From contig RECY01000042.1 of NCBI GenBank assembly GCA_007693785.1, forward strand, positions 1 to 38,981: a stretch of DNA of 38,981 nucleotides, written 5' to 3'. The position numbers were made by a program, and so were the translations under genes. The first letter of the stretch is position 1. Every line of letters begins with the position of its first letter. The DNA is from Phycisphaerales bacterium. GTDB taxonomy: Bacteria; Planctomycetota; Phycisphaerae; Phycisphaerales; UBA1924. This document shows, piece after piece, positions 1 to 38,981 of this stretch. The notes below the pieces were generated by a model. The model saw only the letters and a list, made by a program, of their open reading frames with translations. It ran no database searches and was not told where the DNA came from.

Positions 1-482
1 CCGATCAGCGTGAACGGGCGGCAGCGGATCTGCACCGTCCGCGCGTTCAGCCCGCTCTCCACCGGCACGTCGATCTTGAAGTCCTCCATCGCGGGATAGA
101 TGAACTCCTCGACCGCGACCGGCAGGCGGTGGATCTCGTCGATAAAGAGCACGTCCCCCTGCTCCAGGCGCGTCAGGCTCGCGACCAGGTCCGTCCCGCG
201 CGTCAGGGCCGGCCCGCTGGTCGTGTACAAACGCGTCCCCATCTCGTGCGCGATCACGTGCGCCAGCGTCGTCTTGCCAAGCCCCGGCGGCCCGTGGAGG
301 AGCGTGTGCTCCATCGGCTCCCCGCGCGAGCGCCCCGCCTCGATCGCGATCCGCAACCGCTCGATCAGCTCCCGCTGCCCGACGTACCCCGAGATCCGCT
401 CCGGGCGCAGGCTGGGCGCAAGGCCGGCAGGCTCCTCGTCGGCGGGCTGGTGCGTCGGGGTCAGGATGCGTTCGGTGGGCAT
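1..482 (-). CDS. ruvB: Holliday junction branch-migration helicase RuvB (N-terminal part, runs off the window)
   Basis: AAA+ motor of the RuvAB complex, which drives branch migration of Holliday junctions in recombinational repair. The visible 160 residues hold the Walker A motif GPPGLGKT (residues 64-71), the Walker B motif LFIDEIH (112-118), and the conserved leader region with GYVGQ (32-36). The frame is open to the window edge at a segment ending PFTLIG, just before the expected sensor 1 region, so about half the protein (family length about 340 residues) is missing. The start is the ATG at 480-482; the residues before the conserved region fit the usual short N-terminus. It lies downstream of, and on the same strand as, a secreted unknown protein; ruvA and ruvC are not visible here. 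Confidence 0.96.
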   Translation of the reverse strand, partial: MPTERILTPTHQPADEEPAGLAPSLRPERISGYVGQRELIERLRIAIEAGRSRGEPMEHTLLHGPPGLGKTTLAHVIAHEMGTRLYTTSGPALTRGTDLVASLTRLEQGDVLFIDEIHRLPVAVEEFIYPAMEDFKIDVPVESGLNARTVQIRCRPFTLI

Positions 483-509
483 GGGGTATGGAGAGAGTAT
501 CAGAGCTCG

Positions 510-577
510 GAACTCGGAGCCGCGGATCGGGCTTCGCATCGCGCACGCATCGGCCTCCGATCCGCGGCTCCGAGTTC
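510..577. repeat. Perfect long inverted repeat (hairpin) between the secreted protein gene and ruvB
   Basis: Arms 511-530 and 557-576 are perfect reverse complements (20 bp), extended by one further G-C pair at 510/577, around a 26-nt loop (531-556). No T-run follows on either strand. It could act as a terminator or mRNA-stabilising hairpin for the upstream minus-strand gene, or be a copy of a dispersed intergenic palindrome. The arms and pairing are seen directly; the function is inferred. Confidence 0.8.
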
Positions 578-601
578 TGCGTTTTCCGGTGCGGCGCCGC
601 C

Positions 602-2110
602 TCAGTTCATCGGCAGGCCCTTGCTCCGCCAAAGCTCCATCAGGCGGTTCAGCTCGATGGGCTGCCAGACGCGCCGGGGCGTCATATCCGTCGCCGGGAG
701 CGTCGTCCGCAGCAGGCGACCCTCCTCGTTGAACCGGCTCGTCTGTGCCGGGTCGTTCTCGACGAGGGTCGATTCCAGCTCGAACACGCCGGACGAAGGC
801 TCCCGAAGCTCGTCCCGACGCGTCGTCACCGCCCCCGCGTTGCTCGACCAGTACGTGAACGCGTACGACCCCTCGCCCCCGCCCTGCACCAACAGGTGCG
901 GCAGCAAAAAGTGCTCCACCTGTGAGACATAGCTCCGAGGGTCGATGTTCGCGCTGCTCGCGGTCGGCGCGCCGCCCCGTGGCTCCACCTGCACGCTCAG
1001 ACGCGAGCCCTCGCGGGCACCGATCTCCGTGAAGGCCACCTGCGACTGGCGCCGGTCCGCCTGGCGGTCCCGCACCGCGACGCGGATCGTCCAAGCCTCG
1101 CTCTCCCGGTTCTCGCCCATAAAAAAGATCGACTCGATATCGATCACCTGGCGGTCCTGCAGCACGCGCGAGTCCACATGCACGATGTACCCGCGCTCGC
1201 GGTCGGCCGCACGCCAGCGCGACTGCGGCACCTCCGGACGCAGCTCCCCACGCTGCCCCGTCCGCGTCCGCAGACGCCGGTACCCGATCTCCGTCGCGTC
1301 CCGGTCCGACCCGCTCGCCGAGGGCTCGTAAAGACGGTCCCAACGCTCCCGCGTCACGCCGATCGCCCGGCGCATCGACTCGCCGGAGAGCGCTTCGATG
1401 AACGCCCCGCTCCGCTCGGCGCTCGCCTGCTGCGCCTCGGCCCGCTCGCCCACGTCGCTGAACAGCGCCGTCCCGACGACTAGTTCGTAGATCGGGCGCG
1501 CTCGGGCGAACTCCGCTTCAGTGGTGATGAGTTCGAAGGTGACGAACCGGTCCGCCATCGGCTTGAAGACCGTGTACCCACGGATCACCCGCTCCCCGGC
1601 GTTGGCGCGATCCCCGTCGCCGAGCGCGACGTAGAAGCGGGCCGCCGGCTGGTTGTTGATCTCCAGGTCCGGCACGCGGATGACGTTCGCTCGCGCCGTC
1701 ATCGCGCCTTCCTCGCCGCGGACCTCGACCGCCGCGACCGACTCGAGCAATTGATTGAGGATCGCCTCGCTCACCGAGCGGACGGTCTGCTCCCCGTCCC
1801 GCGTCCGCGGGGTCTGCACGTTCATCACCCAGGTGGAGCCCTCGGGCAGCACCTGCACCGTGGTCTGATCCCCAAGACGCGTGATGTTCGTCCGGGCGTC
1901 GGCGGGGGGGTAGAACCGGAGCCCGACCGCCTCGATCTGCGCCGGGCTGTCAGCCAGCAGCGACGCGCCCGACGCCGGCGCGATCTCCGGAGCCCGCCTC
2001 GGCTGCGAAGCATCCCGATTCTGGGCGTCGGCGACGCCCGCCAAGGCGATCACGCCGAGCATCAAGAGGCCATAAAACGAGATCCGGGTTCGGCTTGCTG
2101 GCATCGGCAT
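602..2110 (-). CDS. Secreted protein of unknown function (502 aa)
   Basis: I do not recognise a family. The N-terminus looks like a signal peptide: a basic start, a hydrophobic stretch GLLMLGVIALAGVA, and a probable signal peptidase I site near ADA/Q at residue 29. The mature part is hydrophilic, rich in Arg and Glu, with no cysteine and no further membrane segment, and appears mainly beta-rich with repeated charged stretches. The start ATG (2108-2110) follows GGAGG at a spacing of 4 nt; a second in-frame ATG two codons later has a spacing of 10 nt and is an alternative. It is the first gene of a minus-strand pair with ruvB and is divergent from the ribosomal cluster. It is probably periplasmic or extracytoplasmic. 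Confidence 0.75.
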   Translation of the reverse strand: MPMPASRTRISFYGLLMLGVIALAGVADAQNRDASQPRRAPEIAPASGASLLADSPAQIEAVGLRFYPPADARTNITRLGDQTTVQVLPEGSTWVMNVQTPRTRDGEQTVRSVSEAILNQLLESVAAVEVRGEEGAMTARANVIRVPDLEINNQPAARFYVALGDGDRANAGERVIRGYTVFKPMADRFVTFELITTEAEFARARPIYELVVGTALFSDVGERAEAQQASAERSGAFIEALSGESMRRAIGVTRERWDRLYEPSASGSDRDATEIGYRRLRTRTGQRGELRPEVPQSRWRAADRERGYIVHVDSRVLQDRQVIDIESIFFMGENRESEAWTIRVAVRDRQADRRQSQVAFTEIGAREGSRLSVQVEPRGGAPTASSANIDPRSYVSQVEHFLLPHLLVQGGGEGSYAFTYWSSNAGAVTTRRDELREPSSGVFELESTLVENDPAQTSRFNEEGRLLRTTLPATDMTPRRVWQPIELNRLMELWRSKGLPMN

Positions 2111-2664
2111 CGCCCCTCCGTGGGGTATGGGTTCAACGTCAGGCGTTCATGTCGGCCCCGTGGGGCGCGTCCGTCGCGGGCGGGCGGCTCGCTTCCAATC
2201 CGGATCCCGCCCAGCCTACCTCTCCATCGACCGCTTCGGGAGATTGTTGGCAAAAGTGCCGCGAGGCGTGTTGACTGGCCGGGTCGCGGCTCTACGCTTC
2301 CGGGCTCCGCCGGGATCGATCCCGTGCGGGGTTCGGCCTGGGTTCCCGTCTCGCCACGCGTGACGGGGGTGGACAGGTCGAGTCGTGCCGCCGACGCTCG
2401 GTGTCCCGTTCTACGGGCGTCGGGATCGGCACCCCTCGCGGCCGCGCCGTTCCCGGCGCCACCGAAGACGACGCCAACCCCCGCACGGTCCGGTTTCCAT
2501 CGGGCCTCGGGTTGTTCTGGTCGCCGGGCTTCGGGTTGCGGGTCGGTGCCAGGCGGAGCGACGGGTTCGCGGTGCTGAGGGTGGTCCTCAGCCGGTTCGG
2601 GCTCGCGGGTGCGCGTGCAGGGGCGCCCGGGGCAAGTTCGAGATGTGCGGGGATTGTTGAACCC
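2111..2664. other. Long intergenic/leader region between the secreted protein gene and rpsJ (554 bp)
   Basis: No convincing gene. It holds the candidate promoter at 2271-2298 for the ribosomal cluster and an inverted repeat GGCA-N4-TGCC at 2249-2260, just upstream of its -35 box. If that promoter is used, rpsJ has a leader of about 360 nt. A hairpin with a perfect 7-bp stem (2574-2580 / 2586-2592, loop 5 nt) lies 72 nt before the rpsJ start. Minus-strand promoter elements for the divergent gene should also be here, but I could not pick a good pair. Confidence 0.6.
2271..2298 (+). promoter_or_regulatory. Candidate sigma-70-type promoter for rpsJ and the ribosomal cluster
   Basis: TTGACT (2271-2276) and TACGCT (2293-2298) are separated by 16 nt. 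The -35 matches five of six consensus positions; the -10 is weaker. It is the best pair seen in the 554-bp gap before the first ribosomal gene. Transcription would begin near 2305. This is inference from sequence only. Confidence 0.5.
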
Positions 2665-2973
2665 ATGACCGGCGGCAGGATTCGAATCCGTATGGAGGCC
2701 TACGACCACCTGGCGCTCGACGCGTCGGCTCGTGAGATCGTGGACCACGCCAAACGCACCAACGCCAAGGTGGCGGGACCCATCCCGCTCCCGACGCGCA
2801 TCGAGCGGTACACCGTGCTCCGCGGCCCGTTCATCGACAAGAAGAGCCGGGAGCAGTTCGAGATCCGCACCCATAAGCGGATCATCGACATCCTGGAGCC
2901 GACCGCACGCACCATTGAGGCGCTCAACCGCCTCGTCGTGCCCGCGGGCGTCTTCGTCAAGATCAAGGCCTGA
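2665..2973 (+). CDS. rpsJ: 30S ribosomal protein S10
   Basis: Component of the 30S head; in other bacteria also partner of NusB in antitermination. The 102-residue product has the family length and typical blocks: [10 protein letters not shown] near the N-terminus, [19 protein letters not shown] (residues 38-56) forming the extended loop, [12 protein letters not shown] and a hydrophobic C-terminal strand. The start is the ATG at 2665; longer upstream readings in frame have no family similarity. It is the first gene of the super-cluster and is followed by a 241-bp spacer before rplC, which is unusual, since the two are normally nearly adjacent. Confidence 0.97.
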
Positions 2974-3096
2974 CCCCAGGCCAACCCCTGCACACGGTCG
3001 CCCTGACGGGCGGCCGATTGTGTTTCAGGGCTCGGACGCGTCGCGGCCACCGGCCCGCGCACACCCGGGCTCAGCCCGTAAACCTTCCTCTGCCGC

Positions 3097-3115
3097 CCCC
3101 GGCACGTCGCCGGGG
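3097..3115 (+). other. GC-rich hairpin in the rpsJ-rplC spacer
   Basis: A perfect 7-bp stem (3097-3103 / 3109-3115) with a 5-nt loop lies mid-way in the 241-bp spacer. There is no T-run, so it is more likely an attenuating or processing structure than a strong terminator. Low confidence: such stems arise by chance in very GC-rich DNA. Confidence 0.3.
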
Positions 3116-3214
3116 CTCGGCACGAAGCGGCGCCCGGGGCCGAAACCCTGGGGACGCACCGGCCGGCCCGCGATCGCGGCGGCGGGGCGTGCTTCCAAGT
3201 TCGGAGTGTGCGCG

Positions 3215-3925
3215 ATGGCGGCGAAGAAGACCACCTCTCAAGACGGCCCGATGCTCCTCGGCCGCAAGCTCGGCATGACCCGCGTCTTCAACGACGACGG
3301 CGTCAGTGTCCCCGTGACCGTCCTCGAGGTCGGCCCCTGCGTCGTGACCCAGGTCCGCACCGCCGAGACCGACGGCTACGACGCCGTCCAGATCGGTTAC
3401 GACGAGATCAAGCCCCGCAACTCCACGATCCCCCAGATCGCCCACGACCACAAGGCCGGCACCACGCCCAAGCGCTTCCACCGCGAGTTCCGCCTCGCCG
3501 AGGCCGGCGGGTACGACCTCGGGCAGACCATCGACGCCTCCGCGCTCGCCTCGATCCTCTTCGTCGACGTCGCCGGCACCAGCAAGGGCAAGGGCTTCGC
3601 CGGCGGCATGAAGCGCCACGGCTTCAAGGGCAAGGAAGCGACCCACGGCGTCGAGCGTAAGCACCGCTCCCCGGGCTCGATCGGCGGGCACGCCACTAAC
3701 GCCGGCACCGGCGGCGGGATCAAAAAAGGTAAGAAAATGGCCGGGCACATGGGCGACGAGCGCGTCACCATGCGAAGCCTCGAAGTCGTCCGCGTCGACG
3801 CCGATCGGAACATCGTTCTCGTCAAGGGCCCCGTGCCCGGCGCGAACGGGGGCATGGTGGAGGTCCGCCCGTCCGTGCGTCTCTACAAGAGCAAGGCCGC
3901 CAAGGTCGCGGCCGCCGGGGCCTGA
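3215..3925 (+). CDS. rplC: 50S ribosomal protein L3
   Basis: Early 23S rRNA-binding assembly protein. The 236-residue product has the [12 protein letters not shown] signature near the N-terminus (residues 14-25), the internal stretch [14 protein letters not shown] (family signature region), and the basic extended loop around HRSPGSIG and [10 protein letters not shown] that reaches toward the peptidyl-transferase centre. The start is the ATG at 3215, preceded by GGAG at a spacing of 8 nt; the frame is open further upstream but without similarity. A short 13-residue extension before LLGRK is slightly longer than in most bacteria. A long gap of 475 bp separates it from rplD. Confidence 0.97.
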
Positions 3926-4400
3926 GCCCCGGCAATCGCGATTCTCCGCCCGCCCGTGGTTCACTCCTGCGATCGGCGTGCCTAGTATCGCGGCCCACCC
4001 GATCCAAAATCGGAACGCGTGGGTGTAAGAAACGCTTCGTCGCGGCTCGGAACGGGCCGCGACAAGCGGGATTGTGCAGCGAAGACCGGCGGTTTCCCGC
4101 GTGAAGGAAGCCGTCGGGTCCGGGAGGCCCGGGACCGTCGCCCGCGAGGGCGAGCGGGTCAGGGAACCGCCGGACGGAGTCAGTGTTGTGCCCGGATCGC
4201 CGCTCGCCGCGTCGGTCCGGGGTGGAGCCGAGTCGATGCCGACCGCTCCGGGCCTCGGGCGACGTTGTCCGAGGCGGGCTGAGTCGGGCCTTTGCGGGCC
4301 CGTCTTGAGCCGAATCCGGTGTGGCGGCTAGGCGAGGGTTGGGTCGGATCGGGCACTGGGCCCGGGCGTCCCGCAAGAGGCCGAAGGCGTAAGGCGACGA
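3926..4400. other. 475-bp spacer between rplC and rplD
   Basis: No convincing gene: the short open frames here have no recognisable similarity and overlap one another. A good promoter-like pair lies at 3960-3988, so much of the gap may be a leader of about 400 nt for rplD. A small hairpin (CGGGCC ... GGCCCG) lies near 4287-4304. L4 is the autogenous regulator of the S10 operon in E. coli, but no sequence similarity to that leader is visible here. Confidence 0.6.
3960..3988 (+). promoter_or_regulatory. Candidate promoter for the rplD-onward transcript
   Basis: TTCACT (3960-3965) and TAGTAT (3983-3988) are spaced by exactly 17 nt, just after the rplC stop. Each hexamer matches four of six sigma-70 consensus positions. 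The -10 context cctagtat recurs upstream of rpmJ (17042-17051). It suggests that rplD begins a new transcription unit. Inference only. Confidence 0.5.
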
Positions 4401-5159
4401 ATGGAAGTCCCCGTCTACAACATGCAAGGCGCCGAGGTCGGTGCGATGTCCATCGACGAGCAATCGCTCGGCGGGATGATCAACGCCGACCTGATCAAGC
4501 AGGCGTACGTGATGTACCACGCGAACCGTCGTCAGGGCTCGGCCCGGACCAAGTCGCGATCGGACGTCGAGGGTTCGACCCGGAAGATCTACAAGCAGAA
4601 GGGCACCGGCCGTGCGCGGCACAGTGACCGGAAGCCCAACATCTTCCGCGGCGGCGGTCACGCCCACGCGAAGACCCGGACCCGCGAGGATTACCACCTC
4701 GACATGCCCAAGAAGATGCGCCGGAAGGCCAATCGCAACGCCCTCTTGGCGAAGCTGGTCGACGGCGAGGTCAAGATCATCGATTCGATGACGCTCGCCG
4801 AGCCCAAGACCAAGGGCTTCCAGGCTCTGATGGCCGGGCTCGCCCTCGACCGCTCGGCTCTGGTGGCGGTCGGCGTCGGGAGCGAGGGGGCCAACAACGT
4901 CCGCCTCAGCGCCCGCAACGTCGATGACGTAACGCTCTGCGCCGTCGAGCAGCTCACCTGCTTCGAGTTGCTGAATCACCGCTACCTGGTGATCGGCAAG
5001 GCGGAGCTCGAGGCGTGGCTCTCCGGCCCCAGCTCGCAGACGGGCAAGAGCGCCAAGGTCGAGCCGATGGGGCGCGTGGATCGCAAGCCCAAGCGTCGCC
5101 GCCCGTACAGCAAGAAGACGTTCGTGAAGTCCGCCAAGACGGCTGAGGGGGTTGCGTGA
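4401..5159 (+). CDS. rplD: 50S ribosomal protein L4
   Basis: Assembly-initiator protein of the 50S subunit; its long loop lines the exit tunnel. The 252-residue protein begins MEVPVYNMQG and contains the family blocks QAYVMYHANRRQGSARTKSR (loop start), YKQKGTGRARH (residues 64-74), FRGGGHAHAKTRTR, and a C-terminal Rossmann-like globular part ending ELLNHRYLVIGKAELEAW. A basic C-terminal tail of about 40 residues (RKPKRRRPYSKKTF) extends beyond the usual end (about 205 residues). Its stop codon overlaps the rplW start (ATGA-type), so the two are translationally coupled. Confidence 0.96.
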   Translation: MEVPVYNMQGAEVGAMSIDEQSLGGMINADLIKQAYVMYHANRRQGSARTKSRSDVEGSTRKIYKQKGTGRARHSDRKPNIFRGGGHAHAKTRTREDYHLDMPKKMRRKANRNALLAKLVDGEVKIIDSMTLAEPKTKGFQALMAGLALDRSALVAVGVGSEGANNVRLSARNVDDVTLCAVEQLTCFELLNHRYLVIGKAELEAWLSGPSSQTGKSAKVEPMGRVDRKPKRRRPYSKKTFVKSAKTAEGVA

Positions 5160-5440
5160 TGATGGAATCGACGCACGTGATCCGTCGGCCGATCCTGACG
5201 GAGAAATCGACCTTCGGGATGAACGAGCAGGCGCGGTACGCCTTCGAGGTGGACCGTCGCGCTACGAAGGATGACGTTAAGGCCGCCGTGGAGCGGATCT
5301 ACGGCGTCAAGGTCATCGGAGTCGCGACGCAGGTCCGCAAGGGCAAGCTTCGCCGCCTCCGCTACGGATGGGTGCAGGAGCGCACGAGCAAGAAGGCCGT
5401 CGTGCGTCTCAAAGAGGGCGATGTGATCGAGCTGTTCTGA
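5159..5440 (+). CDS. rplW: 50S ribosomal protein L23
   Basis: Exit-tunnel rim protein and docking site for trigger factor and SRP. The 93-residue product has the typical IRRPILTEKS N-terminal block and the YAFEVDRRATKDDVKAAVE region, and ends with a short acidic/hydrophobic strand EGDVIELF. The ATG at 5159 overlaps the rplD stop, with GAGGGGG about 7 nt upstream; a second ATG at 5162 and a GTG at 5156 are alternatives. Length and sequence are ordinary for the family. Confidence 0.95.
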   Translation: MMESTHVIRRPILTEKSTFGMNEQARYAFEVDRRATKDDVKAAVERIYGVKVIGVATQVRKGKLRRLRYGWVQERTSKKAVVRLKEGDVIELF

Positions 5441-5508
5441 GGCCCGTCCTCTTCGGGGTGCGGGGCGTTTGAGTCTGGTCCGGTTGTTCGAGTTGGAGCT
5501 GGTGCGTC

Positions 5509-6372
5509 ATGCCGATTCGGGTCTATAAACCAACGAGCGCGGGCAGGCGGAACGCCTCGGTCAACCTCCACGCGGAGGTGACCAAGAACTCGCCCGAGAA
5601 GTCGCTGCTCAAGCCCAAGCCCAAAAAGGGCGGGCGGAACAACCAGGGCATCATCACCGCGCAGGGTCGCGGCGGCGGCGTCAAGCAGATGTACCGCCAG
5701 ATCGACTTCCGGCGCAAGGACCGTGACGGGATCGAGGGCACCGTCGTCGGCGTCGAGTACGACCCGAACCGCACGTGCCACATCGCCCTCATCGAGTACG
5801 CCGACGGCGTCCGTCGGTACATCCCCTGCCCGGTTGGCCTGACCGACGGGATGAAGATCGTCTCGACCTCGGACGAGGCGGTCGAGCCGAGCGTCGGCAA
5901 CTGCATGCCGCTGCGGATGATCCCCTCGGGCCTGAACGTCCACTGCGTCGAGCTGCAGCCGGGTCGCGGGGCGCAGATGTGCCGCTCGGCCGGGATGTAC
6001 GCCCGTCTGACGAACAAGGAAGGGCGTTTCGCGACGCTCGTGCTCCCCTCGGGTGAGCAGCGTCGCGTGCTCCTGGATTGCCGGGCGACGGTGGGGCAGG
6101 TCGGGAACACCGATCACCAGAACCGGCGCCTCGGCAAGGCCGGCCTGAGCCGCCTGATGGGGCGTCGCCCGACGACCCGCGGCGTGGCGACGAACCACAA
6201 CGACCACCCGCTGGGCGGTGGCGACGGCAAGAGCAAGGGCAACCGCGCCCCCGCGAGCCGCTCCGGCGTGCCGTCGAAGGGTGGGCCGACCCGCAAACGC
6301 GGCAAGCCGAGCGCGGACCTGATCATCCGGCGTCGGCGCAGCAAGCGGTACGGGCAGTTGCCCAACCGCTGA
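5509..6372 (+). CDS. rplB: 50S ribosomal protein L2
   Basis: Large-subunit protein needed for subunit association and close to the peptidyl-transferase centre. The 287-residue product shows the N-terminal KPTSAGRRNASV block, GRNNQGIITAQGRGGG (the L2 rRNA-binding core), and the C-terminal block with NDHPLGGGDGK (about residues 229-239) that carries the functionally important histidine of the DHP motif. The usual DHPHGGG is DHPLGGG here, so a neighbouring histidine is replaced by leucine. The ATG at 5509 follows GGAG at a spacing of about 10 nt. The spacer after rplW is 68 bp. Confidence 0.97.
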   Translation: MPIRVYKPTSAGRRNASVNLHAEVTKNSPEKSLLKPKPKKGGRNNQGIITAQGRGGGVKQMYRQIDFRRKDRDGIEGTVVGVEYDPNRTCHIALIEYADGVRRYIPCPVGLTDGMKIVSTSDEAVEPSVGNCMPLRMIPSGLNVHCVELQPGRGAQMCRSAGMYARLTNKEGRFATLVLPSGEQRRVLLDCRATVGQVGNTDHQNRRLGKAGLSRLMGRRPTTRGVATNHNDHPLGGGDGKSKGNRAPASRSGVPSKGGPTRKRGKPSADLIIRRRRSKRYGQLPNR

Positions 6373-6491
6373 TCGGTGCTCGGTTTGGTTTCGGGCGTTT
6401 CGGTGGAAACGGTCTGAGTGGAAGCGGCCGGTGGAAACAGGTTCGGTGTCGGGATTGGTTGGGTCGTGAGCGTGTTGGAAGGATCTGAGCG

Positions 6492-6773
6492 ATGAGTCGG
6501 AGTCTGAAGAAGGGCCCGTATGTCGATGAGAAGCTCTACCGCAAGGTGGAGAAGCTCGTCGAGGACGGCCGGCGCGAGCCGATCAAGACCTGGGCCCGTC
6601 GCTGCACGATTGTGCCGGAGTTCGTCGGGCACACGTTCCAGGTGCACAACGGGCGCGTCTTCATGGACGTGTTCATCACCGAGGACATGGTCGGGCACAA
6701 GCTCGGCGAGTTCTCGCTGACGCGGACCTTCCGCGGGCACACGAACAAGAAGGAAGGCATCAAGTCCCGCTGA
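6492..6773 (+). CDS. rpsS: 30S ribosomal protein S19
   Basis: Head protein of the 30S subunit that contacts S13 and the A-site finger bridge. The 93-residue product begins [15 protein letters not shown] and contains the classical signature block around [14 protein letters not shown] (residues 42-55) and [16 protein letters not shown], which identify it without doubt. The ATG at 6492 is preceded by GGAAGGA at a spacing of 8 nt. The spacers to rplB (119 bp) and rplV (115 bp) are long for this gene pair. Confidence 0.98.
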
Positions 6774-6888
6774 TCGCCCCGCCCGCGGACGGGCGAGCGA
6801 ACCACAAGGCGGAGCTTGGCGGGACGGCAGGATTGGGTTTGATGGTGTTGGGGCGGCACGGGTCGCCCTTGGAAGGCAGGAGCTGCAC

Positions 6889-7434
6889 GTGAGGCTGCGA
6901 GCGGAAAAGCTGAAAGCGGCGATGGCGGGCGCGGGCGTGGACGCCGAAGCGCTCGCCGGCGCGATCGAGCGGACGGGCCTTCGCGGTCCGGCGGCCCGCT
7001 CGGCGATCAACAACTGGATGAGCGGACGCGACCACCCCAGGTGCAAGGCGTCCGACGTCGCCCGTCTCGCCCAGGCCTGCGGCGTCGCGCCGCGTGACCT
7101 GGTCCGGTTCGAGTCCAAGATCAACCACCACCGCGGGAGCACCCAGAAGGCCCGCCTCGTCGTGGACCTGGTCCGCGGCAAGCCGGTCGATCAGGCCCTG
7201 AACCTGCTGGAGTTCAGCTCCAAGCGCGCGGCCGTCAACGTGAAGAAGGCGCTCCTCGCGGCGATCGCCGACGCCGAGAACGCCGACGCCGACGTGACCC
7301 GACTCGTGGTCACCGAGGTCCGTGTCGACGAGGGCCCGCAGATCAAGCGTTTTCAGCCCAAGGACCGCGGGCGCGCCCACGCGATCATCAAGCAGACGAG
7401 CCACATCACCGTGGGTGTCGAGGAGCGGAGCTGA
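6889..7434 (+). CDS. rplV: 50S ribosomal protein L22 with an N-terminal XRE-type helix-turn-helix extension
   Basis: Residues about 77-178 are L22, whose hairpin lines the exit tunnel: KARLVVDLVRGK, VKKALLAAIADAEN, VDEGPQIKRFQPKDRGRAH and KQTSHITV. Residues about 3-74 are an added domain that reads as an XRE/Cro-type helix-turn-helix: LAGAIERTG, a turn, SAINNWMSGRDHP as recognition helix, then DVARLAQACGVAPRDLVRF. The GTG start at 6889 has AGGAG at a spacing of 6 nt. The only internal ATG (residue 44) would start inside the recognition helix, and none lies near the L22 boundary, so a true fusion is the simplest reading. Typical L22 is about 110 residues; this is 181. Only 1 nt separates it from rpsC. 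Confidence 0.95.
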   Translation: MRLRAEKLKAAMAGAGVDAEALAGAIERTGLRGPAARSAINNWMSGRDHPRCKASDVARLAQACGVAPRDLVRFESKINHHRGSTQKARLVVDLVRGKPVDQALNLLEFSSKRAAVNVKKALLAAIADAENADADVTRLVVTEVRVDEGPQIKRFQPKDRGRAHAIIKQTSHITVGVEERS

Positions 7435-7435
7435 C

Positions 7436-8137
7436 ATGGGACAGAAATCGCACCCGTTTGGTCTGAGGCTCGGGATCACCGAGACGCACCGCAGCCGCTG
7501 GTACGCGCCCAAGGCGCTCTACGGCGAGCTGCTGATCGAAGACCAGAAGATCCGCAAGTACCTCGACGATCGGCTCAACCGCCGCCCGCCGAACGCGGCC
7601 GTCAGTGACATCCTGATCGAGCGCACCCGCGAGGAGCTCAAGATCCTCGTGAAGACCGCCCGCCCGGGCCTGGTCATCGGCCCCAAGGGCGCCGAGGTCG
7701 ACGCGATGAAGCAGGAACTGCAGTACATGACCGGGCGGAAGGTCTCGATCTCGATCATCGAGATCAAGCAGCCCGACATGGACGCGCAGCTGGTCGCCGA
7801 CGGCGTCGCGGAGCAGCTCAAGAAGCGGATGGGCTTCCGCCGCGTCGTGAAGATGCGTGCCGAGGGCGTGATGCAGGCCGGGGCCAAGGGTGTGAAGATC
7901 CAGATCTCGGGTCGTCTCGGCGGCGCCGAGATGAGCCGCACGCTGGACACGCGCTTGGGCTCGCTCCCGTTGAGCACGCTGCAGGCGAACATCAACTACG
8001 GGTTCGCGGAAAGCCGCACCCCGTACGGGACGATCGGCGTGAAGGTGTGGATTTACAAGGGCCTGTACACGGACGAGGTCCGCGAGGACGAGGGGACGGC
8101 CGCCGGGGCTCGCGCCCGGGCGCGTGGCCGCCGCTGA
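7436..8137 (+). CDS. rpsC: 30S ribosomal protein S3
   Basis: Part of the mRNA entry pore and helicase activity of the 30S subunit. The 233-residue product begins MGQKSHPFGLRLGI and has a KH domain with the GXXG-type loop VIGPKGAEV (residues 79-87), followed by the C-terminal S3 domain with GAKGVKIQISGRLGGAEMSR and GTIGVKVWIYKG. The ATG at 7436 lies 1 nt after the rplV stop, so the two are coupled. It ends with a short Arg/Ala tail. Family length and organisation are ordinary. Confidence 0.98.
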   Translation: MGQKSHPFGLRLGITETHRSRWYAPKALYGELLIEDQKIRKYLDDRLNRRPPNAAVSDILIERTREELKILVKTARPGLVIGPKGAEVDAMKQELQYMTGRKVSISIIEIKQPDMDAQLVADGVAEQLKKRMGFRRVVKMRAEGVMQAGAKGVKIQISGRLGGAEMSRTLDTRLGSLPLSTLQANINYGFAESRTPYGTIGVKVWIYKGLYTDEVREDEGTAAGARARARGRR

Positions 8138-8209
8138 GTCGGAGCGGAATGGGAACGGGTCGGTTCGGATTGGTGGATTTCGACGGTTTCGGATTGAGGA
8201 GTTTCTGCG

Positions 8210-8635
8210 ATGCCTCCCTACAAGATTCCAAAGCGGGTCAAGTTCCGCAAGGAGATGCGTCGGGCCCGTGACCGGAAGGCGACGAAGGCGAACTACGTCG
8301 CGTTCGGCGACTACGGCCTCCAGGCGCTCGAGGGTTGCTGGCTCAAGAGCAACCACATCGAGGCGGGGCGCATCGCGACGATGCACTCGCTGAAGCGTGA
8401 GGGCAAGCTGTTCATCCGGGTCTTCCCGGACAAGCCGATCAGCAAGAAGCCCCTTGAGATCCGCATGGGCAAGGGCAAGGCGGACGTGGACTACTGGGCC
8501 GCCCGCGTGCGTGCCGGCGTGATCCTCTACGAGCTGGCGGGTGTCAGCGAGGAGAAGGCGCGCGAGGCGTTCCGTCGCGTGTCGATGAAGATGCCGGTGC
8601 GGTGCCGTTTCGTGACGCGTCGGGTTGAGGTCTGA
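8210..8635 (+). CDS. rplP: 50S ribosomal protein L16
   Basis: Binds 23S rRNA near the A-site tRNA elbow. The 141-residue product carries KRVKFRKEMRRARDRKAT, VAFGDYGLQALEGCW, the signature region around HIEAGRIA, KLFIRVFPDKPISKKP and the RMGKGKADVDYW block (residues 84-95), ending with ELAGVSEEKAREAFRR. The start is the ATG at 8210. The sequence LEGCW replaces the more usual LEPxW. The spacer after rpsC is 72 bp and that before rpmC is 24 bp, the shortest true spacer in this part. Confidence 0.97.
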   Translation: MPPYKIPKRVKFRKEMRRARDRKATKANYVAFGDYGLQALEGCWLKSNHIEAGRIATMHSLKREGKLFIRVFPDKPISKKPLEIRMGKGKADVDYWAARVRAGVILYELAGVSEEKAREAFRRVSMKMPVRCRFVTRRVEV

Positions 8636-8659
8636 GCCGGAGCCGGCGGAGGTTTGCAG

Positions 8660-8857
8660 ATGACGGGCAAAGAAGTGCGCGAGCTTTCAAGCGAAGAGAT
8701 CACGGTGGAGCTGCGTCGCCTGCGCGACAAGCTGCACGCGCTGAAGATTCAGCGGGTCAGCGAGCAGGTCGAGGACACCTCGCAGTTCCCGAAGCTCCGG
8801 GCGGATATCGCCCGTCTGCTGACCGAGCGCCGCGCCCGTGAGGCGGCCTCGGCGTGA
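8660..8857 (+). CDS. rpmC: 50S ribosomal protein L29
   Basis: Small two-helix protein at the exit-tunnel rim, next to L23. The 65-residue product has VRELSSEEITVELRRLRDKL and a second helix ending DIARLLTERRARE. The ATG at 8660 was chosen over the TTG at 8654 because GGAGG lies 7 nt before the ATG. It follows rplP as in the classical spc-proximal order, and is followed by a 183-bp spacer before rpsQ, where the two genes are usually adjacent. Confidence 0.94.
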   Translation: MTGKEVRELSSEEITVELRRLRDKLHALKIQRVSEQVEDTSQFPKLRADIARLLTERRAREAASA

Positions 8858-9040
8858 GGCGACGGCCTTCGCCCGACGCTTGAAGTCGTGCGATGGTGCC
8901 AAACGGGTTGAACGAGAACGTGTCGGAGTCGGGTCAGAACGGGTCGGGTTGGAAGAAAAAGATCGGAATGATCCCGGTCGGCCCGCGGGGGCCTGCCGAG
9001 CGTGCCGGGCGGGCCCGGTCGGGAACGAGGAGTCGCGACG

Positions 9041-9334
9041 ATGTCGGAAGCTCAGCCGGTGACGGCGACGGAAAGCACAACGGGCCAGGTCCGGACCAAG
9101 GTCGGGTTCGTGGAGAGCGACGCGCGGGACAAGTCCCGCAAGGTCGTGGTGCGGTATGTCGCCAAGCACCCCAAGTACGGCAAGTACGTGCGTCGGCGCA
9201 CGGTGCTGCAGGTGCACGACGAGCAGAACGAGTCGAAGCTGGGCGACCGGGTTGAAGTGGCCGAGTGCCGCCCGATCAGCAAGACCAAGAGCTGGACGCT
9301 GGTTCGCGTCCTCGAGCGGGCGGCCGGGAACTAA
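9041..9334 (+). CDS. rpsQ: 30S ribosomal protein S17
   Basis: OB-fold primary 16S rRNA-binding protein. The 97-residue product has a short Ser/Thr-rich leader, then [56 protein letters not shown], which are the diagnostic blocks. The start is the ATG at 9041 with GAGGAG at a spacing of 8 nt; the frame is open upstream without similarity. The leader before the conserved core is somewhat longer than in most bacteria. Confidence 0.97.
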
Positions 9335-9509
9335 ACCGGGAGCTCGTCCTCGTCCCCCGCTCCGGCGGGTTTCGGGCGAGGACGGGCGCAGGAGTGGTGC
9401 GGAGCCGGGCGACGCGGTCGTTCGGAGGATCGGAAGACGGAGTCGGCCAGGCAGTGGCCGCAGGCGTGAGTAGACCCGGGCACAGACGCCGGGTCGGGAG
9501 TGACGGGCG

Positions 9510-9896
9510 ATGCTTCAGCAAGAATCGCGATGCGATGTCGCGGACAACTCGGGCGCGAAGATCGCGTACGTGATCCGCGTTTACGGCGGCTCGACGCGGC
9601 GCGGCGGGTTCACCCGCAAGACCGCGGGCGTGGGCGACCGCGTGTTCGTGTCGATCAAGAAGGCGCTCCCGGGCGCGGACGTGAAGCCGGGCGACAAGTC
9701 CAAGGCCGTCATCGTCCGCACGAGCAAGGCGACGCGCCGCAAGGACGGGTCGTACGTGCGGTTCGACAACAACGCGGTGGTGCTGATCAACGACGACGGC
9801 AACCCCCGCGGGACGCGCATCTTCGGGCCGGTCGCCCGCGAGCTGCGAGACCGGAACTACATGAAGATCGTGTCGCTGGCGTCCGAGGTCGTCTGA
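9510..9896 (+). CDS. rplN: 50S ribosomal protein L14
   Basis: Intersubunit-bridge protein of the 50S subunit. The 128-residue product begins [17 protein letters not shown] and contains the block [21 protein letters not shown] and the C-terminal [20 protein letters not shown]. Compared with the usual 122 residues it has a short insertion after the first strands ([11 protein letters not shown], about residues 30-40). The ATG at 9510 follows a 175-bp spacer after rpsQ, where the two are normally almost contiguous. A weak GGGAG is about 9 nt upstream. Confidence 0.97.
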
Positions 9897-9934
9897 GTCG
9901 GGCCTGAGAGCCGCGGAAGGTAAAGGTAGTTGAG

Positions 9935-10267
9935 ATGCCGAGTCACGTTCGAAAAGGCGATCAGGTCATGGTGATCAGCGGGGCCCACAAGGGCAAGACC
10001 GGCGAGGTCGCCCGCGTGATCCCGGACAAGTCGCAGGTGATCGTCAAGGGTGTGAACCTGCGGACCAAGCACGTCAAGCCGACGCAGCAGCGCCCCCAGG
10101 GCGGGATCATCACCAAAGAGGCCCCGATCCACATGAGCAACGTGAACCCCGTGGTGGGCGGCAAGCCCACCCGCGTGCGGTTCCAGGTGAAAGAGGACGG
10201 CAGCAAGGTCCGCGTCGCGGCCCGAGACGGCTCGGTGCTGGGCACGGTCCGGGCGGCGAAGCGGTAA
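9935..10267 (+). CDS. rplX: 50S ribosomal protein L24
   Basis: Assembly-initiator protein at the tunnel exit. The 110-residue product carries the KOW motif KGDQVMVISGAHKGKTGEVA (residues 7-26), VIVKGVNLRTKHVKPTQ, and the C-terminal IHMSNVNPV block. The ATG at 9935 is preceded by purine-rich AAAGG. The 38-bp spacer from rplN and 65 bp to rplE are ordinary. Length matches the family. Confidence 0.96.
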   Translation: MPSHVRKGDQVMVISGAHKGKTGEVARVIPDKSQVIVKGVNLRTKHVKPTQQRPQGGIITKEAPIHMSNVNPVVGGKPTRVRFQVKEDGSKVRVAARDGSVLGTVRAAKR

Positions 10268-10332
10268 ACGGAGCGGGAGCGATCCCCACACGAGCCGGAG
10301 CACGGCTCGGCGCGGGCGAAAGGGCAGCGACG

Positions 10333-10962
10333 ATGGCGAAGACCAAGGGCAAAAAGGGTGCGGGGGGGCCGGCCGAGCCGGCGCCGAAGCCGCGTCTGAA
10401 GAAGATCTACGACGAGCAGGTCTCGCCGAAGGTCGGCGAGCAGTTCGAGATGCCGAACGTGATGTCGCGTCCGAAGCTCGAGAAGATCACGATCAACGTG
10501 AACATGGGGCGCCACCTCGAGGGCACAAAGATCCCCCCGAACGTCAAGCAGACCGTGCTGGACACGCTGACGACGATCTCCGGGCAGACGCCCGTGATCA
10601 TCAAGGCGAAGAAGAGCGTGTCGAACTTCAAGGTCCGCGAGGGCTACGAGTCGGCCGCAATGGTCACCCTCCGGCGTGAGCGGATGTGGGACTTCCTCGA
10701 CCGCCTGATCAACCTGGCGACCCCGCGTATCAAGGACTTCCGCGGGCTGAGCCGTAAGGGCTTCGACCGGCAGGGCAACTACTCGTTCGGGCTGAACGAG
10801 CAGGGCGTCTTCCCGGAAATCAACATGGCCGAGGTGAACTTCACCCACGGCATGAACGTGAACATGGTCTTCCGCAACTCGGACGCCAAGAAGAGCGAGT
10901 TCCTGCTCGAGCAACTCGGCATGCCGTTCACCAAGCCGGAAGACAAGCCAAAGAAGAAGTAA
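10333..10962 (+). CDS. rplE: 50S ribosomal protein L5
   Basis: 5S rRNA-binding protein of the central protuberance. Diagnostic blocks: PKLEKITINVNMG (residues 47-59), AKKSVSNFKVREG, VTLRRERMWDFLDRLINLA (about 114-132), DFRGLSRKGFDRQGNYSFGLNEQ and a C-terminal strand. The 209-residue product is about 30 residues longer than typical, owing to a Lys/Gly/Ala/Pro-rich N-terminal extension (about residues 1-20) and a basic C-terminal tail. The start is the ATG at 10333. The N-terminal extension may contact rRNA; that is inference. Confidence 0.97.
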   Translation: MAKTKGKKGAGGPAEPAPKPRLKKIYDEQVSPKVGEQFEMPNVMSRPKLEKITINVNMGRHLEGTKIPPNVKQTVLDTLTTISGQTPVIIKAKKSVSNFKVREGYESAAMVTLRRERMWDFLDRLINLATPRIKDFRGLSRKGFDRQGNYSFGLNEQGVFPEINMAEVNFTHGMNVNMVFRNSDAKKSEFLLEQLGMPFTKPEDKPKKK

Positions 10963-11001
10963 GTGATTTCGCCCCTCTCGGGGCCCGGAAGCGAGCGACC
11001 G

Positions 11002-11187
11002 ATGGCGACCAAAGCGCAGGTAGTGAAAAGTCAGAAGACCCCCAAGTTCTCCTCTCGGACGGTCCGGCGCTGCGAGCTGACCGGGCGGGCCCGCGGGGTC
11101 TACCGCAAGTTCCGGATCAGCCGGATCGTGCTCCGCGAGCTGGCCCTCCAGGGCAAGATCCCGGGCATGCGCAAGGCGAGCTGGTAA
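11002..11187 (+). CDS. rpsN: 30S ribosomal protein S14, short form with the zinc site lost
   Basis: Late-assembling head protein of the 30S subunit. At 61 residues, ending [10 protein letters not shown], it is the short (type Z) form. That form normally holds zinc through cysteines at 24, 27, 40 and 43. Here only C24 remains (VRRCELTG), and positions 27, 40 and 43 are Thr, Ser and Val ([13 protein letters not shown]). It is therefore a short C-minus version; the well-known C-minus forms, such as that of E. coli, are about 100 residues. The start ATG at 11002 was chosen over an upstream in-frame start for length and similarity. It sits in the usual place between rplE and rpsH. Confidence 0.95.
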
Positions 11188-11307
11188 GACGAGGGTGTTG
11201 GGATCGGTCGGCGAGCGCCCGCGTGGGGCGTCTGCCGACGGCCGGATGACAGATGATGGAGCGGGGCGACGCCGAGCAGCGGCGTCGGCCCCGGAGGAAG
11301 GCGACCG

Positions 11308-11706
11308 ATGGCTCTGAGTGACCCGATCGCGGACATGCTGACCCGGATCCGAAACGCGGTGCGCAACCGCGCCAAGACCGTCAACGTCCTGAACTCCAAG
11401 GTGTGCCGCGGCATCGCGGAAGTCCTCCGCGACGAGGGCTACATCAACGGGTTCGACGTCATCGACGACGGTCGTCAGGGCATCATCCGCGTGGACCTGA
11501 AGTACGGCCCGCGCGGCGAGCAGGTGCTCACGCTCCTCCACCGCGAGAGTAAGCCCGGGCGACGCGTCTACCGGGGCGTCGAAGAGCTCCCCCGTCCCCT
11601 CCAAGGCCTCGGCATCGCGATCGTCTCCACGAGCCGCGGCGTCATGAGCGACCGCAAGGCCCGCGAAGAACGCGTCGGCGGCGAGCTGCTCTGCACCGTC
11701 CAGTAA
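11308..11706 (+). CDS. rpsH: 30S ribosomal protein S8
   Basis: Primary 16S rRNA-binding protein and, in E. coli, translational repressor of the spc operon. The 132-residue product begins with DPIADMLTRIRNA, continues with VCRGIAEVLRDEGYI, and ends with the signature block GLGIAIVSTSRGVMSDRKARE (about residues 98-118) and GGELLCTV. Length and order are ordinary. The ATG at 11308 follows GGAGGAAGG at a short distance. The spacers on both sides (120 and 176 bp) are long. Confidence 0.97.
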   Translation: MALSDPIADMLTRIRNAVRNRAKTVNVLNSKVCRGIAEVLRDEGYINGFDVIDDGRQGIIRVDLKYGPRGEQVLTLLHRESKPGRRVYRGVEELPRPLQGLGIAIVSTSRGVMSDRKAREERVGGELLCTVQ

Positions 11707-11882
11707 ACCGGACGGGATCGCCGGGGCGAGGGCTCCGGTGAGGCGAGGTCGGTGAGATCATGTGTGCCCCGGTCCGCGAGTGCGGCCCTCGGCGAGAACG
11801 GCAGAAGACAGCTCTGGAATCCCCGCTCGGGCCCACAAGGGCCGACTGCGGACGGCAGAGGACAGAGAAAAGGACAGACGCG

Positions 11883-12434
11883 ATGAGCCGAGTCGGGAAA
11901 AAATCCATCGAGGTCCCCAGCGGGGTCAAGATCTCGCTGAACAACCGCCAGATCACGGTCGAGGGCGCCAAGGGCACGCTCAACTTCGAGCACCGCCCGG
12001 AGCTGACAGTGACCTGGGACGAGGGCGAGAAGTCGGTCTCGGTCGCCCCGGCCGCGGGTCACGAGGACAGCCGCCAGGCGAAGGCGCTCTGGGGCACGAC
12101 GCGGTCGATCATCCAGAACATGATCGACGGCGTGACCAAGGGCTACGAGAAGAAGCTCGAGGTCGTGGGCGTGGGCTGGAACGCCCAGCTCCAGGGCCAG
12201 CAGGTGAAGCTGAACGTGGGCTTCGCGAACGCGGTGATGGTGGACGTCCCGACGGGCGTGAACGTGACGGTCGAGAAGCAGATGGTGACGGTGAGCGGCG
12301 CGGACAAGCAGGCGGTGGGGCAGCTCGCCGCGGTGCTGCGCTCCAAGCGCCCGCCGGAGCCGTACAACGGCAAGGGCGTCAAGTACGCCGACGAAGTGAT
12401 CCGCCGCAAGAGCGGCAAGGCGTTCGGCTCCTAA
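11883..12434 (+). CDS. rplF: 50S ribosomal protein L6
   Basis: Binds 23S rRNA near the factor-binding site. The 183-residue product starts MSRVGKKSIEVPSGV, has two tandem alpha/beta repeats, the block GYEKKLEVVGVGWNAQLQG, and the C-terminal signature PEPYNGKGVKYADEVIRRK (residues 158-176). The ATG at 11883 has AAGGA at a spacing of 8 nt; the frame is open upstream for about 40 codons without similarity. Family length is normal. Confidence 0.97.
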   Translation: MSRVGKKSIEVPSGVKISLNNRQITVEGAKGTLNFEHRPELTVTWDEGEKSVSVAPAAGHEDSRQAKALWGTTRSIIQNMIDGVTKGYEKKLEVVGVGWNAQLQGQQVKLNVGFANAVMVDVPTGVNVTVEKQMVTVSGADKQAVGQLAAVLRSKRPPEPYNGKGVKYADEVIRRKSGKAFGS

Positions 12435-12514
12435 GCGAGCCGGGCGGTACGCGGGCGGCGGCCTGAGTGGCTCGCCGCGTGAGGCTCAGGCGGCGAGATT
12501 CGAGGTTTCAGACG

Positions 12515-12880
12515 ATGAACAAGCAACGCAAGAAAGACATGCAGCGGCGTCGGCGCCGGGTCGGCATCCGCAAGCGTGTGATGGGCACGAGCGAGCGCCC
12601 GCGACTGGCGGTCTTCCGCTCGCTGAACCACATCTACGCACAGGTCATCGACGACCTGACCGGTCGGACGCTCGCCTCGGCGAGCACCGCCGACAAGGGC
12701 GCTGCCGCCGAGGGGTCGACGGGCAACTCGCCGGCCGCGGCCTCGGTGGGCAAACGCCTGGCCGAGCGGGCCAAGGCCGTCGGGATCAACGAGGTCGTCT
12801 TCGACCGCGGCGGGTTCCGCTACCACGGGCGCGTCAAGGCGCTCGCGGACGCGGCACGCGAGGGCGGGCTGAAGTTCTGA
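12515..12880 (+). CDS. rplR: 50S ribosomal protein L18
   Basis: 5S rRNA-binding protein of the central protuberance. The 121-residue product has a strongly basic N-terminal arm ([19 protein letters not shown]), [34 protein letters not shown] and the terminal block [26 protein letters not shown], which is diagnostic. The start is the ATG at 12515 with GAGG about 9 nt upstream; a longer in-frame reading adds 16 unrelated residues. There is a small Ala/Gly-rich variation in the middle (about residues 69-80). Confidence 0.96.
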
Positions 12881-12993
12881 GCGAACCCGCGTCGGCGAGC
12901 CGGCGCGGGGCGGAGTGCGAGATTCACGCCGGGGCGCCCACGCCCCGATGAGCGCAGGCAACCGAATCGGGCCAGGGCCCGGGATTGAAGACC

Positions 12994-13770
12994 ATGGCGG
13001 AACTGCTGGACGAACAAAGCCAACTCGAGTCGACGACGGTCAACGTCTTCCGCACCGCTTCGACGGTCAAGGGCGGCCGGCGTTTCAGCTTCGGCGCTCT
13101 GGTCGTCGTCGGTGACCGCCGCGGACGCGTCGGGCACGGGCACGGCAAGAGCACCGAGGTCCCGGGCGCGATCGAGAAGGCCCAGAAGAAGGCCAAGCGC
13201 GACATGGTCAGCCTGCCCATGGCCGGCACGACCATCCCGCACGAGGTCGAGGGGCGCTTCGGCGCGAGCCACGTCCGCCTGATGCCGGCCTCGCCCGGTA
13301 CGGGCGTTGTCGCGGGCGCGACCGTCCGCGCCGTGCTCGAGCTTGCCGGCATCACCGACTGCCTGACCAAGAGCTTCGGGTCCAACAACTCGATCAACGT
13401 GGTCAAGGCCGTCTTCGACGGCATCCGCCAGCTCCAGACCCGCGAGCAGATCGCCGAGCTCCGCGGGGTCGATCTCGGCCTCTCGCAGATCGAGCAGAAG
13501 ATCGAACGCGGGCGACGCTTCATGCCCACCACCAGCGGGGAGGACGAGCACAAGATGCGCGCCCCCGTCAACACCGTCGGCCAAGAACGCGGCGGCGGCG
13601 GGCGGGGTGGTCGCGGTGGACGCGGCGGACCCGGCGGGCGAGGCGGACGCGGCGGTCGCGGCGGCCCCGGCGGTGGTGGCCCGGGTGGCGGACCCGGTGG
13701 CGGTGATGCGGGCTCCGGCGGCGGCTCCGCCGGGACCGAAGGCGGCGCCGATAACGCCGGTGGGAACTGA
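12994..13770 (+). CDS. rpsE: 30S ribosomal protein S5 with a C-terminal RGG-rich tail
   Basis: Decoding-fidelity protein at the mRNA entry pore. Conserved blocks: GRRFSFGALVVVGDRRGRVG (residues 28-47), GKSTEVPGAIEKAQKKAK, IPHEVEGRFGASHVRLMPA (81-99), PGTGVVAGATVRAVLELAGI. Typical length is 160-200 residues; this protein has 258. The excess is mostly a Gly/Arg/Pro tail from about residue 199, with repeated RGG/GRGG units, then a Gly/Ser/Asp-rich end. The start is the ATG at 12994; a TTG three codons earlier is possible. rpmD (L30), often the next gene, is absent: the 119-bp spacer to rplO is too short to hold it. Confidence 0.96.
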   Translation: MAELLDEQSQLESTTVNVFRTASTVKGGRRFSFGALVVVGDRRGRVGHGHGKSTEVPGAIEKAQKKAKRDMVSLPMAGTTIPHEVEGRFGASHVRLMPASPGTGVVAGATVRAVLELAGITDCLTKSFGSNNSINVVKAVFDGIRQLQTREQIAELRGVDLGLSQIEQKIERGRRFMPTTSGEDEHKMRAPVNTVGQERGGGGRGGRGGRGGPGGRGGRGGRGGPGGGGPGGGPGGGDAGSGGGSAGTEGGADNAGGN

Positions 13771-13889
13771 TTGCTGCACCCCGTCGGTGTGCGGCCTTGT
13801 AGCGAATGATCCGGACGCGAGCGGACGCCCATTCGGCGACCCACCCGCGTGCAACGACCCAGAGACCGAAGGCACGGGAGCGACCTGCC

Positions 13890-14465
13890 ATGATGATCCA
13901 CGACATCACCGCGATGGCGGGCAAGTACAAGACTCGCAAGCGTATCGGACGCGGCCAGGGCAGCGGCAACGGCAAGCAGGCCGGCCGCGGGCACAAAGGT
14001 GCCGGCAGCCGCTCGGGCTACTCACGCCGCCACCAGTTCGAGGGCGGCCAGATGCCGTTCTTCCGGCGCTTGCCCAAGTTCGGCTTCACCAACGTCCAGT
14101 TCAAGACCCAGTTCTGGGTTGTGAACCTGCGTGACATCGTCGCGGCTCCGGAGTTCGCCAAGGGCGGCTCGGTGACGGTCGAGTCCCTGGTCGGGGCGAA
14201 GCTGATCCGCGACAACACCCGCGACGTCAAGATCCTGGGCGACATGGGCGAGGCCGAGAAGCTCGGCGTGAAGCTCGAGGTCCACGTCCACCGCGTCTCG
14301 GACAAGGCCCGTGCCCTGATCACCGACGCCGGCGGCTCGGTCCACGAGACCGGCACGCGTCGCGACATGGTCCGCGGGATCGACCGCAACGCCGACGACC
14401 GTTCGCCCAAGAACCTGACCAAGAAGCTCCGCCGCCCGAGCGGTGCCAAGCCGATCGGCGGCTGA
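13890..14465 (+). CDS. rplO: 50S ribosomal protein L15
   Basis: Late-assembling 50S protein. The 191-residue product has the glycine-rich basic region KRIGRGQGSGNGKQAGRGHK and the GAGSRSGY, FEGGQMPFFRRLPKFGF blocks (about residues 50-66), followed by the C-terminal globular domain containing GSVTVESLVGAKLI and KLEVHVHRVS. It is about 45 residues longer than E. coli L15, because of a basic C-terminal tail. The first ATG at 13890 follows GGGAG at a spacing of 9 nt; the next codon is also ATG. A hairpin with a 13-bp stem follows shortly after the stop. Confidence 0.96.
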   Translation: MMIHDITAMAGKYKTRKRIGRGQGSGNGKQAGRGHKGAGSRSGYSRRHQFEGGQMPFFRRLPKFGFTNVQFKTQFWVVNLRDIVAAPEFAKGGSVTVESLVGAKLIRDNTRDVKILGDMGEAEKLGVKLEVHVHRVSDKARALITDAGGSVHETGTRRDMVRGIDRNADDRSPKNLTKKLRRPSGAKPIGG

Positions 14466-14486
14466 TCCGCTCGCCCGTCTCCGAAA

Positions 14487-14516
14487 GCCCGTCCCGGGGT
14501 CAGCCCCGGGACGGGC
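14487..14516 (+). terminator. Strong terminator-like hairpin after rplO
   Basis: A perfect 13-bp GC stem (14487-14499 / 14504-14516) with a 4-nt loop begins 21 nt after the rplO stop. No T-run follows, so it is either a non-canonical terminator or an mRNA 3'-end stabiliser. It separates the ribosomal genes from secY. Confidence 0.55.
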
Positions 14517-14697
14517 CTCGGTCCCCGGGCGGTCCAAGATCGGCCCGTGAACCGGATCGGCGCCACGGACCGGGGGGCCTACGCTCTGTTTCCGCGTCGC
14601 GTCCCGCGGCGGACCGGGCGTCAGCCGCCGGGCCTCGCCAAGGGACGCGGGGCACGCTCAGCACCGATCGCCCAGCCAGTCGAGGGGCCCGAACCGC

Positions 14698-16104
14698 ATG
14701 TTGTTCCAGACGATCGCGAACGTGTTCCGTATCCCGGAGCTCCGGAACAAGATCCTGTTCACGCTCTCGATGCTCGCGGTCTACCGCATCGGGTTCTGGA
14801 TCCCGCTGCCCGGCGTCGATCAGTCGGCCCTCGCGACGTTCTTCCAGGAGCAGAGCGAGCAGGGCACCGCCGCCGGGCGCGCCGCCGAGTTTGTCGCGAT
14901 CTTCTCCGGCGGCTCGTTCAGCCAGAGCACGATCTTCGGGCTCGGCGTGATGCCGTATATCTCCGCAGCCATCATCTTCCAGCTCCTCCAGGCGGTCTCG
15001 CCCACGCTGAAGCGCCTCCGCGAGGAAGGCCCGAGCGGGCAGCAGAAGATCCAAGAGTGGACGCGGTACACAACGATCGGCATCTGCATCATCCAGGCCT
15101 TCGCCTGGCTGAGCTTCATCTCGAACCAAAACCTGGTCTATTCGGTCTGGGCCGCCAACCCGCTGTGGTGGCTGACCGCGATCACCGCGCTCACCGCCGG
15201 CACGGTCTTCCTGATGTGGATCGGCGAGCAGATCGACCGCTTCGGCATCGGCAACGGCATCTCGATGCTGATCATGGCCGGCATCCTCGCGGGCATGCCC
15301 AACGCGATCCGCACCGTCGCCGCCAACTTCGACCCCGCCGACTCCACCAAGATGAGCTGGATGGGCCTGCTCCTGCTGATCGGTGGCTTCGTCCTCGTTG
15401 TCGCCGGCTCGGTCCTCCTGACCGTTGCGCAGCGACGAATCCCCGTCCAGCAACAGAAGCACACCCGAGGGCGGCGCGTCTACGGCGGGCAGCGCAGCTA
15501 TCTGCCCCTGCGCGTCAACCACGGCGGCGTCATGCCCATCATCTTCGCCAGCAGCCTCATGATCTTCCCCGCCGTGCTCATCAGCGGCATCTACGACTCG
15601 GTCAGCGCCGGCACCACGCCCGATGAACGCGGGTGGTGGATCGTCGCCCTCGGCTGGCTCCAGACCAACATCGACATGGGCCAGTTCCTCTACACGCTCA
15701 TCTATATCGCGATGGTCTACTTCTTCGCTTACTTCTGGATCACCGTCCAGTTCAATCCTGAGGAGATGTCCAAGCAGCTCCGCGATCACGGGTCGTTCAT
15801 CCCGGGCCTCCGCCCCGGCCCGCGCACCGCCGAGTACCTCGAAACGGTCATGGAGCGCATCACGTATGTGGGTGCCGCCTTCCTCTCGATCATCGCCGTC
15901 CTCCCCGTGGTCGTGAACACGAGCTTGAATATCGACTTCGCGGTCACCCAGTTCCTGGGCGGCACGGGGCTCCTGATCGTGGTGAGCGTGACGCTCGACT
16001 TCCTCCAGCGTGTCGAGGCCGCCCTGCTCATGCGGAACTATTCGGGCTTCCTCGGCGGCGACGGCGGGGACCGCGGCCCGCGCCTCCGCTCGGCACGGGG
16101 CTGA
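14698..16104 (+). CDS. secY: Preprotein translocase subunit SecY
   Basis: Pore subunit of the Sec translocon in the inner membrane. The 468-residue protein has about ten predicted membrane helices. Family blocks include the first-helix region YRIGFWIPLPGVD, GLGVMPYISAAII (second helix), GEQIDRFGIGNGISMLIM (about residues 177-194), QRRIPVQQ in the cytosolic loop, YLPLRVNHGGVMPIIFASS and the late block FNPEEMSKQLRDHGSFIPGLRPG (cytosolic C5 loop that meets SecA and ribosome). It is slightly longer than the E. coli protein (443). The start is the ATG at 14698. It is followed after 7 bp by map; the intervening adk of many spc operons is missing. Confidence 0.98.
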   Translation: MLFQTIANVFRIPELRNKILFTLSMLAVYRIGFWIPLPGVDQSALATFFQEQSEQGTAAGRAAEFVAIFSGGSFSQSTIFGLGVMPYISAAIIFQLLQAVSPTLKRLREEGPSGQQKIQEWTRYTTIGICIIQAFAWLSFISNQNLVYSVWAANPLWWLTAITALTAGTVFLMWIGEQIDRFGIGNGISMLIMAGILAGMPNAIRTVAANFDPADSTKMSWMGLLLLIGGFVLVVAGSVLLTVAQRRIPVQQQKHTRGRRVYGGQRSYLPLRVNHGGVMPIIFASSLMIFPAVLISGIYDSVSAGTTPDERGWWIVALGWLQTNIDMGQFLYTLIYIAMVYFFAYFWITVQFNPEEMSKQLRDHGSFIPGLRPGPRTAEYLETVMERITYVGAAFLSIIAVLPVVVNTSLNIDFAVTQFLGGTGLLIVVSVTLDFLQRVEAALLMRNYSGFLGGDGGDRGPRLRSARG

Positions 16105-16111
16105 CCCCGCC

Positions 16112-17014
16112 TTGCCGGTCCCGATCCGAACCGAGGCCGAGATCGACGGCATCGCCCGCGCGGGCGAGATCGGGGCCCGAGCCCTCGCCGCCGGCTTCGC
16201 CGCCGCACGCCCGGGCGCGAGCACGCGCGAGGTCGATCGCGCGGTCGAACGCGAGATCCGCGCCGCCGGGGCCCGTGCGATCTTCCGCGGCCTTCGCCCC
16301 GCGCCCCACGCCCCGCCCTTCTCCGGCGTTGCCTGCGTCTGCCTCAACGAGGAAGCCGTTCACGCCGTGCCCCGCGACGATCGCCTCATCCGCGCCGGCG
16401 ACCTGCTCACCATCGACACCGGCATCGAGCTCGACGCCTGGTGCGCGGATCTCGCCTGGACCGAGCCCGTCGCGCCCGGCGAAGGGCCTGCGCCCGGGCG
16501 GAGCGAGCGTCTCGCCTCCGCGGCCCGAGCGGTCGTGGAAGCCGCCCTCGCCGCCATCGCCCCGGGCGTCCGCTGGTCGGCGGTCTCGGCGGGCGTGCTC
16601 GCGAAGGCGCAGGAATTGGGCTTCGACCTTATCCCCGGCTTCGCGGGGCACGGCATCGGTCGCCGACTCCACGAGCCGCCCCGGGCCCGCCTCGAACGCC
16701 CCGCGGTCGAGCCGGGCTCGGACGACGACTTCACGCTCCGCCCCGGCATGGTGCTGACCGTGGAGCCGATCCTGACCGAGCCAGTGCGAACGGAGCCGGA
16801 GCCGGAGCCGGACGCACCGGTCCGAGATTCCGCCCGGCATCCGGGGACGTCCCCGCCCGAACCGCCGGCGACGATGGATATGGGCGACGGGTGGACGGTC
16901 GCGACCCGGGGCGGGGGCTGGGCGTGCCACGAGGAGCGGACGGTGGCGGTCGTGCGGGGCGGGTGCCGGGTGCTCACGCCGCGGTGGGAGGTCGTGGGGC
17001 TTGAGAATCGGTGA
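16112..17014 (+). CDS. map: Type I methionine aminopeptidase
   Basis: Removes N-terminal methionine from nascent proteins using two divalent metal ions. All expected ligands are seen: D102 (TIDTG), D113 (CADLAW), H180 (GHGIG), E218 (TVEPIL), E275 (HEERTV); substrate-contact histidines H84 (VHAVP) and H187 (RLHEPP) are also present. Between E218 and the last strand there is an extra acidic/proline-rich insertion of about 25 residues (about 222-253), absent from typical family members. The start is uncertain: TTG at 16112, 7 bp after secY, gives a normal N-terminus (IRTEAEIDGIARAGEI), but no clear Shine-Dalgarno precedes it, and overlap with secY is possible. The enzyme has 300 residues. Confidence 0.93.
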   Translation: MPVPIRTEAEIDGIARAGEIGARALAAGFAAARPGASTREVDRAVEREIRAAGARAIFRGLRPAPHAPPFSGVACVCLNEEAVHAVPRDDRLIRAGDLLTIDTGIELDAWCADLAWTEPVAPGEGPAPGRSERLASAARAVVEAALAAIAPGVRWSAVSAGVLAKAQELGFDLIPGFAGHGIGRRLHEPPRARLERPAVEPGSDDDFTLRPGMVLTVEPILTEPVRTEPEPEPDAPVRDSARHPGTSPPEPPATMDMGDGWTVATRGGGWACHEERTVAVVRGGCRVLTPRWEVVGLENR

Positions 17015-17045
17015 TCGGCGTGTAGCCGGGGCGTGGGGGGCTGCC

Positions 17046-17051
17046 TAGTAT
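17046..17051 (+). promoter_or_regulatory. Candidate -10 element upstream of rpmJ
   Basis: TAGTAT in the context cctagtatggtggccc resembles the rplD promoter region (cctagtatcgcggccc). No good -35 hexamer sits at the right distance, so this rests mainly on the shared context. The 227-bp map-rpmJ gap has no infA gene. Confidence 0.3.
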
Positions 17052-17241
17052 GGTGGCCCGACGCCGTGCGCAGGGCATTTTGGTGCTGCGCGACCGCCGT
17101 CCGGGGCGAGTCATCACGGTATTCAGGATTGCGGATTTCAAGGAATCGTCCGGCCCGCGAGGGGCGGGCGGGTTCGGCCCGCCGTGACGGCGGCCCGGTT
17201 CGGAGCGCCCCACGTGAGCGGGCGAGTAGGGAGCCTTTGCG

Positions 17242-17358
17242 ATGAAGGTCAAGGCAAGCGTGAAGCGGGTTTGCAACCAGTGCCAGGTCATCCGTCGCAA
17301 GGGCAAGGTGCGGGTGATCTGCAAGGCGGATCCGAAGCACAAGCAGGTCCAGGGCTGA
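17242..17358 (+). CDS. rpmJ: 50S ribosomal protein L36 (zinc-binding form)
   Basis: Smallest 50S protein, a zinc ribbon that packs on 23S rRNA. The 38 residues start [14 protein letters not shown] and keep the full zinc set C11, C14, C27 and H33, in contrast to S14 in the same cluster. The ATG at 17242 follows GGGAG at a spacing of 8 nt. The gene is too short for a usual ORF cut-off but unmistakable. It lies between map and rpsM as in the classical arrangement; infA, which often precedes it, is not here. Confidence 0.97.
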
Positions 17359-17458
17359 GATCATCGGCGTCCGACGGGCTCGCCCCGTCGGCGTGGTGGT
17401 GGTTGAAGGCCGAAACGAAGAATCGGCGGGCTGAAGCACGGCTCGCAGGAGGCAGCAC

Positions 17459-17836
17459 ATGCCGCGTATCGCTGGTGTCGACGTCCCGGACAAGAAGAAG
17501 ATTTACTACGCCCTGCAGTACATCCACGGGATCGGCCCGAAGTTCGCGGCCGACCTGCTGGCGGAGGCTCAGATCGAGCCCCACGTCAAGGCGAACGAGC
17601 TGACCGAGCAGCAGATCGCGTCGATCAACGCGATCCTCGACACCTCCTTCCTCGTCGAGGGCGCTCTGCGCCGCCAGGTGCAGCAGAACATCCAGCGCCT
17701 GCGCGACATCCGCTGCTACCGGGGCGACCGGCACCGTCGCGGCCTGCCCGTCCGCGGGCAGCAGACCCGCTGCAACGCCCGCACACGCAAGGGACGCAAG
17801 AAGACCGTCGCCGGCAAGAAGGGCGTCAAGGGCTAA
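17459..17836 (+). CDS. rpsM: 30S ribosomal protein S13
   Basis: Head protein that forms intersubunit bridges and contacts P-site tRNA with its C-terminal tail. The 125-residue product begins MPRIAGVDVPDKKKI, has ALQYIHGIGPKFA (helix-two-turn-helix), NIQRLRDIRCYRGDRHRRGL and the signature LPVRGQQTRCNARTRKG (about residues 96-112), ending in a Lys/Gly tail. The ATG at 17459 is preceded by a perfect AGGAGG at a spacing of 6 nt, the strongest ribosome-binding site in the cluster. Confidence 0.98.
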   Translation: MPRIAGVDVPDKKKIYYALQYIHGIGPKFAADLLAEAQIEPHVKANELTEQQIASINAILDTSFLVEGALRRQVQQNIQRLRDIRCYRGDRHRRGLPVRGQQTRCNARTRKGRKKTVAGKKGVKG

Positions 17837-17859
17837 AGCCCTTTTGGAAGTGTGCGTCG

Positions 17860-17882
17860 CCCCCCTGCCCTCGGCAGGGGGG
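17860..17882 (+). terminator. Terminator-like hairpin after rpsM
   Basis: A perfect 10-bp stem (17860-17869 / 17873-17882) with a 3-nt loop starts 24 nt after the rpsM stop. No T-run follows. It could end or attenuate the rpmJ-rpsM transcript inside the 203-bp spacer before rpsK. Confidence 0.45.
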
Positions 17883-18039
17883 ACCCGGCGCGTGTGGCAA
17901 CAGAATCAGCGTCCCTCTCTGGTGTGCGGCGTAAGCCGGGGCCGGGCGGGGCGGCTTGCGAGGTTCCGAGCGGTCGGGGCGGTCCGAGGGTCGGGCCGAG
18001 TCGGCGGCATGAACGGAACCGATTGGAGCGAGCGGAACG

Positions 18040-18417
18040 ATGGCGAAGAAGACGAAAAAGGTTCGCAAGAACGTCGTGCGGGGCATCGCCCACATCAAGG
18101 CGACGCAGAACAACACGATGATCACCATCACCGACGTCAACGGCGAGACGCTCGCGTGGGACTCGGCCGGCACGATGGGCTTCAAAGGCGCCCGCAAGTC
18201 GACCCCCTACGCCGCGACCCGCGCCGGCGAGACGGTGGGCCAGAAGGTCCGCAAGATGGGGATGAGCGAGGTCGAAGTCAAGATCAAGGGCACCGGCAGC
18301 GGGCGCGAGTCCGCCGTGCAGGGCATGGTCTCGACCGGCATCCGCGTGACGGCGATCGAGGATCACACCCCGGTGCCCCACAACGGCTGCCGCCCCCGGA
18401 AGAAGCGCCGCGTCTGA
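18040..18417 (+). CDS. rpsK: 30S ribosomal protein S11
   Basis: Platform protein lining the mRNA exit. The 125-residue product contains [39 protein letters not shown] (residues 43-60) and the terminal signature [20 protein letters not shown]-type block (here beginning VTAIED, residues 107-122), all diagnostic. The start is the ATG at 18040 with purine-rich GGAGCGAGCGG before it. rpsD (S4), which in classical alpha operons lies between rpsK and rpoA, is missing: only 197 bp separate the two. Confidence 0.98.
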
Positions 18418-18435
18418 TCCCGCGCCGCCCCCGCA

Positions 18436-18462
18436 CCCCGGCACCGCCCGGGCGCGCCGGGG
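18436..18462 (+). terminator. GC hairpin after rpsK
   Basis: A perfect 7-bp stem (18436-18442 / 18456-18462) with a 13-nt loop begins 18 nt after the rpsK stop, with no T-run. A second imperfect hairpin (18518-18526 with 18533-18543, 2-nt bulge) follows in the same spacer. Either may mark a transcript end; both could also be chance in GC-rich DNA. Confidence 0.35.
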
Positions 18463-18614
18463 CGTCGTCGTGCGTTCGGCTCGGCAATCAGTTTGTGCCC
18501 CGCCCGGAGAGCAGGGGGCGTCCCGCATCGCAGCGGGGGACGCACCCCGATAGCCGGACCACGGGGCGACGCTCAGGCAAGCGACCGCTGCGGATTTGCA
18601 AAGGACGGTGACCC

Positions 18615-19673
18615 ATGCGCGTTCGCTGGCGTGGGCTGGAATTGCCCGCCAAAGTTAATCGGGACGCCCGTTACTCCGACGGGTTCTACGGGAAGTTCAC
18701 GGTCGAGCCGTTCGAGCGCGGCTTCGGCACGACGATCGGCAACAGCCTCCGTCGCGTGCTCCTGAGCTCGCTCGAAGGCGCCGCCGTCACGAGCGTCAAG
18801 ATCCAGGGCGCCGAGCACGAGTTCACGACCATCCCCGGCGTGCTCGAGGACGTCACCGACATCATCCTCAACGTCAAGCAGCTCGTCGTGAAGCTCGACG
18901 CGGACGAGCCCAAGACGATGCGTCTGGCGGCCCGCGGCCCGGGCGAGGTGACCGCCGACCTCATCGAGGCCGACACCGCCGTCACCATCGTCAACAAGGA
19001 CCTCGTCATCGCGACCCTCACCGACGAGGTCGATTTTGAGATGGAGTTCCAGGTCGGCAAGGGCCGCGGCTACGTCCCGGCGAGCGACCACGTCGCCGCG
19101 GCGGCGGAGGAAGAGGTCGGCGTGATCTACGTCGACTCGATCTTCAGCCCCGTCCAGCGCGTCCGCTACAAGACCGAGGACACCCGCGTCGGGCAGAAGA
19201 CCAACTACGATAAGCTGACCCTCGAGGTCTGGACCAACGGCACCGTCGCCCCCGAGCTCGCGATGGTCGAGGCCTCCAAGATCCTCCGCAAGCACCTCAA
19301 CCCCTTTGTGCAGTACTTCGACCTCGGCACGCAGCGCGTCAGCGACGAGGCGGCGGCAGCCGCGGGCGTCGACGAGGAGCTGCTGCGCAAGCTCGAGATG
19401 CCGATCACGGATCTGGACCTCTCGGTCCGCGCCAGCAACTGCTTGGAGTCGGCCCGGATCGACACGGTGGGCCAGCTCGTGATCCAGCAGGACGCCGAAC
19501 TGCTCAAGCTCCGCTCCTTCGGGCGGACCTCGCTCCGCGAGGTCAAGCGGAAGCTGCAGGACATCGGGCTGGACCTCGGCATGGACCTGCCCGAGGGCTT
19601 CCACGTCGCCCCGACGGGCGTGAGCGCCGCGATCGCCAACAGCGGCATCACCGGCGACGAGATCGAGGACTGA
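18615..19673 (+). CDS. rpoA: DNA-directed RNA polymerase subunit alpha
   Basis: Forms the dimer on which RNA polymerase assembles. The 352-residue protein has the N-terminal assembly domain with FTVEPFERGFGTTIGNSLRRVLLSSLEGAAV (residues about 29-59, here given by its ends), PGVLEDVTDIILN and VQRVRYKTEDTRVGQKTNYDKL, a linker, and the C-terminal domain with DLDLSVRASNCLESA and LLKLRSFGRTSLREVKRKL, which binds UP elements and activators. Family length is normal. The ATG at 18615 follows AAGGA. A T-tract terminator follows it, so the downstream rplQ probably has its own promoter. Confidence 0.98.
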   Translation: MRVRWRGLELPAKVNRDARYSDGFYGKFTVEPFERGFGTTIGNSLRRVLLSSLEGAAVTSVKIQGAEHEFTTIPGVLEDVTDIILNVKQLVVKLDADEPKTMRLAARGPGEVTADLIEADTAVTIVNKDLVIATLTDEVDFEMEFQVGKGRGYVPASDHVAAAAEEEVGVIYVDSIFSPVQRVRYKTEDTRVGQKTNYDKLTLEVWTNGTVAPELAMVEASKILRKHLNPFVQYFDLGTQRVSDEAAAAAGVDEELLRKLEMPITDLDLSVRASNCLESARIDTVGQLVIQQDAELLKLRSFGRTSLREVKRKLQDIGLDLGMDLPEGFHVAPTGVSAAIANSGITGDEIED

Positions 19674-19685
19674 TCGCACACCAAC

Positions 19686-19720
19686 GCCGGTGGCGGGGAG
19701 ACCCGCGGCCGGCTGTTTTT
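19686..19720 (+). terminator. Intrinsic terminator after rpoA
   Basis: The stem pairs 19686-19690 with 19709-19713 and 19693-19697 with 19702-19706 around a GAGA loop (one wobble and one mismatch between the two helices), followed by TGTTTTTG. It starts 12 nt after the rpoA stop and is a good rho-independent candidate within the alpha-type cluster. Confidence 0.6.
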
Positions 19721-19732
19721 GTTCGGGAACAC

Positions 19733-19757
19733 GTCGGCCGGGCCGACGGTCTAGGAT
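19733..19757 (+). promoter_or_regulatory. Palindrome and -10-like element upstream of rplQ
   Basis: An odd palindrome GTCGGCC-G-GGCCGAC (19733-19747) is followed by TAGGAT (19752-19757). No good -35 is visible, so the palindrome overlaps where it should lie and could be an activator or operator site. The element follows the rpoA terminator, consistent with separate transcription of rplQ. Inference only. Confidence 0.3.
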
Positions 19758-19907
19758 CCGGGCCCGGGAGGGGTTCGGTGCCTCGGCATGTTCTCAGTGG
19801 AGTTCGGCCTCGGCGTGCGTCGCGGCCGGTGAACCGGGTCGTCCCCTTGCGGGCGAGAGTCAGACGGAAGAATCGGCCGGCAACTCGGCCGTGTTTGGAG
19901 CGGAGCG

Positions 19908-20588
19908 ATGCGTCACCGCAAGGCGGGTTGGAAGCTCGGTCGGACCAGTTCGCACAGGCAGGCGATGCTGCGGAACATGGCGGCCAGCCTGTTCCAGCAC
20001 GGACAGATCACCACGACGCTGCCCAAGGCCAAGGCCCTGCAGCCGTTCGTGGAGAAGATCATCACCAAGGCGAAGCGCGGCGACCTGCACGCCCGCCGGC
20101 GCGTGGTCGCGATGCTCGGTCGTGATCGCAACGCCTTCGACTGGCTCTACGTCGCGAAGAACGCGACCGAGGAGGAGAAGGACGCCGTCAATGAGCTGCG
20201 CGAGCGGGCCGAGGGCTTCTTCAACGTCCCCGAGAGCTCGCAGGTCGAGCGCAACCGCTACGGCGAGCTTCGGAAGGCTCCGAAGCTGGTCCGCCACATC
20301 TTCGAGAACGTGGCCCCGCGCTTCGAGGACCGCGCCGGCGGGTACACCCGGATCGTCAAGCTCGGCTACCGCCGCCTCGGCGACCAGGCCGAGGTCGTGG
20401 TGATCCAGTTCGTCGGCAACGAAGAAGGCCCCGAGATCGGCGGGCGCGGCAGCACCCGCCGTCGCCAGGCCGACCGACGCACGGCTTACGCTGCCCAGCT
20501 CCGCAAGGGCGCGAAGGCCGCCGCCACCGCCGGCCCGGCCGCGGAAGCCCCGGGCGACGACGCTGGCGAGGCGAAGAGCGAGGGCTGA
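19908..20588 (+). CDS. rplQ: 50S ribosomal protein L17 with an internal insertion and C-terminal tail
   Basis: L17 sits at the tunnel exit region of the 50S subunit. Conserved blocks are MRHRKAGWKLGRTSSHRQAM (residues 1-20), TTTLPKAKALQPFVEKIIT, and FENVAPRFEDRAGGYTRI (132-149). E. coli L17 has 127 residues; this has 226. Two segments account for the difference: a charged insertion of about 50 residues (about 71-122) between the two conserved halves, and an Arg- then Ala/Glu-rich tail (about 178-226). The ATG at 19908 follows GGAGCGGAGCG. It is the last gene of the cluster and is followed by a good terminator. Confidence 0.96.
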   Translation: MRHRKAGWKLGRTSSHRQAMLRNMAASLFQHGQITTTLPKAKALQPFVEKIITKAKRGDLHARRRVVAMLGRDRNAFDWLYVAKNATEEEKDAVNELRERAEGFFNVPESSQVERNRYGELRKAPKLVRHIFENVAPRFEDRAGGYTRIVKLGYRRLGDQAEVVVIQFVGNEEGPEIGGRGSTRRRQADRRTAYAAQLRKGAKAAATAGPAAEAPGDDAGEAKSEG

Positions 20589-20603
20589 GGCTCATCACAG
20601 TCC

Positions 20604-20632
20604 TTGTGACGTCACAATACATCCGATACGCT
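20604..20632 (+). promoter_or_regulatory. Candidate promoter overlapping a 14-bp perfect palindrome, downstream of rplQ
   Basis: TTGTGACGTCACAA (20604-20617) is a perfect palindrome. Its first half gives a -35-like TTGTGA (20604-20609) spaced by exactly 17 nt from TACGCT (20627-20632), the same -10 hexamer as in the rpsJ candidate. It would drive the membrane protein gene at 20713, with start near 20639, inside the terminator hairpin. The palindrome would be an operator. The palindrome is seen; promoter and operator roles are inferred. Confidence 0.4.
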
Positions 20633-20633
20633 G

Positions 20634-20664
20634 ACACCCGCCGAACGGTGGGTGTTTTCTTATT
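20634..20664 (+). terminator. Intrinsic terminator of the ribosomal cluster
   Basis: A 9-bp stem (20634-20642 / 20647-20655, one G-T wobble) with loop GAAC is followed by TTTCTTATT. It begins 46 nt after the rplQ stop and is the best canonical rho-independent terminator in the plus-strand cluster. Confidence 0.8.
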
Positions 20665-20712
20665 GAATCAGCGTTCCGCGCCGCGTGGTTTTATGTAGAA
20701 AGGGGATGGGTG

Positions 20713-22041
20713 ATGGTTCGTTTTTTTCTGTTGAGTTGCGTGGTGATCGTGTCGCTGGTGGTGGGGTTGTCTGTGCTCTTTCTCCGTCTGGGTGGGCCGG
20801 GATCGGGTGGTGTTGCGGGCGCAGGGGCCGGCGGTTTGGTCCAGCCACAGATGGTCGGGTGGGTGTACAACATCGATCGGTTTCTGAATCCGTTGCCGTC
20901 GCCTTGGGTCTCGGTTGACGTGAGGGTGTTCGCGTATGGGGTAGGGGATGGGCGGTTTTGGGATACCGAACTCGGGCGTGAGCTGCGCGAGTTGTCCGAA
21001 CGGCCGATCTCTGTGGAAGCATCCGCCTCGCTCGTTTCGAGAATGAACAATTGGCACGTCCACCCGGAGGCGCGTGCCTTTGACGGTTCCGTGTGGCTCG
21101 AGCCCTTGGGCGGCACCGCTCTTCGCACTCCGTCGCCGTTCTCCTTTGCGCGAGAAGACTGGCAGAGATTTCGGTCGACCAACCGCGCATTCAGCGGAGA
21201 AGTCCGTTCTTCGCTGAGCATGATGACACGATTGGGGGAGGTGGATCAGCATGAGGCCGAAGTGGTCTTCCGGCACCAGATCAGCGCAGCGGAGCACCGC
21301 GAGCCCTCTGAAGCCGCGGGGTTGCGGGTGTGGGTGCCGATCGACGCCGAAGACGATGAGATGGTCGAGTCGGAGCGTTCGGTGAAGATCCCGTCGGGAC
21401 GTGCGCGATGGTTGGTGCCGTCGAAATCTGAAGAGTTGGGGTTGGTTCTCGGATTCGAGCATCGTGGGGCCTCGCCGGCGGGGCTGCTGGTCACGCAGGT
21501 TTTTGCGTACGCCGATGAGCCTCATGTTCGCGAGACGATCGCCGCGGCTCTCGGTCGTGATGCGGCGTGGGTCGAGCAAGGTTCAGATGCACTGGAAGTT
21601 GATGATCTTCGTGCTCTGCTCGTCTTGCTCCGCCCCCTGCTGCAAAGCGGGCACATCGTGCCCGTGGGTCTTGGGCGATTCAGTTATTCTTTTTCCGAGA
21701 CCGAGGGTGCCGCGAGAAGCCGCTCGTATCAGAGTGGAGCGTTCCAGAAATTTCCGGTGAATGAACTGATTCTAAAGCCGATCGAGAGAGGCGGCACGCG
21801 TCACACATTATCAACGCATCGCGAAGAGGACGGCACCCGTGTCTGGACGCCGGAGTTGCAATTCGTGCTTGGCGTCAGCAACGGGGTCGAAATCGGAAGG
21901 TCGATCCGTCCGGCGCTGGGGTCGGGGGAGGGCGTGATCGTCTTGGGCCCTGAGATCCCCGCAGAGCATCGGAACGGGATGGAACTCCGGGTGTTCGCGA
22001 CCGTCCGAGCGGCGTTTTCGGATGAGGCCGGTCGCCCGTAG
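20713..22041 (+). CDS. Membrane-anchored protein of unknown function (442 aa)
   Basis: I do not recognise a family. A single N-terminal membrane helix (FFLLSCVVIVSLVVGLSVLF, about residues 4-23), after a very short cytoplasmic part, should anchor a large periplasmic domain. The rest is soluble with no cysteine motif, no lipobox and no obvious catalytic pattern. The ATG at 20713 was preferred over the GTG just before it; AAAGGGG lies upstream. The gene uses more T/A-containing codons than its neighbours, so it seems under weaker codon selection or was acquired more recently. It sits between the ribosomal terminator and pheS, with 51 bp to pheS, and may have its own palindrome-overlapped promoter. 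Confidence 0.7.
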   Translation: MVRFFLLSCVVIVSLVVGLSVLFLRLGGPGSGGVAGAGAGGLVQPQMVGWVYNIDRFLNPLPSPWVSVDVRVFAYGVGDGRFWDTELGRELRELSERPISVEASASLVSRMNNWHVHPEARAFDGSVWLEPLGGTALRTPSPFSFAREDWQRFRSTNRAFSGEVRSSLSMMTRLGEVDQHEAEVVFRHQISAAEHREPSEAAGLRVWVPIDAEDDEMVESERSVKIPSGRARWLVPSKSEELGLVLGFEHRGASPAGLLVTQVFAYADEPHVRETIAAALGRDAAWVEQGSDALEVDDLRALLVLLRPLLQSGHIVPVGLGRFSYSFSETEGAARSRSYQSGAFQKFPVNELILKPIERGGTRHTLSTHREEDGTRVWTPELQFVLGVSNGVEIGRSIRPALGSGEGVIVLGPEIPAEHRNGMELRVFATVRAAFSDEAGRP

Positions 22042-22079
22042 CGGGTGCGCATCCGGGGTGATGTTGCGTACGTCTCGGC

Positions 22080-22085
22080 TATCAT
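22080..22085 (+). promoter_or_regulatory. Candidate -10 element giving a leaderless pheS transcript
   Basis: TATCAT matches five of six -10 consensus positions and ends 7 nt before the pheS ATG at 22093, so transcription would start at or next to the A of the ATG. No Shine-Dalgarno sequence precedes that ATG, in keeping with a leaderless message. The -35 region is poor (GGTGAT at 22057-22062). Confidence 0.4.
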
Positions 22086-22092
22086 CGTTTCC

Positions 22093-23136
22093 ATGCTTGA
22101 CGCGCTGCACGAGATTGAAACCACGGGTCTGGCCGAGCTTGATGCCGCGGAAGATGCCGCCGCCGTCGAGGCGTGGCGGGTCGCTTACCTCGGCTCCAAG
22201 GGGCGGCTGAAGGCCGCGATGGGCGGGATGAAGGACGTGCCCCCGGCCGACAAGCCCGCGGTGGGCCAGCGGGCGAACGAGGTGAAGCAGAGGCTCGAGG
22301 CCGCGTTCGCTGAGAAGCAGGGGGCGCTCGGCGCGAGTGGCGGCGCCGGCGCGAAGGGCGGCCGCGCGATCGACGTCACCGAGCCGGGGCTGATCGCCTC
22401 GGGCGAGGTCGGGCGTCGGCACATCATCACGCGCGTCCGCGACGAGCTCGTCGAGGTGTGCGCACGCCTGGGCTTCGACGTCGCGACCGGCCCGGAACTT
22501 GAGGACGACGAGCACAACTTCGTCAAGCTCAACATCCCGCCGGAGCACCCGGCCCGCGACCCGATCGACAACTTCTACGTCGATGACCCCGCGAAGGTCG
22601 CGATCCCGCGGATGCTGCGCAGCCAGACGAGCACGGTGCAGATCCGCGTGATGGAGGACGCCGTGAAACGCGGCTGGGGCCCGCCGATCAAGGTCATCAG
22701 CCCCGGGCGCGTCTACCGCCCGGACACGGTCGACGCGACGCACTCGTTCATGTTCCACCAGCTCGAGGGCCTCTACATCGATCGCGGCGTCTCGATGGTC
22801 GACCTGCGGACGACGCTGCTCCAGTTCGCCCGCGCCTATTTCGGGGCGGACGCGGAGATCCGCTTGCGCCCGAGCTACTTCCCGTTCACCGAGCCCTCGG
22901 CGGAGCTGGACATGAAGATCCGACTCGGCGGGCCGGACTCGGAGCCGGGGTGGGTCGAGCTCGGCGGGTGCGGCATGGTTGATCCGGCTGTGCTCGAGGC
23001 GTGCGGGATCGACCCCGAAGAATGGACCGGCTTCGCCTGGGGCTTCGGCATCGAACGCCTGGTGATGGGCAAGTACGGCATCCCCGACATCCGCATGCTC
23101 TTCGAGAACGACGTCCGCTTCCTCAAGCAGCTCTGA
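22093..23136 (+). CDS. pheS: Phenylalanine-tRNA ligase alpha subunit
   Basis: Catalytic subunit of the heterotetrameric class II enzyme that charges tRNA-Phe. The 347-residue protein has an N-terminal coiled-coil region (residues about 1-85), then the core: FDVATGPELEDDEHNF, the motif 2 region ISPGRVYRPDTVDATHSFMFHQLEG (given by its ends; about residues 200-224), PSYFPFTEPSAELD, and motif 3 GFAWGFGIERLVMGKYGI. The start at ATG 22093 aligns with the usual N-terminus (WRVAYLGSKG); the frame stays open 16 codons upstream to a GTG. pheT is not adjacent: the next gene is convergent. Confidence 0.97.
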   Translation: MLDALHEIETTGLAELDAAEDAAAVEAWRVAYLGSKGRLKAAMGGMKDVPPADKPAVGQRANEVKQRLEAAFAEKQGALGASGGAGAKGGRAIDVTEPGLIASGEVGRRHIITRVRDELVEVCARLGFDVATGPELEDDEHNFVKLNIPPEHPARDPIDNFYVDDPAKVAIPRMLRSQTSTVQIRVMEDAVKRGWGPPIKVISPGRVYRPDTVDATHSFMFHQLEGLYIDRGVSMVDLRTTLLQFARAYFGADAEIRLRPSYFPFTEPSAELDMKIRLGGPDSEPGWVELGGCGMVDPAVLEACGIDPEEWTGFAWGFGIERLVMGKYGIPDIRMLFENDVRFLKQL

Positions 23137-23166
23137 GCGGCGGTTGCCAGCTCACCGCGCCCGGCG

Positions 23167-23880
23167 TCACGGTGCCCGCGCGATCGCTTGCAGACGCTGC
23201 TTGAGACGGTCGATCTCCTGCGGGTGGTTCGAGTCGTACAGCCCCAGCACGCGACGGTCCGGCCCGACGAGGAACACACGTGACGGGTGCACGATGTTCG
23301 CCATCTCCGACCCATCGGGAAGCAGAATCAGGTTCGCCGGGTCCGGGTCCGGCGCGATGCGGAACATCAACGTCTCGGCGAGGGCGTCCACCTGCGCCTG
23401 GTCGGTCCGCGTGAAGACCCAGCGCTCGGTATCCGCCCCGAAACTCTCGGCGTACGAGCGGAGCACCTCCGGCGTGTCACGCTCCGGGTCCACGCTGATC
23501 GAGAGTTGACGGATCGGACGCCCCCCGTGACGCACGCCCTCGGTCGCCTCGTGCAGTTCGGCCATCACGCCCGTGAGCTGCGGGCAGACCAGCACGCAGT
23601 TGGTGAAAATAAAGCTCACCAGCGTGATCTGCCCGTTCAGGATCTCGGTCGTGCGCGACCGCCCGTCCTGATCGGTCAACGCCGCGACGGGGAAGACCAT
23701 CTCAACCTCGTCCAGCGGCGGCGTTGGCGCGAGGGGGTCGGCGAGGCGTTCGGCCTCCTGAGCCGCGAGAAACTCGCGCGTCGCCGCCTGGCGGGGGGCG
23801 AGCAGGCGCGCCAGCACGCCCGACACGACCATCACGATGAGCAGCACGACCATCGCCGGCAGGATCCATTTCGGCGCCAT
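23167..23880 (-). CDS. SCO1/SenC/PrrC family copper chaperone
   Basis: Thioredoxin-fold, membrane-tethered copper chaperone that helps build the CuA centre of cytochrome c oxidase. An N-terminal membrane anchor (PAMVVLLIVMVVSGVLARLL, residues 8-27) precedes the periplasmic domain. The copper ligands are present: C95 and C99 in TNCVLVCP, and H198 in NIVHPSRVFLV. Length (237) is typical. Its ATG at 23880 is 1 nt after the stop of the ABC permease gene, so it is translationally coupled. It closes the four-gene ctaB cluster and is convergent with pheS, with only 30 bp between the stops. Confidence 0.94.
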   Translation of the reverse strand: MAPKWILPAMVVLLIVMVVSGVLARLLAPRQAATREFLAAQEAERLADPLAPTPPLDEVEMVFPVAALTDQDGRSRTTEILNGQITLVSFIFTNCVLVCPQLTGVMAELHEATEGVRHGGRPIRQLSISVDPERDTPEVLRSYAESFGADTERWVFTRTDQAQVDALAETLMFRIAPDPDPANLILLPDGSEMANIVHPSRVFLVGPDRRVLGLYDSNHPQEIDRLKQRLQAIARAP

Positions 23881-23881
23881 G

Positions 23882-24712
23882 TCAGCCTCCGTCCGCTGTT
23901 CGTGTGCGCACGCCGGCGCGATGCGGGCGGCGGGTGCGTCGCCCGATGGTCAGGATCGCGAGCCCGACGCCGAGGGCGGCGAAGGCGAGCCCGCCGAGCC
24001 ACGGGAGAGCCGGGAACTCGCCCAGCAGGGCGGCGCGGACCGCGCCCGTCGCCCACGCAAGCGGGTTGGCGCGCATGACCGCGCCCATCCAGCCGGCCGC
24101 GCCGTCGATGGGGAATGCCGAGCCGGAGAGCAGCCACATCGGCATGAGCACGAGGTTCATGACGCTGTGGAAGCCCTGGACGGAATCGACCCACCACGCG
24201 GCGGCGAGCGCGACGCCCCCGATTCCGAGGCTGACCAGCAGCACGCCCGCGAGCGCGAGGGCGAGCTCGGTCGGCCCGGGTCGCATCCCGACGGCGTACG
24301 CCGCGAGGAGCAGGATCGCGCCCTGAGCCGTCGCGACTGTCGCGGCCCCGAGCAGCTTGCTCCCCGCGATCGCCCACGCGGGCGCGGGGCTCGCGAGCAC
24401 GCCTTGAAGCAGCCCGCGGTGCCGGTCCTCGATGAGGCTGATCGCGCCGAAGATGCTTGTGAAGGTCACGGTGAGCGTGATGATGCCGGGCAGCAGGAAC
24501 GCGGCGTAGCCGAGGGCGGGTTCGGCATCATCCGTGCGCACGGGCGGGGCGATCGAATCGGCGAAGCCGCTGGCGAGGACGAGCCAGAGCAGGAGCGGCG
24601 TCGCGAGGGCCGCGATCAATCGCGTCGGCTGGCGCACGACGCGCGTCAGCTCGCGTCGCCAGAGCGCGAGGATCGCCGGCGTGCCGACGCGGTGCGGGGC
24701 GTGCGTGGTCAT
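23882..24712 (-). CDS. ABC-2 type transporter permease
   Basis: Membrane half of an ABC exporter. The 276-residue protein has an N-terminal cytoplasmic WRRELTRVVRQPTRL segment (ABC-2 coupling region) and about six hydrophobic helices, among them LIAALATPLLLWLVLASGF, FLLPGIITLTVTFTSIFGAI, and VALAAAWWVDSVQGFHSVMN followed by LVLMPMWLLSGSAFPID, the usual ABC-2 pattern. Its start overlaps the stop of the ATPase gene by 4 nt. Location between the ATPase and SCO1 suggests a role in cytochrome oxidase or haem/copper handling; the substrate cannot be read from sequence. Confidence 0.93.
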   Translation of the reverse strand: MTTHAPHRVGTPAILALWRRELTRVVRQPTRLIAALATPLLLWLVLASGFADSIAPPVRTDDAEPALGYAAFLLPGIITLTVTFTSIFGAISLIEDRHRGLLQGVLASPAPAWAIAGSKLLGAATVATAQGAILLLAAYAVGMRPGPTELALALAGVLLVSLGIGGVALAAAWWVDSVQGFHSVMNLVLMPMWLLSGSAFPIDGAAGWMGAVMRANPLAWATGAVRAALLGEFPALPWLGGLAFAALGVGLAILTIGRRTRRPHRAGVRTRTADGG

Positions 24713-25743
24713 CGCTCGCCCCGCTTCCGGAGCGGCGCGGGCGTGGGAGCTTCGGGCTCGGTTTCGGGATTAAGGGGCTGGCCGGTCGCGTGGAGGTAGA
24801 CATCGGCGAGCGTCGCGGGGCCAAGCTCGAAGGCGAAGCCCTCGCGCGCCAGCGACGCGGCCAGCTCGCTCGCGCCCTCGGCGTCCGGGAGCGGGGCGGT
24901 CCAGGCGCCGCCCGCTCGCTGAGGGGTGAGGCCGAGGCGGGCGAAGGCGTCCGGCGCACCGTCTGCGTGGACGCGGACGGTGCGCTCGCCGAGGCGCTCG
25001 CGCAGGGCTCGCGGCTCGCCGTCGAGCGCGACGCGTCCTTCGCTCATGCAGACGACCCGCTGCGCGCGCTCGGCCTCGTCCATCAGGTGCGTCGAGAGGA
25101 TCACCGTTCGTGGGCGTTCCGGCGGGGCGTCGGCGTGGAGGCGGGCGACGAGATCCATGAACGAGGCGCGGGCCGCGTGGTCGAGCCCGGTCGATGGCTC
25201 GTCGAGCAGCAGGACGTCGGGCCCGCTGAGCATCGCCCGCGCGAGGTCGGCCCGTCGCGCCAGCCCGCCGGAGAGCGAGGCGACGCGGTCGTGGAGTCGG
25301 TCCGTGAGCTCGAGCTCCGCCGCGGTGCGCTCGATCGCGGCCTGGGCTTGCGCCCCGGTCATCCCGAAGAGCGCGGCGGCCGTGCGCAGGTTCTCGGCGA
25401 TCGTCAGGAGCGGGTCGAGCCCCGGGTGCTGGAAGACGACGCCGAGGCGGGCCCGGGCGCTGGCGCTCGCGCCCGCCGCAGGGTCGGCCCCGAGCAGGGC
25501 GACGTCGCCGGCGTCCGGGCGATCGGTCCCGGCGAGGAGCTTGAGCAGCGTGGACTTCCCGGAGCCGTTGGGCCCGAGCAGGGCGAGGAACTGTCCCGGG
25601 GGGACTTCGAGCGTGACGTTGTTGAGCGCGACACGCTCGGGCTGGCGTCGGCGTGCGGGGTAGACGCGGGAAACGCCCGACCAGTGAGCCGCGGGGGCTG
25701 TGGGGTTGGCGAGGATCGCGGGTTGTGCGGCGGTTGGCGTCAC
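24709..25743 (-). CDS. ABC transporter ATP-binding protein
   Basis: ATPase subunit paired with the downstream permease. Motifs: Walker A GPNGSGKST (residues 57-65), Q-loop Q105 (FQHPGLDPLLT), signature LSGG (157-160), Walker B LLLDEPSTGLD (178-188), H-loop H219 (STHLMDEAE). The C-terminal 100 residues form an additional domain, as in DrrA/CcmA-like exporters, ending in a Pro/Glu-rich stretch. The start is a GTG at 25743, 3 nt after the ctaB stop, with no strong Shine-Dalgarno, which suggests coupling. Length 344. Confidence 0.93.
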   Translation of the reverse strand: MTPTAAQPAILANPTAPAAHWSGVSRVYPARRRQPERVALNNVTLEVPPGQFLALLGPNGSGKSTLLKLLAGTDRPDAGDVALLGADPAAGASASARARLGVVFQHPGLDPLLTIAENLRTAAALFGMTGAQAQAAIERTAAELELTDRLHDRVASLSGGLARRADLARAMLSGPDVLLLDEPSTGLDHAARASFMDLVARLHADAPPERPRTVILSTHLMDEAERAQRVVCMSEGRVALDGEPRALRERLGERTVRVHADGAPDAFARLGLTPQRAGGAWTAPLPDAEGASELAASLAREGFAFELGPATLADVYLHATGQPLNPETEPEAPTPAPLRKRGER

Positions 25744-25746
25744 CGG

Positions 25747-26727
25747 TCAGTTCAGGATCAGCACGCGGACGACGGCCTCGGCGACCATCACGATCAGCAG
25801 CAGCGGGAGGTGGAGGATCGAGGCGATGAAGACCGTCCGCGCGTCGCGGCGCGTCCGCGTGATCGCCAGTCGCACAGCCAGCGCGAGATACGCGAGCCCG
25901 GTCGCCCACGCGACGCTGAGATAAGCGAAGCCGAGCAGGTCCGGCATCGCGTAGGCGGGCAGGAGCGTGAGCGGGAGGAGGGCGAGGGCGGTGAGCACGA
26001 TCGCGGGCGCGGTCGCGACGCCCCAGGGGTCGATGACCGGGAGCATGCGGTACCCGCCGGCGGCGTAGTCCTCGCGATAGAGCCAGGCGATCGCGAGGAA
26101 GTGCGGGAGCTGCCAGACGGTCATAAGCAGGAAGAGGCTGATGCCCCCGGGCTCGAGGGCGGCGGCCCATCCGGCGGCCCATCCGGTCGCCTGGCTCGCG
26201 GCGGTCCAGCCGATCAGCGGCGGCAACGCACCGGGGATCGCGCCCACGAGCGTCGACCAGATCGAGACGACCTTCATCGGCGTGTAGATCGCGAGATAGG
26301 TCAGCACGCAGATGGCGCTGATCGCGGCCGGCACGGGCCCGCAGGTCAGCCAGAGCGCCAGCACGCCGAGGACGCAGAGGGAGGAGCCGGTGATCAGCAC
26401 GGCGATCGGTTCGACGCGGTCCTGCGGGAGGGGGCGGCCGACGGTTCGCGGCATGCGGGCGTCGCGGTGGCGCTCCATGAGCTGGTTGAGCGCGTTGGCG
26501 CCGGCGGCTGACATCGCGGTGCCGACGATGCACCCGACGACGGCGATCAGCAGTTCGGGCAGGGCCCAGGAACGCCCGAGAGCCGCCATCGCGAAGCCGA
26601 CGGCCGCGGTGATCGTGACGAGACGGGTGATGCGGGGCTTGGTGGTCTCGAGGAGCGCGGCCGCCTGGTGCGCGAGGCGATCGGCGCGGGGTTGCGCGGC
26701 CAGGCTGACAAGCGGGGATCGGCTCAC
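25747..26727 (-). CDS. ctaB: Protohaem IX farnesyltransferase (haem O synthase)
   Basis: Polytopic UbiA-family membrane enzyme that adds farnesyl to haem B to make haem O for haem-copper oxidases. The diagnostic Asp-rich motif is ALNQLMERHRDARMPRT (residues 79-95), followed by RPLP; the second conserved loop region is YLAIYTPMKVVSIWSTLVGA, and the last motif block FLLMTVWQLPHFLAIAWLYREDY matches CtaB/CyoE. About nine hydrophobic helices. The GTG at 26727 was chosen because GGAG lies 6 nt upstream; a TTG 16 codons earlier would give a longer N-terminus. It is the first gene of the ctaB-ATPase-permease-SCO1 set. Confidence 0.94.
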   Translation of the reverse strand: MSRSPLVSLAAQPRADRLAHQAAALLETTKPRITRLVTITAAVGFAMAALGRSWALPELLIAVVGCIVGTAMSAAGANALNQLMERHRDARMPRTVGRPLPQDRVEPIAVLITGSSLCVLGVLALWLTCGPVPAAISAICVLTYLAIYTPMKVVSIWSTLVGAIPGALPPLIGWTAASQATGWAAGWAAALEPGGISLFLLMTVWQLPHFLAIAWLYREDYAAGGYRMLPVIDPWGVATAPAIVLTALALLPLTLLPAYAMPDLLGFAYLSVAWATGLAYLALAVRLAITRTRRDARTVFIASILHLPLLLIVMVAEAVVRVLILN

Positions 26728-26830
26728 CAAAGGCTCCGGCAGGGGCTCTGGGGCAGGACGGTTCCTGCGGGACAAGACTTCATGTTATCCAACAGGAATC
26801 GTGTTCGGGTAGAGATGGATTCTCAATCTG

Positions 26831-28078
26831 TTAATTCGGGCGCGGGATGCGGAGATCGGCCCAGACGGGGAAGTGGTCGCTGGGGAACGGGCCCTGCCAG
26901 GCATCGAGTGTCGGCGGGTGACGCCAGACGCCCGCGCGGACGGCCCCGAGGCTCGTGCTGGGGACGACATAGTCGACCCGCATGCGGAACATCGCGGTGT
27001 CGGTCGGGGCGAGGCCCTCGATCTCGACGTCGCCGGTCGGGGTCAGGCGGCTGTTGACGCGTGGGGCGGTGAAGAGCACACGCCCGATCGGGTCGCGGTA
27101 GCTGTTGCCCTTCTCGGGGTCGGCGTTGAGGTCGCCGAGGATGACAAAGTGGGCGTCGTCGTCGAGCGGGCCGGGGCGGTTGCGGTCGTCGACGATGTAG
27201 GCCCCGCTGGAGACATAGTCGGCCCAGAATCGGATCTCGTCGTGGTTGCGCTTGCGGTTGCGCATCTCGGGCCCGTCGAAGGCCGGGGGCGTGGGGTGGC
27301 TGCAGAGGAAGTGGACAACCGCGCCGCTCGGCAGGCGCACGGGGACGTCCCAGTGGCTCTTGCTGCTGAGTCGGACGAAGTCGCGTTCCTCGTCGGTGAA
27401 CCAGGGGTCGTTGGTCTCGGGATCGGTGGGGAGGAAGGCGCCGGGCATGTAGTCCCAAGGGAAGAGCTGGAACGTGCGCACGCGGTCGGTTTCGATGGTC
27501 AGGCGTGTGTCGACGAGCAGGCCCATCGCGTACTGCCCGGGGAAGACGCCGAAGCCCCACGCGTCGTTGCCGTAGGCGATCGCCTCGTCGGAGGCCCGCC
27601 CGGGGAGCTCGTTCGGCGGCGTCGGCGCGGGCTCGGGGAACTCGGTGACGACGTTGCCATCGCGGTCGAGGTCGAAGCCGCTGGGGATGCCGGTGTTGGA
27701 GGGGGCCATGAAGGCGTGGTAGCTCAGCGGCTCCAGCCCCGGGGCCTGCGGGCGGGCGAGGAAGTTCTCGGCGAAGAGGCGCGCGTTCTGGCCGCTTTCG
27801 GTCTGGGACTCCGGCACGCCGGGGTAGCCCGGGGCGTCGTAGGCGATCTCGGTGAGCAGGAGGACGTTGGGGCGGATCCGCTGGATGAGCTCGGCCAAGG
27901 CGCGCAGACGCGGGTGCTCCGGGTTGCGGACGTCCTCGGAGCGGACATCGAGGAGGTTAAAGGTCGCGACGCGGATGGTGGTGGCGGGGCGGTCGGTGGC
28001 TCGGGCCGGGCTCGCAATCAGGAGCGAGCAGGCGAGCAGGCAGAGCGTGAGCACGGTCCGTCGCGTCAGCGTGTGCAT
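26831..28078 (-). CDS. Secreted endonuclease/exonuclease/phosphatase-family protein
   Basis: DNase I/sphingomyelinase-fold phosphodiesterase of unknown substrate. The N-terminus has a signal peptide (LTRRTVLTLCLLACSLLIA, cleavage near ARA/TD, about residue 27). Fold motifs: N41 in ATFNLLDV, E77 in LLLTEIAYD, H in LCSHPTPP, GDLNADP (catalytic Asp/Asn), and the terminal SDHFPVWADL with its His. These match the catalytic set of the family. The ATG at 28078 has GGAGG at a spacing of 9 nt. Family members of this length (415) act on phosphodiester or lipid substrates outside the cell; no nuclease specificity can be inferred. It lies upstream of ctaB on the same strand, 103 bp away. Confidence 0.9.
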   Translation of the reverse strand: MHTLTRRTVLTLCLLACSLLIASPARATDRPATTIRVATFNLLDVRSEDVRNPEHPRLRALAELIQRIRPNVLLLTEIAYDAPGYPGVPESQTESGQNARLFAENFLARPQAPGLEPLSYHAFMAPSNTGIPSGFDLDRDGNVVTEFPEPAPTPPNELPGRASDEAIAYGNDAWGFGVFPGQYAMGLLVDTRLTIETDRVRTFQLFPWDYMPGAFLPTDPETNDPWFTDEERDFVRLSSKSHWDVPVRLPSGAVVHFLCSHPTPPAFDGPEMRNRKRNHDEIRFWADYVSSGAYIVDDRNRPGPLDDDAHFVILGDLNADPEKGNSYRDPIGRVLFTAPRVNSRLTPTGDVEIEGLAPTDTAMFRMRVDYVVPSTSLGAVRAGVWRHPPTLDAWQGPFPSDHFPVWADLRIPRPN

Positions 28079-28139
28079 GGTCGTGGGCCTCCGTGGGTGA
28101 GGGTGCGGGAGATGGTACGGGGAGGGAGTGGGGAAATCG

Positions 28140-28211
28140 CCAGAGGGCCAGAGGGGGAGAGGGCTCGATCGGAGGGGGCGGGAGGCGGAGGATTCCGATT
28201 TGGCCCTCTGG
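28140..28211. repeat. Inverted repeat in the ygfZ-nuclease gap
   Basis: Arms CCAGAGGGCCA (28140-28150) and TGGCCCTCTGG (28201-28211) are perfect 11-bp reverse complements around a 50-nt loop, followed on the plus strand by CTTTTT. Both flanking genes are on the minus strand, so the T-run points the wrong way for them. A dispersed-repeat or bidirectional structural element is possible. Confidence 0.5.
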
Positions 28212-28250
28212 CTTTTTGCTGCTTTGGCCCTTTCCGCCCCGGCCCCCTCC

Positions 28251-28289
28251 GTCGGCTGCGCCGACACCTCCCCCGACGGGGCGGGGGAG
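28251..28289 (-). terminator. Tandem hairpins just after the YgfZ-family gene
   Basis: The 8-bp stem CTCCCCCG / CGGGGGAG (28268-28275 and 28282-28289, 6-nt loop) begins 3 nt after the stop at 28293, and a 6-bp stem (28251-28256 / 28260-28265) follows directly. No T-run follows on the minus strand. Likely a transcript end or stability signal. Confidence 0.45.
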
Positions 28290-28292
28290 TGG

Positions 28293-29516
28293 TTAAGGCA
28301 GCGTGCGGAGCGCGGGCTGGACTTCGGCTTCCACGAACTCGCCCTCGGCGGCGACGGTGAGCTTCTGACCCGGCTCGGCGTGCTTGGTCTTGACCATCGC
28401 GAAGGCGATCGCGCTCGCGCCGAGCATGGGGCTGATGGTGCTGCTGGTGACCGCGCCGATGACGTCGCCGCCGGCGTCGCCTGTGAGGAAGACCTGCGCG
28501 CCCGTGACGGCCTGGCGGGCGTGCCCCTGCGCGTCGCGGGCGTGCTGGCCCTGGAGTTTGAGGGCGACAAGGACCTGCTTGGGCTTGCCGAGGCTGTGCA
28601 TGCGGGCGACGACTTCCTGCCCGAGGTAGCAGCCTTTGTCGAAGTTGACGCGGTCGTTGAGGACGCCGGTCTCGGCCGGGAGGTTGGTCGGGCCGAAGTC
28701 GAGCATGAACAGGGGCGTGCCGGCCTCGATGCGGGCGATGTTGTACGCGTGCCACCCGATGGGGCGCAGGCGGACGCGGGCGGCGAGGGTGTCGGCGTTC
28801 GCATGGACGGAGGCCATCCGTCCGTCGTCGTCCAGCGGCTGCCCGGCGTCGCAGAGCTTCGCGTAGACCTCGCTCGTGCGCTCGGCGGGGGTGATGAGCT
28901 CGAGCCCGGGGACGCCGGCGGTGTCCTCGCGGAAAACGGTGACCGGGATCCCGTCGATCTCGATCTCGCTGACGTCGGCGTTGTTGAGCTCGGCGAGGGG
29001 GACGCCCCGCGCGTGGGTGGCGAGGTGCTGGAGGAGCTCGAAGGCGTTGGGCCCGTGGAGGGCGAGGCGGTGGAGTTCGGGGGTGGCGTCCTCGAAGGCG
29101 ACGTCCTCGGTGAAGACGAAGTTGGTGAGGGTCTCGATGGTGTGCTCGACGCTGAAGGTGTCGAGTTCGAGGAGGGTGTGGTCGTCGAGCTCGATGAGGC
29201 GGAGGTCGGCGTCGATGCGGCCTTTGCGGTTGAGCCAGAAGCTCCGTCGGGTGTGGTGGGGGGTGAGGGGGGCCTTGCCGAGCAGTTCGCGGGTGAGCAT
29301 GCGGTTGAGGAAGTCGAGGCGGTCGGCGCCGCGGACGCGGACGAGGGCTCGGGAGGGCAGGTCGAGCAGGGCGGCGAACTTGCGCACGGCGGCATACTCG
29401 AGCTCGAGTTCGCCGAAGGTCTCGACGAGCTCGACGGGCGAGTTCTCAGGGCCATAGGGAAGCAGGGAGGCCTCGGCCTCGAGGTGGCGCTGTCGGATTG
29501 GGCTGACCCTGGGCAT
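28293..29516 (-). CDS. YgfZ/GcvT-like folate-binding protein
   Basis: Cytoplasmic tetrahydrofolate-dependent protein that supports assembly or repair of iron-sulfur enzymes. The diagnostic motif KGCYLGQEV (residues 294-302, with C296) is intact. The N-terminal part has the GcvT-fold blocks RVRGADRLDFLNRMLT and RGRIDADLRLIEL-type strands (here KGRIDADLRL), and the C-terminal part has the small beta-barrel domain. Length 407, longer than E. coli YgfZ (326). The ATG at 29516 follows GGAGG at a spacing of about 6 nt. It is divergent from the M42 peptidase gene; the intergenic gap is 120 bp. Confidence 0.91.
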   Translation of the reverse strand: MPRVSPIRQRHLEAEASLLPYGPENSPVELVETFGELELEYAAVRKFAALLDLPSRALVRVRGADRLDFLNRMLTRELLGKAPLTPHHTRRSFWLNRKGRIDADLRLIELDDHTLLELDTFSVEHTIETLTNFVFTEDVAFEDATPELHRLALHGPNAFELLQHLATHARGVPLAELNNADVSEIEIDGIPVTVFREDTAGVPGLELITPAERTSEVYAKLCDAGQPLDDDGRMASVHANADTLAARVRLRPIGWHAYNIARIEAGTPLFMLDFGPTNLPAETGVLNDRVNFDKGCYLGQEVVARMHSLGKPKQVLVALKLQGQHARDAQGHARQAVTGAQVFLTGDAGGDVIGAVTSSTISPMLGASAIAFAMVKTKHAEPGQKLTVAAEGEFVEAEVQPALRTLP

Positions 29517-29558
29517 TCGGTTCCTCCGGCAGATGGTACGCGGGCGGGGCGTGGGCCC

Positions 29559-29564
29559 TAGGCT
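29559..29564 (+). promoter_or_regulatory. Candidate -10 element upstream of the M42 peptidase gene
   Basis: TAGGCT in gccctaggctgtgg lies 73 nt before the GTG start. No convincing -35. Reported because similar TAG-N-N-T hexamers recur ahead of several genes in this window. Confidence 0.2.
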
Positions 29565-29636
29565 GTGGCTCGCGCGGGCGGGCGGACGTGAACGGTCACG
29601 GGCGGCCCGCGCGCGGTTGCGAAGGGAGCTTGCCCG

Positions 29637-30734
29637 GTGAACGTTGAGTTGCTGAAACGGTTGTGCGAGACCCCGGGCGTGCCCGGTCGCGAGGAGCGCG
29701 TGCGGGCGCTGATCGAGAAGGAAGTGAAGGGGCTGTTCGACAACGTGGAGGTGGACGCGCTGGGCTCGTTGATCTGCACCCGCGCCCCGCGAGCCGCGAA
29801 GAAGGGTGGGAGCAAGAAGACGACGGCGAAGAAGCCGACCGGTGGCAAGGGCGAGCCGCCGCGGGTCATGCTGCTGTGCCACATGGACGAAATCGGGTTC
29901 TACGTCTCGAGCATCGACGAGAAGGGGTTCGTGTTTCTCGACCCGGCGGGCGGGTTCGACACGCGGAACCTGTTCAGCCGCCGGGTGCTGGTGTGCACGG
30001 ACAAGGGCGATTACCAGGCGGTGATGAACCCGGGCGGGCGTCCGATTCATATCTCGGGCCCGGAAGAGCGGAACAAGGTGCCGGAGGTGAAGGAGTTCTT
30101 CGTCGACACGGGGATGACGGCCGACGAGGTGAAGAAGAAGATCCAGATCGGGGACTACGTCGTGATGGACGAGCCTTTGATCGAGATCGGTCAGAAGGTG
30201 GTGAGCAAGGCGCTCGACAACCGCGTCGCGTGCTGGCTGGGGATCGAGGCCGTGCGCACGCTGGAGAAGAGCGGGGCGGGGCACTCGTGCGAGGTGGTGG
30301 TCGCGTTCACGACGCAGGAGGAGGTCGGGCTGCGCGGGGCGCGGACGGCGAGCTACTCGGTGCGTCCGGACATCGGGATCGGGATCGACGTGACGCTGGC
30401 GTGCGACACGCCGGGCGTGCCGGCGGCCGAGCGGGTGACCGAGCACGGCAAGGGCTTCGCGCTGCACATCAAGGACGCGTCGTTCATCAGCGACTTCGGG
30501 CTGGTGAACGACCTGGAAGCGGTGGCGAAGAAGAAGAAGGTGCCTTACCAGCGGTCGATTTTGGCGCGCGGCGGTCAGGACGGCGCCGCGGCGCAGCAGG
30601 CGGCGGCCGGGGCGCGGGCCGTCGGCGTGACCGTCGGCACGAGGTACATCCACACCGTGACGGAGATGGTCGACAAGACGGACCTGGCGGCGGCGCGGGA
30701 CGTGCTGGCGGCGTATCTCGAGCAGGTGGGGTAA
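29637..30734 (+). CDS. M42 family metallo-aminopeptidase
   Basis: Cytoplasmic dinuclear-metal aminopeptidase (TET/FrvX/glutamyl-aminopeptidase family), usually a 12-mer cage. Expected metal and catalytic residues are visible: H82 (CHMDEIG), D84, D194 (KALDNRV), E228/E229 (TTQEEVG), D251 (IGIDVTL) and H339 (RYIHTVTEM). Between residues about 51 and 75 lies an insertion rich in Lys/Gly/Thr (KKGGSKKTTAKKPTGGKG), not usual in the family and probably a surface loop. The GTG at 29637 follows GGGAG at a spacing of 8 nt. Length 365. A strong terminator follows. Confidence 0.93.
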   Translation: MNVELLKRLCETPGVPGREERVRALIEKEVKGLFDNVEVDALGSLICTRAPRAAKKGGSKKTTAKKPTGGKGEPPRVMLLCHMDEIGFYVSSIDEKGFVFLDPAGGFDTRNLFSRRVLVCTDKGDYQAVMNPGGRPIHISGPEERNKVPEVKEFFVDTGMTADEVKKKIQIGDYVVMDEPLIEIGQKVVSKALDNRVACWLGIEAVRTLEKSGAGHSCEVVVAFTTQEEVGLRGARTASYSVRPDIGIGIDVTLACDTPGVPAAERVTEHGKGFALHIKDASFISDFGLVNDLEAVAKKKKVPYQRSILARGGQDGAAAQQAAAGARAVGVTVGTRYIHTVTEMVDKTDLAAARDVLAAYLEQVG

Positions 30735-30780
30735 ACGAGCGCCGGCCCGACGACGGGCATCGGTTTAAGTCAGAAATACA

Positions 30781-30814
30781 CAACGCCCGCGTTCGTCCTT
30801 GAACGCGGGCGTTG
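30781..30814. terminator. Bidirectional-type terminator after the M42 peptidase gene
   Basis: A perfect 14-bp stem (30781-30794 / 30801-30814) with loop GTCCTT. It begins 47 nt after the M42 stop and is followed by CTGTTTGC. It sits between convergent genes and could also help stop the HTH-receiver transcript. Confidence 0.7.
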
Positions 30815-30835
30815 CTGTTTGCATCAGGCTTGTGG

Positions 30836-30890
30836 TGGCACAGGTCTCTGACCTGTGTTCCGGCGGGGTGCGGGCGGGACGCCCGTGCCA
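30836..30890. repeat. Intergenic palindromic repeat with TGGCAC...GTGCCA ends
   Basis: The ends TGGCAC (30836-30841) and GTGCCA (30885-30890) are inverted. Inside are two hairpins: CACAGGTC / GACCTGTG (30839-30846, 30850-30857, 3-nt loop) and CGGGC / GCCCG (30871-30875, 30881-30885). The 12-mer GCGGGACGCCCG (30874-30885) recurs exactly at 38086-38097, in the eno terminator. Probably a dispersed repeat of the REP or MITE type; the family name is unknown to me. Confidence 0.5.
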
Positions 30891-30919
30891 ATTGGATTGC
30901 CGGGTGGAGTGTGGTTTGT

Positions 30920-31498
30920 TTACTGGGTGATGTCGGTGGCGGCTTCAATCGCGTCGACGACCTGTCGGATCTGGAAGGGCTTCTTGAGGAAGCTGTCGAA
31001 GCCTTTGGCGCGGAGGCTCTGGGCCTGCCCGTCGGTGAGCTTGCCGCTCATGGCGATGACCTTGGTCATCTGGAGGTTGTCGCTCTTGCGGACGAACTGG
31101 GGGAAGTCGCTGGCGTCGGTGTCGCCGAGGTGGACGTCGAGAAGGACGACGTGGGGTCGGAAGCGTTCGCAGACCATGCCCGCGCCGAAGGCGGTGAGGG
31201 CCGACTGGATCTCGTAGGTGGTTTTTTCGCCGAGGACGTTGGTGAGTGTGTCGACGATCTCGCGGTCGTCATCGACGATGAGGACTCGGCAGGAGCCGGT
31301 CTGCATGCCGTCCATGGGGATGCCGTGGGCGCGCATGAATTTCATGAGCTCGGAGACGGGGATGCGTCGGTCCTTGGAGCCGGGGATGCGGTAGCCGCGG
31401 AGGGATCCGCAGTCGAACCACTTGCTGACGGTCCGGGGGGCGACGTTGCAGAGCTTGGCGACCTCGCCGGTCGTGAGGACATCCTTTTCCAGTGGCAT
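30920..31498 (-). CDS. HTH-receiver response regulator
   Basis: 192-residue regulator with an unusual order. An N-terminal excisionase/MerR-like helix-turn-helix (LTTGEVAKLCNVAPRTVSKW, residues 8-27, then GYRIPGSKDRRIPVSEL) is followed by a receiver domain: D76-D78 (VDDDRE), phospho-acceptor D121 (VLLDVHLGD), S151 (AMSGKL) and K173 (LKKPF), all intact. It should be a phosphorylation-controlled DNA-binding protein. The ATG at 31498 follows GAGGA at a spacing of 7 nt. No sensor kinase gene is adjacent. It is divergent from the exported HEAT-repeat protein, and 577 bp separate the two starts. Confidence 0.93.
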   Translation of the reverse strand: MPLEKDVLTTGEVAKLCNVAPRTVSKWFDCGSLRGYRIPGSKDRRIPVSELMKFMRAHGIPMDGMQTGSCRVLIVDDDREIVDTLTNVLGEKTTYEIQSALTAFGAGMVCERFRPHVVLLDVHLGDTDASDFPQFVRKSDNLQMTKVIAMSGKLTDGQAQSLRAKGFDSFLKKPFQIRQVVDAIEAATDITQ

Positions 31499-32075
31499 GT
31501 GTCGTTCCTCGTAAAGGGAGGCGGAAGCCGTGCGTGGGCGTCGGCCCGTCCTGGGCCGGCCAAGGGGTGTTTCGGCGAATCCGGGGTGCGTCTTGACCGG
31601 TCGGGGGGGTTCGAGCGGATTTGTGCCCGGTCGGGGTTGGGGCGATCCCTCGGTCTGGGCGATGGCTTGCGGGGTGCGTAGCGGGCGTGGTGGCGGGGGT
31701 GCCCGGATTGACCGCGGGGATGGGGGGCGGTACCTTGACGTTCCGCCCGTGGGGCGTTCGATTTTTATGGCATGTGTTTGGGTTTTCGCTCGCCGCTCCC
31801 GGGTTTTGGGCTTGCAACAGCGGGGCGGGTCGGTTCGTAGGTGTGCTCGGCTGCGTCGTTGTTGTGCGTTCGCGGCTTGAGGTGGTGTGCCCGCGCGGGG
31901 TTGCCGCGGGGTGCGGAGACGGGAAGGATCGGGACTGTTCGCGCGGCGGCGTCGTCGCCCGGTTCTGAAACTTTGGACAGCATCGCGTGCATATGCCGTG
32001 TCTCGGCCCGTTCGCCCGGGCCCGGCGCGGTGGGCCGATCGGCCCGGTGCACGCGGACTTGACGGGGAGGCCGAA
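31499..32075. other. 577-bp divergent promoter region
   Basis: No convincing gene. It must hold promoters for both the HTH-receiver gene (minus) and the HEAT-repeat gene (plus). On the plus strand, TTGACG (31735-31740) is 16 nt from TTCGAT (31757-31762), next to an A/T-rich run up to 31768. On the minus strand the same A/T-rich stretch gives CATAAA but no good -35. The long region may carry operator sites for the regulator; no clear tandem repeat was seen. Confidence 0.45.
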
Positions 32076-34268
32076 GTGGCCCTGACCTCTGCTCGCCGGA
32101 ACGGCGTTCGCCGCAACTGGCTTCGTCGGAACTGCCTCGGCTGCGTGGCGGCGTTGGTGCTGGCGTCTGGCGTGGCGGCGCCCTCGTCGGCGTGGGCTCA
32201 GGAGGGGATGAACGAGCGGGAGCTGATCCGCGACATCATCCACTTCACGAAGATCAACCGCGCCGAAGCCGCCGACGTGCTGATGCGCGAGCTGCTGAGC
32301 CGCGAGATCAGCCCGGAAGACTTCACCCGCCTGATCGAGGACACGGGCGAGCTCGTCCGCTTTGAGGAGGCGCTGGCGCTGGCGGTCCGGACGCCGGAGC
32401 TCGAGCGGTCCGCGGCTCGACTCGCCCGGATGTACGAGCGGGGCAAGCTCGACCGCGCCCGCGACCCGGAGCAGATCGCCGAGAACATCGCGATGCTCAC
32501 CGGCGGCGCCCGCGGTCGCCTGCTCGCCCGCCAGCGATTGCTGGAAGCGGGGGAGTACGCGATGCCGCAGCTCCTGGCGGCGCTGCTGCAGCGGGCGAAC
32601 CCGTCGCTGCAGGCCGAGGTCCAGCGTCTGCTCATCGACAAGGGCCAGCAGGCGGTCACCCCGCTCGCGACGGCCCTGGCGAGCCTCGACCCGGTCCGTC
32701 AGGAGCTGGTCCTCACCGTGCTCGGGCAGATCGGTTCCGAGACGGTGGCCCCGTACATCCACGACCTGCTCGCGACGACGACCAACCAGGAAGTCGCCTC
32801 GGCCGGACGGCGCGCGATCACGCGCCTCGGGACCAACGACCCGGCCCGCGATGTCGCCGACTGGTACCTGGCGCTCGCGAACGATTATTACAACGAGCGT
32901 CGCCAGCTCACGAGCTTCCCTGGCGAGGAGCAGCAGCTGCTCTGGGGCTACGACGGCGGGCTCGGGCTGGTGATGACGCCGATCCGGACCGAGGTCTATC
33001 ACGAGGCGATGGCGATGCGTCTGAGCGAGCGTTCGCTGACGCTGCGGGGCGAGAACGCCGAGGCGTTGGCGTTGTGGGTCGCGTCGAACTATCGGCGCGA
33101 GCTCCAGCAGCCGCAGGGGTACACGAACCCGGTCTACCCGGCTTCTCGCCGGAGCGCGGAATACTTCGCGGTCGCGTCGGGGACGGACGTGACCCAGCGT
33201 GTGCTGGCGCGGGCGCTGGACGATCGGGACACGCCGCTGGCGCGTCGCGCGTTGGCGGCGATCGAGCGGACGGCCGGGAGCGCCGCGCTCCGCCAGGGCC
33301 CGCGCGGTCGCCAGCCCTTGCTGGAGGCGTTGGGTTACCCGAACCGTCGGGTGCAGATCGAGTCGGCGTTGGCGCTGGGATCGAGCCAGCCGCGGGAGAC
33401 GTTCGCGGGCGCCGAGCGTGTGATCCCGACGCTGGCCGACGCCGTGCGTGACGCGGAAACGCGGTACGCGGTGGTGCTCTCGAGCGATCAGGAGCTGTAC
33501 CAGGGATACCGGCAGATCGTGGAGCGTCTGGGGTATCAGGTGCTGCCGTTCTCGCCGCGTCTGGAGGCGCTGGCCGAGCCGCTCGCGAACGTTTCGGGCC
33601 TGGACCTGGTCGTGACGACGCTGGGCGAGGACTCGACCGAGGCGGCGATCGAGGAGGTCCGCTCCTCGGCGCGGTTCAGCGCGACCCCGGTGCTTGCCCT
33701 CATGCCCACGCGGGACTACACGCGTCTGCAGCGCCGGTATGAGCGCCAGCAGGGCGTGATGCTGCGTCCGATCGCGATCGACGAGCAGCTCTTCGCCAAC
33801 GCGGCGACCGAGCTGGTGCGGGTTGCGAGCGGCGGGCCGATCTCCGCGGAGGAGGCCCAGTCGTACGCGGAACGTTCGCTCCGGGTGCTGCGGGACCTGG
33901 CGATCGGCTCCAGCCCGGTGCTGGACGTGCGGGACGCGACCCAGCCGCTCATCGCGGCCCTCGGCACGCGGACCGGGCCGATCCGTCAGAGCGTTGCGGA
34001 CGTCCTGGCGCTGGTCGACGAGCAGCGGGCGCAGTCGGCGCTGATGGTGGCGGCTCTCGAGGCGAGCGGCGCCGAGCGCGTCATGCTCCTGAACCGCACC
34101 ACCGAGTCGGTCAAGAGGTTCGGCAGCATGCTCAGCCAGCGCCAGATCACGCGCCTGGTCGAGATCGCCCGCACCGGTTCGCCCGGCGAGGCGACGGCGG
34201 CCGCCGCCCTGATGGGCGCGCTCGACCTGCCCAACAACAACATTCTCCCGCTCATTCTCGACAACTGA
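32076..34268 (+). CDS. Exported HEAT-repeat protein with an embedded receiver-like domain
   Basis: 730 residues, no known family assigned. An N-terminal basic-hydrophobic signal (CLGCVAALVLASGVAA, cleavage near AWA/Q at 41) implies export. Residues about 140-260 and 365-460 are helical repeats of HEAT type (for example QEVASAGRRAITRLG), and 590-725 are again helical. Residues about 463-585 follow the receiver fold: strands YAVVLSSDQE, YQVLPFS, LDLVVTT, TPVLALMPT and GVMLRPI, but the phospho-acceptor Asp is Thr (T515), and the Lys is Arg (R564). It should not be phosphorylated. The GTG at 32076 has GGGGAGG at a spacing of 5 nt; longer in-frame starts lack a ribosome-binding site. Confidence 0.8.
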   Translation: MALTSARRNGVRRNWLRRNCLGCVAALVLASGVAAPSSAWAQEGMNERELIRDIIHFTKINRAEAADVLMRELLSREISPEDFTRLIEDTGELVRFEEALALAVRTPELERSAARLARMYERGKLDRARDPEQIAENIAMLTGGARGRLLARQRLLEAGEYAMPQLLAALLQRANPSLQAEVQRLLIDKGQQAVTPLATALASLDPVRQELVLTVLGQIGSETVAPYIHDLLATTTNQEVASAGRRAITRLGTNDPARDVADWYLALANDYYNERRQLTSFPGEEQQLLWGYDGGLGLVMTPIRTEVYHEAMAMRLSERSLTLRGENAEALALWVASNYRRELQQPQGYTNPVYPASRRSAEYFAVASGTDVTQRVLARALDDRDTPLARRALAAIERTAGSAALRQGPRGRQPLLEALGYPNRRVQIESALALGSSQPRETFAGAERVIPTLADAVRDAETRYAVVLSSDQELYQGYRQIVERLGYQVLPFSPRLEALAEPLANVSGLDLVVTTLGEDSTEAAIEEVRSSARFSATPVLALMPTRDYTRLQRRYERQQGVMLRPIAIDEQLFANAATELVRVASGGPISAEEAQSYAERSLRVLRDLAIGSSPVLDVRDATQPLIAALGTRTGPIRQSVADVLALVDEQRAQSALMVAALEASGAERVMLLNRTTESVKRFGSMLSQRQITRLVEIARTGSPGEATAAAALMGALDLPNNNILPLILDN

Positions 34269-34295
34269 GCCCGCGCGGGCCTCGCGAACACATCA

Positions 34296-34335
34296 ACCAC
34301 CCGCCCGCTCGCGATCACGCGTGCGGGCGGGTGGT
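34296..34335. terminator. Bidirectional terminator between the HEAT protein gene and phoU
   Basis: A perfect 13-bp GC-rich stem (34296-34308 / 34323-34335) with a 14-nt loop, 28 nt after the HEAT-protein stop and followed by CGTTTCC. It lies between convergent genes and can serve both; for the minus strand, the sequence after it is TGATGTGTTC. Confidence 0.65.
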
Positions 34336-34374
34336 CGTTTCCGGGTTTGGGTGCGGGGCGGGCGTCGGCGGGCG

Positions 34375-35091
34375 TTACATGCCCGAGGGGCGGCGGTTCT
34401 TGGCGTGCCGGATGATCTCGGCGGTTTCGAGATAGACCACGTCCTCGGCGATGTTCGCCATGAGGTCGCCGATCCGCTCCAACTCGCGGCCGAGGCGGTA
34501 GATCAGCAGGCCCGCGGCCGCGTGCGTCGGGTCGCGGGTGATCAGCTCGGTCGCCTCCTCGAACAGGCGTTTGTCGAGCTTGTCGATCGTCTTGTCGGCC
34601 GCGACGAGCGCGCGGGCGCGGTCCGCGTCCTCGTCCAGCACGGCGCGGAGCAACTCGTGGCACATCTGCGGGAGACGCTCGCTCAGGTCGCGCAGCGCGG
34701 TGGGCCACGACTCGGGCGGCTGCTCGGCGAGCTTGATCCCCACCTTCGCGATGCTGCACGCGTGGTCCGCGACACGCTCGATGTCCGCGTTCACCTTCAG
34801 GATGAACGCGATCACGCGGAAGTCCTTCGCCACCGGCTTGTGCAGCGTCAGCAGCTCGTGGCAGTCGCGCTCGATCGCGATTTCCTCGGCGTCGATCGCT
34901 TCATCGCGATCGCGCACCGCTCGGCACTGCTCGGCGTCCAGACGCCAGAGCGCGTCGAGCGCCTGCTCCAGCATCCCGATCGAGGACGACGCCTGACGCA
35001 CCAGACGACGCTTCAGGCCGATCAGCAGTTGCTCCAGCGTGGTGCCCGGAGCCGGCGGCCCGGAGCGCGATGCGTTGCCCGAAAACTGCAC
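34375..35091 (-). CDS. phoU: PhoU phosphate-signalling protein
   Basis: Cytoplasmic two-bundle helical protein that links the Pst transporter to PhoR and restrains phosphate uptake. The two repeats both show the metal-coordinating patterns: first FRVIAFILKVNADIERVADHAC (residues about 91-112), second GLLIYRLGRELERIGDLMANI (about 193-213), each with the E-R-x-x-D pattern. Length 238 is typical. The GTG at 35091 follows AGAGGA at a spacing of 5 nt. No pst genes or phoR are nearby, so the usual Pho operon context is missing. Confidence 0.94.
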   Translation of the reverse strand: MQFSGNASRSGPPAPGTTLEQLLIGLKRRLVRQASSSIGMLEQALDALWRLDAEQCRAVRDRDEAIDAEEIAIERDCHELLTLHKPVAKDFRVIAFILKVNADIERVADHACSIAKVGIKLAEQPPESWPTALRDLSERLPQMCHELLRAVLDEDADRARALVAADKTIDKLDKRLFEEATELITRDPTHAAAGLLIYRLGRELERIGDLMANIAEDVVYLETAEIIRHAKNRRPSGM

Positions 35092-35222
35092 GTCCGTCCT
35101 CTCCCCCCGCGCCCCGCGCTAGTCCGGCTCGCTGCGCCGGAGGCCAAACGGAACGATACGCGCCCGCCCGTCCCGCGGGGATGCCCCGAAGCCGAACCAC
35201 GCTTTGGCCCGAACCATTCAGC

Positions 35223-35228
35223 TAGCAT
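35223..35228 (+). promoter_or_regulatory. Candidate -10 element upstream of the methyltransferase gene
   Basis: TAGCAT lies 29 nt before the chosen GTG start (35258). The -35 region is weak. Transcription would begin near 35235, leaving a short leader with the GAGGA site. Confidence 0.3.
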
Positions 35229-35257
35229 CGGACGAAACCGCGTGCGAGGATGAGTCT

Positions 35258-36112
35258 GTGCCGAGTTCCGCCCACCCGAGCCCCACGCCCGAGCCGTCGC
35301 GAGCCTCCGCGCGGTTCGTGCGCACGTGGCGGGCCGGCGTGGCCCCCCTCGCGGAGGGGGCCGCGCGTCTCGCGGCTCGGGTCGAACGGCCCGCGCCGCT
35401 CGCGGTCTGGCGCGGGACGCTCGAACAAGGGGCGGCTTTCGATCCGCGAGGACGCCCGCACCCCGCGATGACCCGCAAACTCCGTGGCGAACTCACCTAC
35501 TGGGTCGCGGCCCATCGCGGCGAGGATCCCGCCCTTGACGGCGGACTGGAGCATCGATTCAGGGTGTGGCAGACCGCCCGGCTCCGCGAACTCGGCGAGC
35601 GGCTCGAACTCCGGGACGAGCGGGCGCTCCACGCGTGGACGTCGCGGGTTCAGGCGGTCGAGGTGGGGCCCGGGCCGATCCCCGCGCTCGGGGTGGCCCC
35701 GTGGCGCGCGGCGCTCGCGGTCGATCCGCTCGCGGACGGGTATCGGGCGGAGGGATTGGTGCCGACGTGGGCGGGGCACGTGGTGCTCGCGTCGTCGCCG
35801 GGTGAGCGGCTGCCCGCGCCGAGTGCGGCGTTCGACCTGGCGGTCTGCGAGAACGCGCTCGATCATTGCGAAGACCCGGCGCTGGTGCTCCGCGAGCTGC
35901 GCCGGGCCCTCCGCCCGGGCGGGCTGCTCTGGCTGCTTGTGGATCTCATGACCCACCGGGACGAGTTGCACCCCAGCCCGTTCGCCGACGAGGCCCGCGT
36001 GCGGGCAGTGCTCGGCGAAGCGGGGTTCCGGGTGCGGTGGCTGGGGGCGTGGGCGGGGGCGAGCCACCCGGCGGCGGCCCGTCAGTGCCGCGTGCTCGCC
36101 GAACGGGGCTGA
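35258..36112 (+). CDS. Class I SAM-dependent methyltransferase, substrate unknown
   Basis: Rossmann-fold methyltransferase of about 284 residues. Motif I is VEVGPGPIPALG, the acidic post-I strand holds LAVDPLADGY, motif IV region is FDLAVCENALDHCEDP and the following block LRPGGLLWLLVDLM is typical of the type-11 group. The N-terminal part (about 130 residues) is Arg/Ala-rich and unlike any family I know; it may bind the substrate. The GTG at 35258 was chosen for GAGGA at a spacing of 7 nt; the frame is open upstream to a TTG at 35204. It stands before the GspE/PilB gene, 254 bp away, and nothing in the context reveals its target. Confidence 0.85.
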   Translation: MPSSAHPSPTPEPSRASARFVRTWRAGVAPLAEGAARLAARVERPAPLAVWRGTLEQGAAFDPRGRPHPAMTRKLRGELTYWVAAHRGEDPALDGGLEHRFRVWQTARLRELGERLELRDERALHAWTSRVQAVEVGPGPIPALGVAPWRAALAVDPLADGYRAEGLVPTWAGHVVLASSPGERLPAPSAAFDLAVCENALDHCEDPALVLRELRRALRPGGLLWLLVDLMTHRDELHPSPFADEARVRAVLGEAGFRVRWLGAWAGASHPAAARQCRVLAERG

Positions 36113-36366
36113 CCGGATCGTGATGGCGGGGGCGTTCCGCCTCGAGCCGAGCTATTGGGGATCTGGGCAACTTGCGGGGTGCGGAGAGGGGGCGGTTTGC
36201 CCATTTTCTCGGTCGCGGGGTGCGGCGGTGCTGCATCGCGGGCCGATTGATAGGTGTAGGTGATTTCAGCGGGTCCTTGGTGAGGGGCGCAGGATTCGGG
36301 TGTGCTCGGTGTAGACTGGCGAGCCGGCCGCGGTTGTTGGCGGCTCGTGTGAAGAGGTTGCTGCGT

Positions 36367-38058
36367 ATGGGCATCGGCGTTGTGCTGCTGGAGCGTGGTC
36401 TGCTGAGCAAGGCGGACCTGGAGGCCGCGCTGGCCGAGCAGCGATCGACCGGCGACCGCCTCGACCGGGTGCTGGTGCGCCTGGGGCTGGTGGACCGGGA
36501 GCAGGTGCTCGAGGCGATCGGCGAGCAGTTCCACATGCCGGTGGTCGACTTGGCGACGACGGAGGTCGAGCAGGCGACGCTGGAGATGCTGCCCGCGAAG
36601 CTGGTCTATCGGCAGAACTGCGTGCCGATCCTCTTCAGCAGCGGGCGGCTCACGGTCGCGACGAGCGACCCGTTCGAACTGAGCGTGCTGGACGAGTTGC
36701 GGATGCTGACCGGGTGCGCGATCGACCTCGTGCTGGCCGACGAGGAAGAGCTGCACAAGTTCATCCGCGCCAACTACGGCGTCGGCGGTGACACGCTGGA
36801 CGAGATGGACGGCGACGCCTCGCGCGGCCCGAAGGCCGCGGGCGAGGACGCCGAGGCGCAGGCGGAGATCGAGCAGGCGCAGGAGGCGTCGGTCGTCAAG
36901 CTGGTGAACGACGTGCTGGCGGAGGCGATCGCGGAGCGCGCGACGGACGTGCACATTGAGCCGTACGAGCGCGAGCTGATCGTGCGGTACCGCATCGACG
37001 GCGTGCTGCAGCGTGCGAACGTGCCGTCGACGATCAACCGGTTCGGTGCGGCGATCGTGAGCCGCCTGAAGATCATGTCGAACCTGAACATCGCGGAGAA
37101 GCGCAAGCCGCAGGACGGGCGGATCACGTTCCGTCAGCGGCGCAAGGGTCGCGGCGTCGAGGAGTTCGACCTGCGCCTGAGCGTGATCCCGATGCTGTTC
37201 GGCGAAGGTGTCGTGCTGCGCGTGCTGAACAAGTCGGCGGTGCTGATGGACCTGGACGACCTCGGGATGCCGAGCCGCGTGCAGGCAACGTGGGACCGCC
37301 TGATCACACGCCCGCACGGGATCGTGCTGGTGACCGGGCCGACGGGGAGCGGCAAGAGCACGACGCTGTACGCGTCATTGAACCGGATCGTGTCGGACGC
37401 GGTGAAGGTGATCACGGTCGAGGACCCGGTGGAGTACCACGTCGGGGGTGTGAACCAGATCCAGGTGAACACGCAGACGGGGTTGAGCTTCTCGGCGGGG
37501 CTGCGGTCGATCCTGCGTCACGACCCGGACGTGGTGATGGTGGGCGAGATCCGCGACAAGGAGACGGCCGAGACGGCGATCCAGGCCTCGCTGACGGGTC
37601 ACCTGGTCTTCAGCACGCTGCACACCAACGACGCGTGCGGGGCGACGACGCGCCTCTTGGACATGGGCGTGGAGCCGTTCCTGGTGTCGAGCTCGGTGGA
37701 GGGCGTGCTGGCGCAGCGTCTGGTGCGCCGGGTGTGCGCCGAGTGTGCGCACGAGTACGAGCCGGAGCACGGGGAGACGCCGCCGGACTTTGAGCTGGGC
37801 GAGGGCGGGATGCTGACACGCGGGAGCGGCTGCCGCACGTGCCGGCAGACGGGGTACCGCGGGCGGCTCGGGGCGTACGAACTGCTGCGGGTCTCCGATG
37901 AGGTGCGGGAGATGATCATGTCGCGGAAGAACGCGCCGGAGATCGCGGCGAAGGCGTTCCGGGACGGCGACCTTTCGACGCTGAAGCAGGACGGGTACGC
38001 GAAGGCGCGGGCGGGCGTGACGACGATCAGCGAGGTGCTGCGGGCGGTGAGTGTCTGA
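36367..38058 (+). CDS. GspE/PilB family secretion or pilus assembly ATPase
   Basis: Hexameric ATPase powering a type II secretion system or type IV pilus. The 563-residue protein has an N-terminal GspE-type domain (residues about 1-135), an acidic linker (about 145-170), then the motor: Walker A GPTGSGKSTT (324-333), Asp box (VITVEDPVEY, 348-357), Walker B region DVVMVGEIRDKETAE (388-402), His box (STLHTND), and the C-terminal zinc tetrad C457, C460, C489, C492. The start ATG at 36367 has AGAGG about 9 nt upstream. PilB and GspE cannot be told apart by sequence alone; no pilC, pilT or gsp genes are next to it. Confidence 0.95.
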   Translation: MGIGVVLLERGLLSKADLEAALAEQRSTGDRLDRVLVRLGLVDREQVLEAIGEQFHMPVVDLATTEVEQATLEMLPAKLVYRQNCVPILFSSGRLTVATSDPFELSVLDELRMLTGCAIDLVLADEEELHKFIRANYGVGGDTLDEMDGDASRGPKAAGEDAEAQAEIEQAQEASVVKLVNDVLAEAIAERATDVHIEPYERELIVRYRIDGVLQRANVPSTINRFGAAIVSRLKIMSNLNIAEKRKPQDGRITFRQRRKGRGVEEFDLRLSVIPMLFGEGVVLRVLNKSAVLMDLDDLGMPSRVQATWDRLITRPHGIVLVTGPTGSGKSTTLYASLNRIVSDAVKVITVEDPVEYHVGGVNQIQVNTQTGLSFSAGLRSILRHDPDVVMVGEIRDKETAETAIQASLTGHLVFSTLHTNDACGATTRLLDMGVEPFLVSSSVEGVLAQRLVRRVCAECAHEYEPEHGETPPDFELGEGGMLTRGSGCRTCRQTGYRGRLGAYELLRVSDEVREMIMSRKNAPEIAAKAFRDGDLSTLKQDGYAKARAGVTTISEVLRAVSV

Positions 38059-38073
38059 ACCGCGGATGGCATG

Positions 38074-38100
38074 AAAAAAGCCCGAGCGGGACGCCCGGGC
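38074..38100 (-). terminator. Intrinsic terminator of eno
   Basis: On the minus strand, a 9-bp stem with one G-T wobble (38100-38092 / 38088-38080 arms, 3-nt loop) is followed by six T residues (38079-38074). It is 41 nt after the eno stop. It shares the 12-mer GCGGGACGCCCG with the repeat at 30836-30890. Confidence 0.85.
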
Positions 38101-38141
38101 CACGGGTTCTTGTTGCAGACCGACTACGCCGATTGTCCCGA

Positions 38142-38981
38142 TCAGCGCCACCACATCGTCGCGCCGTACTCGGCGGTGTCGCCCAGTTCCTCGGCGATGC
38201 GGATGAGCTGGTTGTACTTGGCGTTGCGGTCGCTCCGGCAGGGGGCGCCGGTCTTGATCTGCCCGCAGTTGGTCGCGACGGCGATGTCGGCGATCGTCGC
38301 GTCCTCGGTCTCGCCCGAGCGGTGGCTGAGCACGCAGGCGTAGCGGCTGCGGTGGGCGTAGTTGACGGCGTCGAAGGTCTCGCTCAGCGTGCCGATCTGG
38401 TTGACCTTGACCAGCACGGCGTTGGCGCAGCCTTCCCGCACGCCGCGTTCGATGAAGGACTTGTTGGTGACGAACACGTCGTCGCCGACGAGTTGGACCT
38501 TGCTGCCGAGGCGTTCGGTGAGCTTGCGCCAGCCGTCCCAGTCGTTCTCGGCCAGCCCGTCCTCGATCGAGCGGATGGGGTACTTCTCGCACCAGCTCGC
38601 CCAGAGGTTGATCAGGTCGTCGGAGCTCATGATCTCCTGGCTGGAGCTGAAGAACTTGTAGCCTTTCTTGCCGTCCTTCTCGGCCTCGTTCCAGAGCTCG
38701 CTGGTCGCGGGGTCGAGGGCGACGAAGATCTGCTCGCCCCACGTGTACCCGGCCTTGTCGACGGCTTCTTCGATGACTTTCAGCGCGTCCTCGTTGTCGG
38801 CGAGATCCGGCGCGAAGCCGCCCTCGTCGCCGACGGCGGTGGACATCTTGCGGGCCTTGAGGACGCTCTTGAGGGTGTGATAGATCTCGGTGCCGGCGCG
38901 GAGGGCCTCGTTGAAGTCGTCGAAGCCCCAGGGCTGGATCATGAACTCCTGGAAGTCGACGGTGTTGTCGGCGTGCTTGCC
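38142..38981 (-). CDS. eno: Enolase (C-terminal part, runs off the window)
   Basis: Glycolytic enzyme converting 2-phosphoglycerate to phosphoenolpyruvate; in many bacteria also part of the RNA degradosome. The visible 279 residues start at the edge with [17 protein letters not shown]. They hold DEGGFAPDL (catalytic Glu), [10 protein letters not shown] (metal Asp), [14 protein letters not shown] (metal Glu), VGDDVFVTN (metal Asp), the catalytic Lys in [22 protein letters not shown] and the substrate Lys in [11 protein letters not shown]. About 150 N-terminal residues are missing. The C-terminus matches the usual length. It is convergent with the GspE/PilB gene. Confidence 0.97.

Follow-up and report, generated by a model that had tools for sequence, protein, structure and literature searches.

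Does the L22 gene of this Phycisphaerales bacterium encode a ribosomal protein with a genuine helix-turn-helix (HTH) domain, and what might such a domain do on a protein that is universal and lines the exit tunnel? The gene occupies positions 6889-7434 of the window (the whole analysed stretch of 38,981 nucleotides; all features named here lie on the forward strand) as an open reading frame of 181 amino acids with a GTG start codon (6889..6891). A Shine-Dalgarno-like AGGAG at 6878..6882, read directly from the sequence, precedes this GTG by 6 bases; the first-pass annotation had called the motif strong. Its further statement that no start codon lies near the L22 boundary is also correct: GTG1, ATG12, GTG17 and ATG44 are the only in-frame starts upstream of the L22 core, and none follows between codon 44 and the boundary at about residue 76. 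The core itself, residues 79-177 (7123..7419), is a full L22 scoring above the curated cut-offs of both Pfam Ribosomal_L22 (E 4e-32; 110.9 bits, cut-off 28) and TIGR01044 (E 7.8e-33; 112.8 bits, cut-off 73.65).

The fused gene sits as a single copy in the S10 cluster, flanked on its 5' side by S19 (6492..6773; Pfam Ribosomal_S19) and on its 3' side by S3 (7436..8137; Pfam Ribosomal_S3_C and KH_2), whose ATG follows the L22 stop codon after a gap of 1 base. It provides the sole L22 (uL22) match in the assembly, which is 95% complete. NF008917, a model of an L22/unknown-domain fusion that we take to be the Mycoplasma one, matched in the L22 part only and far below its cut-off. Elsewhere in the ribosomal cluster, the L3-L4 spacer is long (about 475 bases, 3926-4400) and contains several imperfect inverted repeats.

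The N-terminal segment is predicted to fold as an XRE/Cro-type HTH domain

The first-pass annotation had described an XRE-type HTH joined in frame to an intact L22, and had named a profile search and structure prediction of the N-terminus as checks; both came out in its favour. The domain comprises residues 1-74 (6889..7110) and is recognised by Pfam HTH_31, by AlphaFold2, by fold searches and by its retention in relatives. When residues 1-76 were scanned alone, HTH_31 matched residues 6-72 with 29.8 bits (E 7.4e-7; cut-off 27); with the whole protein the score was 26.3 bits, slightly below the cut-off. Among 28 relatives scanned at E<=0.01, HTH_31 was found in 18 and HTH_26 in 7. AlphaFold2 modelled the whole protein with a mean pLDDT of 93.1 and a pTM of 0.83 (62 sequences), and the HTH alone with a pLDDT of 95.1 (36 sequences).

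DSSP assigned helices to residues 5-15, 19-25 (helix 2; 6943..6963), 34-44 (helix 3, the nominal recognition helix; 6988..7020) and 54-64 (helix 4; 7048..7080) of the model, followed by a strand at residues 72-82 (7102..7134) which runs into L22 and thus forms the junction of the two parts without a linker. Sequence comparison showed the turn between helices 2 and 3, residues 26-33 (6964..6987), to be lengthened and variable in length. The segment G46-RDHPRCK-53 (7024..7047), a loop well conserved within the family of this bacterium as judged from column entropies, is a candidate docking loop.

In a Foldseek search of solved structures the HTH model had no match at E<=0.001, the best E being 9.8e-3. 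After realignment the PDB matches were mostly XRE/Cro proteins with Z values of 8-10, a list headed by C.Csp231I (10.0) and including SinR (9.0), P22 c2 (8.8) and 434 Cro (8.1). XRE-like domains of the enzymes PhpD (9.6) and HppE (8.8) as well as ribosome-bound EDF1 (7o81_AU; 8.0) scored in the same range, and yeast Mbf1 on the disome (9f9s) was among the Foldseek matches. Z values in this range count as only moderate for helical domains of such small size, so profile and model together carry the fold call, and a shared fold is by itself no proof of function. Of the 50 distinct sequences of solved structures listed for the HTH-L22 profile, none had a best-matching stretch that covered both HTH and L22.

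Three other explanations were rejected. A chance match to an HTH is ruled out by the profile, the model and the relatives taken together, and an assembly chimera by the recurrence of the fusion in many genomes. A wrong start or frame is ruled out by a start codon at the aligned position in 62 of 63 loci from the two fused families of this order, and by purifying selection from residue 2 onwards; the remaining locus, L085, is a split copy from genome G051 and was left out of the alignment counts given below for these families.

The fusion is general in one family and recurs in other orders

In the following, f1 denotes the family of this bacterium, f1 to f6 families of its order, and the other-order clade the fused families outside that order, which we take to be Sedimentisphaerales. 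A search for the same architecture in relatives had likewise been named as a check. Within the order, 294 of 301 genomes matched, and all 118 from f1 did so from query residue 1-7. A second f1 search found a match in 35 of 37 genomes, our own included, each starting at residue 1-4; the two genomes without an L22 match are 82% and 86% complete. In f4, 5 of 6 genomes matched from residue 2-4. The sixth, G051, a genome of 2 contigs, carries the HTH-L22 in two overlapping frames (L085/L247) with a break at about residue 37-40, reflecting either sequencing error or decay. All 26 rows listed for f2, f3, f5 and f6, out of 170 matching genomes, start at or beyond residue 48 and thus represent plain L22.

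Across the class, at least 88 of the 283 L22-matching genomes in a sample of 298 are fused. Besides f1 (27/27) and f4 (2/2), the fusion is carried by seven families of other orders, in every L22-matching genome of each: f13 (6/6, including G274, which was checked separately), f18 (4/4), f20 (14/14), f23 (24/24), f24 (9/9), f26 (1/1) and f27 (1/1). One fused clade presumably includes cultured species. Among the matches listed, the remaining class rows start at residue 21 or later, with G057 at 21 and a few at 36-60, several of the latter running over stop codons; further class genomes that were re-checked start at residue 44 or later, except for G057, the fused G274 and the split G051.

Outside the class, no row among the matches listed from a phylum sample (392 genomes, 201 matching) starts before residue 18 of the N-terminal profile. 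The earliest are G650 (18-99), which spans a stop codon, and G706 (20-70), which was rejected as a fused L22 because the match lies in a 912-residue frame and belongs to another protein. Two peptide patterns from close relatives, scanned against genome_contigs (84,980 species), returned 74 loci. Sixty-two were fused, 60 of these being Planctomycetota by NCBI ranks and mostly Phycisphaerae; the other 12 were plain L22 from Chloroflexota and Acidobacteriota. Two fused records, L148 and L158, bear the titles Cyanobacteria bacterium and Isosphaera sp.; both are probably Phycisphaerae under a wrong label. The fusion, its predicted fold and its conservation are established.

The HTH of both fused clades belongs to one subfamily

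Profiles built from the HTH alone for f1/f4 and for the other orders aligned over 74 columns without a gap, with 39% identity and E 5.5e-27 in this single pairwise comparison. As a rough control, the f1/f4 HTH profile was found to match the L22 locus of four other-order genomes (E 5.6e-17 to 8.7e-9). It had no match at E<=1 among the other XRE proteins of its own genome. Stand-alone source genes were sought in 9 fused genomes, in which the HTH profile matched only the L22 locus at E<=1, bar two weak matches in two of them (E 0.06 and 0.45); two plain genomes yielded zero matches at E<=1.

A tree built from S19, the L22 core and S3 (68 rows) by a quick method, with an outgroup that is not monophyletic and with S3 missing in one row, required 3 changes of the trait. 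Twenty fused rows formed one clade with an SH-aLRT of 94, and f1 and f4 fell within their own order, yet were not joined together. The L22 core alone (106 columns) rejected neither a single fused clade (p_AU 0.197) nor an own-order clade of fused and plain proteins (p_AU 0.596), so that the core does not separate transfer from loss. Given one HTH subfamily common to both fused clades, a single origin is likely, and both several losses and transfer fit the data.

The HTH is under purifying selection and departs from classical XRE regulators

In 12 close pairs, some of which share a species, dN/dS ranged from 0 to 0.30 for residues 1-74 and from 0.018 to 0.18 for the L22 part; the HTH is under purifying selection. 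Its evolutionary rate exceeds that of the L22 part by a factor of 1.6-5.6 in 11 of the 12 pairs, with the reverse in one. W43 and P50 are invariant in the 62 aligned f1/f4 proteins. The canonical role of certain nominal HTH positions is to read bases. In the 57 f1 rows three of these positions are highly variable, with entropies of 2.73-2.83 bits at 34, 35 and 37, and three others, 33, 38 and 41, are near the domain mean of 1.64 bits (1.56-1.85 bits), the loop 46-53 lying at 0-1.59 bits. Conservation within helix 3 concerns N42 and W43, and positions 10, 13, 32 and 67 of the HTH vary as much as this helix. Median net charge of the HTH is +5 in f1 and +6 in f4; it is +3.5 (range -4 to +9) in the other-order clade, which also lacks the RDHPRCK loop.

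Two hallmarks of DNA-binding XRE regulators are a Glu after the aromatic residue and a short turn that links helix 2 to helix 3. Three XRE proteins of the same genome (L184, L185 and L186) served for comparison; L183 was left out, and L188, which is below the cut-off, differs. Relative to these, the turn of the fused proteins is 4-14 residues longer: the distance from A23 to W43 is 20 residues in 65 of 82 fused proteins, with a minimum of 17, and 13 in the three own-genome proteins, as counted by eye. The Glu occurs in none of the 62 f1/f4 proteins, in 3 of 20 from the other-order clade and in 3/3 of the own-genome XRE proteins. On this comparison, the long turn, the lost Glu and the variable positions 34, 35 and 37 argue against classical reading of DNA.

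Expression signals at the L22 locus

GTG is the start codon of 51 of 57 L22 genes in f1, compared with ATG for S19 and S3 (56/56 each). A second set, taken from genome_contigs, gave GTG in 53 of 62 and ATG in 60/60 and 61/61 for the neighbours S19 and S3, with 34 of the 62 L22 proteins identical to ones of the first set. L22 starts with ATG in f4 (5/5) and in the other-order clade (20/20); the plain set provides no start-codon control because ATG was preferred when its L22 starts were called. The median S19-L22 spacer is 54 bases in f1 (n=116, pooled), 28 in f4 (n=5), 36 in the other orders (n=20) and 37 in plain genomes (n=57).

No strong shared operator-like dyad was found in 59 regions upstream of S10 and 60 S19-L22 spacers. 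Compared with 30 shuffles, exact dyads with half-lengths of 5 and 6 numbered 5 and 4 upstream of S10 (shuffled maxima 4 and 2) and 3 and 3 in the S19-L22 spacers (2 and 1), a small excess confined to few, related sequences, and 4-base dyads equalled the shuffled maximum at both places (9 vs 9 and 6 vs 6). Those 6- to 10-mers that are frequent in the S19-L22 set resemble the 40 bases of S19 coding sequence that it includes. A sigma-70 scan detected no promoter-like site, although this model says little for the phylum, and no Rfam family reached its gathering score in the window.

What the HTH might do: regulation, recruitment or none

The first-pass annotation had proposed that L22, when free of the ribosome, acts as an autogenous regulator of its cluster. 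Read as transcriptional control, this would have surplus non-ribosomal L22 bind ribosomal-cluster DNA through the HTH and lower transcription. The fold is indeed that of DNA-binding repressors such as P22 c2, SinR and C.Csp231I, L22 lies within the S10 cluster, its GTG start in f1, shared by neither S19 nor S3, might be expected of a tuned level, and 5- and 6-base dyads slightly outnumber those of the shuffled sequences. We nevertheless regard such a role as unlikely: the lengthened turn, the Glu lost in 62/62 and the variable positions 34, 35 and 37 speak against it, as do the lack of a strong shared dyad, the 4-base dyads not exceeding the shuffled maximum, the restriction of the longer-dyad excess to few related sequences, the ATG start throughout the other-order clade and the ordinary length of the S19-L22 spacer. 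Autogenous control could also act at the RNA level, the HTH binding S10-operon mRNA or the L22 start region and repressing translation. E. coli L4 sets a precedent, since uL4 controls the S10 operon via the mRNA leader (PMC10931766), and a basic HTH and the GTG start kept in one family are consistent with it; the short S19-L22 spacers (medians of 54 in f1 and 37 in plain genomes) and a window in which no Rfam family reaches its gathering score make it just as improbable as control of transcription.

Little more probable is a sensor of specific RNA or DNA, borne by each ribosome or by the pool of free L22, that would tie gene expression to ribosome supply or to co-translational events; we know of no counterpart of a ribosome-borne regulator built into an exit-tunnel protein. 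The knob might instead serve as a docking hub at the exit site, recruiting a putative partner such as a targeting factor, RNA polymerase or an enzyme that acts on nascent chains. This accords with the location of uL22 at the exit rim (PMC9307626, PMC5071890), and a protein partner needs no change in rRNA, which fits the lack of a 23S indel that tracks the fusion; overall we consider it improbable. A tolerated ancestral fusion without a role of its own, perhaps clipped post-translationally, would explain why the HTH evolves faster than the core in 11/12 pairs and is missing in sister families; purifying selection in close pairs, retention in 118/118 f1 genomes and the invariance of W43 and P50 in the f1/f4 proteins make this the least credible of the alternatives, and a very unlikely one.

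A ribosome-resident domain is the favoured reading

We lean, with a little better than even confidence, towards the HTH being a ribosome-resident knob at the rim of the tunnel exit that is docked on rRNA or a neighbouring protein and is not a transcription factor. By sequence and predicted structure, the one L22 that the cell makes has a folded XRE/Cro-like domain attached rigidly at its N-terminal strand. Because it is the sole L22 copy, the fused protein should enter every 50S subunit, and because the globular part of L22 occupies the subunit surface at the exit-tunnel rim, the HTH would most likely form a basic knob at this place. Docking would probably involve the conserved loop (46-53 in f1) and not the recognition helix, with 23S rRNA or an adjacent exit protein as the contact. 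Once docked, the HTH would stabilise L22 while the 50S subunit is assembled and alter the surface that nascent chains and targeting factors encounter, in a mode of action like that of the ribosome-bound Mbf1/EDF1 HTH, but permanently built in.

This reading draws on the sole copy, the rigid modelled junction, the conservation, the basic charge and published precedents; we infer from these the presence of the HTH on the ribosome, its docking site and its effect. The globular regions of uL22 and of further exit proteins form a crown around the tunnel exit (PMC9307626; also PMC5071890), N-terminal extensions of uL22m adjoin the tunnel path in the fungal mitoribosome (PMC7560712), and the EDF1/Mbf1 HTH is sandwiched between rRNA helices (PMC7486125). 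The fusion has been retained across f1 and several orders, its start and junction being the same throughout. The absence of the HTH from the sister families f2, f3, f5 and f6, as far as rows are listed, indicates that it is dispensable over long times, and the lower charge and missing RDHPRCK loop of the other-order clade make it unsafe to assume a single docking loop for the two clades. Together with this absence, the faster evolution of the HTH and the lack of a 23S indel tracking the fusion count against a resident domain. Of the two suggestions made in the first-pass annotation, the added surface knob is the better supported, its position at the exit rim being the inferred part.

Relation to known systems

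Among the closest known systems is MBF1/EDF1 of archaea and eukaryotes, in which an HTH of the XRE/Cro (cro/C1) type acts on the ribosome. MBF1/EDF1 is, however, a separate and exchangeable protein of the small subunit at the mRNA entry, whereas the HTH described here belongs permanently to a large-subunit protein of bacteria. Ahead of its HTH, MBF1/EDF1 has an N-terminal MBF1/zinc-ribbon part (PMC7486125); in L22 the HTH starts at the first residues and is followed by L22. Chloroplast uL22c and mitochondrial uL22m bear terminal extensions on the same exit-tunnel protein (PMC5071890, PMC7560712). Unlike these extensions as described in the excerpts of the two articles, that of the fused L22 is one compact N-terminal XRE domain; no HTH domain on uL22 extensions is described in those excerpts, the term 'helix-turn-helix' in that of PMC5071890 referring to RNA kink-turns.

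Classical XRE/Cro repressors (P22 c2, 434 Cro, SinR, C.Csp231I) share the fold across most of residues 1-76, whereas the L22 HTH has the longer turn, has lost the Glu (as judged on the three own-genome XRE proteins) and is joined to a ribosomal protein. The XRE-like domains of HppE and PhpD have the same fold within metabolic enzymes for which we know of no link to the ribosome. The first-pass annotation knew of no characterised example of an HTH-L22 fusion, in agreement with our search of open-access literature, in which none of the titles and abstract openings listed describes one. The architecture is real; lineage-specific extensions of ribosomal proteins are already known, and a complete XRE-type HTH as such an extension is unusual. 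If the domain is fixed on uL22 throughout the clade, the tunnel exit would differ from that of the ribosomes solved so far, and a bacterial example would join the HTH folds already known to have a function on ribosomes.

23S rRNA in fused and plain genomes

A coupled change in 23S rRNA was considered and rejected, as no insertion or deletion follows the fusion in both clades in a comparison of 7 fused and 8 plain sequences (one of the latter an outgroup) and E. coli. 23S rRNA was matched in 15 of 18 genomes, our own and two other f1 genomes being those without. One 23S sequence (L288, genome G077) contains an insertion of about 290 bases at E. coli positions ~1851-1875, perhaps an intervening sequence or intron. 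The segment corresponding to E. coli 1426-1450 is nearly missing (0-5 bases) in 14/14 class sequences (L278-L291) and present in the outgroup sequence L277.
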